This document shows, in pieces, positions 1 through 64,000 of a stretch of DNA of 64,000 nucleotides (positions within the stretch are counted from its first letter, which is position 1; the number at the start of each line of letters is the position of its first letter). Location: NCBI GenBank assembly GCA_019637075.1, contig JAHBWI010000007.1, positions 62,001 to 126,000 of the forward strand. Direction: 5' to 3'. The notes under the pieces were generated by a model that saw only the letters and a program-made list of their open reading frames with translations, did not search any database and had not been told where the DNA came from. This DNA comes from Nitrospiraceae bacterium (lineage in GTDB: Bacteria > Nitrospirota > Nitrospiria > Nitrospirales > Nitrospiraceae). The position numbers were made by a program, and so were the translations under genes.

Positions 1-72
1 GAGGCGCCTCGCGTCATTCGATTACCCGATCCTGCACATGCCGTACGCAAAGTCAGCGGTTTGGAGTCATAG
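1..72 (+). CDS. 3' end of an upstream gene (possible)
   Basis: Frame 1 is open from the window edge to a TAG at 70-72, giving 23 residues (start EAPRVIRL, end KVSGLES). The next gene begins 18 bases later on the same strand, so this fits the tail of a co-transcribed upstream gene. It is too short to assign a family, and an open frame of this length could arise by chance. Confidence 0.3.
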   Translation, partial: EAPRVIRLPDPAHAVRKVSGLES

Positions 73-90
73 GATTGGCCATCTATCTTC

Positions 91-2088
91 ATGACAAGAT
101 CGGAAATTAACCCCGCCCAAGTCGCTTGTTCGTCAGAGAGCCGCGGAGACGCCCTGCGTGCTGTTGGAAAACATGAAGCAGCGGTGGAAGCGTATCTTGA
201 CGGTATCACGTCACCTCCCTCCGCAGAACTCTGCCTGAAGCTTGCCCGTAGTTACGAGCGGATCGGGCGTTACACCGAGGCCTGTTTCTGGGCGCAGTCC
301 GTGATCGATGCGGGCGACGACTATATGGCCTGGCAAGCCGGTTGGTCTCTCTTCCAACGTTGTGCGTCGCGCAGCACGCCTCCCGCCCTTCGTTCAGTGA
401 AGGTGGCGTTGCTCGGCAGTTACACCACGACTCAATTCGGACAACTGCTGCGATTCGCCCTCAGTCGGCTTGGAATTATCGCCAGCTTCTATGAAAGCCA
501 TTACGGGCAATTTCAACAGGACATCATCGACGCTGCCAGCGGCCTCTACGCGTTTGCCCCCGACATCGTCGTTCTCGCCGTGCAAGAGGGAGATCTCCGA
601 CTGCCCCAGTACAGCGATGAGCCGGAACAGGAAATTCGGCGTGAAGTCGAACGGTGGACAGCCTTGTGGCGTCAGGTGGCCACACGGTCCGCCGCGCGCA
701 TCGTGCAACACAATTTCGCGCTTCCTTGCGAAGTGGCCTTGGGGCACCTCTCGGTCAAGCTGCCGGGTTCTCGCTACATGATGACGCAATTCGTCAACGC
801 CGGGCTGGGTGAGGCGGCCGGAACCAAGGTGGCGATGGTCGATTGCGAACGCCTGTCCGCCCTCATCGGCAAGCAGCGTTGGTCGGATCCTCGATATTGG
901 CACTTGGCAAAGCAGGCTGTCGCATTCGAGGCGTTGCCGCTGCTGGCCAGGCACAATGCCGCTGTCATCGCGGCGGAACTTGGACTCAATCGAAAGTGCC
1001 TCGTGTTGGACCTGGACAACACCCTCTGGGGCGGCGTCATCGCAGAAGACGGCCTGGCCGGCATCAAGCTCGGCGATTCGGTGGACGGAGAAGCCTTCGT
1101 TCGTTTTCAGGAATACATCCTCGAACTCAAACACAAGGGAGTCATCCTCGCCGTCTGCTCGAAGAACAATCATGCCGATGCGATTCAACCTTTCGAGCAA
1201 CATTCGGAAATGCGGCTGAAGCTCGAAGATGTGGCCCTCTTCGTTGCCAACTGGGATTCGAAGCCGGACAACCTTCGAAAAATCGCTCAGACGTTGCAAA
1301 TCGGGCTCGATTCGCTGGTCTTCGTCGATGACAATCCGACGGAGCGGGATGCCGTTCGTCGGTTTGTGCCGGAGGTGGACGTCGTGCCGTTGCCGGGAGA
1401 CCCCTCGCAGTACCGGCGGGCTCTGTCGCAATACCTGTTGTTGGAGACGGCGTCGCTGACGGCTGAAGACCGTACACGCACCGATCAGTATCGCGCCCGA
1501 TCACGGGTGAGGGAACTGGAGTCTTCTGCCGGCTCGATGGAAGACTTCTACCGTGGCCTCCATATGCGGGCCATCGTGGCGCCGTTTGAGCACTCCCAAT
1601 TGCCTCGAATTGCACAGCTGATCGGGAAGACCAACCAATTCAACCTGACGACGAAGCGCCATGGGATGGCGCAACTCGAGGCCTTTCTTGGGGATCCGAA
1701 CTGCGTGCATGGTGCGTTGCGCTTGCGCGATCGGTATGCCGACCATGGATTGGTCAGCCTCGTGATCGCGCACCAACAAGGTACCCTGCTTGATATCGAT
1801 ACCTGGCTGATGAGTTGCCGTGTCATCGGGCGCACGGTCGAGGCCACGATGCTGGAATACCTTTGCCGGCGAGCGATGTCGCTGGGCTGTGTCGCTCTCA
1901 GGGGGACGTATATACCGACTCCGAAGAATGCGCTTGCGGCCGATGTCTATGCCAAATTTGGGTTCGAACAGGAGGTTGCTTCGGAACAATGCACCACGTG
2001 GATCTATGACCTTTCCGGCAAGGGGGCGATTGCCAATCAGTTCATTACTCGAGTGGATTCGTGGGAGCCCGCCGAAGGCGAAGCTTGA
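91..2088 (+). CDS. FkbH-like HAD-family protein (HAD-IIIC), 665 aa
   Basis: A short TPR-like N-terminus (about 20-95) is followed by an SGNH/FkbH N-terminal region (about 100-290), a HAD phosphatase-like domain with motif DLDNTLWGG near 307-315 and SKNNH and FVDDNPTERD further on, and a GNAT-like C-terminal part (about 490-640). FkbH proteins load a glyceryl unit from 1,3-bisphosphoglycerate onto an acyl carrier protein in the fkbGHIJK and tetronate pathways. A free ACP lies 1.6 kb downstream (3733), supporting a role on carrier-bound substrates. The real substrate and product cannot be read from the sequence. No strong Shine-Dalgarno precedes the ATG: AGGA at 72-75 is rather far. A GNAT-like tail is common in FkbH proteins of polysaccharide loci. 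Confidence 0.88.
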   Translation: MTRSEINPAQVACSSESRGDALRAVGKHEAAVEAYLDGITSPPSAELCLKLARSYERIGRYTEACFWAQSVIDAGDDYMAWQAGWSLFQRCASRSTPPALRSVKVALLGSYTTTQFGQLLRFALSRLGIIASFYESHYGQFQQDIIDAASGLYAFAPDIVVLAVQEGDLRLPQYSDEPEQEIRREVERWTALWRQVATRSAARIVQHNFALPCEVALGHLSVKLPGSRYMMTQFVNAGLGEAAGTKVAMVDCERLSALIGKQRWSDPRYWHLAKQAVAFEALPLLARHNAAVIAAELGLNRKCLVLDLDNTLWGGVIAEDGLAGIKLGDSVDGEAFVRFQEYILELKHKGVILAVCSKNNHADAIQPFEQHSEMRLKLEDVALFVANWDSKPDNLRKIAQTLQIGLDSLVFVDDNPTERDAVRRFVPEVDVVPLPGDPSQYRRALSQYLLLETASLTAEDRTRTDQYRARSRVRELESSAGSMEDFYRGLHMRAIVAPFEHSQLPRIAQLIGKTNQFNLTTKRHGMAQLEAFLGDPNCVHGALRLRDRYADHGLVSLVIAHQQGTLLDIDTWLMSCRVIGRTVEATMLEYLCRRAMSLGCVALRGTYIPTPKNALAADVYAKFGFEQEVASEQCTTWIYDLSGKGAIANQFITRVDSWEPAEGEA

Positions 2089-2125
2089 GTGGCAGTTTTC
2101 AAAAGTGTAGTCCGTCCAGATCCGT

Positions 2126-3631
2126 ATGACGTCGATTCGCTTTCTTCAGCAAGATCTGATTCTCTTCAGCGCCGCCAGCCACGACCGTAACCCGCTCCAC
2201 CTGTCCGAGGGCTATGCCCGCTCCACTCCCTACGCAGAGCCGGTTGTCTTTGGCGTCCTTGGATTTCTGGCGGCTCTAGGACAGTTGCCGGACCAGGACA
2301 GTCACCGGTTACACGCTCTGTCAGTGGAGTTTCGCAACCCTCTGGTGATGGGTGCGGAGTATCGAATAGAGACCGCCTGTACCTCGTCCGCACGATGGAC
2401 GATCCGACTATACGACGCAGGTCGGATCATGATGAAGGCCACGGTGACGTTCGAGCCTGGTGCGCACAAGCATCTCCCTCTGACGGCATTTTCCTGGCAG
2501 GGACCATGTGAGGCCGCGGATCGAACGCGATCAGACTGCAAGGCCGGCACGAGTGCGACGGGAACATATGGGCCCGCGATCGAAAATCTGGAGCAGGTCA
2601 TCGACCGATGGAATCTCTCGTCGAAAGGCGCATCTGTCGGTCAACTCGCTGCACTGCTCTGGGCAAGCTTCGTCGTAGGGATGGAGTTGCCGGGGCGGCG
2701 GGCGGTGTTCTGGCGCTTAGCGCTCACGTTCGCATCGGGTGAGGAACAAGGACCGGGTCCCTGGAATTACCGGGTCGCCGTGACGGATTTCGATGATCGG
2801 CTGGATATGGTGCATATGAATGGGACCCTTTTCTGGAGCGGTTTGCCATGCGTCGAGGCCCGAATGTCGGCCTTCGTGCGGCAGGACTCTCCACGCGCAT
2901 CCCCGGCCATCATTCGCAACCTCTTGCCGCGGTCTCGGCAGTTGGAGGGGAAGGTTGCGGTCGTCATTGGAGGAAGCCGAGGTCTCGGTGCCGCCATCAG
3001 CCAGACACTCGCTTCCCAAGGCTGTTCGGTCCTCGTGGCCTATCAACAGTCCGGCAGCGAGGCAGAACAGGTGCGTGCCGCTTGTCGGAACGAGAGCGGC
3101 GCAATCGAGTTGGTCCAAGGGGATGCCGGAGATGTTCAGTGGTGTCAGGATCTCCGCCGCCGTGTCATGTCCCAATACGGTGGTCTTGATATTTTGGTGT
3201 GCAACGCATCGCCTCCCATTCGGCCCTTGGCCTTCATTTCGGAGAAGATTCCTCAGTTTCAGGAATTCGTGCATCGAAGTTTGGAGATGGTGAGTACTCC
3301 CTTATCCGCGTTGTTGGAGGCACTTTCCGAAAAATCCGGCTGGAATATCGCCGTGTCCTCGGCATTCGTGGCGGACTTGCCCGTCGAATGGCCGCATTAC
3401 ATTGCGGCAAAGAGTGCGATCGAAGGACTGGTCCATTGGGCCAGCGTGCACTACCCCTTAGTGCAAGGAGTGATCGTGCGCCCTCCTCGGCTGCTCACGG
3501 ACCAAACCAATACGGCTTTGGGGCGACAGGGAGCCATGCGCGTTGAAGGCGTCGCCGTCGGCATCGTGCGGAGTTTGTCGGCGCCTCGCCTGACGAAGGC
3601 GCCGCACATCCTGGAGAGGTTCGATTTGTAG
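2126..3631 (+). CDS. MaoC-like hot-dog / SDR fusion (hydratase-ketoreductase type), 501 aa
   Basis: Residues about 1-115 resemble a MaoC dehydratase hot-dog domain (SAASHDRNPLH and a substrate-loop VVFGVLGFLAALG). Residues about 165-250 look like a second, weaker hot-dog unit. Residues 276-501 form a short-chain dehydrogenase/reductase with the cofactor loop GGSRGLGAA near 282-290 and the catalytic pair Y425-x3-K429 after a Ser-rich strand (AVSSAF). Such a pairing could reduce a beta-ketoacyl-ACP and dehydrate the product, or reverse this. The gene starts 37 bases after the FkbH-like gene and about 100 bases before a free ACP, so it probably acts on ACP-bound intermediates in the same pathway. 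A fused dehydratase and reductase on one chain is unusual for housekeeping fatty-acid synthesis, where FabZ and FabG are separate. Confidence 0.85.
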   Translation: MTSIRFLQQDLILFSAASHDRNPLHLSEGYARSTPYAEPVVFGVLGFLAALGQLPDQDSHRLHALSVEFRNPLVMGAEYRIETACTSSARWTIRLYDAGRIMMKATVTFEPGAHKHLPLTAFSWQGPCEAADRTRSDCKAGTSATGTYGPAIENLEQVIDRWNLSSKGASVGQLAALLWASFVVGMELPGRRAVFWRLALTFASGEEQGPGPWNYRVAVTDFDDRLDMVHMNGTLFWSGLPCVEARMSAFVRQDSPRASPAIIRNLLPRSRQLEGKVAVVIGGSRGLGAAISQTLASQGCSVLVAYQQSGSEAEQVRAACRNESGAIELVQGDAGDVQWCQDLRRRVMSQYGGLDILVCNASPPIRPLAFISEKIPQFQEFVHRSLEMVSTPLSALLEALSEKSGWNIAVSSAFVADLPVEWPHYIAAKSAIEGLVHWASVHYPLVQGVIVRPPRLLTDQTNTALGRQGAMRVEGVAVGIVRSLSAPRLTKAPHILERFDL

Positions 3632-3732
3632 CGGCCGTACGATGTGAGGGACACGCCATTCCGGGCTGACATACAAGACAGCAGAAGCGGGCGGCTGGAA
3701 CGGAACACAGAAGTGGGAGAGACGGAGGAGAC

Positions 3733-3969
3733 ATGGGAGTACAGGAGCGGCTTGAAGAGGTGTTTCGGCAAGTGTTTGAGGATGACAATTTGGTGCTTCG
3801 GGACGAGATGACCGCATCCGATATTCCCGGATGGGACTCTGTCGTCCACATCAATCTCATGTTCGGCATCGAACAGGCTTTTCGCGTCAGGTTTAGCGGC
3901 AACGAACTCGCAGAGATGAAGAATGTCGGAGAATTGAAGCAGTTCTTGATGAAGCAGGGCATACGATAA
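3733..3969 (+). CDS. Free acyl carrier protein, 78 aa
   Basis: The 78-residue size and the helix pattern match acyl carrier proteins. The phosphopantetheine attachment serine lies in GWDSVVHINL, near residue 36, a DSV variant of the usual DSL, followed by an FGIEQAF helix. The protein resembles carrier proteins of polysaccharide and polyketide loci more than housekeeping AcpP. A GGAGAGACGGAGGAG stretch just upstream gives a strong ribosome site. With the FkbH-like and MaoC/SDR genes before it and a Wzt-like ATPase after it, it is most likely the carrier for a glyceryl or short acyl group. A holo-ACP synthase is not in this window. Confidence 0.9.
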   Translation: MGVQERLEEVFRQVFEDDNLVLRDEMTASDIPGWDSVVHINLMFGIEQAFRVRFSGNELAEMKNVGELKQFLMKQGIR

Positions 3970-4068
3970 GCGGATGGGCCGGTCGGAGCAGACTACCGGA
4001 AGCAGTTCGTCAGCCGACCGAAATCCGGAGTGTTCGGCAATCATAAGAAGGTACTTGTCGGAGTGCGT

Positions 4069-5340
4069 ATGGGCGACACAGCGGTGCTGGTCGAGGGGCT
4101 CCACAAAAGGTATCGGCTGGGCGGAACTTCTTCCGGCGACGGGTTGCTGACGAGCACGCTGGCGCAGGGTTTGCGGCGACTAGTTCGCCGGACGGAGGAG
4201 CAGGTAGTCCCCGACCAGGCCCTCTGGGCCCTTCGGGACGTCTCGTTCGAAATCAAGCGAGGAGAGGTCTTCGGCGTCATCGGTACCAACGGATCGGGGA
4301 AAAGCACGCTGCTGAAAATACTTTCTCGAGTGACGACACCCACGAAAGGGCGAGCACTGATTCATGGCCGATTCTGCGGATTGCTGGAGGTCGGAACCGG
4401 TTTTCATCCGGAACTGAGCGGGCGCGACAACGTCTATCTCAGTGGTGCCATCCTGGGCATGAGGCGTGAAGAGATTAGGCGCAAGTTCGACGAAATCGTA
4501 GCGTTTGCTGAAGTGGAGCGTTTTATCGACACCCCGGTCAAACACTATTCGAGTGGAATGTATGTCCGCCTCGGCTTTTCGGTCTTGGCCCATATGGACC
4601 CTGATATTTTGATTGTCGACGAGGTATTAGCGGTCGGAGACGTTCGATTCCAGAAAAAGTGCATGGGGAAGATGGAGGATGTGGGGCAGCAGGGGCGAAC
4701 GGTGATCATCGTCTCTCACGATATGTCGGCGATCACGCGGCTCTGTGAAAGGGCGATCCTCCTGAACAAGGGAGAAGTGGTCCGGCAGGGTTCCGCCCAT
4801 GACATTGTAGATCAGTATCTCCACGGGGGACACATCAAACCCTCGGTCGAATGGTCTGATCCCAGGGAAGCCCCGGGCAACGAGATCGTGAAACTGCGAG
4901 CGGTGCGCATCCAAACGGATGCCGGGGTCGTATCCGGCCAGTTCGACATTCGGAAACCGATCGAGTTCGAGGTGGAGTTCGACGTGGTGAAGCCTGGGCA
5001 TGTGTTTCTGCCCGTGTTCAATCTGTATAATCAGGAAGATGTGTTGGTGTTTATTGCCCATGACCGGGATCAGGATTGGCAACGGACGCCTAGGCCTGCC
5101 GGACGGTATACCTCCACAGCGACGATTCCCGGGAATTTCCTGTCGGAAGGTGTGATGGTCGTGTCATCGCTGATCATGACTGAGGATCCCTTCCGTCTGC
5201 ATCTTCACGCGCCACGGGCCGTTGGGTTTCGCGTCGATGAACATGGTGTCGGTGATTCGGCGCGGGGAGATTTCAATGGGCATTGGCCTGGGGTCGTGCG
5301 GCCGCTTTTGCAGTGGCGGACACGATTCGTTCCTGGCTGA
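4069..5340 (+). CDS. Wzt-type ABC transporter ATPase with C-terminal carbohydrate-binding domain, 423 aa
   Basis: The N-terminal ATPase (about 1-250) carries Walker A GTNGSGKST at 72-80, signature YSSGM, and Walker B ILIVDEVLAVGD. This is typical of the ABC-2 export family for O-antigen, teichoic acid and capsule chains (Wzt, TagH, KpsT). About 160 further residues form a beta-rich domain of the Wzt C-terminal type, which in E. coli O8/O9a recognises the chain-terminal modification. The start at 4069 is chosen because GGAG at 4060-4063 lies five bases before the ATG; an upstream in-frame GTG at 4030 is the alternative. The partner permease (Wzm) is not in the window and may lie left of the edge. 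The neighbours suggest that the recognised cap could be an ACP-derived acyl or glyceryl group. Confidence 0.9.
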   Translation: MGDTAVLVEGLHKRYRLGGTSSGDGLLTSTLAQGLRRLVRRTEEQVVPDQALWALRDVSFEIKRGEVFGVIGTNGSGKSTLLKILSRVTTPTKGRALIHGRFCGLLEVGTGFHPELSGRDNVYLSGAILGMRREEIRRKFDEIVAFAEVERFIDTPVKHYSSGMYVRLGFSVLAHMDPDILIVDEVLAVGDVRFQKKCMGKMEDVGQQGRTVIIVSHDMSAITRLCERAILLNKGEVVRQGSAHDIVDQYLHGGHIKPSVEWSDPREAPGNEIVKLRAVRIQTDAGVVSGQFDIRKPIEFEVEFDVVKPGHVFLPVFNLYNQEDVLVFIAHDRDQDWQRTPRPAGRYTSTATIPGNFLSEGVMVVSSLIMTEDPFRLHLHAPRAVGFRVDEHGVGDSARGDFNGHWPGVVRPLLQWRTRFVPG

Positions 5341-5388
5341 GGGGCATTTTTCCCGGCAGCAGGGCGGAGGCAAAGAGAAGGATCGTTG

Positions 5389-5805
5389 ATGAAGAGAGCT
5401 CGTGGCTTGACGGGTGCAGACGATGCAACGAAGTTTGGGGTTCTCCTCTCGTTGATACTCGCCGGTTGTACCACGGTGGCGCAGGTGACGACGCTGAACG
5501 AAGAGTCCTGCAACCACACCATGCGGGATCAACTCGCATCGATCCTCACCGAGGAAGGGGAGAAGCCCGAGGTCGCAGATCGGTTGGCGGTAGATACGAC
5601 GACGGTCTTGGCGAGCGGCGTCTTGGGACCGCGTCCGTTCGGTGTCTCCTCGTCTTCGGGAGCGGACTATGGGTTCTTTGTCCAACAGAAGGGCAGTGAT
5701 TGCTTCCTGCGCCTCTTCCGAAAGCAAAAGAGCTTCACGCGCTATACGAACAACCTTACCTACATTGCGACCAGGTCGCTTTCCGGCTGTTCCTGCGCCG
5801 AATAG
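5389..5805 (+). CDS. Small putative lipoprotein, unknown function, 138 aa
   Basis: The N-terminus has basic residues, then FGVLLSLILAGC, a good lipobox (LAGC) for signal peptidase II, so the mature protein should be anchored in a membrane from Cys near residue 26. The rest has several further cysteines (two near the C-terminus in GCSC) and a segment with alternating polar and hydrophobic residues. No family is recognised. The ATG at 5389 is preferred to the adjacent TTG because AGAAGG lies a few bases upstream. It follows the Wzt-like gene by 48 bases and could share its transcript. Confidence 0.72.
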   Translation: MKRARGLTGADDATKFGVLLSLILAGCTTVAQVTTLNEESCNHTMRDQLASILTEEGEKPEVADRLAVDTTTVLASGVLGPRPFGVSSSSGADYGFFVQQKGSDCFLRLFRKQKSFTRYTNNLTYIATRSLSGCSCAE

Positions 5806-6149
5806 CGTTTTTCTCTCCCATGCTTGCTTTGGCGCCGCTATTGCCGGCTAGTTGAAGTCCGCGCCTCCGTTCGGTTTTTTCCGATCCTTCTGTATTCCTT
5901 GCTCGCACGTGTATTAATCCAACAAGCTCTCGCTCTGACTTGAACGTCGTGCTTCCTGTGACTTCCCGGCGTTGTCTCATGGCACAGCTTTGGCACAGAT
6001 CGCGTGTGCGTGGCACAACCTTCTGCCGGCACTTCCTTCAGGCCCTGTCTTCCTAACTCAGCAATATTGAAAGGGTTGTGGATTTTCTTGGCAGTGGCAC
6101 GGCCTTTGAGAAGAGGAAAAGACATGAGGGCCGGAGGCGGAGAGGGAGG
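5806..6149 (+). other. Gene-free stretch with TGGCAC repeats
   Basis: This 344-base gap has no credible reading frame on either strand. Open frames here lack ribosome sites and shadow one another. It contains four TGGCAC copies, at 5980, 5991, 6011 and 6095, all on the plus strand. The first matches a sigma-54 promoter, listed separately. No clear terminator hairpin for the lipoprotein gene was found. Confidence 0.6.
5980..5995 (+). promoter_or_regulatory. Candidate sigma-54 promoter
   Basis: TGGCACAGCTTTGGCA has GG and GC exactly ten bases apart and differs from the TGGCAC-r-N4-TTGCw consensus at one -12 position. Transcription would start near 6006 and run towards the small gene at 6150 and the LuxR-type gene at 6461. 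A second TGGCAC copy at 6095-6110 has the right spacing but lacks the -12 C. The window encodes an NtrC-class activator (54229-55614), so sigma-54 promoters are expected in this genome. Confidence 0.42.
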
Positions 6150-6401
6150 ATGATCTTGGAAGTCAAAGGATTCTTGCTCAAGGATGAGGCAGACCAGGAG
6201 TTTCTTCTGGCCATTCAACTGGCCAGCCACGGCATGTTCGAACGGTTGGTGTTTCGCGAGCATGTCGGAGGAAGCTGGATCGATGTGAATGCGAATTCCC
6301 AGGAGGCTTGGGTGTCGCGAGCAGAGGCGGTATCCGCGGTGCTGGGATATTTGCAGCAACTGCGGAGCGAAAGCGACCCCGCCAGTGGGCAAGACCGCTA
6401 G
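6150..6401 (+). CDS. Hypothetical small protein, 83 aa
   Basis: The frame begins MILEVKGFLL and is a short, acidic, probably cytoplasmic protein with no signal peptide or membrane segment. No family is recognised. ATG at 6150 sits directly after GGGAGG, which is too close for a normal Shine-Dalgarno, but GGAGG at 6133-6137 is 12 bases away. An alternative GTG start at 6078 would add 24 mostly basic residues. It precedes a solo LuxR-type HTH gene on the same strand by about 60 bases and may be co-expressed with it. Confidence 0.6.
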   Translation: MILEVKGFLLKDEADQEFLLAIQLASHGMFERLVFREHVGGSWIDVNANSQEAWVSRAEAVSAVLGYLQQLRSESDPASGQDR

Positions 6402-6460
6402 GCAGGGAAGTCATGGAGGTCGAACGCGCAGGAGCGCATCGTCATCACCGGAGGGACATC

Positions 6461-6787
6461 ATGTCATACCAGAATTACTCAGTTGTGAACGGGCAGGTGG
6501 TGTCGCCGAGCGGGGAAACCGAAAAGCGTTCGGCCGGTATGGAGGAAGTCGACGGGACGAACATGCGAAGGCCCGAAGATCTCACGCCGCGAGAGTTACA
6601 AATCCTGCAATTGGTCTGGGCCGGAAATACGAGCCGGCGTATTGCGGAGCAGTTGCAGATCAGCGTGAAGACCGCCGAGGCCCATCGATCGAATATGATG
6701 AAGAAACTGCGGGTCTCGAATACCGCGCAACTGCTCAAGGTCGCGCTCGAAACGGGGATCCTACGTTCCGAAGACGGGGCAGAATGA
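6461..6787 (+). CDS. Solo LuxR/GerE-type HTH regulator, 108 aa
   Basis: The C-terminal 65 residues are a GerE-type DNA-binding domain: LTPRELQILQLVWAGNTSRRIAEQL, recognition helix SVKTAEAHRSNMMKKL, then NTAQLLKVALETG. There is no receiver or autoinducer domain, only about 40 polar N-terminal residues. GGAGGG at 6450-6455 supports ATG 6461; an in-frame ATG at 6413 is possible. A close relative of the same architecture is encoded at 31528-31800. Proteins of this kind act as stand-alone transcription factors or need a partner for signal input. Its target is unknown, but the neighbouring small gene is a candidate. Confidence 0.85.
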   Translation: MSYQNYSVVNGQVVSPSGETEKRSAGMEEVDGTNMRRPEDLTPRELQILQLVWAGNTSRRIAEQLQISVKTAEAHRSNMMKKLRVSNTAQLLKVALETGILRSEDGAE

Positions 6788-6831
6788 CGGTGACGCAATC
6801 GGGAAATTCTACCCCACTGGATCGGGTAGGA

Positions 6832-7065
6832 TCAGCGGGAGGTGGCGCTGGGAAGATCCTCGACTCGGACGGTCTTCTGCCACTCGGCGGCGATCGTGTC
6901 CCGCTCGTCCATCGTCATGGCGGCATACTTGAGGAACATCTGCGGCCCTCGGCGACGACGCCACGTCAGATAGCCGAAGAAGTGATCCCGGCAGACGGAC
7001 TGTGTTCCGGCCGGCGCATAGACCCGGGCCTGACATCCTTGAATCATGCAATTCGAGCTGCTCAT
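6832..7065 (-). CDS. Small Cys/His protein, unknown function, 77 aa
   Basis: The protein starts MSSSNCMIQGC and has C-x4-C, then C-x2-H (VCRDHF), a spacing that could bind a metal as a small zinc-finger-like knuckle. The second half is basic and then acidic. A strong AGGAGG ribosome site lies seven bases upstream of the ATG at 7065, which favours a real gene on this strand although longer frames overlap it. It converges with the LuxR-type gene and diverges from the PhoD-like gene. No family is recognised. Confidence 0.7.
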   Translation of the reverse strand: MSSSNCMIQGCQARVYAPAGTQSVCRDHFFGYLTWRRRRGPQMFLKYAAMTMDERDTIAAEWQKTVRVEDLPSATSR

Positions 7066-7183
7066 GCGTCCCTCCTTCTGCAGCACGAAGTATGCAGGAG
7101 ACATCCCGTGAAATGCAACGAGGCCCAAACTCGGGCCGCTTGCCTCGATTGACCTGCCGGATCGCTTCCAGTATCTAGCTTCC

Positions 7184-8635
7184 ATGCGGATGGTATTCCG
7201 GCTTATCCGGCAGGGCTTGGTGTTGTGGCTCGCCTGCCTCGTCCTCTCTTGTGCTCCCACCTATCGGGAGGGGCTCCCTCCGGGCAGTCCATTCTCTGAC
7301 GACAACCTGGAATCGCAGCCGCTCTTTGCCGAGGGCATGGCTACGGGTGACGTGAGCGACAGCTCTGCCGTCGTTTGGGTGCGGACGACCCGGCCGGTGG
7401 TGGTTCGGATCGACTATGCGCCGGCCGGCCCCGATTCGAGTGCGGGAGCAGGCTTGGCTCACAGGGAGAGAGGGACGGTCGAGGGACGGACCGAGACTTC
7501 CGCAGACCTGACGCTCAAGCTGGACTTGCGCGGGCTCCGGTCCGGCACCAGATATCGTCTTCAACTGTCGGCTTCGGGGTCGGATGCGACCGCGGCCGCT
7601 GAATTCACGACCTTGCCGGCGCCCGAAAACACATCGCCGATATCGTTTGGGTGGAGCGGAGACCTCGGTGGGCAGGGCCGGTGCCGTACCGGCGCCGATA
7701 GTTACGGGATCTTCTCCTTGATCCAGGACAGGGCGCCGGATTTCTTTGTTTTCCTCGGCGATACGATCTATGCCGATGATGTCTGCGGGCTGCCGAATTT
7801 GCCTGGAAGCGACTTTCGAGCGGTGACGCTCGAGCAGTTTCGGGCAAAACAACGGTACCAACGTGGCTCGATTCCACTACAACGTTTCTTGGCCTCTGTC
7901 CCCTTGTTCCTGACCTGGGATGATCACGACGTTCGAAACAACTTTGCCGGGCCGTTCGAAAGCTACATGCCGGCGGGGCGGCAGGCGCTGTTTGAGTACT
8001 GGCCGATTCGAGCACTGCCGCACGCGCCCTATCGGCTCTATCGCCGAGTCCGAGCCGGCGCCGATCTGGAATTGTTTTTCCTCGACACGCGCCAATACCG
8101 AAGCCGCAACAGTGAGCCGGATGGGCCGTTGAAAACGATGCTGGGGGCTGAGCAACTGGGGTGGCTCACGGAAGGACTCCGTGCTTCAACCGCTTTGTGG
8201 AAAGTGATCGTCAGCAGCGTGCCCCTGTCGATTCCCAAACCAGGCACCGCACAGGAGCCGGGCTACGACGGCTGGGCCGGAGGGCCGGACGGCACGGGGT
8301 TCGAGCAGGAACTGAAAACAATCGCGCAGACCATCATCGAGGCTCCGATCCGCAATGTGGTGTGGCTCACTGGGGATGTCCATTTTGTCCAGGGCTTGGC
8401 CTACGATGTGGATCGGGACGGGCTGGCTGACTTTCATGAGTTCACCGTCGGTCCCCTCTCTGCTGGAACGGGCCGGGTCACTGCGGTCCGGAGTCCGTTC
8501 GCCGTCACCACCTTGATCAGCGAAGGGGGCTACCAGAGCTTTGGCCTGGTCCGGGTGGACAGGCGCACCTTTGTTGTGAAGGTCATCGATGGCGCGGGAA
8601 GAGAACGGTTTACCCACCGGCTCACGGCACAATAG
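7184..8635 (+). CDS. PhoD-like metallophosphatase, putative lipoprotein, 483 aa
   Basis: The N-terminus reads LVLWLACLVLSCAP, a signal peptide ending in a possible lipobox (VLSC). An N-terminal Ig-like region (about 50-145) typical of PhoD precedes the catalytic domain. Metal-binding motifs are visible in order: FVFLGDTIYADD, FLTWDDHDVRNNF and WLTGDVHFVQG. PhoD enzymes are calcium- and iron-dependent phosphodiesterases/alkaline phosphatases acting outside the cytoplasm. Most PhoD proteins are exported by Tat, but no twin-arginine motif is seen here, so Sec export and lipidation are more likely. Two ATG codons (7184, 7190) are close together. The substrate is not known. Confidence 0.86.
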   Translation: MRMVFRLIRQGLVLWLACLVLSCAPTYREGLPPGSPFSDDNLESQPLFAEGMATGDVSDSSAVVWVRTTRPVVVRIDYAPAGPDSSAGAGLAHRERGTVEGRTETSADLTLKLDLRGLRSGTRYRLQLSASGSDATAAAEFTTLPAPENTSPISFGWSGDLGGQGRCRTGADSYGIFSLIQDRAPDFFVFLGDTIYADDVCGLPNLPGSDFRAVTLEQFRAKQRYQRGSIPLQRFLASVPLFLTWDDHDVRNNFAGPFESYMPAGRQALFEYWPIRALPHAPYRLYRRVRAGADLELFFLDTRQYRSRNSEPDGPLKTMLGAEQLGWLTEGLRASTALWKVIVSSVPLSIPKPGTAQEPGYDGWAGGPDGTGFEQELKTIAQTIIEAPIRNVVWLTGDVHFVQGLAYDVDRDGLADFHEFTVGPLSAGTGRVTAVRSPFAVTTLISEGGYQSFGLVRVDRRTFVVKVIDGAGRERFTHRLTAQ

Positions 8636-8698
8636 TGAAAACCGATCCCGGGTGGTGCCTGCGTCCTCTGCCTGACGGTTCCGTGCCAAGGACGAGTC

Positions 8699-8720
8699 CA
8701 TCGGATCGAACCGTCCGATG
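8699..8720 (+). terminator. Hairpin downstream of the PhoD-like gene
   Basis: CATCGGA and TCCGATG form a perfect 7-bp stem with an 8-base loop, about 65 bases after the stop. No run of T follows, so it could be a factor-dependent terminator or an unrelated hairpin. Confidence 0.3.
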
Positions 8721-8798
8721 CAAATTCGCTTGCTTTCCCGTCGAGTCGGACGGTACCGTTACGGTTCTCCGACGGCCAGGAGCCATGGGAGTCTGTCG

Positions 8799-9041
8799 AT
8801 GTTGATGCAGGTGATTTCGGTGGTGGGGGCCGTCATGGTACTGGTCGCCTACGCGCTGATCCAAGGCGGAGTATGGCGGGAATTGGACGGCGGGTATCTG
8901 GCGCTGAACATTCTCGGATCGCTGCTGCTGGGGATCGTCGCGATCGAAGATCGTCGGATCGGATTTGTGCTGTTGGAGTTCGCCTGGGCAGGGATCGGAG
9001 TGATCGGTATCGTGCGCTCGTTGCGAGCCCGCCGCGGGTAA
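8799..9041 (+). CDS. Small membrane protein resembling the CBU_0592 family, 80 aa
   Basis: Three hydrophobic segments fill the protein: QVISVVGAVMVLVAYALI, YLALNILGSLLLGIVAI, and FVLLEFAWAGIGVIGIV, with a short basic tail. The motif of a small residue-rich first helix, then LNxLGSxLL and a final EFAW-type helix, matches the roughly 80-residue CBU_0592 membrane domain, whose function is unknown. GGGAG at 8787-8791 supports the start at 8799 over the longer frame from 8718, whose extra residues are basic and low in complexity. Confidence 0.75.
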   Translation: MLMQVISVVGAVMVLVAYALIQGGVWRELDGGYLALNILGSLLLGIVAIEDRRIGFVLLEFAWAGIGVIGIVRSLRARRG

Positions 9042-9096
9042 ATCGGATAACGTATCGGCCGAAAGGCCTCGCATCTGTAACGAAGGAGAAGAGCAC

Positions 9097-9579
9097 ATGG
9101 CAGGGTTGATGTCCGCAGATGAAATTTTCACCAAAGTGCAAGATGCCGCGGCCGCCGCGACCGGTCCGGACGAGAAGGCGCTCCAGATCGACTATGAATC
9201 CCTGAAGCAAAAGATTCGCGCGGCGCTCGGTGATCGGAAGGTAGCCCGCTGCCACATCAACAAGTTCTTGCCTGAAGGCTACGAAGAACAGGGGCGCTTC
9301 AACGCCGTTTTGTTGACGGCTGGAAACGTCATCTTCGATATGGTCATCGGGGATTCCTATTTCCGATACGACATCGTGTCGGTAGGGCAGTTGGACAAGG
9401 TCCAAATCATCGATGCCCTCTGGGACAACCGTGAGAAGCGGCGTGAAGAACCGTTCCTCAGCCTTCGGCTGATGCATGCGGAAGAAACGCACCTCTTGCT
9501 GGCGCTTGACGACGAAGATCGGGCGAGCGTGCTGGGATTCACCAGCGCCGTGACGGCTTCGCGGAATCCGGAAAAGTAG
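9097..9579 (+). CDS. Conserved-looking hypothetical protein, 160 aa
   Basis: A soluble protein starts MAGLMSADEIF, with an N-terminal helix and a mixed alpha/beta body (NAVLLTAGNVIFDMVIGDSY and FLSLRLMHAEETHLLLA). It has no signal peptide or membrane segment. A GAAGGAGAAG ribosome site lies just upstream of the ATG, so translation is likely strong. No family is recognised. It is followed by a strong hairpin and a convergent YgfZ-like gene, and so is probably monocistronic or the last gene of its transcript. Confidence 0.8.
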   Translation: MAGLMSADEIFTKVQDAAAAATGPDEKALQIDYESLKQKIRAALGDRKVARCHINKFLPEGYEEQGRFNAVLLTAGNVIFDMVIGDSYFRYDIVSVGQLDKVQIIDALWDNREKRREEPFLSLRLMHAEETHLLLALDDEDRASVLGFTSAVTASRNPEK

Positions 9580-9588
9580 AGTCGACCG

Positions 9589-9622
9589 CTGTCGCTGCCG
9601 TTATGAGCGACGGCAGCGACAG
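9589..9622. terminator. Bidirectional terminator-like hairpin
   Basis: A perfect 13-bp GC-rich stem (CTGTCGCTGCCGT with its complement) and an 8-base loop lie between the convergent genes at 9097 and 9673. A T-run is lacking on both sides, so efficiency is uncertain. Confidence 0.58.
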
Positions 9623-9672
9623 TGAGGTGCCTTATGGACGGAAAACCGGGTCTGGTCTCTGGGGATAGCTGA

Positions 9673-10764
9673 TCAGGCTCGGCGGTAGAACGGCAGGGCG
9701 TGGACGACCGCCGCATGCCTCGTGCCGGAAACTTCGACCGTCAACGTCGTGTCTGGTTTGGAAAAGTCCCGCAGCGGAAAGCCGAAGGCGATGACGGCGT
9801 TCTGTTGTGGTGAATAGGCGACGCTGCTGACCCATCCCACCTCGCGATCTTGGCTGAACAGTTTGGCCCCTTTCAAGGGCAGCGTGCCATCCTTCAGCAC
9901 CAGGCCCACCAGGTGACGCCGCACGTTGCCGTAGGTGTCCATCCGCGCCACGACTTCCTGGCCGGGATAACAACCCTTGGACAGGCTGAACGCTTTTCCC
10001 TCCAAGTTGGCTTCCGGCGGCACGATCTCCTCGTTGAGATCCGGGCCTGCGACGGGAAGGCCTGCTTCCATCCGCAAAGCTTCGCGTGCCTTGGTGCCGA
10101 TCGGTATGAGGCCCTGTCCTGCGCCGGCCTGCATCAGTTGATTCCAGGTGTCGGTCAGGACCGCCGCGGGGACGAGGACTTCAAGGTCCAACTCGCCGGT
10201 TTCTTCGGTCCGCATCACCAACCCGGGCTGGCCGGCCACGGTGACGGTGAGGCACTGCAACAACGCGAGTCCGGACGCATCCACGCCAAACGCTGTCTTG
10301 ATGACCTCGGCAGTCTTCGGCCCACTGACCAGCAGCAGCCCAGAAGTATCGGCGCAATTTTCCATTTTCGCCTTGGTGCCGTAGAGCAAGAATTTGCGAA
10401 GGGCTTGAAAGGTCGCGTCGCCGACCTCGCCGACATCCTCGACCAGGATATGGTCCGGCTGCACGTAGGCTCGGAAATACGTCAGCATCTTTCCCTTGTG
10501 CGTGAGGAAACTGGAGTACCTGCCCTGACCCGGCTGGAGCGGTAAGATGTCATTGCTGATGATGCTCTGCAGCCACTTCACCCGGTCATCGCCCGTGACT
10601 TTGAGCCTGCCTCGGTGCGAAAGATCTGCAAGTCCGACTGCTTGGCGGACGGCTCGATACTCGCGTTCCCAATCCCCGTAGTGGGCCGGCATATCCCAGC
10701 CGGCGCTCTCCGCAAACACGGCGCCGAGTTGTGTATGGCTGTCATGCAATCGAGACTGTTTCAT
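9673..10764 (-). CDS. ygfZ: YgfZ/GcvT-family folate-binding protein, 363 aa
   Basis: The signature KGCYPGQEVVAR of YgfZ/COG0354 proteins is present in the C-terminal third, with a GcvT-like N-terminal part (HRGRLKVTGDDRVKWLQ). YgfZ binds tetrahydrofolate and supports assembly or repair of certain Fe-S clusters, for example in the radical SAM enzyme MiaB. It differs from glycine-cleavage GcvT in that C-terminal motif, and no gcvH or gcvP is nearby. AGGAG six bases before the ATG supports the start. Many Fe-S enzymes are encoded in this window (ThiC, NadA, BioB, QueG), which is consistent with a need for such a factor. Confidence 0.9.
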   Translation of the reverse strand: MKQSRLHDSHTQLGAVFAESAGWDMPAHYGDWEREYRAVRQAVGLADLSHRGRLKVTGDDRVKWLQSIISNDILPLQPGQGRYSSFLTHKGKMLTYFRAYVQPDHILVEDVGEVGDATFQALRKFLLYGTKAKMENCADTSGLLLVSGPKTAEVIKTAFGVDASGLALLQCLTVTVAGQPGLVMRTEETGELDLEVLVPAAVLTDTWNQLMQAGAGQGLIPIGTKAREALRMEAGLPVAGPDLNEEIVPPEANLEGKAFSLSKGCYPGQEVVARMDTYGNVRRHLVGLVLKDGTLPLKGAKLFSQDREVGWVSSVAYSPQQNAVIAFGFPLRDFSKPDTTLTVEVSGTRHAAVVHALPFYRRA

Positions 10765-10787
10765 CGGTGCTCCTGCGGCAGGATCCG

Positions 10788-11177
10788 TTACGCCTGCCCC
10801 TTGACGTTCGGGGAGAGTAGTTCCTCCACGAGTTCCCTCGTTCGGGAGGAGAATTCGTTCCGCGATACGACCTTTGTGACGCCCAGTTCCTTGGCGCGCT
10901 TCCAGGTCTCCACCTCTTCGTGGTTGGCAAAGGCCAGGATGGGGATTCGACGCGCGTGGATGTCAGGCTGGAGCGATTCCAAGGCTTTGAATGCATCGAC
11001 GCCCGGGTCGTTCATGTTCATGACGATGGCCGCCGGGCTGATTGCCGCGGTCTTGGGTCGGACCTCCTCGTGGGTCCTGGCCCGTTCCAGCTGGTAGCCA
11101 TGCGGCCTCAAGGCGTCCCTGACCTTCGTGTAGAAAAAGATATCGGTGATGGCGACGAGGATTGTGGGCTGACTCAT
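10788..11177 (-). CDS. Degenerate receiver-domain protein, 129 aa
   Basis: The length and pattern fit a single CheY-like receiver fold. However, the acidic pocket is missing (ILVAITDIFF instead of ILxVDDE), the phosphoacceptor position reads MNMNDPG with Asn where Asp is expected, and the conserved C-terminal Lys-Pro is replaced (VVSRNEF). It is therefore unlikely to be phosphorylated and may act as a protein-binding pseudo-receiver. It lies 23 bases upstream of the ygfZ-like gene on the same strand, so the two may be co-transcribed, although no functional link is known. Confidence 0.75.
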   Translation of the reverse strand: MSQPTILVAITDIFFYTKVRDALRPHGYQLERARTHEEVRPKTAAISPAAIVMNMNDPGVDAFKALESLQPDIHARRIPILAFANHEEVETWKRAKELGVTKVVSRNEFSSRTRELVEELLSPNVKGQA

Positions 11178-11262
11178 TGTAAGTAGGTTGATGCTAGGGT
11201 TAAGGCCGATCGCGTTCTTGGCGGCGGATCAGCCGGTTCAGGCTATGGCTTCGGGACGCAGA

Positions 11263-11778
11263 CTAGTTCAGTGAACTGATGAGCCGGCCCAGCGCCTTCT
11301 TCGCCAGCGTATAGTTGGGATTGAGCGCGAGAGCCTGCTTGTAGCACTCGATGGCTTCCGTCCATTTACCCTGGCGTTCATACACCCGCCCCAAGTTCAG
11401 ATGAGGGAAGGCCGGGCTTTCGTATCGCTTGGCCTCCATTGCCTTTTTGAACCAGGGAATGGCCTCATCCAGGTCGCCCTTCTCGATCAAATAAGCGCCG
11501 ATGTCGTTATAGGGGTTGCCGAAATCCGGATCGCAGGCAATGGCGTTGTGACATTCGTCGATGGCTTCATCCAGGCGGCCCATGAAACTATAGGTCCAGC
11601 CCAAAAACGTGTAAGCTTCGGCGGTCGGGTGGGTGGCCAGCGATTCCTTATAGAGGGTAACCGCTTCCTCCAGCTGGCCCTTCATCTGCTGTTCGTAGGC
11701 TTGCTGGAATAGCTGCCACGCCGTCCGCTTGTCTTCGTCGCTGCCTTCGCCCTGAATTAAGAAATCTTGAACATCCAT
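11263..11778 (-). CDS. TPR-repeat protein, 171 aa
   Basis: Four to five TPR units of about 34 residues cover most of the chain (for example AEAYTFLGWTYSFMGRLDEA, then NPYNDIGAYLIEKGDLDEA and HLNLGRVYERQGKWTEA). It has no signal peptide and is probably a cytoplasmic scaffold. The frame stays open upstream to an ATG at 11943, but the extra 55 residues fall inside a palindromic repeat (11781-11906) and are low in family likeness, so ATG 11778 is preferred. No good Shine-Dalgarno lies at normal distance: the repeat ends three bases upstream and places GGAGGG 17 bases away. This may lower translation. Confidence 0.8.
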   Translation of the reverse strand: MDVQDFLIQGEGSDEDKRTAWQLFQQAYEQQMKGQLEEAVTLYKESLATHPTAEAYTFLGWTYSFMGRLDEAIDECHNAIACDPDFGNPYNDIGAYLIEKGDLDEAIPWFKKAMEAKRYESPAFPHLNLGRVYERQGKWTEAIECYKQALALNPNYTLAKKALGRLISSLN

Positions 11779-11780
11779 TT

Positions 11781-11906
11781 CGAGCTGCTGAAAAGCCCTC
11801 CAGCGTTGTTGTTGGTCTCTCAAACCCCTCGACGTACTATGCGATGAGTACGCCTCGGACTTTTCGCTTTCTGCGGCCGCGCTGGAAGACCTTTTTGAGC
11901 AGTTCG
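11781..11906. repeat. MITE-like palindromic repeat, copy 1
   Basis: Imperfect terminal inverted repeats of about 27 bases (left 11781-11808 starting CGAGCTGCTGAAAA, right 11879-11906 ending TTTTTGAGCAGTTCG) flank a central hairpin CGTACT/AGTACG at 11833-11852. The core CTGCGGCC occurs at 11871. Similar elements lie at 12844-12963 and 61264-61391, and a remnant near 16816-16870. It contains no coding capacity and abuts the start of the TPR gene. Confidence 0.72.
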
Positions 11907-12028
11907 CCGAGAACAGCTGCGCTGTGGCCCATACGCGGCCCATTCAAGAGGAGTGAGGGTGGCTCGACTGCGCGCGTCCAACGAGGGCCTCCCGGGGCTG
12001 CGCGTTGCGCGAGCAAGAGCCGCCCTCG

Positions 12029-12829
12029 CTACTCTTGTTTCAACTTCTTTTTGATCAACTCCGCGCCGTAGCGCCCGGAGAGCAACATTGAGCCGAAGGC
12101 CGGACCCATGCGTGGGGTGCCGTACACTGCCGCGACCGCGAGACCGATCACGAAACAGTTCGCGTAGACCTCTCCGGTCCGATCCATCACTTCCTCTTCT
12201 GACCGGGAAACCCACATGGCGCCGTTTCCAGGAACCGGTTGGTACAGGTCGCGCTTGTGCAACAGGTTCACGACGACGGCGTCGTGCCCGGTGGCATCGA
12301 CGACAATCTTGCTCTCGAGCGCGATCGGGTCGACGTGGATGATATCGTGCCCCGCCATTTCAGCGGTGGTGTTGTTCACCACCACGCCTTCGAGAACTCC
12401 GTCGCCGCGGAGAATCAGGTCCACGACCCTCGTCAGGTTCATGACCTTTGCGCCGGCATTGTAGGCGGCTGCGATCAAGCCTCCGGTCGCATGGGGAGGA
12501 TCGACGATATACATGCCCTCGCAGTCCTTGATCCGTTTGCAGGGCACGCCGATCTCCTCGAGGATCTTGTGGGCCGGCGCGCAGATGGTGGCTTTGTTCA
12601 TGAGGTAGCCACCGGACCAGAACCCGCCGCCCAGGGCCAGGCTCTGCTCGATCACCAGGGTGCGAAAGCCCATCTCGGCCAAGTCGTGGGCGCAGATGAG
12701 CCCCGACGGGCCGGCGCCGACGATGATGACGTCGCTCTCGATCAACTGGTCGAACTCTTTATAGTACTCGCGGGCGATTTGGCGGGTGATGTCGCGCTCG
12801 CGTAGTGGGGCTGGTTTCGGCTTCGGCAT
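12029..12829 (-). CDS. thi4: Thi4-family thiazole synthase (sulfide-dependent type), 266 aa
   Basis: The FAD/NAD-binding motif DVIIVGAGPSGL lies near residues 33-44, followed by GGGFWSGGYLMNK and GHDIIHVDP. Thi4 builds the adenylated thiazole of thiamine from NAD and glycine. In yeast the Cys just before Met-Asp-Pro (Cys205) donates its own sulfur in a suicide reaction; here a His (residue about 165) occupies that position, as in archaeal enzymes that use free sulfide catalytically. AAGGAG six bases before the ATG supports the start over an upstream ATG at 12856. It is transcribed in the same direction as thiC, 134 bases downstream of it, with a palindromic repeat between them. No thiG, thiS or thiH is seen in the window, so Thi4 probably replaces the usual bacterial thiazole route. 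Confidence 0.9.
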   Translation of the reverse strand: MPKPKPAPLRERDITRQIAREYYKEFDQLIESDVIIVGAGPSGLICAHDLAEMGFRTLVIEQSLALGGGFWSGGYLMNKATICAPAHKILEEIGVPCKRIKDCEGMYIVDPPHATGGLIAAAYNAGAKVMNLTRVVDLILRGDGVLEGVVVNNTTAEMAGHDIIHVDPIALESKIVVDATGHDAVVVNLLHKRDLYQPVPGNGAMWVSRSEEEVMDRTGEVYANCFVIGLAVAAVYGTPRMGPAFGSMLLSGRYGAELIKKKLKQE

Positions 12830-12843
12830 AAAAGCTCCTTGAC

Positions 12844-12963
12844 GGCTGCTGACCATGGATTCCGGCGGCGTTCTCGGTTCCCCAACTCTTCAACGTAACC
12901 CGGAGGGTACGCCTGCGGTTGGGGCTTGCCTGCGGCCTTGCCGGGCGGCCAGGTTGATCAGCC
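12844..12963. repeat. MITE-like palindromic repeat, copy 2
   Basis: Left end GGCTGCTGACCATGG (12844-12858) and right end CCAGGTTGATCAGCC (12949-12963) are imperfect inverted repeats (11 of 15 match). A central hairpin CGTAACCC/GGGTACG lies at 12894-12911, and the shared core CTGCGGCC is at 12930. The element exactly fills the gap between the thiC stop and the thi4 leader, so it should be part of a thiC-thi4 transcript. Confidence 0.65.
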
Positions 12964-15060
<2,097 letters not shown>

Positions 15061-15067
15061 AAAGCTG

Positions 15068-15097
15068 ATCGTACCGATCAGCCGGAGGGCTTGTCAA
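15068..15097 (-). promoter_or_regulatory. Sigma-70-type promoter for thiC
   Basis: A perfect -35 TTGACA (15092-15097) and -10 TACGAT (15068-15073) are separated by 18 bases on the minus strand. The predicted start near 15061 sits at the 5' edge of the riboswitch, which supports the call. The -10 is part of a hairpin GCTGATCG/CGATCAGC (15064-15082). Confidence 0.65.
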
Positions 15098-15176
15098 TGC
15101 GGGCAAAAGGCCTAGCAGGATGTTGACCGATCCGCCGACAATGGAGCCTCATGTTTTGTTCCGGCCTGGTCGGCGG

Positions 15177-15434
15177 TTATCGGGCATCCTGGCCGTGATC
15201 GATCCGCTGAGCTTCCACAAACGCCCGCGCGACCATGCTGTGCACTTGGCGAAAGAGATAACGCTCCATCGTTTCAGGATCGAGCCCTTCCGCCGCAAGG
15301 ACCTCTTCGGTGAAGGTCTCCGCATCAGCCGGTGGATCGTCGAGCAACGGGGCGCGCGCCTCCGGCGGCAAGGACAAGCCCAACCGTCCCGACAGATCGT
15401 CGAGTAATCGTTCCGTTTGCGCGTGAGTCAGCAT
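15177..15434 (-). CDS. Hypothetical small protein, 85 aa
   Basis: A short acidic, helical, soluble protein starts MLTHAQTERLL and ends EAQRIDHGQDAR. It lacks cysteines, a signal peptide and membrane segments. Codon use looks like neighbouring genes, but no strong ribosome site precedes ATG 15434; the frame remains open to 15524. It lies upstream of the thiC promoter in the same direction. No family is recognised, and a chance frame cannot be excluded. Confidence 0.5.
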   Translation of the reverse strand: MLTHAQTERLLDDLSGRLGLSLPPEARAPLLDDPPADAETFTEEVLAAEGLDPETMERYLFRQVHSMVARAFVEAQRIDHGQDAR

Positions 15435-15594
15435 CGGAGCGGCAGTGTAGCGCAAAACGAGTGAGCGCAGCAGCTTTCTCCGGGAGCAAGTACCTCGCGC
15501 GATGTCGCAGGTCTTTCGGCCCATAGAGGGCGCATTTGTAGGTCCTTATTTTTCGGTACACTCAATTGAATGCCATCAATCCCTGTCGTAGAAT

Positions 15595-15624
15595 CAGACA
15601 GTGTAAGTGCGCTTGTGGTATAGT
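15595..15624 (+). promoter_or_regulatory. Possible promoter for nadA
   Basis: TATAGT at 15619-15624 is a good -10 element. An 18-base spacer separates it from CAGACA (15595-15600), a weak -35. Transcription would start about 20 bases before the nadA start codon. Confidence 0.38.
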
Positions 15625-15651
15625 TTTTTTCATCAATCCGAAAGGCTGCAT

Positions 15652-16755
15652 GTGAAAACCGCCGCCACATTGCCCCGTCCGATCACCGACTACCAATCCC
15701 TCTCTGCCGAAGAACTGTTTGCGCGGACCAGGGCGGCCAAGGCGACCTTGGGTGATCGCGTGATGATCCTCGGGCACAATTATCAGCGCGACGAAGTGAT
15801 TCAGCATGCCGAGTTTCGCGGCGATTCGTTAAAGCTGGCGCAGATCGCCGAACAGCGGTCCGACCGCCCTTATGTCGTCTTTTGCGGCGTCCATTTCATG
15901 GCCGAGACCGCGGATATTCTGAGCCGTTCGAACCAAACGGTGATTTTGCCGGACATGGCGGCAGGCTGTTCCATGGCCGATATGGCGGCGATCGAACAGG
16001 TCGAAGCCTGCTGGGATGCCATCGGACGGGTCGTCCCGGTGGAGGAGACCGTCGTGCCGGCCGTGTATGTGAATTCTGCGGCGGTCCTCAAGGCCTTTTG
16101 CGGAGAACATGGCGGTATCACCTGCACCTCCACCAACGCTCGAACGGTGATCGAATGGTGCTGGGCGCGTCGTGAAAAGATCCTGTTTTTCCCGGACGAG
16201 CACCTGGGCCGGAACACGGCCAACAAGATGGGGATTCCCCGAGATCAAATGATCGTGTGGGACCCTTACATGCCGCGCGGGGGCAATTCGGTCGACGCGA
16301 TCAAGCAAGCGAAGCTCATTCTGTGGAAAGGCCATTGCAGCGTGCACCAGATGTTTCAGCCGGCCCACGTGGATTACTTCAGAAAGCAGTATCCCGATGT
16401 GAAGGTGATCGTGCATCCGGAATGCCATGAGGATGTGGTAAACAAGGCCGACCTCGTCGGTTCGACCGAGTACATCATCCGCACGGTCACGGCCGCGCCG
16501 GCAGGGACGACCTGGGCAGTCGGCACCGAACTGAACCTGGTCAACCGCCTCAAGCATGAACTCACCGACAAAAAGGTCTTTTTCCTCTCGTCCACCGTCT
16601 GTCAATGCGCCACGATGTTCCGCATCGATGCCCCGCACCTCTGTTGGGCCATGGAAAATCTGGCGGAGGGCCATGTGGTCAACCACATCGTGGTGCCGGA
16701 CGACGAGAAGCAGTGGGCGAAGGCGGCGCTGGATCGCATGATGGCGATCAGCTAG
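15652..16755 (+). CDS. nadA: NadA, quinolinate synthase, 367 aa
   Basis: NadA condenses iminoaspartate with dihydroxyacetone phosphate to quinolinate for de novo NAD synthesis and carries a 4Fe-4S cluster. Visible hallmarks are MILGHNYQRDEV, FCGVHFMAETADI, HPECHEDV and SSTVCQCATMFRID, giving the expected cluster cysteines. GTG 15652 follows AAAGG by six bases and is preferred to the longer frame from 15607. NAD synthesis is also represented here by nadD (37519-38199). Thi4 consumes NAD as a substrate, but no regulatory link to nadA is visible. Confidence 0.95.
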   Translation: MKTAATLPRPITDYQSLSAEELFARTRAAKATLGDRVMILGHNYQRDEVIQHAEFRGDSLKLAQIAEQRSDRPYVVFCGVHFMAETADILSRSNQTVILPDMAAGCSMADMAAIEQVEACWDAIGRVVPVEETVVPAVYVNSAAVLKAFCGEHGGITCTSTNARTVIEWCWARREKILFFPDEHLGRNTANKMGIPRDQMIVWDPYMPRGGNSVDAIKQAKLILWKGHCSVHQMFQPAHVDYFRKQYPDVKVIVHPECHEDVVNKADLVGSTEYIIRTVTAAPAGTTWAVGTELNLVNRLKHELTDKKVFFLSSTVCQCATMFRIDAPHLCWAMENLAEGHVVNHIVVPDDEKQWAKAALDRMMAIS

Positions 16756-16767
16756 CGGCATCGCCAT
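16741..16767 (+). terminator. Hairpin at the nadA stop
   Basis: ATGGCGAT and ATCGCCAT form a perfect 8-bp stem spanning the nadA stop codon, with an 11-base loop. No T-run follows, so terminator function is weakly supported. Confidence 0.33.
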
Positions 16768-16815
16768 AGGGCGCCTTCGGTTTCCTCGCCGTCCCTCCGT
16801 CCTCACCTTCCGGCG

Positions 16816-16870
16816 ACCGAGTACCTCGCAGAGGCTTGTGCTGCGGCCTTGCTTGATGGCGCTGTCGTCG
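16816..16870. repeat. Degenerate remnant of the palindromic repeat family
   Basis: GGCTTGTGCTGCGGCCTTGC is shared, with few changes, with the right halves of the repeats at 12844-12963 and 61264-61391. Clear terminal inverted repeats are not seen, so this is probably a partial or decayed copy in the nadA-ileS gap. Confidence 0.4.
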
Positions 16871-16971
16871 AGCCCGCCATAATCTGGGGCTGGTGCCGTT
16901 ACCCCTCCTTCCGGTATATTCCACGCCAGGTTTGCGCGATTTCCTTCTTACCCCGACGGTGACGCATTTCT

Positions 16972-19803
16972 ATGGACTATAAATCGACATTGAACCTTCC
17001 CAAGACCGAATTCCCGATGAAGGCGAATTTGCCGCAGCGGGAACCGGACATGTTGGCCTGGTGGGCGCAGGAGCGGATCTACGAGCGCCTTCAGGAGTCG
17101 CGCCAGGGGCGGCCACGCTACGTCTTGCACGACGGACCTCCCTACGCGAACGGCAAGATCCATATCGGCCATGCGCTGAACAAGATTCTCAAGGACATGA
17201 TCGTGAAGTCGAAGACCATGTCCGGCTTCCAGGTGCCTTATGTGCCGGGATGGGACTGTCACGGCCTGCCGATCGAACATCAGGTCCTGAAGGAACTTGG
17301 GGAGAAGAAAAAGGATCTCGACCCGCTCGCCATCCGAAGATTGTGTAAGGAGTATGCCGAGAAGTTCGTATCGATTCAGCGCGACGAATTCAAACGTTTG
17401 GGGGTACTGGGCGATTGGGACCGGCCCTACCTGACCCTGAACGCTGCGTACGAAGCGACCATCTTGCGTGAGTTCGGCAAGTTCGTGGAGCGGGGCGGGG
17501 TCTACAAAGGATTGAAGCCGGTGCTCTGGTGCACTCAGGACCAGACCGCCCTGGCCGAAGCCGAAGTTGAGTACGATGACCACACGTCGCCTTCCATCTA
17601 TGTGAAGTTTCCCCTGGCGGCGTCTCCGGCCGTTCTGAGCAAACGGTTCGGTGGGCTGGTCTTGCCGCCCGAAGCCAAATCCGCTGCCGTCGTTATCTGG
17701 ACCACCACGCCTTGGACGCTTCCTGCGAACCAGGCGGTCTGTCTGCATGCCGACATTGACTATGCGTTCGTACTCGTCGGCGACGAACTGCTGATCATGG
17801 CTGAGAAACTCGTCGACCAGGTGGCCAAGGCCTGCAGCCTGCCGTCGCATCGGATCGTCGGGGTGAAGAAGGGCGGCGAGGGTTTCGAAGGTTTGGAAAC
17901 GCAACGGCCGTTGACGACCGGCCTGTCTCCGATTCTGTTGGGCGACTTCGTGACGCTGGAGCAGGGAACCGGCTGCGTCCACATCGCTCCCGGGCACGGC
18001 ATGGAGGACTATATCCTCGTCCTCGGGCACAACGCCAAGGCGTCGGTCGGGGAACGGCTCGAGATTCTGGCGCCGGTGGACAACGGCGGCCGGTTTACCC
18101 CGGCCGTGACGGAGTTCGCAGGGCAGCATGTCTTCAAGGCCAATCCGAAGATCGTGGAGCGACTCAAAGAGAACGGCCGATTGCTCGGTCATGGATCGTT
18201 GAATCACAGCTATCCCCATTGCTGGCGTTGTAAGCAGCCGGTGATCTTCCGCGCCACGGAGCAATGGTTCGTTTCGATGGAGACGAACGATCTCCGGCGG
18301 GAAACCCTGGCCGAGATCGGACGCGTGCAGTGGGTGCCGCCCTGGGGGCGTGACCGGATCGAGGGCATGATTTCCAATCGGCCAGATTGGTGTTTGTCGC
18401 GCCAGCGAGTGTGGGGTGTGCCGATCCCGGGCTTTACCTGCACGAAGTGCCGTGGCGTGTTGGCCTCACCCCGGGTGATCGACCATGTGGCGGACCTGAT
18501 CGGGCAGCACGGGACCGACCATTGGTTTGCCAAGACCGCGGCCGACCTGCTTCCGAACGGGACGACCTGCGGACAATGTGGCGGGAACGAGTTCGAGAAG
18601 GAACGGGACATTCTCGATGTTTGGTTCGAATCAGGCGTCAGTTTCGCGGCGGTGCTTAAACCTAGGCAGTGGTGGCCGGCGGATCTGTATTTGGAAGGAT
18701 CGGATCAGCATCGCGGCTGGTTCCACAGCGCGTTGCTTGCCGGTGTCATCACCGACCGCTGCGCTCCCTACAAGGCTGTCCTTACCCATGGATTTGTGGT
18801 CGACGGTGCCGGGAAAAAGATGTCGAAGTCCGCGGGGAATGTGGTGGCGCCGCAGGATGTGATCAAACAGTCGGGCGCGGAGATCCTCCGCCTCTGGGTG
18901 TCGGCGCAGGATTACCGGGAAGATCTTCGGATTTCCCAAGAGATTTTGAACCATCTGATCGAGGCCTATCGCAAGATCCGGAATACCTGCCGGTTCTTGC
19001 TGAGCAATCTGTACGATTTCGATCCGGTCCGTGATCGTGTCCCGTTCGAGCGGCTGCCTGAACTCGACCGGTGGGCGCTCATGCGGCTGGCCGAGCTGAT
19101 TCCACGTGTGAAGCAGGGCTACGACGACTTCGAGTTTCACAGCATCTTCCATGCGATCAACAATTTCTGCTCGGTCGACTTGAGTGCCGTCTACTTGGAC
19201 ATCCTCAAGGATCGGCTTTATACGTTCCGACACGATTCGCCGTTGCGCCGGAGCTCCCAGACGGTGCTGTTCGACATTTTGGTGGCGCTGACCAGGCTGA
19301 TGGCGCCGGTGTTGAGCTTTACGGCAGAGGAAATCTGGCGGATGTTGCCAGAAGCCGTGCGCACGGAGGCTCAGGCTCCCAGCGTGCTGATGGCGATGTT
19401 TCCGGAGGTCGAGCCTCGCTGGATGGATGCCGAGTTGGCGAAACGATGGGAGCGGCTGCTCGGGTATCGAGTGAAGATACAGGGGGCGCTGGAAAAATTG
19501 CGGCGCGATAAGACGATCGGCGCTCCGCTGGAGGCCAGCGTGACCGTCCATGCGACCGCGGAGGCCTACGCTTTCTTGAAGCCGTACGAGGACATCCTCC
19601 CGAACCTATGCATCGTGTCTCAGGTTGAGTTGGCGCAGGATCGTTCGGCGAGTGAGGGCCAATCATGGCCGGAGGACATCGACGTCACGGTCGTGCGCAG
19701 CGCCCATCCCAAGTGCGAGCGTTGCTGGAATTATCGCCCCGCCGTGGGCTCGTTCCCGGACCATCCGACCTTGTGCGATCGATGCGTTGAGGCTGTCCGG
19801 TGA
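16972..19803 (+). CDS. ileS: IleS, isoleucyl-tRNA synthetase, 943 aa
   Basis: The class I signature is PPYANGKIHIGH near residue 58 and KMSKS lies in GKKMSKSAGNVV near residue 620. An editing domain contains IWTTTPWTLPAN, and the C-terminal zinc site has CERCWNYRP and CDRCVEAV. Full length for the bacterial enzyme. It charges tRNA-Ile and edits misactivated valine. The stop overlaps the lspA start by four bases, an arrangement (ileS-lspA) found in many bacteria. Confidence 0.98.
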   Translation: MDYKSTLNLPKTEFPMKANLPQREPDMLAWWAQERIYERLQESRQGRPRYVLHDGPPYANGKIHIGHALNKILKDMIVKSKTMSGFQVPYVPGWDCHGLPIEHQVLKELGEKKKDLDPLAIRRLCKEYAEKFVSIQRDEFKRLGVLGDWDRPYLTLNAAYEATILREFGKFVERGGVYKGLKPVLWCTQDQTALAEAEVEYDDHTSPSIYVKFPLAASPAVLSKRFGGLVLPPEAKSAAVVIWTTTPWTLPANQAVCLHADIDYAFVLVGDELLIMAEKLVDQVAKACSLPSHRIVGVKKGGEGFEGLETQRPLTTGLSPILLGDFVTLEQGTGCVHIAPGHGMEDYILVLGHNAKASVGERLEILAPVDNGGRFTPAVTEFAGQHVFKANPKIVERLKENGRLLGHGSLNHSYPHCWRCKQPVIFRATEQWFVSMETNDLRRETLAEIGRVQWVPPWGRDRIEGMISNRPDWCLSRQRVWGVPIPGFTCTKCRGVLASPRVIDHVADLIGQHGTDHWFAKTAADLLPNGTTCGQCGGNEFEKERDILDVWFESGVSFAAVLKPRQWWPADLYLEGSDQHRGWFHSALLAGVITDRCAPYKAVLTHGFVVDGAGKKMSKSAGNVVAPQDVIKQSGAEILRLWVSAQDYREDLRISQEILNHLIEAYRKIRNTCRFLLSNLYDFDPVRDRVPFERLPELDRWALMRLAELIPRVKQGYDDFEFHSIFHAINNFCSVDLSAVYLDILKDRLYTFRHDSPLRRSSQTVLFDILVALTRLMAPVLSFTAEEIWRMLPEAVRTEAQAPSVLMAMFPEVEPRWMDAELAKRWERLLGYRVKIQGALEKLRRDKTIGAPLEASVTVHATAEAYAFLKPYEDILPNLCIVSQVELAQDRSASEGQSWPEDIDVTVVRSAHPKCERCWNYRPAVGSFPDHPTLCDRCVEAVR

Positions 19804-20321
19804 ACGGAACCCTTCGGTACGTCCTGCTGGGGGCGCTGAGTTTCGTCATCATCGTTCTGGATCAGTGGACCAAGCTCCACGTGATGGACACGATGCGGTT
19901 GCATGAGTCGATTCCGGTCGTTCCCAACCTCTTCAGCATCACCTACATCCGAAACCCCGGCGCCGCCTTTGGGTTTCTCTCCTCCAGCAGCAGTTCCTTC
20001 CGTTTCATCTTTTTCGGGATCACGTCCGTGTTCGCGCTGGGTCTGCTCGGCACGATTCTGGTGCGGATGCCGGCCGATGAGTGGATGGGGCAGCTCAGCG
20101 TCGCCGGGATTCTGGGCGGGGCGATCGGCAATCTGCTGGATCGACTGCGTTACGGAGAGGTGATCGATTTCTTGGACTTTTATGTGAACGGCTACCACTG
20201 GCCCGCGTTCAACATCGCGGACTCGGCCATCACCGTCGGCGTCGCCTTCCTCATCCTGCACTTTGCGTTTGAGAAGCAGAAGGATCCAGAGCCGGCTCCA
20301 TCCGAAGACCGCCCGGCCTGA
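19800..20321 (+). CDS. lspA: LspA, lipoprotein signal peptidase, 173 aa
   Basis: LspA cleaves prolipoprotein signal peptides before the lipidated cysteine. Four membrane segments are visible, with the catalytic-aspartate motifs: ITYIRNPGAAFGFL precedes the first conserved block, and GNLLDRL and FNIADSAI hold the two catalytic Asp residues. The GTG start is within the ileS stop (overlap GTGA), so translation is probably coupled. Several predicted lipoproteins in this window are its substrates. An acidic, Pro-rich tail ends the protein. Confidence 0.97.
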   Translation: MNGTLRYVLLGALSFVIIVLDQWTKLHVMDTMRLHESIPVVPNLFSITYIRNPGAAFGFLSSSSSSFRFIFFGITSVFALGLLGTILVRMPADEWMGQLSVAGILGGAIGNLLDRLRYGEVIDFLDFYVNGYHWPAFNIADSAITVGVAFLILHFAFEKQKDPEPAPSEDRPA

Positions 20322-20330
20322 CGTAACCGC

Positions 20331-20431
20331 GTCTCTCGTGCCGCGTCGTTCCTCGTTCGCGGTCAAGCGCGAACAGGCCGTGTTTCTCGCTTAGCGAGAG
20401 ACGGTCCACGCTTTGCGAACGACGAGCGGCA
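20331..20431. repeat. Branched palindrome between lspA and uppP
   Basis: Outer arms TGCCGC/GCGGCA and GTCGTTC/GAACGAC (20339-20351 and 20417-20431) enclose two inner hairpins, GTTCGCG/CGCGAAC and TCTCGC/GCGAGA. An upstream GTCTCTCG (20331-20338) is also complementary to CGAGAGAC (20395-20402), so two folds compete. It lies between convergent genes and may end both transcripts. It does not share the core of the other repeat family in this window. Confidence 0.6.
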
Positions 20432-20467
20432 TGAGGGCTGGAATGCACAAGTCCGGTTCGAGGCCCG

Positions 20468-21343
20468 CTATCTGACTACCAGCAGCACGATGATGCCCAA
20501 GATCACGCGGTAGTAGGCAAAGGCCCGCAAGGTGTGGCGTTGGACGAAGGTGAGAAAGGCGGCGATGACCGCCCAGGCCACCGCGAACGACACGACCAGC
20601 CCGATGGCCAGCGCGACGTAGTCCTGCTGAGTGAAGACCGCTTGGGACTTCAACATTTGATAGATGGTCGCCACGATCATGGTCGGGAGCGCCAGGAAGA
20701 ACGAATACTCCGTAGCCACTCGTCGATCCAATCCGGCCAATAACCCTCCGATGATCGTCGATCCGGATCGCGACATGCCTGGAATCAGCGAGGCGCATTG
20801 GGCGATACCCACCCATAGCGCGGAACGCGGCGTCACCTCCAGCAACTCCTTCGCCTGCACCTGCTGACGCCGACCCTCCACCACCAGAATGATGATGCCG
20901 CCGATGATCAACGAGGCGGCGACCGTAGCCGGCGAAAATAAATGGGCTTTGATCCATTTATGGGCGACGAATCCCACGAGCGCAGCGGGGAGAAACGCCA
21001 GGCCGAGCCCGAACAGAAACCAGAGGTTGGGGTACTGGGTGATGGAGCTCCGGAGTACCGCGCCCAGCGGCGCACCTTTCCGCTGCTGCATGAGCGCGCG
21101 AAAAGCGCTTTGCTCCCGCAAGGCGTTGGACATCAGCGCCGCGAGCTTGGTCCGCTCATAGGCGATGATGGCGAGAATGGCTCCCAGCTGAATCGAGATC
21201 TCCACGTTCGACGCGATGTCCCCTGTAAACCCAAGGGCGTGGCCCACCAGAATCAAGTGGCCGGTGGACGAGACGGGGAGGAATTCGGTCAAGCCTTCGA
21301 TGATGCCGAGGATTACGGCGAGTTCAGGGCCCCAATTGGTCAT
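20468..21343 (-). CDS. uppP: UppP (BacA), undecaprenyl-diphosphatase, 291 aa
   Basis: This integral membrane enzyme recycles the undecaprenyl carrier lipid for peptidoglycan and surface polysaccharides. The family motif EGLTEFLPVSSTGHLIL is at residues about 15-31 and the second conserved block PGMSRSGSTI is in the second half. Seven to eight hydrophobic segments fit the UppP fold. The length is slightly above the E. coli protein (273 aa). It converges with lspA; the surface-polysaccharide genes at the window start would use the same carrier lipid if they follow the Wzt/Wzm route. Confidence 0.96.
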   Translation of the reverse strand: MTNWGPELAVILGIIEGLTEFLPVSSTGHLILVGHALGFTGDIASNVEISIQLGAILAIIAYERTKLAALMSNALREQSAFRALMQQRKGAPLGAVLRSSITQYPNLWFLFGLGLAFLPAALVGFVAHKWIKAHLFSPATVAASLIIGGIIILVVEGRRQQVQAKELLEVTPRSALWVGIAQCASLIPGMSRSGSTIIGGLLAGLDRRVATEYSFFLALPTMIVATIYQMLKSQAVFTQQDYVALAIGLVVSFAVAWAVIAAFLTFVQRHTLRAFAYYRVILGIIVLLVVR

Positions 21344-21512
21344 GAGATCGTGATCGGGTTGGTGTGGGTCAACGGGTGAAATTGCCGAACGGTGAATGCA
21401 TATTCCCAGAGTGTCCCAGCGCAGTCAAGCACAGGTGTGATTCATTACGCTCGACGAAATCCGCCCGCGGATGCGGAGGTGCGTATCGGCCTCGGCGCAA
21501 TCCGCAAATCTG

Positions 21513-21541
21513 TTGACAAAGTTTGGATGATGGCATACACA
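21513..21541 (+). promoter_or_regulatory. Promoter for the HhH lipoprotein gene
   Basis: A perfect -35 TTGACA at 21513-21518 is followed after 17 bases by TACACA, a weaker -10. The start would be near 21548, 44 bases before the ATG. Confidence 0.5.
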
Positions 21542-21591
21542 CAGGTAAAGGAAGCAGTCCGATCAGTTTTGATCGAACAGGGGAGGGTCGC

Positions 21592-22317
21592 ATGAGGCAA
21601 GTGTGGATGGCAGGGCTTGCGCTCGTCAGCGCGGTGGCTGTCAGTGGGTGCGTGGCGGAGAAGAAGTATCACGAAGCGCTTGCCGATGCCGACGCCGCCA
21701 AGGGCGAGTTGGAGCGTGCGCGCTCGCAGAAGAACGCGTTGGAGCAGCAGGTCAAGACGCTCAAGGATCTCAACGCGAAGTTCGGGTCGGAAATGCAGGC
21801 GGCCCGGGACGAATTGCAGCGCATCGAACACGGCCGCGACAAGGAACGGGATACGATCGAGGTTCGCACCAAGGAACTGGAAGACAAGATCAAGCAGTTA
21901 AGCGCGCAGAACCGCAGCATCCGAACCGAATACGAAGAAGCTCGCCGGCACAACGAGCAACTGAAGTCGCTGGTGGCGCGCTACCAGAAGGAAATGAAGG
22001 ATCGGCGGCCGATGTCGTCGATGAGCCCCTCCTCCTTCGGGGGTGTCTCGCCCGGCGCGGATGCCCCCGTCTCCAAGGCTCCGGCCGCGACGTCGCCGAT
22101 GGCGAGTCCCTCGCCGGCATCGCCCTTGTCCTCTCTGTTGAACATCAACAAGGTGTCCTCGGCCGACTTGGTGCTGTCGCTCGGCATCGCGCAGGATGTG
22201 GCCGACCGGATCGTCAACAACCGGCCCTATAAGGTGAAGGGCGAGCTTGTCGCCAAGAACGTCGTGACGAAGGATGTATTCGACGGGATCAAGGATCGCA
22301 TCACGGTTACACCGTAG
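21592..22317 (+). CDS. Coiled-coil lipoprotein with C-terminal helix-hairpin-helix, 241 aa
   Basis: The signal peptide ends in VSGC, a lipobox at residues about 16-19, followed by a long coiled coil of Lys/Glu-rich heptads (about 25-135), a Ser/Pro-rich linker, and a C-terminal ComEA-like helix-hairpin-helix (LLNINKVSSADLVLSLGI, then VADRIVNNRPYK and VFDGIKDRITV). ComEA-type HhH domains bind DNA without sequence specificity, but related folds serve protein contacts too. GGGAGGG before the ATG is a strong ribosome site and fixes the start at 21592. The gene has its own promoter and a strong terminator, so it is probably monocistronic. Confidence 0.82.
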   Translation: MRQVWMAGLALVSAVAVSGCVAEKKYHEALADADAAKGELERARSQKNALEQQVKTLKDLNAKFGSEMQAARDELQRIEHGRDKERDTIEVRTKELEDKIKQLSAQNRSIRTEYEEARRHNEQLKSLVARYQKEMKDRRPMSSMSPSSFGGVSPGADAPVSKAPAATSPMASPSPASPLSSLLNINKVSSADLVLSLGIAQDVADRIVNNRPYKVKGELVAKNVVTKDVFDGIKDRITVTP

Positions 22318-22353
22318 AAGATACGTTCTGTAGGCGTGAGTGTTCACGCCCTC

Positions 22354-22395
22354 CGAAGGCCGTTTGCCGAACCCGGCAAACGGCCTTCGTGTTTT
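22354..22395 (+). terminator. Strong intrinsic terminator
   Basis: A perfect 16-bp stem (22354-22369 with 22374-22389), a four-base loop AACC, and TGTTTT follow the lipoprotein gene by about 40 bases. A smaller hairpin GGCGTGA/TCACGCC (22333-22350) precedes it. Confidence 0.9.
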
Positions 22396-22503
22396 CAGCG
22401 CTTTGTCGCATATCGGAGCGATTCGGTCCTGCGCTGTGTATCCCTGCTGATTCGCCGCCCCCTTCTTGCTACAATGACGGACCAATTACGAAGGATGTGG
22501 TTC

Positions 22504-23784
22504 ATGCGTCGTGTCGGGCTCATTGTCGGGGTGATCGCGATCGGATTGGCGATTGCCGGTTACGTGTTCTTCAACGGGGAACGCAAGCCGCCGATCCGCT
22601 ACCGGACAGCCGGTGTCGAGCAGGGCACGATCGTCTCGTTGGTGACAGCGACCGGTACGATCAATCCCATCACGACCGTCCAAGTCGGCAGCCAGGTCTC
22701 GGGCATGATCGAAAGCCTGCAGGCCGATTTCAACTCCAAGGTCAAAGCCAACCAAGTCATTGCGCGGATCGATCCCTTTCCCTATCAGGCCAAACGTGAT
22801 CAGGCTGCCGCCAGTCTGGCCAATACCAAAGCGGCGTTGGACAAGGCCCGCATCGACCTCGCCCAACGGAAGCGCGAATTGGACCGGGCCAAGGCGCTGG
22901 TCGGCCAGCAGTTCGTCTCGCAGAACGAGCTGGATGTCGCGCTGACGGCTTTTGAAGGGGCCACGGCGCAGTTGAAGGTGACGGAGGCAGCGGTTAAACA
23001 GGCCGAAGCTCTGCTGCAGTCGGCCGAACTCGATCTCAAGTACACGGTGATCCGTTCTCCGGTCGACGGCGTAGTCATTTCACGTCAGGTGGAGGTCGGT
23101 CAACGGATCTCGGCCAGCTTTGCCATCCCGACGCTGTTCCTCATCGCCGAAGACGTCAACAAAATGCAAGTCGACACGAACGTCAGCGAAGCGGATATCG
23201 GCGGGATTACCGACGGCAAGCCGGCTTCGTTCACGGTAGATGCTTACCCGGGCGAAGTCTTTCAGGGGCGGGTTCGGCAAGTGCGCAATGCTCCGATCAA
23301 CGTGCAAAACGTGGTCACCTATGACGTGGTGGTGGAGGTCGACAATCCCAACTTTCGCTTGAAGCCCGGCATGACGGCCAACGTAGCGATTGTGGTGGCC
23401 CAGAAAGATCATGTGATGAAGGTCCCCAATGCCGCGCTCCGCTTTATCCCCCCGAGGACGGCTCGAGTCGAGGCGGCGCCGGCTGATTCAAACCATTCGA
23501 CCGGCGAGGGTAAAGTCGCCGGGCGGAAGACCGGTGGGGCCGAGCCGGGCGGCCGAGAGGCGGCGATCTGGAAACGAAACGATCAGGACGAGCTGGAACG
23601 TATTCCCGTGGCAATGGGCATTTCCGACGGGGCCTTCACGGAAATCGTGTCGACGGCCGTGAAGGAAGGCGAACAAGTCGTCGTGGGGATCGACATGCCG
23701 AGAAGTGACCGAAAGGGCGGCGATCTTCCTCCAGGATTCGGCGCGGGGCAGCAGCGAGGGACTCGCAGGGATCGAGGGATCTAG
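22504..23784 (+). CDS. macA: MacA-like periplasmic adaptor (HlyD family), 426 aa
   Basis: An N-terminal membrane anchor (VGLIVGVIAIGLAIAGYVFF) is followed by the lipoyl/barrel-sandwich halves (GTINPITTVQVGSQVSG and YTVIRSPVDGVVISRQVEVG), a coiled-coil hairpin between them, and a beta-barrel with KPGMTANVAI. Such adaptors bridge an inner-membrane MacB ABC transporter to a TolC-type channel. AAGGA eight bases upstream supports ATG 22504; the longer frame from 22336 starts inside the terminator. A TACAAT -10 (22470-22475) with a poor -35 may be its promoter. It heads a macA-ATPase-permease operon. No TolC gene is in the window. Confidence 0.92.
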   Translation: MRRVGLIVGVIAIGLAIAGYVFFNGERKPPIRYRTAGVEQGTIVSLVTATGTINPITTVQVGSQVSGMIESLQADFNSKVKANQVIARIDPFPYQAKRDQAAASLANTKAALDKARIDLAQRKRELDRAKALVGQQFVSQNELDVALTAFEGATAQLKVTEAAVKQAEALLQSAELDLKYTVIRSPVDGVVISRQVEVGQRISASFAIPTLFLIAEDVNKMQVDTNVSEADIGGITDGKPASFTVDAYPGEVFQGRVRQVRNAPINVQNVVTYDVVVEVDNPNFRLKPGMTANVAIVVAQKDHVMKVPNAALRFIPPRTARVEAAPADSNHSTGEGKVAGRKTGGAEPGGREAAIWKRNDQDELERIPVAMGISDGAFTEIVSTAVKEGEQVVVGIDMPRSDRKGGDLPPGFGAGQQRGTRRDRGI

Positions 23785-23852
23785 CTTGTTCCTGACCCGG
23801 CGATGGAGCGGAGCCAGGTGATCCGGCCATTCCATGGGGGACGACAGGCACG

Positions 23853-24566
23853 ATGGGCTCATTGATCCGCTGTGAAGACCTCTGGAAGGTCTACCGTGTG
23901 GGCGACGTGGAGGTCCAGGCGCTTCGAGGCGTGAATCTCACGATCGATCGCGGGGAGTTCGTGGCGATCATGGGCACATCGGGATCAGGCAAATCCACGC
24001 TGATGAACATCCTGGGTTGTCTCGACCAGCCCACGCGCGGGCGGTACGAACTGGATGGATTGGACATCGGCGCTGCGAAGCCGGACGTCTTGGCGGAAAT
24101 TCGCAACCGGCAAATCGGCTTCGTCTTTCAGAGCTTCAACCTGATCCCACGTACCAGTGCGTTGGAGAACGCGCAACTCCCGCTCTTCTACCGAGGGTTG
24201 TCGCTCAAGGAACAACGGCAGCAGGCGGCTGCCGCCTTGGAGCGCGTCGGATTGGCCGGGCGCGAGCACCATTACCCTACGCAACTCTCCGGCGGCCAGC
24301 AGCAGAGGGTGGCGATCGCCAGAGCCCTGGTGGCTGCTCCGGCGATTCTCTTCGCCGACGAGCCCACCGGCAATCTGGATACCGAATCGAGCCGCGAGAT
24401 CATGGGGATTCTCGACCGGTTGAACCGCGAGGATGGCATTACGATCATTCTGGTGACTCACGAGCCGGATATTGCAGGCTATGCATCCAGAGAGATCGTC
24501 ATCAAGGACGGACAGATCGTGCAGGACATCAAACGCGTTCCCCGCCAGCTCACCGTCACCGAGTAA
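23853..24566 (+). CDS. MacB-type ABC ATPase, 237 aa
   Basis: Walker A GTSGSGKST is near residues 43-51, the signature [15 protein letters not shown] near 147, and Walker [13 protein letters not shown] follows. This is the LolD/MacB/FtsE group, which powers mechanotransmission rather than substrate passage through the membrane. The ATPase is a separate gene here, whereas E. coli MacB fuses ATPase and permease. It lies six bases before the permease gene. The substrate cannot be inferred; macrolides, peptides, siderophores or lipoproteins are known for the family. Confidence 0.93.
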   Translation: MGSLIRCEDLWKVYRVGDVEVQALRGVNLTIDRGEFVAIMGTSGSGKSTLMNILGCLDQPTRGRYELDGLDIGAAKPDVLAEIRNRQIGFVFQSFNLIPRTSALENAQLPLFYRGLSLKEQRQQAAAALERVGLAGREHHYPTQLSGGQQQRVAIARALVAAPAILFADEPTGNLDTESSREIMGILDRLNREDGITIILVTHEPDIAGYASREIVIKDGQIVQDIKRVPRQLTVTE

Positions 24567-24572
24567 GACGCC

Positions 24573-25808
24573 ATGTCGGCTTTCGTGTTTCTTACCGTGA
24601 TGACGGCATTTCGAGTGCTCAGTCGCAATCGACTGCGGGCGGGCCTCACCATGCTCGGCATCGTCATCGGCGTGGGGGCCGTCATTGCCATGGTGAGCAT
24701 CGGGCAAGGGGCGCGGGCTGCGGTCCAGGCGCAGGTCGCGAGCATGGGGACGAATGTGATCATCATCATGCCGGGTACCACGACCGTGAGCGGCGTCCGT
24801 GGCAGCCAGGGCGGCGCCGTCACCCTGACGACCGCCGACGGTCTCGACCTCAAAAAGCGTATTCCTCTGCTGACGGATACGGGCTGGGCCAAACGCGACG
24901 TGATGCAGATCGTCAACGGCAACCGCAATTGGAACGGGCCGGTCAACGGCGTCTCGGCGAGCTATTTTACGATTCGTGATTGGTCATTCAGCGGCGGCGG
25001 CCCGTTTACCCTGGCCGATGCGGAGAGCGGCGCGCGAGTGGCCTTGATCGGGCAGACGACCCTGGAGAATCTGTTCGATCCTGGGGAAGAACCGGTCGGG
25101 GCCACGATTCGGATCAAGAACGTGCCCTTTCAGATCATCGGCGTCTTGGCGCCAAAAGGTCAATCCGCCCAAGGCACCGACCAGGACGACATCATTTTCA
25201 TTCCGTTCAGTACCGCCGAGCGCAAGGTCTTCGGCAGTCAGTTTCTGGGATCAGTCGGAGCCCTGTTCGCCTCCACCGAACGGACCGCGGATTTGCCCGA
25301 AGCCGTGGAACAGATTCGCGAGGCGCTACGGGCTCGGCATCGACTGCAGGAGGAGCAGGCGGATGACTTCACGATCCGAACTCAAGTGGACATCGGCCGA
25401 GTGCAGGAGAGCACGAGCGAGACGTTGACGGTGATGCTGTTCGCCATCGCGTCGGTCTCGCTGCTCGTCGGAGGCATCGGGATCATGAATATCCTGTTGG
25501 TCTCCGTGACCGAGCGCACGAAGGAGATCGGTGTCCGCATGGCGGTCGGCGCCAAACGCATTCACATTCTGATGCAGTTCTTGATCGAGGCGGTCACGCT
25601 GAGCCTGGTCGGCGGCGTGATCGGCGTGGTCCTCGGCGTCCTCGGTGCCCGCCTGACCACGATTGTGGCCGGCTGGCCGACCATCATTTCCGTGGACTCG
25701 ATTGTCACCGCATTCTGCTTTTCCCTCGCCGTGGGGCTGTTCTTCGGGCTCTATCCCGCCAACAAGGCCGCTCGCCTGAAACCCATCGAAGCCCTCCGAT
25801 ACGAATAG
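24573..25808 (+). CDS. MacB-type ABC permease (MacB_PCD/FtsX), 411 aa
   Basis: One N-terminal membrane helix (RAGLTMLGIVIGVGAVIAMV), a large periplasmic domain (about 50-285), and three C-terminal helices of the FtsX domain (VSLLVGGIGIMNILLVSVTERTKEIG motif region onwards) give the four-helix MacB topology. Together with the preceding adaptor and ATPase it forms a complete inner-membrane export unit. A hairpin at 25846-25872 ends the operon. The short distance and order adaptor-ATPase-permease are typical of the family. Confidence 0.93.
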   Translation: MSAFVFLTVMTAFRVLSRNRLRAGLTMLGIVIGVGAVIAMVSIGQGARAAVQAQVASMGTNVIIIMPGTTTVSGVRGSQGGAVTLTTADGLDLKKRIPLLTDTGWAKRDVMQIVNGNRNWNGPVNGVSASYFTIRDWSFSGGGPFTLADAESGARVALIGQTTLENLFDPGEEPVGATIRIKNVPFQIIGVLAPKGQSAQGTDQDDIIFIPFSTAERKVFGSQFLGSVGALFASTERTADLPEAVEQIREALRARHRLQEEQADDFTIRTQVDIGRVQESTSETLTVMLFAIASVSLLVGGIGIMNILLVSVTERTKEIGVRMAVGAKRIHILMQFLIEAVTLSLVGGVIGVVLGVLGARLTTIVAGWPTIISVDSIVTAFCFSLAVGLFFGLYPANKAARLKPIEALRYE

Positions 25809-25845
25809 GAGCAATCCGAGGGCCGTGCCTTCCAGGCGGAGCCTT

Positions 25846-25872
25846 CGATCCCGTATTCACTCGGCGGGATCG
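25846..25872. terminator. Hairpin between convergent genes
   Basis: CGATCCCG and CGGGATCG form an 8-bp stem with an 11-base loop, placed between the MacB-type permease and the leftward HD-GYP gene. It lacks a clear T-run. Confidence 0.48.
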
Positions 25873-25894
25873 GAGGGAACGGCTCGAGAATCGC

Positions 25895-27133
25895 TCAGTG
25901 GTTGCGGGCGAAGGCGTGGGGAATGCTGTCGAGGATCGTGCGGATCGAGCGACTCGGCGCGTGCTCATCCTGGTTGCCCAAGTCGATCACCAGAGGAACG
26001 ATGTAGGGCTCGCCCTTGGGGTCGTGGGTGATCGTGACGATCGGTTGATGCAGCTTGCGGGAATTGATGACCGTGACGACGGCCCGTTCCTTGGTGGTGA
26101 GTTCGACCACGGTGTAGACGGGATAGATTCCCATGACCTTGATAAACAGAGACACCAACCGATGGTCCAATTTGCCGTCCTGCCCTTCCTGAAACAGGCG
26201 CTGCAGGGCCTGGTGAGGCGTTAGGGGGGAGGCTCCGCCGAAGCCGGTGAGCAGTTCATCATAGCGGTCGGTGATCATCACGATGCGCGTCAATTCCGAA
26301 GTAAAGCTTCCGCGCGTTTCGGAGGGAAATCCGCTGCCGTCCAGGTAGGCATGGTGTTCGGCCAGGATCTGTTCGACGGCGGGTGGAAATTGCCCCTGGC
26401 GCTCGAGCGTGATCGCGCCGGCTCGAGGATGGGATTCATAGGCGCGGCGTTCCGGCTCGCCAACCGTGATCGAGGTGTCGTTGATGCGGGTGAGGATGCG
26501 TTTGGGCACCTGCAGCAAACCGAGATCATGGAGCAGGGCGCCGGTGGCCAGTTCCTGCATGATCAGTAAGTCCAAGTCCGCCGCGCGCCCGAGAATCAGC
26601 GCGAAACTGCACGTGGCCACGGCATGCTGGCTGAGCGAGGGGTCGCTTTCGCGTCCCTGACTGAAGGCCATGAACAGGGCGTGGGTTTCGAGTGTTTGGG
26701 CTACCGCGCTGATATCCAGGGTGGCGCGCTTGGCCTCTTCCGGATCCACGACGCCGGTTTCCGCGATCCGCGAAAAGGTTGATCGGACCGAGCGTTCCAA
26801 CTGTACCCGCGCTGCGCGCGCGGTTTCTAATTCTTCGGTCAACGTGGCCAGGGAACGGACCGCTCCGGCGCTGCCCTTTTTCGGCATGGGCGGCGGGAGC
26901 GGCATGGGCACCAGTTCGAGCTGCTCCGCCGGTGAAGGTGGTGCCACATCCAGGCCGCGGCTGGGATCGATGTCCAGCACTTTCACGCCGGCCCGGCGCA
27001 ATTTCTCGATTTGTTTGTCCGTCCGGATCAGGAACGAATGCCGGAGAAAGGGCGAGCGGTACCAGGGCAGGTCGAGTTTCACGACGTGCATGCCGATCTG
27101 GACGGTCTCTATGGTGATGCGGCGGGTAGCCAC
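25895..27133 (-). CDS. HD-GYP-type protein with DUF3391 N-terminus, 412 aa
   Basis: Residues about 1-130 match DUF3391 (QIGMHVVKLDLPWYRSPF motif region and FLIRTDKQIEKLRRAGV). Residues about 165-330 form an HD-GYP domain that can hydrolyse cyclic di-GMP: LLHDLGLLQVP, ESHPRAG and HHAYLDGSGFP are present. Differences from active consensus are HDLGL for HDxGK, HHA for HHE, and GFP for GYP, so activity may be altered. The start is GTG 27133, with no clear ribosome site. It follows the RusA-like gene by 80 bases on the same strand. A c-di-GMP or other cyclic-dinucleotide role is inferred from the family only. Confidence 0.86.
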   Translation of the reverse strand: MATRRITIETVQIGMHVVKLDLPWYRSPFLRHSFLIRTDKQIEKLRRAGVKVLDIDPSRGLDVAPPSPAEQLELVPMPLPPPMPKKGSAGAVRSLATLTEELETARAARVQLERSVRSTFSRIAETGVVDPEEAKRATLDISAVAQTLETHALFMAFSQGRESDPSLSQHAVATCSFALILGRAADLDLLIMQELATGALLHDLGLLQVPKRILTRINDTSITVGEPERRAYESHPRAGAITLERQGQFPPAVEQILAEHHAYLDGSGFPSETRGSFTSELTRIVMITDRYDELLTGFGGASPLTPHQALQRLFQEGQDGKLDHRLVSLFIKVMGIYPVYTVVELTTKERAVVTVINSRKLHQPIVTITHDPKGEPYIVPLVIDLGNQDEHAPSRSIRTILDSIPHAFARNH

Positions 27134-27213
27134 TGGTGGTTCTATCGGTGAAATTTGGCGCCTAGGCCCGATGTATTGCTGGTCTCATCCGACTGACCGT
27201 GGGGGCGGCATAT

Positions 27214-27690
27214 TCAACGGCAGCGGGCAGGGGGTGACTTCGGCTGATCTGGACCAGGGTCATTGGGTGTATCGGCCGATAGAACGGACAACTGCAATTC
27301 CATACGGGGGTGGTCTCGGTCTTGGTGCTTATACACGTGCAATTCCACCACTCGGTTGTCGTTGACGCCCAGATGTTCACAGATCGCATCCTGGGTGATC
27401 TTGAGCCCTCCGTCCACGTCCCGTCGCAACGCCGACGCGAAGAAGAAGCGAACGGATAGGGCCAGACGGCTCCCCTGCAGCCTTTGCCTCAGGGTATCAC
27501 GATGGCCCGATTGGGCAAGCGCAAGTAGAATTTGTTGCCCAACCAGATCTTTGAATGTCCGGCCGCGGGCGGACAGGAGCCGGCGGCCGTTCACGGTCGC
27601 ATATTGGTGATTCACGCTCGGGGGGACCGGCAGGGTCAGGCGTACGTAGTCTTGCCCCGCGCTGGCTTGGAGATCGACCGGAAGTTCCAT
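27214..27690 (-). CDS. RusA-like Holliday-junction resolvase fold protein, 158 aa
   Basis: The pattern VPPSVNHQYATVNGRRLL and then DVDGGLKITQDAICEHLG and NDNRVVELHV reproduces the RusA core, in which Asp residues of DxDN and the later DD motif bind metal. Here the first motif is DVDG and the second is VNDN, so two acidic positions are kept and others changed. RusA proteins are usually phage-borne resolvases, but chromosomal relatives exist. Frames upstream to 27981 lack family likeness, so ATG 27690 is chosen although its ribosome site is weak. It lies between mraZ and the HD-GYP gene in one direction. A Pro-rich tail follows the domain. Confidence 0.8.
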   Translation of the reverse strand: MELPVDLQASAGQDYVRLTLPVPPSVNHQYATVNGRRLLSARGRTFKDLVGQQILLALAQSGHRDTLRQRLQGSRLALSVRFFFASALRRDVDGGLKITQDAICEHLGVNDNRVVELHVYKHQDRDHPRMELQLSVLSADTPNDPGPDQPKSPPARCR

Positions 27691-27844
27691 ATGCCCGGGC
27701 CTGCGACGGCCAAGCAGGGGCCGAAGGAGTTGGGAATCGGGAATAGGGGGCGTCGACGGAGAAGGCGCTCGAAACGAGACGGATCGAAAGGCAACCGGAG
27801 CTTGTCGGGACCGGGATGTGCGGCGCAACGGCCAGCCTTTGACA

Positions 27845-28288
27845 CTAGAGGAGATTGAGGATCTTGGCCATGTTCTGCTCGTACCGGTCTTCCGTCTTGG
27901 AAATGTACCGGCGCCATTCGGCGGGGTTCCAAATTTCCATCCGGTGATAGAGGCCGACGAGGATGATTTCCTGATCTTCATCCATGGGAACGAGTTTGCG
28001 CAGACGGCCTGGAATCAAGACTCGGCCCGCCTTGTCGATGTCGGAGGTGCCGGCTTCAGAGACGATGAAGTGCATGAAGAGGCGGCTTTGATCTTCATCG
28101 AGGGTGGTCTTGGTGCGTTCGAGTACCTTTTCCCATTCCTTGGCGGAGTAGATCCAGAGCGACTGCTCGGCGCCCTTGAGGAACATGACCTGGTTTCCGT
28201 CGGTCTCCAATTGCTCCCGGATCGGCGAGGGGATGAGGAATCGCCCCTTCTCGTCGACTTTGCACAGGTATTCGCCGGCGAACATCAT
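27845..28288 (-). CDS. mraZ: MraZ, transcriptional regulator, 147 aa
   Basis: Two SpoVT/AbrB-like MraZ repeats are evident: GEYLCKVDEKGRFLIPSPIR near the N-terminus and SDIDKAGRVLIPGRLR in the middle, each holding the conserved DxxGR loop. MraZ normally sits first in the division and cell wall cluster, binds direct repeats in its own promoter, and affects mraW/rsmH expression. Here no rsmH, ftsL or mur gene follows; the gene lies between an HTH gene (13 bases upstream) and a RusA-like gene. GGAGGA five bases before ATG 28288 marks the start. It is therefore an orphan copy, unless a separate dcw cluster exists elsewhere. Confidence 0.93.
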   Translation of the reverse strand: MMFAGEYLCKVDEKGRFLIPSPIREQLETDGNQVMFLKGAEQSLWIYSAKEWEKVLERTKTTLDEDQSRLFMHFIVSEAGTSDIDKAGRVLIPGRLRKLVPMDEDQEIILVGLYHRMEIWNPAEWRRYISKTEDRYEQNMAKILNLL

Positions 28289-28301
28289 CGGGATCCTCCA
28301 A

Positions 28302-28499
28302 TCAGGACCGTGGCTGCACGCTGGTGCGCTCCTGCAGCCATCGTTCCAGATCCGAGCGGACGAACCGCCATTCCTTGCCGAGCTTGAACCCAGGTAACCG
28401 ACGATCCTGAATGTAGCGATACAGGGTCCGAGGCGTAATCTTGAGGTAGCGGCATGTTTCCGCGACCGTCAGCAACTCGTTCTTGGGTTCGGTGACCAT
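28302..28499 (-). CDS. Excisionase-like/MerR-type HTH protein, 65 aa
   Basis: The whole chain is one small winged-helix HTH of the excisionase/HTH_17 family: LLTVAETCRYLKITPRTLYRY, IQDRRLPGFKLGKEWRFV, then RSDLERWL. Such proteins bind DNA as small regulators or as recombination directionality factors; no integrase is nearby, so a regulator is more likely. It is the first gene of a leftward set with mraZ and has a good promoter 60 bases upstream. The ribosome site is weak. Confidence 0.85.
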   Translation of the reverse strand: MVTEPKNELLTVAETCRYLKITPRTLYRYIQDRRLPGFKLGKEWRFVRSDLERWLQERTSVQPRS

Positions 28500-28560
28500 G
28501 GAAGCGAAATTGAGCCATACATCCGTCTCTGGGCGGATTCAGACTCCCCACCCACCTGCG

Positions 28561-28589
28561 ATGGTAGGAAACACCGGGGGTGAAGTCAA
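28561..28589 (-). promoter_or_regulatory. Promoter for the HTH-mraZ operon
   Basis: On the minus strand TTGACT (28584-28589) and TACCAT (28561-28566) are spaced by 17 bases. Transcription would start near 28554, about 55 bases before the HTH gene. Confidence 0.6.
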
Positions 28590-28612
28590 GGAATTATTCA
28601 TGACAATACATG

Positions 28613-28957
28613 TCAGTCTGCGTCAATGCCGTCCAGATCGGATGCTCCGGATGCCTCGCCTTCCATCGCCGCGTCCAAATCATCACCAAGGTCTTCCCCA
28701 AGCTCCTGGCCCATTTTCTTCATGAATTTCGCCATGCTCCGGGGATCGTTCTCGTCCACGCCGCTCAGATTTCCCGGGTCGGCGAGAGCTTCCAGCCTGG
28801 ATTCCTCTGATTTTGGAGAGGCAAATCGTGAGAACAGGCGGTCCAGCTCAGGGCTGCCGCAGTGGCAGCAGGTGATGGAATCGGTCGAGCGGGGGTTGAG
28901 TACCAGACGGCTCATCTTCTTTTTGCATTGCCGGCAACGGTATTCATAAATAGGCAT
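28613..28957 (-). CDS. FmdB-family zinc-ribbon protein, 114 aa
   Basis: The N-terminal 45 residues form the FmdB/CxxC zinc ribbon: MPIYEYRCRQCKKK and CCHCGSPELDRLFSRF. The remainder is acidic and low in complexity, with a helical segment KFMKKMGQELGEDLGDDL. FmdB-type proteins are small regulators or ribbon proteins of mostly unknown role. The start follows the comF-like stop by two bases, so the pair forms a two-gene leftward operon. GGAG lies about ten bases upstream of the ATG. Confidence 0.9.
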   Translation of the reverse strand: MPIYEYRCRQCKKKMSRLVLNPRSTDSITCCHCGSPELDRLFSRFASPKSEESRLEALADPGNLSGVDENDPRSMAKFMKKMGQELGEDLGDDLDAAMEGEASGASDLDGIDAD

Positions 28958-28959
28958 GG

Positions 28960-29778
28960 CTAGTTGTCTCCAAGAGATCGTTGGTTGAAAGCGGAGGGGG
29001 GAAGTCTTATGTCGGGGATCATCCCCTGGTCCACCGATCGCGCTAGAGCGAGCAGGGTGACATCGGCTGCTCCGGCCTTGAGCAGGACTTTGGCGCAGGC
29101 GTTTGCGGTGGTGCCGGTCGTCAATACGTCGTCCACGAGCAGGATGCGCTTACCGGAAATCCGGCTAGGTTTGGGGACGGCAAAGGCGCTCCGCATATTC
29201 TGCAGTCGGGCCGTACGAGTCAGGGTTGTCTGCGGGGCCGTGTCCCTGATACGCACGAGGCTCCGATAGTCGAGTGGGAGTGCCAGGTGGGTTGCGATGC
29301 GATCGGCCAACAACAGTGACTGATTGAACTCCCTGTTCCGCAGCCGGTCGGGGTGGAGCGGGACGGGAATCACCAGATCACCGACGAGGGTGGGAGGCAG
29401 CGCCTCGATCAGGAGCCGTCCCAGAGCGCCGGCCAGCCCCACTTTTCCTCGAAATTTGAAAAGGGCGATCGCCTCCTGCAAGGGGGGGCAGTAAGGGTAG
29501 GGCGCCCAGGCCTGACTATAGGCGGGCGGGCTCGTCCGGCACTGCCGGCATTCGTGGGTCGGACTCATGACCAATGACGAGGCCGAGGCAAAGGGCTTAT
29601 GGCATCTGGGGCAGGAAGGCCCCTCGAAGGGGCGGATCAGGCTCCAGCAGTCGTGGCAGAAAAACGGGACGGGATCCCCGCCCAACGGCTCCCCGCAAGC
29701 ATCACAGGTCACGGGAAAGAGCAGCCGCATAGTTTGTCGAACCAATTGCTGCAGCATCGCAAAATTCTTAAGAAACAT
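28960..29778 (-). CDS. comF: ComF-family phosphoribosyltransferase-like protein, 272 aa
   Basis: An N-terminal zinc-ribbon pair (CDACGEPL and CHDCW, then CPRC and CRQC) precedes a type I phosphoribosyltransferase domain with the motif RILLVDDVLTTGTTANAC near the C-terminus. ComF proteins help uptake or processing of transforming DNA in Gram-positive and Haemophilus systems, yet are present in many non-competent bacteria. The long frame to 29925 has no family likeness before residue 50, so ATG 29778 is chosen; ATG 29757 is an alternative. A divergent ABC gene begins at 29880. Confidence 0.87.
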   Translation of the reverse strand: MFLKNFAMLQQLVRQTMRLLFPVTCDACGEPLGGDPVPFFCHDCWSLIRPFEGPSCPRCHKPFASASSLVMSPTHECRQCRTSPPAYSQAWAPYPYCPPLQEAIALFKFRGKVGLAGALGRLLIEALPPTLVGDLVIPVPLHPDRLRNREFNQSLLLADRIATHLALPLDYRSLVRIRDTAPQTTLTRTARLQNMRSAFAVPKPSRISGKRILLVDDVLTTGTTANACAKVLLKAGAADVTLLALARSVDQGMIPDIRLPPSAFNQRSLGDN

Positions 29779-29879
29779 GCCGTGATCTGTCAAGGTTGTG
29801 GCTGCCAAATCGGTTATGTTATAGGACAGGCCCGCGGAGACAGCAGGAGCCCGGCTCTGCCTGATCTGCGGCCCTTCTG

Positions 29880-30629
29880 ATGCAACAGGCAACGACCAGT
29901 CTGGTGCGGTTGGACCGGATCTCAAAGGACTACCGGCTCGGCCGTACCACCGTTCACGCGCTTCAGGATATAACGCTCGAGATCCAAGCCGGTGACTTTT
30001 GCGCGTTTGTCGGCCCGAGCGGGTGCGGGAAAAGCACGTTGCTGAACCTGATCGGGGGATTGGACCACCCCACGTCGGGCGAGATGATGATCGAGGAGCG
30101 GGCGGTCACGCGTGAAAGCGCGGCGGAATGGACGAGGCTCCGGCGGGAAGTCATCGGAATCGTCTTTCAGTCGTTCCATCTGATTCCAGGTCTGACCGTC
30201 GTGGAGAATGTCGCGCTTCCCCTCCTGCTGAAAGGGGAACGGGGCGCTGCCGTACACAATCGCGTCACGGAGGTGCTGGCGGCCGTCGACATGGCTGCTC
30301 GCAGCACGCATCGTCCCGGGGAACTGTCCGGCGGCGAACAGCAACGGGTGGCGATCGCGCGCGCCATCGTCCATCGGCCTCGGCTCATCCTGGCCGATGA
30401 ACCGACGGGAAATCTCGATTCGCGTCAGGGCGCGGAGATCGTGGACCTCTTCCGGAGTCTCCCCAGGCGATTTGGACACACGGTCGTCCTCGTCACACAC
30501 AGCGAACCGGCCGCACAGGCCGCCGATTATCTTTGGGAAATGCGGGACGGTCGCCTCGTGGGACGGACCGCTGGAATGGGAGCGAAAGGATCAGCGAATG
30601 AATCTCTCCACAACGATTGCGGGCGTTAA
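29880..30629 (+). CDS. YbbA/LolD-type ABC ATPase, 249 aa
   Basis: Walker [10 protein letters not shown] is near residues 43-51, the signature [15 protein letters not shown] follows, then Walker [13 protein letters not shown]. It is of the same group as the 23853 gene but has diverged. The natural partner is the large permease at 31902, as in E. coli ybbA-ybbP, but pyrD and a convergent HTH gene lie between. Its 3' end overlaps the pyrD start by 32 bases, so the two should be co-translated from one mRNA. The C-terminus past residue 225 is variable. Confidence 0.9.
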
Positions 30630-31524
30630 GTTTCCCAGCTGTCTGATGAATGCCTCGGGCGCCTTGTGCGTCACGAAGGACGAACTGGTCGCCCTCGGGA
30701 AGTCGCACGCGGGTGCGATCGTGACGAAGTCCATGACGGTCGAGGCGCGGGCCGGCAATCCGGAGCCACGGTACTACGGTTTCCCCGGTGGCTCGATCAA
30801 CTCCATGGGATTGCCCAACCTCGGCTATCGGGCCTACGCCGAGATGATCCCCGATCTCAAGCGGTTGGGTAAACCGGTTATCGCCAGCGTCGCCGGACTG
30901 TGCGAAGACGATTTTCTGACCATTGCGCGTGAAATCAATCGGGCGCAGCCGGATTTGATCGAAGTCAACCTCTCCTGTCCCAACATCCCGGGCAAGCCCC
31001 AGATCGGCTATGACGCCGCCGATTCCGAGCGGTTGCTCAAGCGGGTGCGTCCGCTCATCACGGTTCCAATGGGGGTGAAGCTGCCTCCGTACTTTGATCC
31101 GGCGCACCATGCCGTCATGGCGGAGGTTATTCGGCGCTCCAATGTGGACTATCTCAACCTGATCAATTCGGTGGGCAACGGTCTCGTCGTCGACCGCCAA
31201 CGTGAGACCGCCGTCATCAAGCCCAAAGGCGGATTCGGGGGATTGGGCGGCACGCTGATCAAACCGGTAGCTCTCGCCAATGTGCGGGCATTCTGGAAGC
31301 TGCTGGGTGGCTCGATCCCGATCATCGGCACCGGGGGAGTCGTTGAAGGGGGCGATGTGTTCGAGCACCTGTTGTGCGGCGCCTCGGCGGTGCAGATCGG
31401 TACCGTGTTGGTGGAGGAGAGTCTGTCGGTATTCGAGCGGCTGGAGCGTGAGTTGGCCGCAACGCTCGAGGCCAAGGGCTACAAGTCTGTTGCGGATTGC
31501 CGAGGGAAACTTAAAGAACTGTAG
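30598..31524 (+). CDS. pyrD: PyrD, dihydroorotate dehydrogenase class 1A type, 308 aa
   Basis: The FMN-binding barrel is complete, with the signature NLSCPNIPGKPQIGYD, whose cysteine is the catalytic base of class 1 enzymes, plus GTGGV at the phosphate site. Class 1A enzymes are cytosolic dimers that pass electrons to fumarate and do not need pyrK. The sequence NIPGKPQ resembles class 1A, but no biochemical assignment is possible without a test. AAGGA six bases before ATG 30598 marks the start, inside the end of the ABC ATPase gene. No other pyrimidine gene is near. Confidence 0.93.
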   Translation: MNLSTTIAGVKFPSCLMNASGALCVTKDELVALGKSHAGAIVTKSMTVEARAGNPEPRYYGFPGGSINSMGLPNLGYRAYAEMIPDLKRLGKPVIASVAGLCEDDFLTIAREINRAQPDLIEVNLSCPNIPGKPQIGYDAADSERLLKRVRPLITVPMGVKLPPYFDPAHHAVMAEVIRRSNVDYLNLINSVGNGLVVDRQRETAVIKPKGGFGGLGGTLIKPVALANVRAFWKLLGGSIPIIGTGGVVEGGDVFEHLLCGASAVQIGTVLVEESLSVFERLERELAATLEAKGYKSVADCRGKLKEL

Positions 31525-31527
31525 CCG

Positions 31528-31800
31528 TTACTTGAATGCGAAGTTCTTGGGGAGGAACCCCAGTTGAAGCGCTTGCCGAAGGAGCTGGGCGACATTGCGG
31601 ACCTTGAGCCGGCGCATCAGGTTGAAGCGATGTACTTCAACCGTACGGACGCTGATCGCCAGCCGCTTCGCAATGTCGCGGTTGGTGTTCCCTTGGGAAA
31701 CCAGGCGAAGAATTTCCTTCTGCCGGGGTGTGAGCCCTCCCGTTCTGGTACTTGAGGGTCTTGAGGGCTTGATGACTCTGGGGCGTTTACGTGGAGCCAC
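31528..31800 (-). CDS. Solo LuxR/GerE-type HTH regulator, 90 aa
   Basis: A basic N-terminal arm of about 20 residues (MAPRKRPRVIK) precedes a GerE domain: GLTPRQKEILRLVSQGNTNRDIAKRL, recognition helix SVRTVEVHRFNLMRRL and NVAQLLRQALQLGF. The protein lacks any receiver or ligand domain. The GTG start follows AGGAA by six bases. Its own promoter overlaps a palindrome that could be an operator. Its 3' end nearly meets pyrD, and it is divergent from the YbbP-like permease gene, so it could regulate that gene. It is a paralogue of the 6461-6787 protein. Confidence 0.88.
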   Translation of the reverse strand: MAPRKRPRVIKPSRPSSTRTGGLTPRQKEILRLVSQGNTNRDIAKRLAISVRTVEVHRFNLMRRLKVRNVAQLLRQALQLGFLPKNFAFK

Positions 31801-31831
31801 AACGTTCCTGTATCACTACCTACTGAATGCC

Positions 31832-31863
31832 GTGATGGTATCACATCTGGATAATTCTGTAAA
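31832..31863 (-). promoter_or_regulatory. Promoter with overlapping palindrome (HTH gene)
   Basis: TTTACA (31858-31863) and TACCAT (31835-31840) are 17 bases apart on the minus strand. A palindrome GTGAT-N3-ATCAC at 31832-31844 spans the -10, a typical position for an operator, possibly autoregulatory. A second GTGATAC-like site lies about 25 bases further on. Confidence 0.5.
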
Positions 31864-31901
31864 GGAAAGCTACTAGGCTCCCGCAATTTCTCGTGAGATC
31901 C

Positions 31902-34535
31902 ATGTCAGGTTTCATCACCAGCCTATCCTTTGCGCTACTACGGTTGGGCTGGGCCCATCTCTCCACCAGACCGGGGCGTACCCTGTTGACCATCCTGGGA
32001 GTCGGGTTGGGGGTTGCGGCTGCGGTTGCCGTCCAGCGCGCCAATCTCGATGTGTTGGCTTCATTCGAACAGACCGTTCTGACGGTGGCTGGTCCCACGA
32101 CGATTGAAATCCACGGCAACGAAACAGGCATAGATGAACGGTTGATCGCCGCCGTCAGGCCGCTCCCCGGTATTCAATCTGCCTCGCCGGTCATCTCCCA
32201 AACCGTGGTTCGTCTCGAGGGGGAACTTCAGCGGCAGGCCATCCAAGTCCTCGGATTGGATTTGCTCGCCGAGACTGAGTCTCGAGGCTTTCGTCTGCAC
32301 CGTGCGGAAGGCGAGGCCCAGTTCGATGCCCTACTTGCACCGGACAGTGTGTATATCGGACGTCGCGCCGCGGCGGAGTGGAAGGTCAGCGTCGGCAGTA
32401 CAGTGGACGTGATGGCTGGCTTGAGGCCGGTGGCGCTTCGCATCGCCGGCATCATCGACGACGCCGGCGGGGGGGAATCCGGCTGGGATCATCTCGCCAT
32501 CATGGACATTGCCGCCGCGCAGGTACAATTCGGACTGATCGGCCGTCTGGATCGGATCGACGTTGTGACTGGGCCCGGCGTTTCGATCGACGCCGCCGTC
32601 CACGCGATCCGCGTAGCACTGCCTCCCCATGTCACCGTCGATCGCCCCGCCCGCCGGACTCAGAAAGTCGAGGATATGGTGCGGGCGTTTCGTCTCAACT
32701 TGATGGTATTGAGTTGGGTGGGACTGCTGGTCGGGGTATTTCTGATTTACAACACCATGTCGTTTGCGATTGCGCAGCGGCGGCGGGAGATCGGTATCTA
32801 TCGCGCCATCGGGATGACTCAGGGACGCGTCACCGGCTTGTTTCTTGCGGAAGGTGCGCTGCTGGGGACGGTGGGTGGCCTGATCGGCAGCCTCGCCGGT
32901 CTGTTTCTCGCGCAGGTGCTGGTCATTCTTCTGAGCCGGACGATTTCAGATTTGTATGTGGCGGTGGGAATGGGAGCCGGCTCCTTCGTTGGTTCCAAAG
33001 GTCTGTTGCGCAGTATTGCAGAGGGGGTTGCTGTTGGGGCCGGGGTGTCCGTTCTGGGCGCGCTGGGGCCGAGTCTCGATGCCGGGCGAACCATCGCGGT
33101 GCGGGCGTTGGCGCCGGGGGATTACGAGAGCAGTCAAACAGCTGCGAGCAAGGGTGTGGCCTTGACAGGGTGCGGGCTGCTGCTATTGGCGGGTGGCTTG
33201 AGTATGGCCGGCCCTGTCAACGGCCTGCCGTTGCCGGGCTATGCTGCCGCCTTCGCGTTGTTGGCCGGGCTTTCCTGCCTCGCGCCCTTTTGTGTCACAG
33301 GCGGAGGAAGGTTCACATCCTCGACGGGCACGGATGGAGCGTCCGAGGTGCAGCGCGCGCTGCGTTCGATTGCCATCGACCATGCCAGCCGCAATCCCGG
33401 TCGCAACGGTGTGACGGTCTCCGCCTTGATGGTCGGATTGGCGATCATGATCGGCGTGATCATTATGGTACGGAGCTTTCGGCATACGGTTGAACTCTGG
33501 ATCAATGAGACGGTGATGGCGGATGTGGTCGTGGCGCCTCCGACCTGGCTACGCGGCACCGTCCAGGGCGGCTCGGGGCGCAGCTTGCCGCCTGATTGGG
33601 AAGCCAGGCTGGCACAGGTTCCGGGGGTGTCCGCGGTCGATTCCTATCGTGATGTACGGGGCGAGATGCAGGGGCATCGGGTCTCGATTGTGTCACGAAA
33701 CCTCCGGCTCCATGCCGAGCGTAGCCGGTATCAGGTTCGACAGGGTGATTCTTCGACGGTCCTGAGGCAAGCTGCGGAACGGGGAGGCATTTTAGTGTCG
33801 GAGGTGTTGGCGCATCAGTTTGGCGTCAAGGAGGGCCAAGAGCTGGCGATCCCCACACCTGAAGGTGTCCGCTCGTTTCCGATCCTGGCGGTGTTCTACG
33901 ACTATGGCACCCACGGGGGAAAGGTCGTGATGGATCGGACCCTCTACCGGTCCCTATGGCATGACGATCTGGTGACAGTATTCGCGGTCTATCTGGCGCC
34001 AGGCGCTGATGCCGGCTCGATCCGCCGCGAGATCTCCGAGGCATTGGCCTCAGGGGGCCAGCGCAAGCCGCCGCCGCTTCTCATCAGCAATGGGGAGTTG
34101 CGCCGGGAAGTTCTGGAGATCTTCGACCGGACCTTTGTGATGACCTATGTGCTGGAAGCGATCGCCGTCGTGATTGCCATGCTGGGCATCGTCAATACGC
34201 TGATCACCTCGATTCTGGAACGTCGGCGGGAGTTTGCGACCCTGCTTGCCATCGGTGGCAGCGCGGGGCAAATCAAGCAATTGGTTTTGTGGGAAAGCGC
34301 CTATCTTGGAGTGCTGGGGACCGGGCTCGGGCTCGTCGGCGGAGGTGCGCTGTCGGTCCTGCTGGTGACAGTCATCAACAAACAATCGTTCGGCTGGACG
34401 ATCCAGATGATTGTCCCGGTCGGCGCCCTTCTTCAGGTCGTAGGTTTAGCGGGAGCAGCGACCCTGTTGGCCGGGTATCTTCCGGCCCGCTGGGCGGCGA
34501 AGCAGCCGATCGGCGACGTACTTCGCGGGGAATAG
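31902..34535 (+). CDS. YbbP-like large ABC permease (double FtsX), 877 aa
   Basis: The length and layout match YbbP: one N-terminal helix, a MacB-like periplasmic domain (about 50-260), three FtsX helices (MVLSWVGLLVGVFLIYNTMSF then others), further helices around 400-450, a second periplasmic domain (about 520-730), and a C-terminal FtsX block with AIAVVIAMLGIVNTLITSIL. Such permeases with a LolD-type ATPase may move lipids or lipoproteins across the periplasm, but the substrate is unknown. ATG 31902 is preferred over GTG 31893. The likely ATPase is 29880-30629, two genes upstream. Confidence 0.9.
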   Translation: MSGFITSLSFALLRLGWAHLSTRPGRTLLTILGVGLGVAAAVAVQRANLDVLASFEQTVLTVAGPTTIEIHGNETGIDERLIAAVRPLPGIQSASPVISQTVVRLEGELQRQAIQVLGLDLLAETESRGFRLHRAEGEAQFDALLAPDSVYIGRRAAAEWKVSVGSTVDVMAGLRPVALRIAGIIDDAGGGESGWDHLAIMDIAAAQVQFGLIGRLDRIDVVTGPGVSIDAAVHAIRVALPPHVTVDRPARRTQKVEDMVRAFRLNLMVLSWVGLLVGVFLIYNTMSFAIAQRRREIGIYRAIGMTQGRVTGLFLAEGALLGTVGGLIGSLAGLFLAQVLVILLSRTISDLYVAVGMGAGSFVGSKGLLRSIAEGVAVGAGVSVLGALGPSLDAGRTIAVRALAPGDYESSQTAASKGVALTGCGLLLLAGGLSMAGPVNGLPLPGYAAAFALLAGLSCLAPFCVTGGGRFTSSTGTDGASEVQRALRSIAIDHASRNPGRNGVTVSALMVGLAIMIGVIIMVRSFRHTVELWINETVMADVVVAPPTWLRGTVQGGSGRSLPPDWEARLAQVPGVSAVDSYRDVRGEMQGHRVSIVSRNLRLHAERSRYQVRQGDSSTVLRQAAERGGILVSEVLAHQFGVKEGQELAIPTPEGVRSFPILAVFYDYGTHGGKVVMDRTLYRSLWHDDLVTVFAVYLAPGADAGSIRREISEALASGGQRKPPPLLISNGELRREVLEIFDRTFVMTYVLEAIAVVIAMLGIVNTLITSILERRREFATLLAIGGSAGQIKQLVLWESAYLGVLGTGLGLVGGGALSVLLVTVINKQSFGWTIQMIVPVGALLQVVGLAGAATLLAGYLPARWAAKQPIGDVLRGE

Positions 34536-34564
34536 GCGCAATGCCGATTGGATGACGCGCGCAC

Positions 34565-35608
34565 TTAGTGTCGCGTGTTCAGCGGCTCGCAGCTCGACTC
34601 GGCAGTATGGTGGAACTTGTGTTCCGCAGGCTGGTAGTCGACCTCGATCGTGAATCCGAGGTCTTCGATCATTCCCCACACCTCGGGAGCCGGTTGACCC
34701 GGGGTCGTGAGATACCCGTTGACGAAGACCGAGTCGGCCGGATAGAGGGCCAATGGCTGCAGGCTGCGAAGGTTGTGCTCGCGCCCGCCGGCGATGCGGA
34801 TTTCGGTCTTGGGGTTGAGGAAGCGAAACAGGCACAGTGCTTTCAGGCATCGCTGCGGCGTCAACTGATGGCAGTTTTCCAGCGGGGTGCCTTGGGCAGG
34901 GTGCAGGGTGTTCAACGGAATTGAGTGGGGTTTGACCTCGCGGAGTGCCATTGCCAGATCGACGATATCCTCATCCCGCTCTCCCATCCCGACGATGCCG
35001 CCGGAACAAATTTCCAGGCCCGCCGTTCTGGCGTTGTTGATGGTGTTGAGCCGGTCCTTGAACGTATGCGTGCTACAGATCGACGAGTGATAGGCCTCGC
35101 TGGTGTTCAGATTGTGGTTCACGCGATCCACACCGGCCGCCTTCAGGCGTTTGGCCTGCTCCTCGTTCATCAGGCCGAGTGAGCAACAGACTTGGATCGG
35201 GTTTTCCGCCTTGATCGCCCGGACCGCGCCCGCAATCTCGTCGATGTCCCGGTCGAGGGGGCTGCGCCCGCTGATGACGATGCAATAGCGCTGGGCCTTC
35301 GCGGCGGCGGCGCGTCGGGCACCGTTGATCATCTGCTCGATGGGCAACAGGCCATACCGCTCGATTGGAGCCGTTGAGATCGAGGATTGGGAGCAATAGT
35401 GGCAATCTTCTTGGCAAGCGCCGCTTTTGGCGTTCAACAGCATTTGGAGCCGGACCGTCGTGCCGAAATAGCGTTCACGCACCCGAAAGGCGGCTTGGAG
35501 CAGTTCCAGGAGTTGGGAATCGGGGGTCTGCAGGACGTTCAGACATTCTTCACGGGTAAGCGGTTCGTCCCGCAGGGCCTTCTCGGATAGCGCGACAAAA
35601 TCAGTCAT
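34565..35608 (-). CDS. bioB: BioB, biotin synthase, 347 aa
   Basis: This radical SAM enzyme inserts sulfur into dethiobiotin. The AdoMet cluster motif is GACQEDCHYCSQSS (C-x3-C-x2-C) near residues 68-75, and later conserved blocks are CSSLGLMN-like CCSLGLM, HNLNTSEAYH and GGIVGMGE. Ribosome site CAGGAG upstream of ATG fits. No bioA, bioD or bioF is nearby. It converges with the YbbP-like permease and lies 96 bases downstream of the TPR zinc-ribbon gene, perhaps at the end of that long operon. Confidence 0.96.
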   Translation of the reverse strand: MTDFVALSEKALRDEPLTREECLNVLQTPDSQLLELLQAAFRVRERYFGTTVRLQMLLNAKSGACQEDCHYCSQSSISTAPIERYGLLPIEQMINGARRAAAAKAQRYCIVISGRSPLDRDIDEIAGAVRAIKAENPIQVCCSLGLMNEEQAKRLKAAGVDRVNHNLNTSEAYHSSICSTHTFKDRLNTINNARTAGLEICSGGIVGMGERDEDIVDLAMALREVKPHSIPLNTLHPAQGTPLENCHQLTPQRCLKALCLFRFLNPKTEIRIAGGREHNLRSLQPLALYPADSVFVNGYLTTPGQPAPEVWGMIEDLGFTIEVDYQPAEHKFHHTAESSCEPLNTRH

Positions 35609-35703
35609 TCCTGGTACTCCTGTGACGCAATCAAACGGGTGGTTTTCACGAACAGGATCGTTCGGGAGACCGCCGTGCCGGATGGAAATTGAGCGTTGAA
35701 ACC

Positions 35704-37104
35704 CTACACGGTTTCAAACGGAGATGCAATGCCTTGATAGGGCACGGTGCGGAGCCGGGCGCTTGAACCTTCACGGTCGCTGTCCGGCTTGTTGGCATCG
35801 AGCCAGGGGAGGGCAACGTAGGTGTTCCACCGGCCGCATCGGCGGCAGCGGCCCGACCACTCCGCCAACTCATGGTGGCAGTGGGTACAGAGGTAGGGGA
35901 CGACGACGCGCTTTTTGAATCCCAGCGCTTTCTTGAGTTCCAGCACCGCTTCGTCCATGTGCTGTTTGCGCAGGTACAGGTTGGCCATAATCTTGTGGTA
36001 ATCGACCAATTGCTCCTGTGCTCCATCCATGGTCGATAGGATATCGTAGGCTTCGTCGACCATTTCGAGTCGATAGTACAACTTGCCCAAGTAGAACTGG
36101 ATCACTGTGTTGCGCGGATCCAACTGGAGGGCTTCTTGGTAGACGCGAATGATTTCATCGGGCTCGCCGAGCTCGAGAAACAACTCCTCCAGCCGGTGCA
36201 GGATAATGATGCTCTTGGTTTTGGCGTAGATCTTCTTGAGGATTTCGACGGCGTTCTTCGTTTTGCCTTCACGAACCAGAATTTCTCCCAGGCCGATATA
36301 GGCTGGAAGGAAGGAGCGGTCTTTCTTGATCGCGCCGCGAAAATACCGCCGAGCCTTGTCCGGATGGCCTCGCTCCAGCAATTGGCGACCGACCTCATAC
36401 ATGCAGCCCAATAAGAGTGCCGCTTCCGCACGGCGCTCGCTCTCCGGCAGGCTGGCCTTGACCATGCGGTGTTGGATCTCCAAGGCGTCGCTCCACTTTT
36501 CCAGACGAATCTGGAGATCGCGCTTGCGCGTCAGGGCCGTGAGGTTGTCCGGTTCGATACGAAGAATCTTCTGCAGGGTCTGGAGTGCTTCCTCATAGCG
36601 ACGGGCTCCCTCCAAATCCTTCGCCAATTCCAGCAGGATTTCTACATTTCGTTCTTCGATGCGGTGTGCCTGTTGGTGCAAACGGATCGCTTCTGCAAAA
36701 TTGCTCTCCGACCGGTAGATGTTTCCCAGCCACAGGAGCGAGTCGGTACGGTTCGGGTCGATCAGAAGCGCGCGTTCGAAGAGGCTCACGGCATCGGCCG
36801 TCCGTTTGGACATGAACGCATGGGTTCCGTCCCGATGGAGCGAGTCGACTTTTTCTTTTCGCCGAACCAGGCGGTTGCTTCGCCAGTTGAGAAAGAAGTG
36901 CGAGGTTTCCTTAATGGTCACGACCAGGGCGACCAGCACGGCCCCGACCGCCATGGCGATCAAGACAAGGGTGACGGGGCTGAGTTCGAAGACGGCGGCG
37001 GGACCGGTACGAATCGAGACGGTGCCCGGGTTCAGCTCGCGGAAATAGCTGTAGAGAAAAATCCCGGCGCTGACCAGGAAAATCGTCGAGAGCAGTCGGA
37101 ACAT
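35704..37104 (-). CDS. LapA-LapB-like fusion: two N-terminal helices, TPR, C-terminal zinc ribbon, 466 aa
   Basis: Two membrane helices at about 1-20 and 43-66 enclose a short periplasmic loop as in LapA (DUF1049). They are followed by about nine TPR units (90-395) and a C-terminal rubredoxin-like ribbon (LCTHCHHELAEWSGRCRRCGRW) as in LapB/YciM. In E. coli LapB works with FtsH and YejM to control LpxC and thus LPS synthesis. In E. coli lapA and lapB are separate adjacent genes; here they appear as one chain. It begins five bases after rsfS in the same direction. Function in this genome is an inference from architecture. Confidence 0.88.
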   Translation of the reverse strand: MFRLLSTIFLVSAGIFLYSYFRELNPGTVSIRTGPAAVFELSPVTLVLIAMAVGAVLVALVVTIKETSHFFLNWRSNRLVRRKEKVDSLHRDGTHAFMSKRTADAVSLFERALLIDPNRTDSLLWLGNIYRSESNFAEAIRLHQQAHRIEERNVEILLELAKDLEGARRYEEALQTLQKILRIEPDNLTALTRKRDLQIRLEKWSDALEIQHRMVKASLPESERRAEAALLLGCMYEVGRQLLERGHPDKARRYFRGAIKKDRSFLPAYIGLGEILVREGKTKNAVEILKKIYAKTKSIIILHRLEELFLELGEPDEIIRVYQEALQLDPRNTVIQFYLGKLYYRLEMVDEAYDILSTMDGAQEQLVDYHKIMANLYLRKQHMDEAVLELKKALGFKKRVVVPYLCTHCHHELAEWSGRCRRCGRWNTYVALPWLDANKPDSDREGSSARLRTVPYQGIASPFETV

Positions 37105-37109
37105 GAGTC

Positions 37110-37529
37110 CTAGCCCTGTTTACGAGTCCGCGCTCGGCGTGGTGCCTTCTTCGCCGGGAGCGGAGGTTTGGCTGCCGTTCCACCCGGAATGCGCACGGAC
37201 CGCGCATCGCCCCAGAGACGTTCCAGGGCGTAATGTTCGCGGATGTCCTTTTGAAAGATGTGAGCCACCACGTCACCGAAGTCCATGACGATCCACTTGG
37301 CGGACGTAGACCCCTCCACGCTCAGCGGGGCGTGGCCCTGGGCACGGAGCACATCACTGACATGGTCCGCAATGGCGCGAGCCTGACGTTCCGATTCTCC
37401 GGAGCCCAGCACCAAATAGTCGGCGACGGAGGTGAGTTTCGCAATGTGCAGGATGAGGACGTCTGCGGCCTTCTTGTCGAGGATGGCTCCCGCAATGGCA
37501 AGAGCTTTGGCCTTTGATTCAGGTACGAT
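37110..37529 (-). CDS. rsfS: RsfS, ribosome silencing factor, with apparent ATC start, 139 aa
   Basis: RsfS binds ribosomal protein L14 and blocks subunit joining. The conserved region is complete when read from 37526: VPESKAKALAIAGAILDKKA, then DVLILHIAKLTSVADYLVLGSG, SAKWIVMDFGDVVAHIF and YALERLWGD. Between an in-frame TGA upstream and the conserved domain no ATG, GTG or TTG exists; the first canonical start (TTG/GTG in DYLVLG) would remove a third of the fold. ATC at 37527-37529 lies six bases after a perfect GGAGG (37536-37540), so it is the likely start. The gene overlaps the nadD end by 11 bases. A sequencing error or frameshift is the alternative. A basic tail of about 25 residues follows the domain. 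Confidence 0.85.
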   Translation of the reverse strand: MVPESKAKALAIAGAILDKKAADVLILHIAKLTSVADYLVLGSGESERQARAIADHVSDVLRAQGHAPLSVEGSTSAKWIVMDFGDVVAHIFQKDIREHYALERLWGDARSVRIPGGTAAKPPLPAKKAPRRARTRKQG

Positions 37530-38199
37530 CGGCGTCCTCCATGTATAACTTGTGAGTCAGTATATAAGATTCGACCTGGACGGGCAACAGATTTGCCAGC
37601 GATGCCTGCTGCCGCAGGCGAGTTCTGATTTCGGAGGCCGATACGTCGCACGGGGGAAGCTTGAGCAGGATGAGCGTGGAGCGAGATGAGAGCGGGAGGT
37701 CGGCTCGAGTTTGGGTGCCGGCATCCAAGGCGGCCAGGGTGGCGACCGAAGTGGTCTTGAAGGCCGGCAGCTTGGTCAGGCTTTGGAAGGACGTCGCCGG
37801 TCTCGAAATGACGATGAAGTGGCACAGGCTCAGAAGAGTATCTGATTCCTTCCAAGATGGCACATCGAGAAAGGCATCCAGCCCCACGATAAAAAACAGC
37901 TCTGTGCCTGGCTCCTGCTCCGGAAGGAGGGCACGGAGGGTATCGATGGTGTAGGACTTTCCCGGCCGGCGGAGTTCGAGATCGCTGGCTGAAAATCCCT
38001 CGTCATCCTGGATGGCCAATTCCACCATTCGGAGGCGGTGATGGGCGGAGGCAAACGACCCGGGTGGTTTATGTGGTGGGTCGCCCGTAGGAATGAACAG
38101 AATGCGGTCGAGGCCGACGCACGACCTGGCGGCGCGGGCAACGGACAGGTGGCATTTGTGAATCGGATTAAAGCTGCCGCCGAGGATTCCGAGCTTCAT
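37519..38199 (-). CDS. nadD: NadD, nicotinate-nucleotide adenylyltransferase, 226 aa
   Basis: NadD adenylylates nicotinate mononucleotide in NAD synthesis. The nucleotidyltransferase motif GGSFNPIHKCHL (GxFxPxHxxH) is at residues 7-18 and the second motif VSASEIRTRL is near the C-terminus. The order obgE-proB-nadD-rsfS is common in bacteria. Its last eleven bases overlap the proposed rsfS start, and its final codons contain the rsfS ribosome site. The start at 38199 is an ATG. Confidence 0.96.
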   Translation of the reverse strand: MKLGILGGSFNPIHKCHLSVARAARSCVGLDRILFIPTGDPPHKPPGSFASAHHRLRMVELAIQDDEGFSASDLELRRPGKSYTIDTLRALLPEQEPGTELFFIVGLDAFLDVPSWKESDTLLSLCHFIVISRPATSFQSLTKLPAFKTTSVATLAALDAGTQTRADLPLSSRSTLILLKLPPCDVSASEIRTRLRQQASLANLLPVQVESYILTHKLYMEDADRT

Positions 38200-38250
38200 G
38201 TTTGACCGTCCACGAACCGGCCGGTTAATGCTCTCGAGCCCCGGGCATTG

Positions 38251-39381
38251 TTACAAGGGAGACAGCAGGACCAGGTTGTCGCGATGAATTACTTCTTCGT
38301 ATTCTTGCAGACCGGGGATCTGCTGGATTTCGAGAGTCTTGAGCCCCTTGATACGCACGAGTGTGTCAGAGGAAAAGTTGACCAGCCCCTTCGCGAACTC
38401 CCTGCCGTCCGGTGTGGCGCAGGCCACGGGATCTCCTGCATCAAACTGGCCGGTCACGTCCAAGATACCCGAGGCGAGTAGGCTTTTCCCTTTTTGCGTC
38501 AGCGCATCGACCGCGCCCTGATCGAGCTTCAGTTGCCCACGGGCCCGGAGGGTAAAGGCGATCCAGTGTTTGCGGCTATTGAGTCTGCGCCCCTTCGCGA
38601 GAAACAAACTTCCGGCTTCTTTCCCAGTCAGCGCATCAGGCAGCAATCCCGGGACGGTGCCATTGAGGATGAGCGTGGCGACTCCGTACTCGCCCACCTT
38701 CTTAGCCGCGCGGATTTTTGTCGCCATGCCGCCGGTGCCTTCGAAGGTCGAGGATATGCCTGCTCGTCGCTCGATATCCTCATTGATTTCAGGAATGACT
38801 GGGATCAGCGTCGCCGTGGGATCTTTGCGCGGATCGACGGTAAAGAGCCCTTCGACATCCGAGAGGATCACGAGCAAATCGGCATCGATGAGGTGTGCGA
38901 CCTGGGCCGCCAGCGTATCGTTATCGCCGACGCGGATTTCCTCCACCGCCACCGTGTCGTTCTCATTAATGACGGGGATGACACCGAATCCAATCAAGGT
39001 TGTGAGGGTGTGCCGGGCATTCAAAAACCTTCGGCGATCCGCCAAGTCAGCATGAGTGAGCAGCACTTGCGCCACGCGAAGATCGAGCGGCTCGAAGGCC
39101 TTTTCATAGGCCCACATGAGTTGACTCTGGCCGACTGCGGCGGCCGCCTGCTTGACCGGCAGGCTCTTGGGATATTCTCGAAGCCCAAGCTTTTTGATGC
39201 CGGACACGACCGCACCGGACGAAACCAGGACGATCTCTCGTCCCTGTCCTCGCACCGCGGCCACCTCGCCGGCGAGTCGCTCGATACGGTCAGCACTCAG
39301 CCCCTGCGCACGCGAGGCGACCAAGCTACTACCGATCTTGACGACGACGCGCCGTGCCTGTTTTAGGAGTTCGTCTCGCAC
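38251..39381 (-). CDS. proB: ProB, glutamate 5-kinase with PUA domain, 376 aa
   Basis: ProB makes glutamyl 5-phosphate, the first step of proline synthesis. The amino acid kinase domain shows VVVKIGSSLVA near the N-terminus, VSSGAVVSGI and NDNDTLAA-like VGDNDTLAAQVA; the C-terminal PUA domain (about 285-376) is present. The GTG start overlaps the obgE end by 19 bases, so translation is probably coupled. proA is not in the window. Confidence 0.96.
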   Translation of the reverse strand: MRDELLKQARRVVVKIGSSLVASRAQGLSADRIERLAGEVAAVRGQGREIVLVSSGAVVSGIKKLGLREYPKSLPVKQAAAAVGQSQLMWAYEKAFEPLDLRVAQVLLTHADLADRRRFLNARHTLTTLIGFGVIPVINENDTVAVEEIRVGDNDTLAAQVAHLIDADLLVILSDVEGLFTVDPRKDPTATLIPVIPEINEDIERRAGISSTFEGTGGMATKIRAAKKVGEYGVATLILNGTVPGLLPDALTGKEAGSLFLAKGRRLNSRKHWIAFTLRARGQLKLDQGAVDALTQKGKSLLASGILDVTGQFDAGDPVACATPDGREFAKGLVNFSSDTLVRIKGLKTLEIQQIPGLQEYEEVIHRDNLVLLSPL

Positions 39382-40394
39382 GAGGATGTCCGTAGCCGTT
39401 CAACTTGTTGTCCCACGTAGAGGATGAGAGCGTCGAGTCCTTCGCGGGTGGCAGCCGAGATGGCGAAGAAGGGCAGTTTCTTTCGCTGGCAGTACTTGCG
39501 CAATCGATCAAGGCGCTCGCCGTCGCCTTTCACGTCGATCTTGCTCCCGACCACCGCAAACGGACGGCTCGCCAGTGCCTCGTCATACGCCGTCAGCTCG
39601 CGCCGCATAATCTCGAAACTGCTGACCGGGTCATCCTGGGTCCATTCTGACACGTCGATTATATGGAGTAGCAGGCTGGTCCGTTCGACATGCCGAAGGA
39701 ATTGAAAGCCCAACCCCTTGCCTTCGTGCGCGCCTTCAATGAGACCGGGGATGTCGGCGATCACGAAGCTCTGTTCTTCGGTCCACCGGACGACGGCCAG
39801 GTTGGGCGTGAGCGTGGTAAAGGGATAATCGGCAATCTTGGGGCGTGCCGATGAAACGGCTGAGATGAGGGTAGACTTGCCGGCGTTGGGATAACCGACG
39901 AGACCCACATCGGCGAGCAGCTTGAGCTCGATCCGCAGCATCCGCATTTCACCCGGCGTGCCTGGTTCGAAATGAGTCGGGACGCGGTTGGTGGAGGTGG
40001 CGAAGTTGGAATTGCCCTTTCCTCCACGGCCGCCCTGCGCGACGACGCAGGACTCTCCATCGGCTGTGAGGTCGGCCAGGAGTTCCTCTGTGGTGTCGTC
40101 GAAGATCATGGAACCGACCGGCACCGGAATGGTGACGTCGGCGCCCGTGCGCCCGTGGCAATTGCTGCCGCCGCCCGACTGACCGTTTTCCGCTTCGTAA
40201 TGCTTTTGGTAACGAAGATCCAGGAGGGTGCTGAGCCTGGTGGACGCCATGACGACGACGTTGCCTCCGTGGCCGCCGTCTCCGCCATCAGGGCCTCCGC
40301 GAGGCACATATTTCTCGCGCCTGAAGCTGCAGGCGCCGCTTCCGCCCTGTCCGGCCGTCACCTGAATTCGGACTTGATCGACAAACGTGGACAT
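39363..40394 (-). CDS. obgE: ObgE/CgtA GTPase, 343 aa
   Basis: ObgE is a ribosome-associated GTPase in 50S assembly and stress response. The glycine-rich Obg fold begins FVDQVRIQVTAGQGGSGACS, with GGDGGHGGNV; the G domain has GYPNAGKST (G1) and DIPGLIEGAHEGKGLG (G3). ATG 40394 matches the family N-terminus better than TTG 40406. The gene follows rpmA, as in most bacteria, with a 130-base gap that contains a hairpin. Confidence 0.97.
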   Translation of the reverse strand: MSTFVDQVRIQVTAGQGGSGACSFRREKYVPRGGPDGGDGGHGGNVVVMASTRLSTLLDLRYQKHYEAENGQSGGGSNCHGRTGADVTIPVPVGSMIFDDTTEELLADLTADGESCVVAQGGRGGKGNSNFATSTNRVPTHFEPGTPGEMRMLRIELKLLADVGLVGYPNAGKSTLISAVSSARPKIADYPFTTLTPNLAVVRWTEEQSFVIADIPGLIEGAHEGKGLGFQFLRHVERTSLLLHIIDVSEWTQDDPVSSFEIMRRELTAYDEALASRPFAVVGSKIDVKGDGERLDRLRKYCQRKKLPFFAISAATREGLDALILYVGQQVERLRTSSCETNS

Positions 40395-40503
40395 CGTGTA
40401 TGCCAACCCCGTGAAAAGCTGCGGGGGAGCGCGCTAGTATAGCGTATCACCCTGGTCCGAGAAGAGGAGAGACGAGGGAGGCAGAGAAGATCGAGGAGTA
40501 AGG

Positions 40504-40530
40504 GGCGTGAGTCGGAACTCGACTCACGCC
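40504..40530 (-). terminator. Hairpin after rpmA
   Basis: An 11-bp perfect stem GGCGTGAGTCG with its complement and a five-base loop overlaps the rpmA stop codon. The tail is not U-rich, so it may attenuate rather than stop transcription into obgE. Confidence 0.5.
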
Positions 40531-40787
40531 TTCGAGGTGGCGGGATAGACGCTGACCTTTTGCCGGCCGCGACCGCCTTCGAATTTCACCACTCCGGTCA
40601 CTGTGGCAAATAGGGTATGATCTCTGCCGAGCCCGACGTTGAAGCCCGGGAAAAACTTCGTCCCGCGCTGACGCACGATAATGGAGCCGGCCGTGACCGT
40701 CTCACCACCATATGCTTTGACGCCTAGGTACTGCGGATTACTATCGCGGCCGTTCCTTGTGGAGCCGCCGCCTTTGTTTGTTGCCAT
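40524..40787 (-). CDS. rpmA: Ribosomal protein bL27, 87 aa
   Basis: bL27 sits near the peptidyl-transferase centre. The N-terminus [20 protein letters not shown] and the block [15 protein letters not shown] are diagnostic. GGAGA about eight bases before the ATG is a suitable ribosome site. It follows rplU by 25 bases. Its N-terminus is short, without the cleaved extension seen in Firmicutes. Confidence 0.97.
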
Positions 40788-40812
40788 GGAAGGTGTCTCC
40801 CGCGCTGATTGA

Positions 40813-41127
40813 TTACTTGGTTTCGATACCGGTCACGCGCAGTTGCGTATAGCCCTGGCGGTGACCGCGGGTGCGACGATAGTTCTTGCGGCGCTTCTTC
40901 TTGAACACGGTAATCGAGCGCGTACGACCTTGGCGCACGATTTCAGCTGTAATGCGGGCACCCGCCACCAGTGGTTGGCCAATCAGGACTCCGTTAGTCC
41001 CATGCACCAGCCGCACGGTCTCGAGTTGCACAGAGCTGCCGATCTCGCCAGGAAGCGACTCGACTTGCAGAACTGTCCCCGTCTCTACCCGGTACTGTTT
41101 CCCACCTGTCTCTACAATAGCGTACAT
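40813..41127 (-). CDS. rplU: Ribosomal protein bL21, 104 aa
   Basis: bL21 is a 50S assembly protein. The start [17 protein letters not shown] and the C-terminal block [20 protein letters not shown] are diagnostic. ATG 41127 follows a GAGGAGAGAG ribosome site; the longer frame to 41169 runs into the promoter. It heads the operon running to lapAB-like and perhaps bioB. Confidence 0.97.
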
Positions 41128-41161
41128 AGTGATCTCTCTCCTCGTCAGCAGAACGTCAACC

Positions 41162-41189
41162 AGTATCATAGCCGTCGATCCAGTGTCAA
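41162..41189 (-). promoter_or_regulatory. Promoter for the rplU operon
   Basis: A perfect -35 TTGACA (41184-41189) and GATACT (41162-41167) are separated by 16 bases on the minus strand. The start would be near 41155, giving a leader of about 28 bases before rplU. Confidence 0.6.
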
Positions 41190-41357
41190 GAAATTGAGGT
41201 GCGAAGTTTCAAAATCATCGGGCTCGCATCCGGCCCCGGACGCGTGGCGGTGGAAGGGGAAATTTGTTCCATGCGCTGGACACGGGAACATGTCGATCCA
41301 GGAGAAACCGGCCGATCAGGTGCAGGCGGTTCTTGACGCTCCTCCGGACCCGCTGCT

Positions 41358-42284
41358 ATGATCCGCCGCATGTTGCAAGCCAGCGAAAAAATTTGGATGG
41401 ATGGAAAATTGGTGCCCTGGGCCGACGCGCAGGTGCACGTGTTGACGCATTCCCTGCACTATGGATTGGCCGCATTCGAGGGCATCCGATGCTATAAGGG
41501 CAAGAGCGGGTCGGCGATTTTCAGGCTGACCGAGCACGTGGACCGACTATTCGAATCGGCCCACATCGGGCTCATAGAAATCCCGTACGACCGGAAACAA
41601 ATCACCGAGGCCATCATCGAGACGGTTCGGGCCAACCGCCTGGAGGCCTGTTACATTCGTCCTCTGGTCTACATCGGCTATGGTGCCATGGGGCTCTATC
41701 CAGGTGAGAATCCGATCCGCGTGAGCATCGCCGCATGGAAGTGGGGAACGTATCTGGGTGATGAAGCCCTGGCCAAGGGAATTCGAGCCAGAGTGTCATC
41801 CTTCACACGGCACCATGTGAACGTGTCGATGACTCGCGGTAAGATTTCCGGCTACTATGTCAATTCCATTCTGGCCAAGCGCGAGGTCAAGGCGGACGGC
41901 TACGACGAAGCGATCATGCTCGATCCGGAAGGCTATGTCGCCGAAGGAACCGGAGAAAACGTGTTCATCGTCCGGCGCGGTGTGCTCAAGACGACGCCAC
42001 TGACGTCGATCCTTGAGGGGATCACCCGCAATTCCATTCTGCAGCTGGCCAGGGAACGGAACCTCCCGGTTGAGGAGGAGCGTTTCACGCGTGATGAAAT
42101 GTATGTCGCGGATGAAGTGTTCGTGACTGGTACTGCTGCCGAACTGACCCCGGTGACGGAGATCGACCGACGGAAGGTTGGCACCGGGCGTCCTGGGCCC
42201 ATCACACAGGCTCTTCAGAAGACGTTTTTCGATATTGTGACAGGGGCGGATGAGAAGCACCGCTATTGGCTCGCCCCGGTTTAA
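41358..42284 (+). CDS. ilvE: IlvE, branched-chain amino acid aminotransferase, 308 aa
   Basis: This fold-type IV PLP enzyme moves amino groups to and from Leu, Ile and Val. Diagnostic blocks are HSLHYGLAAFEGIRCY, the catalytic Lys in GKISGYYVNSILAK, and GYVAEGTGENVFIV with the later TGTAAELTPV. The length is typical. ATG 41358 and ATG 41370 are both possible, and neither has a clear ribosome site. A GC-rich hairpin follows the stop. No other branched-chain gene is in the window. Confidence 0.95.
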   Translation: MIRRMLQASEKIWMDGKLVPWADAQVHVLTHSLHYGLAAFEGIRCYKGKSGSAIFRLTEHVDRLFESAHIGLIEIPYDRKQITEAIIETVRANRLEACYIRPLVYIGYGAMGLYPGENPIRVSIAAWKWGTYLGDEALAKGIRARVSSFTRHHVNVSMTRGKISGYYVNSILAKREVKADGYDEAIMLDPEGYVAEGTGENVFIVRRGVLKTTPLTSILEGITRNSILQLARERNLPVEEERFTRDEMYVADEVFVTGTAAELTPVTEIDRRKVGTGRPGPITQALQKTFFDIVTGADEKHRYWLAPV

Positions 42285-42291
42285 TCTCATT

Positions 42292-42313
42292 CGGACCGCC
42301 CCAGGGCGGTCCG
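42292..42313. terminator. Hairpin between ilvE and secG
   Basis: CGGACCGCCC and GGGCGGTCCG form a 10-bp perfect stem with a two-base loop (or nine pairs with a four-base loop). It sits seven bases after the ilvE stop. T-richness downstream is poor. Confidence 0.55.
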
Positions 42314-42496
42314 CCGCAATCCTCTTCCCCATACAATTCTGCGATTAGATTGTCGGCGCGCCGGCATGCGCGGCAAATATTCGTGCGGATTTACCGGCTT
42401 CTTATGTCATGAGGGCAGAGATGATCTGAGCCGAGACGGTTGGTTGGCGCACGGTAGCGCTTCGGAGGAATGGCTGGCGTGGATCGGAAACCGGGA

Positions 42497-42841
42497 CTAG
42501 TGCGAGCCTTCGGTCGAGCTATGGGAATCGGTTGAAGCAGGCTTCGAGGTGTCGGGAGCGGGCGAACTCGCGGCTGGCTTCTTGTTCAAATCGATCACGG
42601 TCGATGAAAAGGTCCGGTCTTTAGCCAAGATGGCCAGCGACAGCGATGTGAACATGAACACGAAGGCGGTGATCACGGTGAACTTGCTGAGAAAGTTGGC
42701 TGGGCCGCGGCTGCCGAAGACCGTCTGGCTGGACCCACCGAAGGCCGCTCCGATTTCGGCACCCTTGCCCGACTGCAAGAGAATGGCTCCGATCATCAGC
42801 AGGCACACAATGACGTGAACGATCACCAGCAAGGTATACAT
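42497..42841 (-). CDS. secG: SecG, preprotein translocase subunit, 114 aa
   Basis: SecG supports SecYE during export. Two hydrophobic helices (YTLLVIVHVIVCLLMIGAILL and FTVITAFVFMFTSLSLAILA) flank the conserved loop QSGKGAEIGAAFGGSSQTVFGSRG. An acidic Ser/Pro-rich tail of about 30 residues is longer than in E. coli. ATG 42841 matches the family N-terminus. It is the last gene of the gap-pgk-tpiA-secG operon, 13 bases after tpiA, an order seen in many bacteria. Confidence 0.95.
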   Translation of the reverse strand: MYTLLVIVHVIVCLLMIGAILLQSGKGAEIGAAFGGSSQTVFGSRGPANFLSKFTVITAFVFMFTSLSLAILAKDRTFSSTVIDLNKKPAASSPAPDTSKPASTDSHSSTEGSH

Positions 42842-42854
42842 GTCACTCGATTCT

Positions 42855-43625
42855 TTAAGATTGAGAGGTGGCCGTAAGGTTGATGAGTGTAGCAAAGGAG
42901 GCAGGATCCAGACAAGCCCCTCCGACCAAGCCGCCGTCAATTTCTTCTGATTCCAGGAAGGAGGGCAGGTTTTGCGGAGTCACGCTGCCTCCGTAGAGAA
43001 TGCGAACCTGCGCACCACAGCCCGCACCCCCCAGATTGTCGAGCACTTGGCGAATGTGCCTGTGGACTTGTACGGCCTGCTCCGCCGTCGCGGCTTGACC
43101 GGTACCGATTGCCCACACCGGTTCATAGGCCAGCGTTAGCCTGCGGAGGTCTTGCGAGGAGAGTCCGGCGAGTCCGCCCTTGAGCTGACGCTCAATGATG
43201 GAGTCGGTCAGGCCTCTCTCCCGTTCGTCCAACCGTTCACCGATGCAAAGGATGGGTTGGAGATCGTGTTTTAGTGCGGCTGTGATCTTCTTGTTGGTGG
43301 CCGCATCCTGTTCGCCAAAGAGGTGCCGGCGTTCTGAATGTCCGATCAGCACGAACTTGCAGCCCAGATCCTTGAGCATCGGCCCGGAAATTTCCCCTGT
43401 GAACGCACCCTTATCTTCCCAATAAAGGTCTTGAGCCCCTACCACGAAGGGAGACGAAAGCGACAGCGTTGTTCGTACGGCATGCAGGGCGGTAAAGGGG
43501 GGCGCAAGCCCGACCTCGATCCCGGACACCTTGGGAGATAGCTGTGAAAGCTGTTGCACGAACAACGCGGCCTCGGAGGCCGTTTTGTTCATTTTCCAGT
43601 TGCCGACAAGAAATCGCGTTCTCAC
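42855..43625 (-). CDS. tpiA: TpiA, triosephosphate isomerase, 256 aa
   Basis: TpiA interconverts dihydroxyacetone phosphate and glyceraldehyde 3-phosphate. The core is intact: VGNWKMNKT at the start, IGHSERR with the catalytic His, the catalytic Glu in YEPVWAIGTG, and LYGGSVTPQN at the phosphate site. The start is GTG 43625 behind GAGGA. It follows pgk by 39 bases. Confidence 0.97.
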   Translation of the reverse strand: MRTRFLVGNWKMNKTASEAALFVQQLSQLSPKVSGIEVGLAPPFTALHAVRTTLSLSSPFVVGAQDLYWEDKGAFTGEISGPMLKDLGCKFVLIGHSERRHLFGEQDAATNKKITAALKHDLQPILCIGERLDERERGLTDSIIERQLKGGLAGLSSQDLRRLTLAYEPVWAIGTGQAATAEQAVQVHRHIRQVLDNLGGAGCGAQVRILYGGSVTPQNLPSFLESEEIDGGLVGGACLDPASFATLINLTATSQS

Positions 43626-43664
43626 TTCGTCCTCAGGGTTGACGGTGGGAAAAGTGGACAGCGT

Positions 43665-44864
43665 CTAGGTGGGACGGTTGGGCAACGCGGCTAGCCCGGG
43701 TAGCGTCTTACCCTCCAGCAACTCGAGAGCGGCGCCACCGCCGGTAGAGATGAACGAGATGCTTTCGGATTCTCCTGCGCGGTGCACAGCCAAGGCGGTT
43801 TCGCCGCCACCCACGATTGTCAGGGCATAGGCATTGGCGACGGCATGGGCCATCGCAAGGGTGCCTCGCGCGAACGCGTCAACTTCGAACATGCCCATAG
43901 GACCGTTCCAGAGAATCGTCTTGGCGTCCTGGACTGCTTCGGAGAACAGCTTAACCGATGCCGGACCGATATCCAGGCCATACCAACCCTTGGGAATTTC
44001 CTGAACTGGCACAATCTTCGTCTCGGCGCCGGGTTCACGACCGGCGGCTACAACGCAATCGACGGGCAGGTAGAACTTCACACCGCTGGCGAAGGCATGA
44101 TCTTGGACGCCCTTGGCAAAGTCCAACATGTCGTTCTCGACCAGAGATTTTCCGATCTCCAGGCCCATTGCCTTCAGAAAGGTGAATGCCATTCCTCCGC
44201 CGATGATGACTTTATCCACCTTCTTGCCGAGGTTCTCGATCACGCCGATTTTTCCGGAGACCTTTGCGCCTCCTAAGATGGCCACAAAGGGGCGAACGGG
44301 GTTTTCAACCGCACCTTCCAGGTACTCGATTTCCTTTTTGAGCAAAAACCCTGCGGCCGCTTCCGGGATGAATTTGGTGATGCCGACGGTGGAGGCGTGC
44401 GCCCGGTGCGCCGCACCAAACGCATCGTTGATATAGACGTCACCCAGGGATGCCAGGGCCTTGGAGAAGCTGTCTTCGTTCTTTTCTTCTTCCGGGTGAA
44501 AACGGAGGTTTTCCAGCAGCATCACGTCGCCCGGCTTCATCTTCGACACCAGGCCTTCGACGGCCGGACCAATGCAGTCGGGCGCAAAAATGACTTCCTT
44601 GCCGAGAAGTCGCTGAAGCCTCTTGGCTACCGGGGCAAGGCTGAACTTTGGATTGAATTTTCCATCCGGCCGCCCCAGGTGGCTGCAGAGGATGACTTTT
44701 GCACCCTCATCGACGGCGCGATTGATGGTCGGTAGCGTCGACCGGATACGCGTATCGTCGGTGATCTGAAGCGAATCGTCCAGCGGAACGTTGTAGTCCG
44801 CTCGTACGATGACCCGTTTCCCTCGTAGCTGAAGATCTTCGATGATCTGCTTGTGGAGATTCAT
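43665..44864 (-). CDS. pgk: Pgk, phosphoglycerate kinase, 399 aa
   Basis: Pgk makes ATP from 1,3-bisphosphoglycerate or runs in reverse in gluconeogenesis and carbon fixation. Diagnostic blocks are VIVRADYNVPLD, CSHLGRPDG, NDAFGAAHRAH, GGAKVSGK and the nucleotide loop FISTGGGAALELLEG. The size is normal. 1,3-bisphosphoglycerate is also the expected substrate of the FkbH-like protein at 91-2088. Confidence 0.97.
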   Translation of the reverse strand: MNLHKQIIEDLQLRGKRVIVRADYNVPLDDSLQITDDTRIRSTLPTINRAVDEGAKVILCSHLGRPDGKFNPKFSLAPVAKRLQRLLGKEVIFAPDCIGPAVEGLVSKMKPGDVMLLENLRFHPEEEKNEDSFSKALASLGDVYINDAFGAAHRAHASTVGITKFIPEAAAGFLLKKEIEYLEGAVENPVRPFVAILGGAKVSGKIGVIENLGKKVDKVIIGGGMAFTFLKAMGLEIGKSLVENDMLDFAKGVQDHAFASGVKFYLPVDCVVAAGREPGAETKIVPVQEIPKGWYGLDIGPASVKLFSEAVQDAKTILWNGPMGMFEVDAFARGTLAMAHAVANAYALTIVGGGETALAVHRAGESESISFISTGGGAALELLEGKTLPGLAALPNRPT

Positions 44865-44950
44865 GGTCGATGCTCAGTCCTCATGTGCCACCTGGGAAGC
44901 CGGCTTTGATTTCGCCGGCGATTCCCGGTGGGATACCGTGGAGCGGAACT

Positions 44951-45988
<1,038 letters not shown>

Positions 45989-46008
45989 CTAATTGCACAC
46001 GAGGGGCG

Positions 46009-46037
46009 ATAGTACTGGCGGCCCTGTTCAGTGTCAA
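46009..46037 (-). promoter_or_regulatory. Promoter for the gap operon
   Basis: TTGACA (46032-46037) and TACTAT (46009-46014) with an exact 17-base spacer lie on the minus strand, giving a start near 46002 and a leader of about 47 bases. Confidence 0.68.
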
Positions 46038-46169
46038 GCATACAAATGGGGGAGTCACTCGCGGGCTTTAGGGAAATTGTTTCGGAATTGGTGCAGCGGC
46101 GAGCCTCCATATTGCCTGTGGGTATCGCGTCGGGTAGAGTCAGCCACCCGCGAACAGGAACACGTATCC

Positions 46170-48599
46170 ATGCAATCGGAAAGCCTTCGCAACGAGGCAA
46201 ACAAGGTATTGGAGTGGACGAGACTGCTGGACGCTCTGGCTTCTCATGCCCATTCAAGTCGTGGGGCTCGCTATTGCCGATCCCTGACCTTGGAAGAGGA
46301 TCTGGTCCGGGCTCAAAAACGCCTGGCGGAGACCACTGAGGCGGCAGTCTTGCGGGAAAGCACCGATCCCCTCCCGACGCTTCAATTCCCGGACATAGAG
46401 GAAGCCTTGGGGCGGGTCTCGAAGGGGGCGTCCCTCGAAATCCTTGAATTGCGTGATGCCGGGCTGGTGTTGGCTCTACTGGAGGAAGTGCATCGGTACT
46501 TGTCCCGCCATCGGCAGGATGCACCGACATTGGCCGAGCTGCTGCATCGTCTCGGACAGGCAGGTGAATGGCGACGGCTCAAGGGAGCGATCAATGCGGC
46601 GATCAATGCAGACGGGTCGATGAAAGAGTCGGCGAGCCAGGACCTGCGACGGTTCATGCACCAGGCCAACGACCTCAAGCAGCAGATGCGCCATCGGCTG
46701 GACCAAATTCTGCAATCGCAGCGGTATGCGGAGGTGTTGCAGGAACAGTACTTTGCTCAACGAGAAGGTCGTTATGTAGTGCCGATTAAAGCGGATATGC
46801 AGGGGCGGGTTCCCGGCATCGTACACGATGTCTCGGCCAGCGGGGCGACAGTGTTTCTGGAGCCGAGGGAATTGGTTGATCTCAACAATGGGATCAAGGT
46901 GGCGGATCTCGAGGTGGAACGTGAGGTGCGGCGCATCCTTAGATCCCTTTCGGAGGCGTTAGCTCCCGAAGCCGATCGACTTACGGCGGCGCTCGCTGTG
47001 CTGGCCGAATTCGACGCGATTTCGGCGAAGGCTGCCTTGAGCCATCAACTCCAAGCCGAGGCCCCACGGCTGACCGACAACGGGCGGATTATGTTGCAGC
47101 GTGCCAGGCATCCGCTGCTCGTGCTTGCGAAAGAACAAGTGGTTGCGAACGACATTGATTTTGATGAACACATCCGCGTGCTGATTGTCTCAGGCCCCAA
47201 CACCGGCGGCAAGACTGTGGTGCTGAAACTCCTCGGCCTCTACGCGCTGATGGTGCGTTGCGGGCTTCATCTGCCCTGCGGGCCGGACTCGGATATGGCG
47301 CTGTTCGACGCGGTCTATGCCGATATCGGCGACTCCCAAGACTTGGCTCGCGATCTCTCGAGTTTTTCTGCTCACATGACGCAGATGGTCAAGCTGCTTG
47401 CTGAGGTTGAGCCGAGACGGAATGGAAATTGCCAGCCTTCCGCGAAGGGGGCCGTTCTGGTGTTATTGGACGAGCCTGTGACTTCCACCGATCCGGCTGA
47501 AGGGGCTGCGTTGGCCAGCTCGCTGCTTTGCCGATTGGCGGACATCGGGGCCAAGGTGGTCGCGACCACTCACTACAGCGTCATGAAGGGCCTTGCGCAA
47601 GAGACCCCCGGTTTTGCCAACGCGAGCGTCGAGTTCAATCTTGAGACACTGGCGCCGACATATCGACTCGTGCAGGGACAGCCCGGAGGCTCTGCGGCTA
47701 TAGAAATAGCAGGACGGTTGGGGATGGACGAGGCCATCCTCGCTGATGCGCGGCGTCGGCTTCAGGGGGAGACTCGTCTCCTGGAGACGTTATTGACTGA
47801 CGTGCAGGAACGGCACCGGCGGGTCACCGACGAGTTGGCCTCTGCGGCCATTGCCAGGCAGGAAGCAGACGCTGCTGCGAAGGAGGCGCAGGAGTTGCTG
47901 ACATCGCTCCAGGACTCGGAGCGCGAGGAGCGAAAAGGTCTTAAGAAGAAGCTGACGCAGGAGTTTCAGAGGGCGCGAGCGGCGGTCCAGGCGACCTTGG
48001 ATGAGCTCAAGCGTGATCAGAAAATCGTGAAAGCCCGCGAGACCAAGAGCCGGCTGGTGGAGTTGGAAGCCGAGGTGCGTCGTGATGTGGGAGAACCGCA
48101 GGCTCCGATCCCGGTTGAAGCGCTCACGATCGGTGATGCTGTCGAGGTGACGGCCTTGGGTATGAGCGGGGTATTGCTTGAAGACCCTCGGGGCAAGAAG
48201 CGTGTCCGTGTGAGGGTTGGAGAAGGGGAGATCAGCGCGTCGGTCGCCGGTTTGACGGGGGTGGCCCGGGCTGTGGCGACTGAGACCGGCACCCAGAAAG
48301 TAGAAAAACAGGCGACAGCACCAAGGCGGAACAGCCACACACTTGCACCGGAGGATATTCAGGAAACCCTGGATGTGAGGGGGCAGGCCGCCGATGAGGC
48401 AGTCGATGCGCTTGTAGCGGTGCTGGATCGGGCAACGTTGGGAGGGAGCCCCTACGTGCGGATCATCCACGGACATGGGACGGGCCGCTTGAGGAATGCC
48501 TTGCGCGAATACTTGAAGGACTCTCCCTATGTCGCCACCTTCCGGTCCGGCGATCGCGCCGAGGGGGGTGACGGTGTGACGATCGTCGAACTTCGGTAA
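46170..48599 (+). CDS. mutS2: MutS2, endonuclease/ribosome-rescue ATPase, 809 aa
   Basis: MutS2 lacks the mismatch-recognition domain of MutS. The core and clamp region (about 1-290) leads to the ATPase with Walker A SGPNTGGKTV near 333, DSQDLARDLSSFSAHM and LLDEPVTSTDPAEGAALA, then a coiled coil and a C-terminal Smr domain (about 725-809) with RIIHGHGTGRLR. It suppresses recombination in some bacteria and splits collided ribosomes in Bacillus. ATG 46170 is used because it matches the family N-terminus; the longer frame from 45993 crosses the gap promoter. The usual family motif LLDELGxGTDP has Glu-Pro-Val in place of Glu-Leu-Gly here. Confidence 0.94.
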   Translation: MQSESLRNEANKVLEWTRLLDALASHAHSSRGARYCRSLTLEEDLVRAQKRLAETTEAAVLRESTDPLPTLQFPDIEEALGRVSKGASLEILELRDAGLVLALLEEVHRYLSRHRQDAPTLAELLHRLGQAGEWRRLKGAINAAINADGSMKESASQDLRRFMHQANDLKQQMRHRLDQILQSQRYAEVLQEQYFAQREGRYVVPIKADMQGRVPGIVHDVSASGATVFLEPRELVDLNNGIKVADLEVEREVRRILRSLSEALAPEADRLTAALAVLAEFDAISAKAALSHQLQAEAPRLTDNGRIMLQRARHPLLVLAKEQVVANDIDFDEHIRVLIVSGPNTGGKTVVLKLLGLYALMVRCGLHLPCGPDSDMALFDAVYADIGDSQDLARDLSSFSAHMTQMVKLLAEVEPRRNGNCQPSAKGAVLVLLDEPVTSTDPAEGAALASSLLCRLADIGAKVVATTHYSVMKGLAQETPGFANASVEFNLETLAPTYRLVQGQPGGSAAIEIAGRLGMDEAILADARRRLQGETRLLETLLTDVQERHRRVTDELASAAIARQEADAAAKEAQELLTSLQDSEREERKGLKKKLTQEFQRARAAVQATLDELKRDQKIVKARETKSRLVELEAEVRRDVGEPQAPIPVEALTIGDAVEVTALGMSGVLLEDPRGKKRVRVRVGEGEISASVAGLTGVARAVATETGTQKVEKQATAPRRNSHTLAPEDIQETLDVRGQAADEAVDALVAVLDRATLGGSPYVRIIHGHGTGRLRNALREYLKDSPYVATFRSGDRAEGGDGVTIVELR

Positions 48600-48663
48600 C
48601 CAGGCCTCCCGGTTGTTCGCCACAGAGGAATCACACTTTCCCTCCGTAGCGATCTTCGTTACC

Positions 48664-50841
48664 ATGGCACCCGGCTGGTTGGCGCATGAGGAGTCTGTGG
48701 TCCTGACGAAGCCCGTTCAACGCGTGCTCTCTGCCTTGGCTGTCGGCCTCGGCGTATTCCTACTCACCGTATCGCTTCAAGCCTCTGGTTGGTTCGAGGT
48801 CGCAGAACTCAAAGCACTGGATCACCTCGTCCGCCGGTATGCAGAACCTGCCAAAGCCGATCCCAATATCCTGCTGCTCGCCATCGATGAGGCGAGTCTC
48901 GAAGCGTTTGGCCGCTGGCCTTGGCCGCGCGATCGCCATGGCTATGTGGTGCGGTACCTCAAGCAGGCCGGCGCCAAAGCCATCGTGTTCGATGTCATGT
49001 TTTTCGAGCCGGATGAGAATGCCGAGGAATTCGACCAGTCGTTCGCCGATGATATTGCCGCTGCGGGCAATGTGTTTCTCCCGATGCTGTTTCAGTCTGA
49101 CGGTCCGGCACCGCCTCCTGATCTGCTGCGACGAGCCACTATCGGGATCAGCGGGGGAGAATCGAACGCAGGTTCTTCCGTCGATCGGTACCCATCGTTA
49201 AAGATGCCGATTCCGTCATTGGCCGGCGCAGCTCGCGGATTGGGAGTCATCAACTTGTCTGCGGACGCCGACGGGCCGACGCGCCGGGTTCCGTTGGCCG
49301 GGCAGGTGGAGGGACAATGGGTTCCGCATCTTTCATTGGCAGTCGCCCGTGCGCTACTGGGGACGGAGACCGTTTCCTTGAACTCTGAGCGGGCCATGTT
49401 GGGAAACACCATCGTGCCGCTCGACGCGGCGGGACGTCTCCTGGCCGATTGGCATGGCGCGCTTGAGCAGACCTATCACCGTCAGCGGCTCTCGGTCGGC
49501 CGAGTCCTGCAGGCATTCGCGCAGCAGCAAAAGGGTGAGAAGCCGTCGCTGGATGCGTCGATTTTCAAAGATAAAATTGTCTTCATCGCCGGCACTGCGG
49601 CTGGGCTCTATGACCTGCGTGTCACGCCGTTCTCGAGCCAGACTCCCGGGGTGTTGATTCATATGGCGGCCCTCGACAATCTCTTGCACGGGCAGGCGCT
49701 ACGCCAGGCGCCGGTCTGGTTCTCCCGGCTGATATTGTTCCTGCTTTGCATCGGTTCCGCCACCACCTTCATGCTCGTCAGGTCCTATCTCGTGAAGTTT
49801 GGGGCCACGCTTGCGATGGCCGTCGGTTACTACGCGCTCGTCGCCCATGCGTTTTCGGGCCATGAGCGCTGGATGGATCTCGTGTTTCCCGAAGCGGCGC
49901 TCCTGCTGACGTTCGGCACCGCGGCCACGGTCGAGTATGTGACGGAGGGCCGTCAGCGGCGCCTGATGCGGGCGGCCTTCGACAAGTATATGTCTGCGGA
50001 GGTGGTCGAGGAGATCATGCGCAATCCGGAGGCCATCAAGCTCGGTGGGGAGAAGAAGGAGATCTCGATCCTCTTTTCGGACATCGCCGGCTTCACGACC
50101 ATTTCCGAAAAGATGCCGCCTGAAGAACTCGTTACGCTGTTGAACCGGTACCTCTCGGCCATGACCACCATCATTAAGCGCAACCACCGGGGCAACGTGA
50201 ACAAGTACTTGGGCGATGGCATCATGGCGATCTTCGGTGCGCCGCTGGACGATGCCGCCCATGCGTCACGAGCCTGCTCCGCCGCGCTGGAGTGCCAGCT
50301 TGAGTTGGCGCGCTTGCGGGCGGAGTGGCTGAAGGAAGGTCTGCCGGAAATCGGTGCGCGCATCGGGATCAATTCCGGGGCTTGCATCGTCGGCAACATG
50401 GGGTCGGATGAGCGGATGGAGTATACAGTCACCGGGGACAGTGTGAACCTTGCCTCGCGTCTGGAGGGGGCTAACAAGTTTTATGACACCTTGATTCTCC
50501 TCGGGCAACGTACGGCGGAATTGGCCAAGAACGACGTTGAAGTGCGCGAGGTAGACCTGCTACGTGTAAAGGGCAAAAAGGAACCCGTCGTGGTCTATGA
50601 GCTGTTGTGCCGGCGGGGGGAATTGTCCGAACAGAAAAGAAGCATCCTCGACCGGTATCTCGAAGGGTTGACGGCCTATAAGCAGCGGAATTTTGCGACG
50701 GCGAAGGCCCGGTTTGCGGAGGCCTTGGCTCTCGATCCGGCGGACGGACCTTCACGTGTGTATCTGGAACGGGCGGCGGCCTACGAAGTGGAACCACCCG
50801 CTGCTGCCTGGGACGGCGTCTACGAATTGAAGTCGAAGTAG
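48664..50841 (+). CDS. CHASE2-domain adenylate/guanylate cyclase, 725 aa
   Basis: A membrane anchor (about 15-40) leads to a periplasmic CHASE2 sensor (about 40-350; ILLLAIDEASLEAFGRWPWPRDRHG block), three membrane helices (about 360-440), and a class III cyclase domain (about 470-650). Metal-binding Asp residues lie in SILFSDIAGFT and in KYLGDGIMAIFGAP; the later DSVNLASRLEGA holds the Asn-Arg pair. The adjacent Lys (VNKYLGD) is more typical of adenylate cyclases. A TPR-like tail ends the protein. The start is uncertain: ATG 48664 or TTG 48613. It is followed by an SH3 protein and an M48 peptidase. Confidence 0.9.
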   Translation: MAPGWLAHEESVVLTKPVQRVLSALAVGLGVFLLTVSLQASGWFEVAELKALDHLVRRYAEPAKADPNILLLAIDEASLEAFGRWPWPRDRHGYVVRYLKQAGAKAIVFDVMFFEPDENAEEFDQSFADDIAAAGNVFLPMLFQSDGPAPPPDLLRRATIGISGGESNAGSSVDRYPSLKMPIPSLAGAARGLGVINLSADADGPTRRVPLAGQVEGQWVPHLSLAVARALLGTETVSLNSERAMLGNTIVPLDAAGRLLADWHGALEQTYHRQRLSVGRVLQAFAQQQKGEKPSLDASIFKDKIVFIAGTAAGLYDLRVTPFSSQTPGVLIHMAALDNLLHGQALRQAPVWFSRLILFLLCIGSATTFMLVRSYLVKFGATLAMAVGYYALVAHAFSGHERWMDLVFPEAALLLTFGTAATVEYVTEGRQRRLMRAAFDKYMSAEVVEEIMRNPEAIKLGGEKKEISILFSDIAGFTTISEKMPPEELVTLLNRYLSAMTTIIKRNHRGNVNKYLGDGIMAIFGAPLDDAAHASRACSAALECQLELARLRAEWLKEGLPEIGARIGINSGACIVGNMGSDERMEYTVTGDSVNLASRLEGANKFYDTLILLGQRTAELAKNDVEVREVDLLRVKGKKEPVVVYELLCRRGELSEQKRSILDRYLEGLTAYKQRNFATAKARFAEALALDPADGPSRVYLERAAAYEVEPPAAAWDGVYELKSK

Positions 50842-50892
50842 CGAGGCGGGCGTGACTGTCGCGGGCAAGCCTGCCGGAGGGAGGCAGTCGTG

Positions 50893-51402
50893 ATGGAAAC
50901 AACGATGAATTGGGGAAGGGTGCTGGGGCTGACGATCGCTTTGTTGTCGATCGGGACTGCCGGCTGGGCGGAAACCGTCTACGTGCAGGCCAAGACGGGA
51001 CAATTGCGTTCCGGCAAGACATCGCTCGACGGCGTCGTGGCCAACGTCAAATTTGGTGATGCCTTGGAAGTGCTCGGTCGTGACGGGAGCTGGTTGGACG
51101 TGAAGACCTCGAACGGCGCGCGCGGGTGGATTTTCTCCAATAAGACTTCATCCAGCAAACCTTCCGGCGGTAGTGACATGTTAGCCAAGTTGGGACAGAG
51201 CATGCGGGCCGGGGATGCCTCGTCCACGACCGCGTCGGCCGGTGCCCGCGGCCTCGACAAGGCGTCCGAAGGCTATGCGAATCGGACCGGCATTGGGGCG
51301 AAGGACCGGGAAGCGGTTGACCGAATGACCGCCTATCAGATGGCGGATCAGGATGTGGAGGAGTTTCTCCGGGAAGGAGGGCTCGGTGAATATGCGAAAT
51401 AA
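50893..51402 (+). CDS. Secreted SH3-domain protein, 169 aa
   Basis: A signal peptide (about 1-27, ending GTAGWA|ET) precedes a bacterial SH3b domain (about 28-90: YVQAKTGQLRSGKTS and LEVLGRDGSWLDVKT then GARGWIFSN). The rest is a Ser/Ala/Gly-rich linker and a helical tail. SH3b domains often bind peptidoglycan or peptides. GGAGG upstream supports the ATG. Its stop codon overlaps the start of the M48 peptidase gene, implying translational coupling and a joint role at the envelope. Confidence 0.85.
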   Translation: METTMNWGRVLGLTIALLSIGTAGWAETVYVQAKTGQLRSGKTSLDGVVANVKFGDALEVLGRDGSWLDVKTSNGARGWIFSNKTSSSKPSGGSDMLAKLGQSMRAGDASSTTASAGARGLDKASEGYANRTGIGAKDREAVDRMTAYQMADQDVEEFLREGGLGEYAK

Positions 51403-52258
51403 TCCCATCTGGTCCGCGGCTTTGGTGACCCTGAGCCTGATGACGGCTGGTTGCGCTGAAGTCCAACGAGTAGCGGAGGACACAGCCCGGCAATCCGGTA
51501 ATCCTCGTCTGGCCAACGTGATCCACGGGACGGGCAGTGTGGTCAGTAGCTTGTTGCCGATCGGCTACGAAGAGGAATCCTCGATAGGCCAGGCAATTGC
51601 GTTGCAGGTCGTGGCGCGATACGGTGGCATGGTCGATCAGCCTGATTTGGTTCGGTATGTGAATCTGGTTGGGCGGGCGGTGGCCCTCACCTCTGACCGG
51701 CCGGACATTCCCTACCGTTTTGCCATCCTCGACGACAACTCGATCAATGCCTTCGCCGCCCCGGCCGGCTACATCTTCGTGACGCGAGGTCTTTTGCGCC
51801 AAGTGCAAAACGAAGCCGAATTGGCCGCGGCGTTGGGGCATGAGATCGCGCACGTCAGCCAAAAGCATATTCTCGAGGTGATTCAGCGAAGCAAACGGCT
51901 GGCCGGGGTTACGGAGGCCGGCCTGGCCTACGCGACGGCCAATCCCAATGCGTTTAAGGGCGTGATCGACGGAGCGGTGAAAAAATTGTTGGATGAAGGG
52001 TTGGATCAAGGAAAGGAAATCGAAGCCGATACCCTGGGCGAAGAATTTGCCGCGCGGGTCGGCTACGATGCCGGTGCCTATGTGACTCTGCTGAGCCGGC
52101 TGCGTGACCTGAAGGGCGACGACCGGGCGCTTTTCAAAACCCACCCGAATTTCTCGGCGAGGATCCAGGCCGTTCAACAGACGATACAGGGGAAGAATCT
52201 GAAGCTCACCGGCGTGTTGTTGCCGGACCGATTTGGGAAATACGTCAAACGGGTCTAA
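51392..52258 (+). CDS. M48-family metallopeptidase, lipoprotein, 288 aa
   Basis: The signal peptide ends in MTAGC, a lipobox, so the enzyme should be anchored at an inner or outer membrane. The zinc motif is LGHEIAHVSQKH (HExxH) and the third ligand Glu is in EADTLGEEFAARV. BepA/YfgC-type M48 proteins degrade or guide outer-membrane proteins such as LptD, but this chain has no TPR domain and so is smaller. ATG 51392 or GTG 51386 may be the start; GGAGGG lies before both. It overlaps the SH3 gene by 11 bases. Confidence 0.9.
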   Translation: MRNNPIWSAALVTLSLMTAGCAEVQRVAEDTARQSGNPRLANVIHGTGSVVSSLLPIGYEEESSIGQAIALQVVARYGGMVDQPDLVRYVNLVGRAVALTSDRPDIPYRFAILDDNSINAFAAPAGYIFVTRGLLRQVQNEAELAAALGHEIAHVSQKHILEVIQRSKRLAGVTEAGLAYATANPNAFKGVIDGAVKKLLDEGLDQGKEIEADTLGEEFAARVGYDAGAYVTLLSRLRDLKGDDRALFKTHPNFSARIQAVQQTIQGKNLKLTGVLLPDRFGKYVKRV

Positions 52259-52267
52259 GGCCCACGC

Positions 52268-54229
52268 TCAGGCGCCTTCTGCCGATCCTGATCCGTGCAG
52301 GGCGATAGGGGCCTGTTCCTCCTCGGTGGAGGTCGCAGCGGGAAGATGGAGGGCGAAAGTACTGCCTTCGCCAGGCTTGCTGCGTACATCGATCTTTCCG
52401 CCGTTGTCTTCGACGAGCCGCCTCACGTTCGTCAGCCCCAAGCCGGTGCCATACTCCTTGGTCGTGAAAAATGGCTCGAACAGCCGAGGCAAATGCTCCG
52501 GTGCAATCCCGCTTCCTGAATCCGTCACCTCGAGCAGCACGTCTGACTGCTTACCTCGGACGGTGACAAGCGTGAGCCTCCCCCCGTTCGGCATCGCTTC
52601 CGCAGCATTCGACAACAGATTGATCATGGCCTCCTTGATCTGGTCCGGGTCGATGCGCACCGGAGGCAGGCCTTCTCCAAACCGGCAGTCCACGGCGATT
52701 CGATCGGCGCGTCCCTGAGCCTGCCACTGCCGGAGCGCTGTGCGAACGACGTCCTCTACCACGACGGACTTGAATTCAGGCGGCTTCTGTCTCGCGTAGC
52801 GGAGAAAATCGTTCAGCCGATGGGACAGCTTGTCGACCTCCTCGATGATGTAGCGGGCCACCTCTTGTCGCACTCCCGGTTCTTGATCTCCACCAAGGAT
52901 GACTTGTGCGGAACTGCGGATGACGCCCAAGGGGTTTCGAATGTCGTGAGCGAGGGCGGCCAGCAACTGCCCGACGGACGCCAATTTCTCCCGCCGCACC
53001 AGTTCGTGTTGCTGGGCGCTGATGGTTCTGAAGTTTTCCTCCAGCACCGTCCTCATGGCGACGAAGCTCTCAGCGAGGTCTTCGATTTCATCCCCCGTGC
53101 GGTACAGAGAGGGTGTCACCGTCGGCGGCGGTTCCGACGGCAGCGGCCCCGGCGAAGTAAGGTTTTGTCGCAGGGATTCGGCATCGCGCCGCAAGGCCGA
53201 GATCGGCCTCACAATGCGGTGCCCCACGAAAAAACCGAAACAGGACAGTGCGAGGACAAGACCGAATCCGATCAGTCCGACCGTGGTGAGCAGCGAGAAA
53301 ACCGGCGCATAGGTTTCTTCGGGCGCCTGCCGGATGAAGGCATACCAACGATGCCCGCCGAGACTGGAGGGCGTTAAGGCATGGCCGAATCGTACCGGGG
53401 CAGCGCCGACAATCGCCTGGCGCCCTCCGTGAGCATCATCTTCGGCCACCAGCCAGAGCGGTTGCGGGGTTGCCAGCCGATTCATGAGCGACGACGGAAT
53501 CAAATGGGCTGTGGAGGGGAGCACGGGGCAGATCAACGGCGTGCCTTGGGTATCGACCAGCATGCCATGACCGGTGTCTCCCACACGGATGGGGAGGATC
53601 ATGTCGGTAAGAAACTCTCGCCGAATCACGAGCCCGATTACACCGATCGCGGGCCCATCTTTTTCTTCGAGAATCGGGACGCCAATGTAAAAAACCGGTT
53701 GGCCAAGATCCGGATCGGGGACGAGAGGACTCACGTAATAGGTCGCGGGCGGCGCCTGCAGTGTCTCACGCCACCATGGCTGTTCGGCCGGTTTACGTAA
53801 CACGCTGTCGGTGCTGGCGACGAGGCGGCCGTTCCGGTCGGCCACGATGACGCGCACATAGTGACCGGAGGTGGCAGCCCACTCGCGCAAGTATCTGGCC
53901 GTTTCCGATGCATCGGAGAAGGAAGGCTGGGCTTGGCGGGGGCCATCGACCGGGAGGCCTGCGTTGGACCGCTTCACCGGCTGACGAATGTGGGCTGGAA
54001 CCAGGGCCAATCGAACCGCTCGGTCGATCTCCTGGTCGATGGCCGTCGCCAGTCGCAACGCCGTCGAACGGGCGATCTCCTGAAATCCTTCTCCGATCGC
54101 CTGTTTGATGCTGGCCGTGCTGAAGTGGTAGGTCGCCCAGAGAGCGACGACCCCCGGGACCATGCCGACGGTCAACAGGGCGAAGAAAAACTTCCTCTGG
54201 AGCCCACCGGCCCTGATCACTGAGCGCAT
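52268..54229 (-). CDS. Sensor histidine kinase (Cache-HAMP-HisKA-HATPase), 653 aa
   Basis: An N-terminal helix (about 15-38) and a second one (about 320-345) enclose a Cache-type periplasmic sensor (about 45-310). A HAMP segment with HRIVRPISAL, the phosphorylated His in LAALAHDIRNPLG (near 440), and the ATP-binding domain with NLLSNAAEAM, DSGSGIAPE and GTGLGL follow. It resembles ZraS/AtoS kinases. Its start overlaps the stop of the response-regulator gene (TGATG), so the two form a cognate pair. The signal sensed is unknown. GTG 54232 is an alternative start. Confidence 0.94.
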   Translation of the reverse strand: MRSVIRAGGLQRKFFFALLTVGMVPGVVALWATYHFSTASIKQAIGEGFQEIARSTALRLATAIDQEIDRAVRLALVPAHIRQPVKRSNAGLPVDGPRQAQPSFSDASETARYLREWAATSGHYVRVIVADRNGRLVASTDSVLRKPAEQPWWRETLQAPPATYYVSPLVPDPDLGQPVFYIGVPILEEKDGPAIGVIGLVIRREFLTDMILPIRVGDTGHGMLVDTQGTPLICPVLPSTAHLIPSSLMNRLATPQPLWLVAEDDAHGGRQAIVGAAPVRFGHALTPSSLGGHRWYAFIRQAPEETYAPVFSLLTTVGLIGFGLVLALSCFGFFVGHRIVRPISALRRDAESLRQNLTSPGPLPSEPPPTVTPSLYRTGDEIEDLAESFVAMRTVLEENFRTISAQQHELVRREKLASVGQLLAALAHDIRNPLGVIRSSAQVILGGDQEPGVRQEVARYIIEEVDKLSHRLNDFLRYARQKPPEFKSVVVEDVVRTALRQWQAQGRADRIAVDCRFGEGLPPVRIDPDQIKEAMINLLSNAAEAMPNGGRLTLVTVRGKQSDVLLEVTDSGSGIAPEHLPRLFEPFFTTKEYGTGLGLTNVRRLVEDNGGKIDVRSKPGEGSTFALHLPAATSTEEEQAPIALHGSGSAEGA

Positions 54230-55614
54230 CACCCTGGCGGCTGCGAAAGGTTGTATTTGGCCATGCGATATCGAAGTGTGTTGCGTGTGACCTTGAGCAG
54301 GCGGCTTGCCTCAGAGATGTTGCCGCCGCTTTTTTGCAGGGCTTCTTGAAGAAGAGCTTTTTCCACCTCCTCGACCGACAGTCCCAGGGATAGTAGCGAC
54401 GGGGGACTGTCTGGCGCGGATGCCGTCAGTGCGTCGCCGGTCCGCAGCGAGGCCGGCAAATGCTCCGCGGAGATTTCACCCTCCTTGCACGTGATCGTCA
54501 GCCATTCCACGACATTGTGCAGTTCCCGCACGTTGCCGGGCCATCCGTATCGCTCCATGATGTGCAGCGCTTCCTGGCTGATTCCTCGGATGCGACTACC
54601 CCGTTCGCGTCGGGCGCTGTCCAAGAATGATCCGAGAATCGGAGCGATATCCTCGGGCCGTTCACGGAGCGGCGGCATGCGGAGTTGATAGACGTTCAAT
54701 CGATAGAACAGGTCCAGGCGAAAGCGTCCTTGCTTGATCAGATCGGGCAGTTCTTGGTTGGTGGCTGCGATGACGCGGATGTCGACTTTGATGCTGCGCA
54801 CACCGCCCAATGGTTCGACGACATGGTGTTCCAGGACGCGCAGCAGCTTCGCTTGCGCGGTCAGGCTCATTTCACCGATTTCGTCGAGGAACAACGTGCC
54901 GTGGTCGGCCAGTTGGAACCGGCCCGGTTTGCCTTTCTTCGCGTCGGTGAATGCGCCCTTCTCGAATCCGAACAGCTCGGACTCCAGGAGGTGTTCGGGG
55001 ATTCCGGCGCAGTTCAAGGCGACCATCGGAGCTTGCGCGCGAGGGCTTGCCAGGTGGATGGCGCGGGCCAATAGATCTTTGCCGGTACCGCTCTCACCGG
55101 TGATGAGCACGGTGGCGTCCGTTTGCGCGACCTCCTTGGCCAGCCGTTTGACGAGGTCCATTTGCTTCGATACGCTCACCATGCGGTCGAATCCGTATTG
55201 TTCGTGGAGATCCGCGCGAAGCGATCGGTTGTCGCGAGATAGTTGTCGCAGGTGCAGCGCCCGTCCGATCACGATCTTCAGTTCGTCATTGTCCACCGGC
55301 TTGGAAATGTAATCGTAGGCGCCTTTCTGCATGGCTTCGACCGCCGATTTCACCGTCCCATAGCCGGTGACGATGATGACCGGCACATCGGGCAGTTGCT
55401 GCCGCGCGGCTTCCAGGATGTCCATCCCGGACACGGCACCCAGCTGCAGGTCGGTGATGATGAGGTCGATCGCCGGTTGTTCCTGAATCAGGCGGAGGGC
55501 TTCGGCGCCGGACGCGGCGAATTGTAAGTCATGCCCGGTGGATTTCAGGACGAGTTCGAAGAGCCGTCGCATGCGCTCTTCGTCTTCGATGATGAGTAGG
55601 CTGGCTGCCTGCAT
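54229..55614 (-). CDS. NtrC-family sigma-54 response regulator, 461 aa
   Basis: The receiver (about 4-120) has LIIEDEERM, phosphoacceptor Asp in LIITDLQLGAVSGMD, and Lys in YISKPVD. The AAA+ domain (about 145-380) has Walker A GESGTGKD and the loop GAFTDA, a known variant of the sigma-54-contacting GAFTGA. A Fis-type HTH (SGGNISEASRLLKVTRNTLRYR) ends the protein. ATG 55614 is preferred over TTG 55629. It is transcribed ahead of its kinase. Its targets should carry -24/-12 promoters; a candidate lies at 5980. Confidence 0.95.
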   Translation of the reverse strand: MQAASLLIIEDEERMRRLFELVLKSTGHDLQFAASGAEALRLIQEQPAIDLIITDLQLGAVSGMDILEAARQQLPDVPVIIVTGYGTVKSAVEAMQKGAYDYISKPVDNDELKIVIGRALHLRQLSRDNRSLRADLHEQYGFDRMVSVSKQMDLVKRLAKEVAQTDATVLITGESGTGKDLLARAIHLASPRAQAPMVALNCAGIPEHLLESELFGFEKGAFTDAKKGKPGRFQLADHGTLFLDEIGEMSLTAQAKLLRVLEHHVVEPLGGVRSIKVDIRVIAATNQELPDLIKQGRFRLDLFYRLNVYQLRMPPLRERPEDIAPILGSFLDSARRERGSRIRGISQEALHIMERYGWPGNVRELHNVVEWLTITCKEGEISAEHLPASLRTGDALTASAPDSPPSLLSLGLSVEEVEKALLQEALQKSGGNISEASRLLKVTRNTLRYRMAKYNLSQPPG

Positions 55615-55715
55615 AGGGCGATTCTGCAATCGGAACGGGATCGCGCGATGCCCGGAGCGGACAAACGTAGCCTACCATTAACCGACGGGAAAGGAGAAGT
55701 GCCCCTCGGACGCTG

Positions 55716-56723
55716 TCACTCCGAGCGTGGTGGAGCTGCTGTCCTGGGAGGGGCCGTAGAGGCCTGCGCCCAGACGATGTTGCGGTGCAGGCCGGATGCT
55801 TTGGCCCGCTTGATCGGGCTGAGACGAAAGGTGGCGCTGAATTCCGTTTCCTCCATCTTGGCGAGCCGGGAGAGGTCCGGCGCCAGCGTGAGTGCCGTCG
55901 GCTGAAATCTCTGCTCCTTGCTGGGTTCAGCTGCATGGTTATAGGGACAGGCGTCAAGGCAATCGTCGCAGCCGAAGATGCGGTTGCCGATCGCTCGCCG
56001 TACCTCCTCCGGCACGTCCGAGCCGTCGCCACGGTACTCGATGGTCAGGTACGAAATGCAGCGACGGGCGTCGACGATGTAGGGCTCGGGGATGGCCCCG
56101 GTCGGGCAGGCCTGGATGCAGAGGCGGCAGGTGCCGCAGAGGTCGCTGCCTGGTTCATCCGGTTGGAGTTCTGCCGTCGTGAGAATTTCGCCCAGCAAGA
56201 GCCAAGAGCCGTGACGGGCGGAGACGAGATTCGAGTGTTTCCCGATCCATCCCAATCCGGCCTGCTGGGCCCAGGTCTTTTCCATGACCGGCCCCGTGTC
56301 GACGTAGGTCAGTGAGCGAGCCTCGGCGCAGATGGCCTGCACGTCCTTCCCAAGGGCGGTGAGCCGTTCGCCCAGAATGCGGTGGTAGTCCTCTCCCCAG
56401 GCGTAACGGGCGATACGTCCGTGCCCCGGTCGTTCATCGGCTCGGTGGTGGCTGTAGTAGTTCAGGCCGACTGAAACGACGGAGCGGCAGCCTGGAAGGA
56501 CGATGTTGGGATCAGCGCGTTTTGCAGGGTCCTTGGCCATCCAGGTCATGCCGGCCTGGTACCCGCGGCGGAGCCATTCGGTCAGGCGTCCATAGCGATC
56601 GCTTACTTGCCCAGACTCCTCCGATGCCGAGTCCGGCTGCGTCACGATGCTGATCCCGACCGCGTCAAACCCGAGCCTGTGTGCGGCCTCTTTAATTGCA
56701 AGCGACCGCGTCGCGGGGGTCAT
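55716..56723 (-). CDS. queG: QueG, epoxyqueuosine reductase, 335 aa
   Basis: QueG reduces epoxyqueuosine to queuosine in tRNA with cobalamin and two 4Fe-4S clusters. Cluster motifs are CGTCRLCIQACPTGAI and CDDCLDACPYN; the N-terminal block AHRLGFDAVGIS and YARGEDYH-like YAWGEDYHRIL are also present. ATG 56723 overlaps the stop of the upstream secreted-protein gene by four bases (ATGA), which fixes the start. The Pro/Ala-rich C-terminus is probably disordered. Other queuosine genes are not in the window. Confidence 0.94.
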   Translation of the reverse strand: MTPATRSLAIKEAAHRLGFDAVGISIVTQPDSASEESGQVSDRYGRLTEWLRRGYQAGMTWMAKDPAKRADPNIVLPGCRSVVSVGLNYYSHHRADERPGHGRIARYAWGEDYHRILGERLTALGKDVQAICAEARSLTYVDTGPVMEKTWAQQAGLGWIGKHSNLVSARHGSWLLLGEILTTAELQPDEPGSDLCGTCRLCIQACPTGAIPEPYIVDARRCISYLTIEYRGDGSDVPEEVRRAIGNRIFGCDDCLDACPYNHAAEPSKEQRFQPTALTLAPDLSRLAKMEETEFSATFRLSPIKRAKASGLHRNIVWAQASTAPPRTAAPPRSE

Positions 56724-57100
56724 GGCTTCTTTGAACAATCGAAGCGGACGCTGAACTGGCCTGTGCAGTGGCTGGATTCACATCGGCTGCAGCTGCCCGT
56801 AATGCGGGCTTTCCAATCCGTCGCATTCGGGTCGAACCGACAGAATGTCTTACCGGCCTTGGACACCGTGATCCATGGCTTGGTCGTACCGGGAAAGTTA
56901 GCCACGCTGCAGCCCTGCGGGATGGGGACATCGCACTGTTGGGCAGGCTGCCCCAATGCCATACCAAACCCGCAGGTCTGTTCCGTCGTGGCCGAGGATT
57001 CGTCCGTCGGTTGGGCATGGCTCAGCGTCGGTAACGGCAACCAGGCAGAGATGATCGCGGCGGTCAGCAAGAGTTGTTGAGCAGTAGGCAAGTGAGGCAT
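56720..57100 (-). CDS. Secreted Cys-rich protein of unknown function, 126 aa
   Basis: A signal peptide (about 1-30, ending PTLSHA|QP) precedes a 96-residue mature domain with eight cysteines (for example CGFGMALGQPAQQC, SCSRCESSHC and FDCSKKP), which probably forms disulfides outside the cytoplasm. AAGGAG nine bases upstream of ATG 57100 supports the start. Its stop overlaps queG by four bases, so both are translated from one mRNA although their locations differ. No family is recognised. Confidence 0.8.
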   Translation of the reverse strand: MPHLPTAQQLLLTAAIISAWLPLPTLSHAQPTDESSATTEQTCGFGMALGQPAQQCDVPIPQGCSVANFPGTTKPWITVSKAGKTFCRFDPNATDWKARITGSCSRCESSHCTGQFSVRFDCSKKP

Positions 57101-57243
57101 TGGCGAAGACTCCTTGTGAAGCACGCATCCTAGCATAGCTGTGGACCAGCCACCACGGACGGACAGGGAGCGTGAGCGGAGTGGACCGGTTCGAACGTTT
57201 CCCCTCCGTCTTGTTCAAAAAGCTCCGGGGGGAAGGGATCGCT

Positions 57244-57257
57244 GAACGGCGCCGTTC
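57244..57257. promoter_or_regulatory. 14-bp perfect palindrome in a divergent gap
   Basis: GAACGGCGCCGTTC is perfectly self-complementary and lies in the 298-base gap between the leftward secreted-protein gene and the rightward receiver-PAS gene. Position and symmetry suit an operator, but no regulator is linked to it. Confidence 0.35.
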
Positions 57258-57398
57258 GCTAACTGCAAGTCTTTATTGACGGGGAAGATGGCATGTTAGT
57301 TGCGTCTTGTCCGGCGCGGCGGGGCGCACGGGTGTGTCGAGTGAATGGGGGGCTGGCCTAATAAAGACTGGTCCAAACTGGCTCCTGGTCGAGATGGC

Positions 57399-58160
57399 AT
57401 GATACAGGCCAAAGTTCTCATCGTTGACGATGAAGTTGTCGTGGCGGAGGATATTCGCCGACAGCTTCGGTCTATCGGCTACGTGGTGGTCGGGGTGGCA
57501 TCCTCGGGCGCCGATGCCATTCGGCTCGCCGGCGAGCACGTCCCTGATCTCATCTTGATGGATGTCAAACTGAAGGGCCCGATGGACGGCATCGAGACCG
57601 CCCGAAGCATCCAGCAGCAATATGAAATCCCTGTGATCTACCTCACGGCCTTTGCGGATGACGACACACTTCAGCGCGCGCGCCATACGTTGCCACTGGC
57701 CTACCTCATCAAACCCTTCGTCAGCAGCGATCTCCGCGCCGCCGTGGAACTTGCCTTGTTCCGGCACCGGGTGTCGCGGATGGTGGAACAGCGCGGGCGT
57801 TGGTTGAGCGCCGTGGTCAAGGCTATGGGGGATGCGGTCGTGACCATCGATCGAGACAGCCGTGTGACGATGTTGAATCCGGCTGCTGAGGGGTTGACCG
57901 GCTGGTCCGAGGCAGAGGCGGTTGGCAAGGATGTCGATGAGATTGTGGTGCTCATGGATCCAGTGACTCGCCAACCTCTTCCAAGGTCCGCCCAGCGAGT
58001 CCTTCAGTCGCAGAGCGAGACTGAATCGGGCGGTCGCGCCGCCATCCTGCGGCATCGTCATGGCGGTGAATGCCGCATCAGCGACAGTTCGGCGCTCATT
58101 CATGACGAACAGGGTGTGACGACTGGCATGGTGATGGTTTTTCGTCTGGCCGGCGACTGA
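57399..58160 (+). CDS. Receiver-PAS protein without output domain, 253 aa
   Basis: The receiver (about 1-120) has LIVDDE, phosphoacceptor Asp in LILMDVKLKGPMDG, and YLIKPFV. A PAS domain (about 135-245) follows, with AVVTIDRDSRVTMLNPAAEGLTG. No kinase, GGDEF, HTH or AAA+ domain is attached, although receiver-PAS pairs normally precede a histidine kinase. The receiver GPMDGIETAR resembles those of regulators that feed hybrid kinases. GTCGAG before ATG 57399 is a modest ribosome site. It is a possible adaptor or a truncated protein; the stop is followed by normal intergenic sequence. Confidence 0.85.
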   Translation: MIQAKVLIVDDEVVVAEDIRRQLRSIGYVVVGVASSGADAIRLAGEHVPDLILMDVKLKGPMDGIETARSIQQQYEIPVIYLTAFADDDTLQRARHTLPLAYLIKPFVSSDLRAAVELALFRHRVSRMVEQRGRWLSAVVKAMGDAVVTIDRDSRVTMLNPAAEGLTGWSEAEAVGKDVDEIVVLMDPVTRQPLPRSAQRVLQSQSETESGGRAAILRHRHGGECRISDSSALIHDEQGVTTGMVMVFRLAGD

Positions 58161-58213
58161 CCCTGACGACCGGCTTCAGCGCTTCCCCGCTCGCGCCCTC
58201 CTGAGTCGATCGG

Positions 58214-58219
58214 TATAAT
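58214..58219 (+). promoter_or_regulatory. Possible -10 of the DGQHR gene promoter
   Basis: A perfect TATAAT lies about 120 bases before the DGQHR gene, but the matching -35 (around 58191) is poor. An activator-dependent promoter is possible. Confidence 0.33.
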
Positions 58220-58337
58220 AAACCGTTGAACGAGAGCAGATGTCACCGCGGGATCGCCCGGCTTGCAGTCCTTGATCGGCGCATCCGCTTACGGTGCAGT
58301 CCTGCCGACGAGGATCTTGCGCCGAGGAGGAGGTTTC

Positions 58338-59450
58338 ATGCTCGCGACGCGAATCAGGCAGAAAGAGGGGCTCTTCTATTTCATTGCCTACAAGGCTGCG
58401 GCGTTACTCGACAAGATCCAGTTCACGAGTCGGTACTATTTCGAGGGCGAAGAGATTGCCGCTGCTTCCGTCGGGGAACACGATGAAGTCGCCAAATTTA
58501 TCTCGGGAATCGAGCGGAGCGAGAAGGGCTTTCAGCGCATACTCAATCGTCAGAAGATCAAACAGATCGTGAATTTTTACGAGACGGTGGTTTCCCAGCC
58601 AATGGTCCCTGGTACGATTTTGCTGTTCACCGATGAGACCCTGGCGTTCCGCAGAGCCGGTGAGTCGGACTCGGTCGGGCATCTCAGTGAGCCGAAGGGC
58701 CGGTACCTCGTCATCGATGGCCAGCATCGATTGGCCGGGCTGCATTTCTTTCGGGATAAACATCCTGATCAAATTGACCAGGTCGAAGTACCTTGTGTCC
58801 TGTTCGACGGTCGAAGCGCGGACTTCGCGACAGAAATGTTCGTCATCATCAATTCGACCCACACCCGGATCAATCGCTCCCATCTCGTGGATCTGTACGA
58901 AAAGGTCTCCTGGGAAAGCCCGGAGAAGAAATTCGCCGCCAAGGTGGCCAATCTGCTGTATGGCGAGGATGATTCTCCCCTACAATACAAGATCAATCGC
59001 TTGGGGGGACGGAGTAAGCAGGAGAAATGGATTTTGCAGTCTGAAATGTTCAATGAGCTCCTGAAAGTGGTGCTGTCCCACAAGCGATGGATGGATTCGC
59101 ATTTGGCCATGAGGGCGGACCGATTCTATGCCCTCGTTCGGGACTACCTGAAGGGCGTGAAAGACGTGATGGGCGACATCTGGGGCAACAACGAGCGCTA
59201 TATGTTTACGCGTGACGTGACGCTCAAGGCTCTGATACGGGTGCTCAACGATCTGATCGTGGATCGCAAGCTGATCACGGACTGGGAAACCCAGCGCAGT
59301 CACAAGCCGTTTGTCGAGTTGCTCGCCCCTTGGGCGGAACTCACCAAGGAGTTTCGTGCAGATGGGTTTTACGAACGGTTCCCTGCCAAAGGGCAGCTGG
59401 AAAGGGTTCGCCGGGTGCATCAGCGGCTACTTGAGGCAATGACGAGCTAG
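58338..59450 (+). CDS. DGQHR-domain protein (DndB/DpdB-like), 370 aa
   Basis: The family motif YLVIDGQHRLAGL lies near residues 118-130, followed by FVIINSTHTRINRSHLVDLY, as in DGQHR proteins. Relatives include DndB, the regulator of DNA phosphorothioation, and DpdB of 7-deazaguanine DNA-modification islands. No dndC/D/E or dpdA gene is in the window, so this is a solo gene. GAGGAGG before ATG 58338 is a strong ribosome site. It ends one base before the SRPBCC gene. Its role in DNA modification, repair or defence is unproven. Confidence 0.85.
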   Translation: MLATRIRQKEGLFYFIAYKAAALLDKIQFTSRYYFEGEEIAAASVGEHDEVAKFISGIERSEKGFQRILNRQKIKQIVNFYETVVSQPMVPGTILLFTDETLAFRRAGESDSVGHLSEPKGRYLVIDGQHRLAGLHFFRDKHPDQIDQVEVPCVLFDGRSADFATEMFVIINSTHTRINRSHLVDLYEKVSWESPEKKFAAKVANLLYGEDDSPLQYKINRLGGRSKQEKWILQSEMFNELLKVVLSHKRWMDSHLAMRADRFYALVRDYLKGVKDVMGDIWGNNERYMFTRDVTLKALIRVLNDLIVDRKLITDWETQRSHKPFVELLAPWAELTKEFRADGFYERFPAKGQLERVRRVHQRLLEAMTS

Positions 59451-59451
59451 C

Positions 59452-60033
59452 ATGAGAAAACCGTTCGGTTTGCGCTTGCTGGCCGGTGTGCTGCTCACCT
59501 TGCTCTCCGCGGGGGAGCCGACCTGGGCTGCCGAGGAACGCCACAAGGATGCGGCCTTGCAGGACCTCTCCGTGCAGACACAATCAAACGGTGGCGTACG
59601 AGCCACCGCCACGCTGCTGTTTCCTGGAAGTCCCACCGTCATTCAGGAGATCTTGACGGACTATCCCAAATGGCCCGAGCTTTTTGAAACCCGGATGCGA
59701 ATGGCGAAGGTCGAGCAACGCGATGAGCGTGTGCTCACAGAATTGTACATCTCGCATTCCCTATTGCCGGGAGAACGCCGGCTTGTGTGTGAGTCGCAGC
59801 CGTTGCCCGGCGGTGGGTTGGTGACTGAACTCAAAGGGGGCGATTTCAAGCAGTACCGACGGGTGTGGAAGCTCGCGCCTGCCGGGAATGGGACCCAGAC
59901 ACGCGCGGAGTTTGATCTGTTGGTGGAAGTCGACACCGTCATTCCAGATTGGATGATCGCGGTGGCGATGGAGCGAGAACTGGAAACCCACTTCCGAATC
60001 GTGCGACAGCGGGCGTTGGATCGAATTCGGTAG
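59452..60033 (+). CDS. Secreted SRPBCC (START-like) protein, 193 aa
   Basis: A signal peptide (about 1-26, GEPTWA|AE) leads to a START/SRPBCC fold with strands and the C-terminal helix: ATATLLFPGSPTVIQEILTDYPKWPELF, then LVTELKGGDFKQYRRVWKL and a final helix ELETHFRIVRQRALDRI. Such proteins bind lipids or other hydrophobic ligands; those exported to the periplasm are less common than cytoplasmic ones. It starts one base after the DGQHR gene, so the two share a transcript. Confidence 0.84.
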   Translation: MRKPFGLRLLAGVLLTLLSAGEPTWAAEERHKDAALQDLSVQTQSNGGVRATATLLFPGSPTVIQEILTDYPKWPELFETRMRMAKVEQRDERVLTELYISHSLLPGERRLVCESQPLPGGGLVTELKGGDFKQYRRVWKLAPAGNGTQTRAEFDLLVEVDTVIPDWMIAVAMERELETHFRIVRQRALDRIR

Positions 60034-60078
60034 GTCTCTGCGCGCATGGTCCGTCGGGAGCCGGGGGCAGAACTGGAT

Positions 60079-61257
60079 TCAGCCGGGAAACACCAATTCG
60101 GACAATTCGGCCTTCTCCACGCCCTGTTTGACGAAGGCGCTGATTTCCAGCCCGCGTTCAACCCGCAAAATATCTTCCAGTCTGGTGCGCGTGCTGGGAT
60201 GTTGCGGCACGAACAGTTTGCAACAATCCTGATCGGGCTCGATGGACGTCTCGAAGCTGCCGAGTTGCCGTGCCTGCTCGGTAATTTCGATTTTGTCCAT
60301 GCCGATCAGCGGACGAAGGAGCGGCAGTTCCGCCGCCGCCTCGATGACCGACAGGTTTTCGGGCGTCTGTGAGGCGACCTGGCCGAGACTGTCTCCGGTG
60401 ACCAGGGCCCAGCAGTTCTCCCGCTTGGCCAATTCTTCCGCAATGCGCACCATCAATCGGCGGTACAACACGACGCGGAACGGTGCCGGAGCCTGCGCCA
60501 CGATCTCTCGCTGGATTTCGCCGAAGGGCACGACGAACAAGCGGCTGTAGTACTGGTAAACCGTCAGCAACTGAGCCAGTTCCCGGGCTTTTTCTTCCGA
60601 CGCCCGGCTTACGAGGGGGCGGCCCGAGAAATGGACGAAGAGCGCCTTGCATCCGCGTTTCATCATCCGATAGGCAGCGACGGGAGAATCGATGCCGCCC
60701 GACAACAGGCAGGCCACTTTTCCGCTGGTTCCCACCGGCATACCGCCCGGTCCATTCGTCTTGTCCGCCGCGATGTGGGCTTCTTTCGTGAGAAGTTCGA
60801 CATAGAGCGTCAAGTCGGGGTTCTTGAGCTTGACCGTCTTTCCAGTCATTGCCGCGACATGGGCGCCGATTTCGCGTTCAGCATCCATCGACGTCATCGG
60901 CAGCCGTTTGTCGGCACGTTTAGCAGTCACACGAAAGGTGGAGAAGTTCTTTCCGGCCGCGGCCCGTTCCGCTGCATGTTTGAGCATGGTCAGGTCCGGC
61001 TGCTCTAAGTTGAGCGGGAGGGACTCGGTCAGGAGAAAATTCGAGATGCCGCAGGTACGCCGCAGCCGTGACGCGACCTCGGTGAGGGGAACATCCTCAG
61101 GAATGGTGATGCGGATGCGTCCTTGCAATGAGTCGATCCGGCGGAGGCGGAGATCCTTGAGTCCGAGCCGGAGGTTGCGGACGAGCCGCTGTTCGAAGAA
61201 GTCGCGGTTGCGTCCTTTGAGAGCGAGTTCGTGGTAGTGGATGATAGCGCAATGCAT
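60079..61257 (-). CDS. thiI: ThiI, tRNA 4-thiouridine synthase, 392 aa (no rhodanese domain)
   Basis: ThiI makes 4-thiouridine at tRNA position 8 and in some bacteria donates sulfur to thiamine. An N-terminal ferredoxin-like and THUMP region (about 1-165) precedes the PP-loop CLLSGGIDSPVAAY near 184-197. The protein ends shortly after DCCKLFVPQHP and lacks the C-terminal rhodanese domain of E. coli ThiI; the family without it uses another sulfur donor. ATG 61257 matches the family start. The long frame to 61644 crosses a palindromic repeat. Thi4 and ThiC are also encoded here, so ThiI is more likely dedicated to tRNA. Confidence 0.93.
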   Translation of the reverse strand: MHCAIIHYHELALKGRNRDFFEQRLVRNLRLGLKDLRLRRIDSLQGRIRITIPEDVPLTEVASRLRRTCGISNFLLTESLPLNLEQPDLTMLKHAAERAAAGKNFSTFRVTAKRADKRLPMTSMDAEREIGAHVAAMTGKTVKLKNPDLTLYVELLTKEAHIAADKTNGPGGMPVGTSGKVACLLSGGIDSPVAAYRMMKRGCKALFVHFSGRPLVSRASEEKARELAQLLTVYQYYSRLFVVPFGEIQREIVAQAPAPFRVVLYRRLMVRIAEELAKRENCWALVTGDSLGQVASQTPENLSVIEAAAELPLLRPLIGMDKIEITEQARQLGSFETSIEPDQDCCKLFVPQHPSTRTRLEDILRVERGLEISAFVKQGVEKAELSELVFPG

Positions 61258-61263
61258 GGATTT

Positions 61264-61391
61264 AGCAGGAGGCCGAAAATGGTTCCCAACTTCGTTCTCG
61301 GCGCAACACAATCCTCGATGCGCCCCTGAGGGGGCACATCCGGCTTCTGTCTTGCCTGCGGCCTCGCTGGTTGACGATTTTGAGCATCCTG
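61264..61391. repeat. MITE-like palindromic repeat, copy 3
   Basis: Left end CAGGAGGCCGAAAAT (61266-61280) and right end ATTTTGAGCATCCTG (61377-61391) match as inverted repeats in 12 of 15 positions. The shared core CTGCGGCC is at 61356. It fills the gap between trxB and thiI and so is transcribed if the two are linked. Copies of the family lie at 11781, 12844 and, degraded, 16816. Confidence 0.7.
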
Positions 61392-61399
61392 AGCCGTGG

Positions 61400-62326
61400 C
61401 TAGAAATGCCGCTCGCCTGATTCCAGGAAGCGCTCGGCGTCAATGGCGGCCATACAGCCGGAACCGGCCGCGGTAATTGCCTGACGGTAGGCGGCATCCT
61501 GCACATCGCCGGCGGCAAAGATCCCGCGCACGTTCGTGGCCGTTCCGCCCGAGGTCTGGATATAGCCGGCAGCGTCCATCGCAATCTGCCCCTTGAACAG
61601 GTCGGTGTTAGGACGGTGGCCGATGGCGATGAACACTCCGGCACAGCGCAATTCCGATGTGCTGCCGGTTACGACATTCTTCAGTCGGACGCCGGTGACA
61701 AGGTCCTGGCCGAGGATATCTTCGACGATCGAATTCCAGGCGAAGGTGATCTTCTCATTCTTCATGGCCCGGTCCTGCATGATCTTCGACGCGCGCAGCT
61801 TGTCTCGTCGGTGGACCACGGTTACTTTGCTGGCAAATTTGGTCAGGAACGAAGCTTCCTCCAGCGCGCTGTCTCCTCCGCCGACGACTACCAATTCCTG
61901 GCCACGAAAGAAGTATCCGTCGCAGGTTGCGCAGGTGGAGACTCCATGGCCGATCAGGCGAGATTCATTCGGCAGCCCAAGCGGAATCGCCGAGGCGCCC
62001 GTGGCTATGATTAATGCTTGCGTGGTGATGGTCTTTTCCCCGTCGACCGTCACGGCAAAAGGCCGGCGCGACAGATCGACCGAGGAAACGTCGCCGGTGA
62101 GGAATTCGGTCCCGAAGCGTTCGGCCTGCGCCCGCATTTCCTTCATCAATTCCGGACCAAGGACCCCCTTGGAGAAGCCCGGATAATTCTCCACCTCGGT
62201 GGTGGTGGTCAATTGCCCGCCGGATTGCCAGCCTTCGATCAACAAAGGGGACAAGTCCGCGCGAGCAGCATAGATGGCGGCGGTGAGGCCGGCCGGACCT
62301 GATCCGATAATGGTAAGGTGTCGCAT
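61400..62326 (-). CDS. trxB: TrxB, thioredoxin reductase, 308 aa
   Basis: TrxB transfers electrons from NADPH via FAD to thioredoxin. FAD motif [16 protein letters not shown], redox-active CATCDGYFF (CxxC), NADPH motif [12 protein letters not shown] and [10 protein letters not shown] are all intact. The length is normal for the low-molecular-weight type. It follows coaE in the same direction by about 40 bases. Confidence 0.97.
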
Positions 62327-62368
62327 GGGGAGATGCTAACACAGGTATCGTTCGCCCGAAAAGGCGGG

Positions 62369-62971
62369 CTAGGCTTGTTGCTTCAGGAGTCGATAGAGGC
62401 GGCGGACATCGCCGAATAACCGTCGGCGGGGAAGCGTGCCGTCGAGCACGTAATCGGCTCGCTTGACCTTCTGTCGCAGGGGCATTTGACTGCGGATCCG
62501 GCGGATTGCTTCGGCGCCTGTGAAGCCGTTTCGTGCGGCCAGGCGTGCGATTTGGGTTTTCCGGTCGGCGGTCACGACGACGACTCGGTTGACGCGCGCA
62601 TCGATGCCCGCTTCAAACAACAACGGCACATCGTAGACCACGACCGCCTGGGGATTCGCTCGGGCGGCCTGCCGGGTCAATCGGGCCTGTTGGCGGGCCA
62701 CTCGCGGGTGGATGATCTTCTCGAGCCGGCGGCGCTTATTTGCAGACCGGAATACAACCCTGCCAAGTGTCGCTCGGTCGATCGTCTTGTCCGCACCCAA
62801 AATGGCGGCTCCAAATGTCCGTACGACGGCGCGCCAGCCGGCGCTGCCAGGTGCGACGACCTCGCGGGCCAGGGCATCGGCATCGATCACCGTGGCGCCG
62901 CAACGTCTGAGCATTGCGGCAACCGTACTTTTGCCGGTTGCGAGCCCGCCGGTCAGGCCTACCAGTATCAT
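62369..62971 (-). CDS. coaE: CoaE, dephospho-CoA kinase, 200 aa
   Basis: CoaE phosphorylates dephospho-CoA in the last step of coenzyme A synthesis. The P-loop GLTGGLATGKST starts at residue 5 and the later VIDADALAREVV, HPRV and YDVPLLFEAGID blocks are typical. ATG 62971 fits the family N-terminus; no strong ribosome site precedes it, and the longer frame to 63115 has no likeness. Confidence 0.95.
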   Translation of the reverse strand: MILVGLTGGLATGKSTVAAMLRRCGATVIDADALAREVVAPGSAGWRAVVRTFGAAILGADKTIDRATLGRVVFRSANKRRRLEKIIHPRVARQQARLTRQAARANPQAVVVYDVPLLFEAGIDARVNRVVVVTADRKTQIARLAARNGFTGAEAIRRIRSQMPLRQKVKRADYVLDGTLPRRRLFGDVRRLYRLLKQQA

Positions 62972-63059
62972 ACGCGGGGAAGGAAGATAGCATGGGGCTG
63001 GAGAGCCCGCAATCACGGCGGATTGACTTCTTCTCCTGCGTGGCGGTAAGAGGATCGGT

Positions 63060-64000
63060 ATGCGTATGCTGAGCGTCCTCTTCATCGTGCTGTGCGCGTT
63101 CGTCCCGGTTGGCAATGCTGAAGAACCTGCGACCGCCGGTGCGAATACCCTCGTGGTCGCACTGGACGGCTCCGGTCAGTACCGCTCGATACAGGAAGCC
63201 GTGGATGCGGCCAAAAAGGGTGATACGATTCTGATCAAACCCGGCTCCTATGCCGAAGACGTCACCATCCATAGCAAAGAGAAGATCCGACTCGTCGGCG
63301 CGGGGATGGATCAGGTGACGATTTTGGGCCGTGAGCGCGTCGGTGTTTTCCATGTGGGCAAGTGGCCCTATGGGGCGACCGACGTGGAAATCATCGGCCT
63401 GACCATCAATGAGCATGGCGGACATGCCGTCGGCATTTTCAACGGCCGAGGCATCACGCTGCGTCACGCGAGGGTCAACGGGATGCTGTTTGTGCAGCAG
63501 GTTGAAGATCTGCGCATCGAGGATTCCATCATCGGCGGCAGCGAAACTACCGGAATACAATTTTCCCGCGCGCAGGCGACCTTGCGGGGGAACCTGATCC
63601 ACGACAACGATCATGGTGTCAGCGTGGCAGGCAACTCCGATGTCAGGCTCGAACGCAACGTGATCACCCGCAGCCTCTTCGAGGCGGTGGTAGTGTACGA
63701 TTCGTCGCGATCCACCTTGATCGGAAATACCTTTGTAAAAAACGGCGGCGGTGCCGCATTCCTGGGCACCTCGCAGAATACCGCCTCCGGGAATATCGTC
63801 AGCTTGAACAGCTACGGGTTCGTCGTGTCACCGTCCAGCAAGGTGACCTTCTCATTCAACGATATGCAGAATCGCGAGGCGAACTACCTTCGGGAGGGCA
63901 CTCCGCATCAGCCGGCTCCTGATCTCAAGCCGGAGAGCGATCTCACGGTCGATCCACACTTCGTTGATACCGGCCGGGACGACTTTCGTCTGCGTGCCGA
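63060..64000 (+). CDS. Secreted right-handed parallel beta-helix protein (3' end cut by window)
   Basis: The frame begins ATG 63060 (MRMLSVLFIVLCAFV), preceded by AGAGGA, and is open to the window edge for 313 residues. A signal peptide (cleavage near NA|EE) is followed by SIQEAVDAAKKGDTILIKPGSY, as in NosD/pectate-lyase-like beta-helix proteins, then many rungs with spaced Asn/Gly pairs (GNLIHDNDHGVSVAGNSDVRLERN). The family includes carbohydrate-active enzymes and surface adhesins. Its first rungs overlap the upstream frames on the other strand. The C-terminus is unknown. Confidence 0.88.
   Translation, partial: MRMLSVLFIVLCAFVPVGNAEEPATAGANTLVVALDGSGQYRSIQEAVDAAKKGDTILIKPGSYAEDVTIHSKEKIRLVGAGMDQVTILGRERVGVFHVGKWPYGATDVEIIGLTINEHGGHAVGIFNGRGITLRHARVNGMLFVQQVEDLRIEDSIIGGSETTGIQFSRAQATLRGNLIHDNDHGVSVAGNSDVRLERNVITRSLFEAVVVYDSSRSTLIGNTFVKNGGGAAFLGTSQNTASGNIVSLNSYGFVVSPSSKVTFSFNDMQNREANYLREGTPHQPAPDLKPESDLTVDPHFVDTGRDDFRLRA

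Follow-up and report, generated by a model that had tools for sequence, protein, structure and literature searches.

The gene for ribosome silencing factor (rsfS) in nitrite-oxidizing Nitrospira-type bacteria is very probably translated from AUC, a very rare start codon that has been kept in more than 100 related genomes. Comparison of sequences supports AUC as a conserved start that is not forced by the overlapping nadD gene, is relaxed where a canonical codon lies nearby, and is shared with infC, the gene for initiation factor IF3. We consider likely the whole account developed here, an AUC start, a promoter internal to nadD and IF3-linked synthesis of RsfS, in which IF3 repression, co-regulation and purpose are the parts that we infer.

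The rsfS start region in the window

The window, the whole stretch of 64,000 nucleotides, carries rsfS in an arrangement where its start is overlapped by the end of nadD (Table 1). The predicted product matches both TIGR00090 (5.6e-31) and PF02410 (2.8e-30), with domain scores well above the curated cut-offs (106.6 bits against 56.9 and 104.8 bits against 21.6, respectively), and the frame is open from the ATC down to its stop at 37112-37110 on the minus strand. Read 5' to 3' on the rsfS strand, the start region is TATACTGACTCACAAGTTATACATGGAGGACGCCGATCGTACCTGAATCAAAGGCC, and the frame following the upstream TGA runs CTC ACA AGT TAT ACA TGG AGG ACG CCG ATC GTA CCT GAA TCA AAG GCC. A sequence-only reading of this DNA had proposed that rsfS starts at ATC behind GGAGG, with an in-frame TGA upstream and no ATG, GTG or TTG ahead of the conserved core. 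The coordinates given for this site are correct and the lack of a canonical codon is confirmed, as the first in-frame ATG, GTG or TTG is a TTG at 37415, within the RsfS domain. The stop-to-stop frame has the ATC at residue 10 and enters the domain match at residue 20-21; a protein initiated at this ATC is predicted to begin (f)M-VPESKAKALAIA. Predicted RNA folding around the start codon was ordinary (z = +1.44) and gives no indication that structure controls rsfS.

Table 1. Features of the rsfS start region, in coordinates of the window.
Feature	Positions	Strand	Basis or remark
rsfS (ribosome silencing factor) CDS	37110..37529	minus	PF02410, TIGR00090, frame, conservation
ATC start codon of rsfS	37527..37529	minus	zero entropy, 105 distinct 60-mers
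Shine-Dalgarno GGAGG of rsfS	37536..37540	minus	positions -11 to -7 nearly invariant in relatives
TGA closing the rsfS frame upstream	37557..37559	minus	in-frame; no ATG/GTG/TTG from there to the core
-10 box TATACT, putative rsfS promoter	37559..37564	minus	17 nt after the -35 box
-35 box TTGCCC, putative rsfS promoter in nadD	37582..37587	minus	TTGCCN in 143/143 distinct sequences
nadD (nicotinate-nucleotide adenylyltransferase)	37519..38199	minus	overlaps rsfS start; TGA 37521-37519

Conservation of the ATC codon and the overlap with nadD

A match to rsfS was found in 218 of the 235 genomes of the order, in which the named relatives are Nitrospira and Nitrospiraceae and the window's genus is represented by one genome. 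Our sample within the family Nitrospiraceae comprised 147 rsfS loci from 21 genera, with one genome that has two copies counted twice; many of the genomes are metagenome bins and they are not phylogenetically independent. All 117 family genomes that lack GTG at codon -1 have ATC exactly at the rsfS start; over the whole family set the count is 125 of 147, single-contig genomes among them. The gene has three sequence attributes of genes with an IF3-repressed noncanonical start: no ATG, GTG or TTG at the start, a near-cognate ATC at a proper Shine-Dalgarno distance (a spacer of 6 nt, ACGCCG), and conservation of the codon in relatives. Entropy is zero at all three bases of the ATC, compared to 1.3-1.9 bits at positions -5 to -1; each base of codon -1 carries 1.3-1.6 bits, and variation is also seen in the second codon. 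The nadD gene served as a control at the same loci: its motif was found in 128 genomes, and every one of them has a canonical start upstream of it.

The exceptions to ATC are confined to one situation. Outside the N. defluvii group (g13), 75 of 120 genomes, the window's included, contain no canonical codon from the upstream stop to the rsfS core, 39 have one in the rsfS frame only far upstream (>4 codons), and six have GTG at codon -1 followed by ATC (four in g15, two in g17). Within g13, GTG occupies codon -1 in 24 of 27 genomes, of which 22 have changed ATC to AGC and two keep both codons, and the three genomes without this GTG all keep ATC. Every one of the 22 ATC losses therefore coincides with GTG at codon -1, and GTG ATC intermediates are found in g13, g15 and g17. 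The 22 losses may reflect a single event, so the pattern is a strong one but not one replicated many times. The sequence-only reading would have been undone by relatives that use a canonical start and have lost this site; the ATC is instead kept across the 21 genera and is lost only where GTG was gained one codon upstream. Separately, several g15 genomes (G064, G066, G069, G091, G096, G102, G120, G136) have a TAG inside the matched rsfS stretch, possibly reflecting a shortened C-terminal tail.

These comparisons bear on several other explanations for the ATC. A single genome by itself is unable to exclude a base error, which the earlier reading had wanted excluded by resequencing, but the independent genomes carrying an identical ATC exclude it here, and we regard the probability of a sequencing or assembly error as negligible. 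It is also extremely unlikely that translation begins at a distant upstream canonical codon, with the ATC read as an internal isoleucine codon. An open frame with such a codon is available in the 39 genomes noted above, but none at all is present in the other 75; the frame upstream of rsfS is broken at varied places in a region that is nadD in another frame, and in the window itself the in-frame TGA refutes a distant start. The overlapping gene could in principle impose the ATC, making it uninformative on rsfS initiation, as the nadD frame reads xAT Cxx across the codon and A(+6) C(+7) resemble a conserved nadD Thr codon. However, nadD overlap cannot explain the invariance of the ATC, because its T(+2) is a wobble base in nadD, synonymous there and yet T in 99 of 99 sequences, while T and C both occur in 10 of the 11 remaining nadD columns of NAY type (T fraction 0.21 to 0.87). 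The sole other T-fixed column among the 12 is the TAT lying within the -10 box. Moreover, g13 swaps precisely this T for G once GTG is present, and a constraint from nadD would leave rsfS still needing a start codon, all of which makes imposition by nadD very improbable. Decay of the ATC after a shortened nadD, where no other start is available, was not seen among the family genomes compared.

A putative rsfS promoter within nadD

All 143 distinct family sequences carry TTGCCN-N17-TATA[C/A]T within the 3' end of nadD, and its distance from the ATC is nearly constant. The -10 box is TATACT in 120 of these and TATAAT in 23; the TATAAT form occurs in many genera, where its TAA serves as the upstream in-frame stop of rsfS. 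Within 1.25 kb of the window, this sigma70-like site is the only one resembling a promoter. It falls on nadD codons that do not vary (Leu TTG in 129/129, Tyr TAT in 126/126, Ile ATA in 129/129), and TTG and ATA are rare in the remaining conserved Leu and Ile columns of that gene, which on comparative grounds indicates that the site is a dedicated rsfS promoter. The rsfS mRNA probably begins at this promoter, with a transcript start that would lie near 37552 and a leader of some 20-25 nt.

A dedicated promoter also weighs against a prfB-like scheme in which the internal Shine-Dalgarno sequence would stimulate ribosomes to shift +1 as they finish nadD, so that RsfS is made fused to NadD. The nadD frame does enter the rsfS start in a register that would suit a +1 shift, and a Shine-Dalgarno sequence is present upstream. 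Against this, the offset of the nadD stop varies (+8, +14, +20 and beyond) while the spacing between the Shine-Dalgarno sequence and the ATC is fixed, and the ATC is lost only alongside a gain of GTG. The fixed stop or slippery site adjacent to the Shine-Dalgarno sequence that characterizes prfB-type programmed frameshifting was not found, and we consider a fusion of this kind highly unlikely.

The infC parallel and a possible link to IF3

The sequence-only reading had drawn a parallel to infC, and this is supported, as infC in these bacteria likewise begins at ATC. The infC ATC is invariant across the sampled family, the window genome included; it follows a GAGGTG-like sequence and often has a stop codon shortly before it. 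Two other families of the order, f2 and f3, start infC with ATC as well. Four f4 loci (L242, L243, L248, L253) may have an ATG at infC, unlike the rest of the order. To gauge the rarity of such starts, reciprocal best gene pairs were screened, with about 460 kb of the 4.06 Mb genome set against 1.2 Mb from G139, which belongs to a different genus, for homology reaching upstream of the first canonical codon. Among the 288 pairs, covering about a tenth of the genome, the two clear cases were infC (17/17 residues identical) and rsfS (31/41). The remaining matches, judged by eye as a group, look like shadow frames rich in arginine or brief, weak extensions beside an ordinary start.

Beyond the family, 64 of 119 scorable rsfS loci lack a canonical codon between the stop and the core, with some of the upstream distances in these loci resting on ungapped extrapolation. 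Candidate rsfS starts are ATA (f2, f22), ATT (f4 g28), GTC (f8) and TTA (f27, f29), and infC in the outside-family groups is mostly ATA or ATC. Presumed Thermodesulfovibrio-type genomes (f28) have ATG at rsfS, while infC stays ATA. The f8 loci (L372, L373, L378, L381, L383) have a conserved GTC seemingly at the start, the same codon as in Streptomyces sigR. In f27 and f29 (L339, L340, L342, L399, L403-L405 and others) an apparent TTA start lies behind AGGGAGG, with no ATG, GTG or TTG from the stop to the rsfS core; TTA is possibly the start here but is the least secure candidate. Initiation at UUA would be highly unusual. Outside the phylum, the rsfS genes examined have mostly TTG or ATG, with one possible CTG.

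Repression of noncanonical starts by IF3 is documented, as is autoregulation of infC, which begins with ATT in E. coli and ATC in Streptomyces (PMC5472188). In S. aureus reporters, noncanonical starts cut yield to roughly a tenth of that from AUG (PMC13009471). RsfS orthologues bind uL14 on the 50S subunit and block subunit joining; IF3 blocks joining as well, and loss of rimM in E. coli raises the levels of both factors together (PMC13246957). The rsfS start resembles the AUU, AUC and AUA starts of autoregulated infC in its non-G-ending codon, strong Shine-Dalgarno sequence and conservation, but RsfS is a 50S anti-association factor, so that control by IF3 would act in trans rather than as autoregulation. 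The IF3-repressed Streptomyces sigR likewise is not infC yet keeps a noncanonical start, GTC, and follows the same logic in its sequence (PMC5472188); sigR encodes a sigma factor and its case is proven experimentally, while rsfS belongs to the ribosome-association machinery and has a start supported by sequence comparison. The S. aureus genes ccpN (AUA) and cvfC1 (AUU) also combine conserved noncanonical starts with a strong Shine-Dalgarno sequence, in genes other than rsfS and with starts demonstrated by ribosome profiling and reporters (PMC13009471). The E. coli orthologue of rsfS (ybeB) has a weak start, UUG, which unlike AUC is canonical (PMC10917681). No noncanonical rsfS start turned up in a literature search of limited coverage, which does not prove novelty.

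In the mechanism that we propose, the strong Shine-Dalgarno sequence at fixed spacing would select the AUC of rsfS, and IF3, which is known to destabilize initiation complexes at noncanonical codons, would discriminate against it. Synthesis of RsfS would thereby be held low and would increase under a shortage of IF3 relative to 30S subunits, which could let one signal tune both anti-association factors, IF3 for the 30S and RsfS for the 50S subunit. As IF3 is known to discriminate such codons, some IF3 dependence of rsfS is expected, and we think it reasonably probable that the dependence is of measurable size. A serious rival is that AUC is indeed the start but merely sets a low, constant level of RsfS, an excess of which would be harmful, with no dynamic link to IF3. 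Weak rsfS starts elsewhere fit such a role, including UUG in E. coli (PMC10917681) and TTG in several other phyla, and the assorted weak candidates within this phylum (ATA, ATT, GTC, TTA) are what would be expected if weakness alone matters. On the other hand, it is specifically ATC that is invariant in the family, identical to the codon of infC, and IF3 is the known discriminator of codons of this type. We lean against a constant level while giving it real weight.

That infC shares the rare AUC with rsfS suggests a common start-codon check on RsfS and IF3. This pairing is not obligatory, since rsfS uses UUG in E. coli (PMC10917681) and ATG in the Thermodesulfovibrio-type genomes, the latter alongside an infC that begins with ATA. 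More tentatively, infC and rsfS could form a small translational regulon in Nitrospirota in which the anti-association factors of both ribosomal subunits are read from start codons that IF3 discriminates against and free IF3 sets the levels of both, an idea that we find somewhat less likely than not. In such a regulon the rsfS codon would have turned over among ATC, ATA, ATT, GTC and possibly TTA, in each case keeping two of the three canonical bases and shunning G at the third position.

The rsfS gene of these bacteria probably joins the genes with conserved noncanonical, IF3-sensitive starts, and its AUC stands out for how deeply it is conserved, for being paired with infC and because it lends itself to testing. 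The N. defluvii group provides a natural experiment, containing genomes that escaped to GTG and others that did not. If it is true that IF3 controls RsfS, initiation fidelity and ribosome silencing would be joined in these bacteria via one codon.
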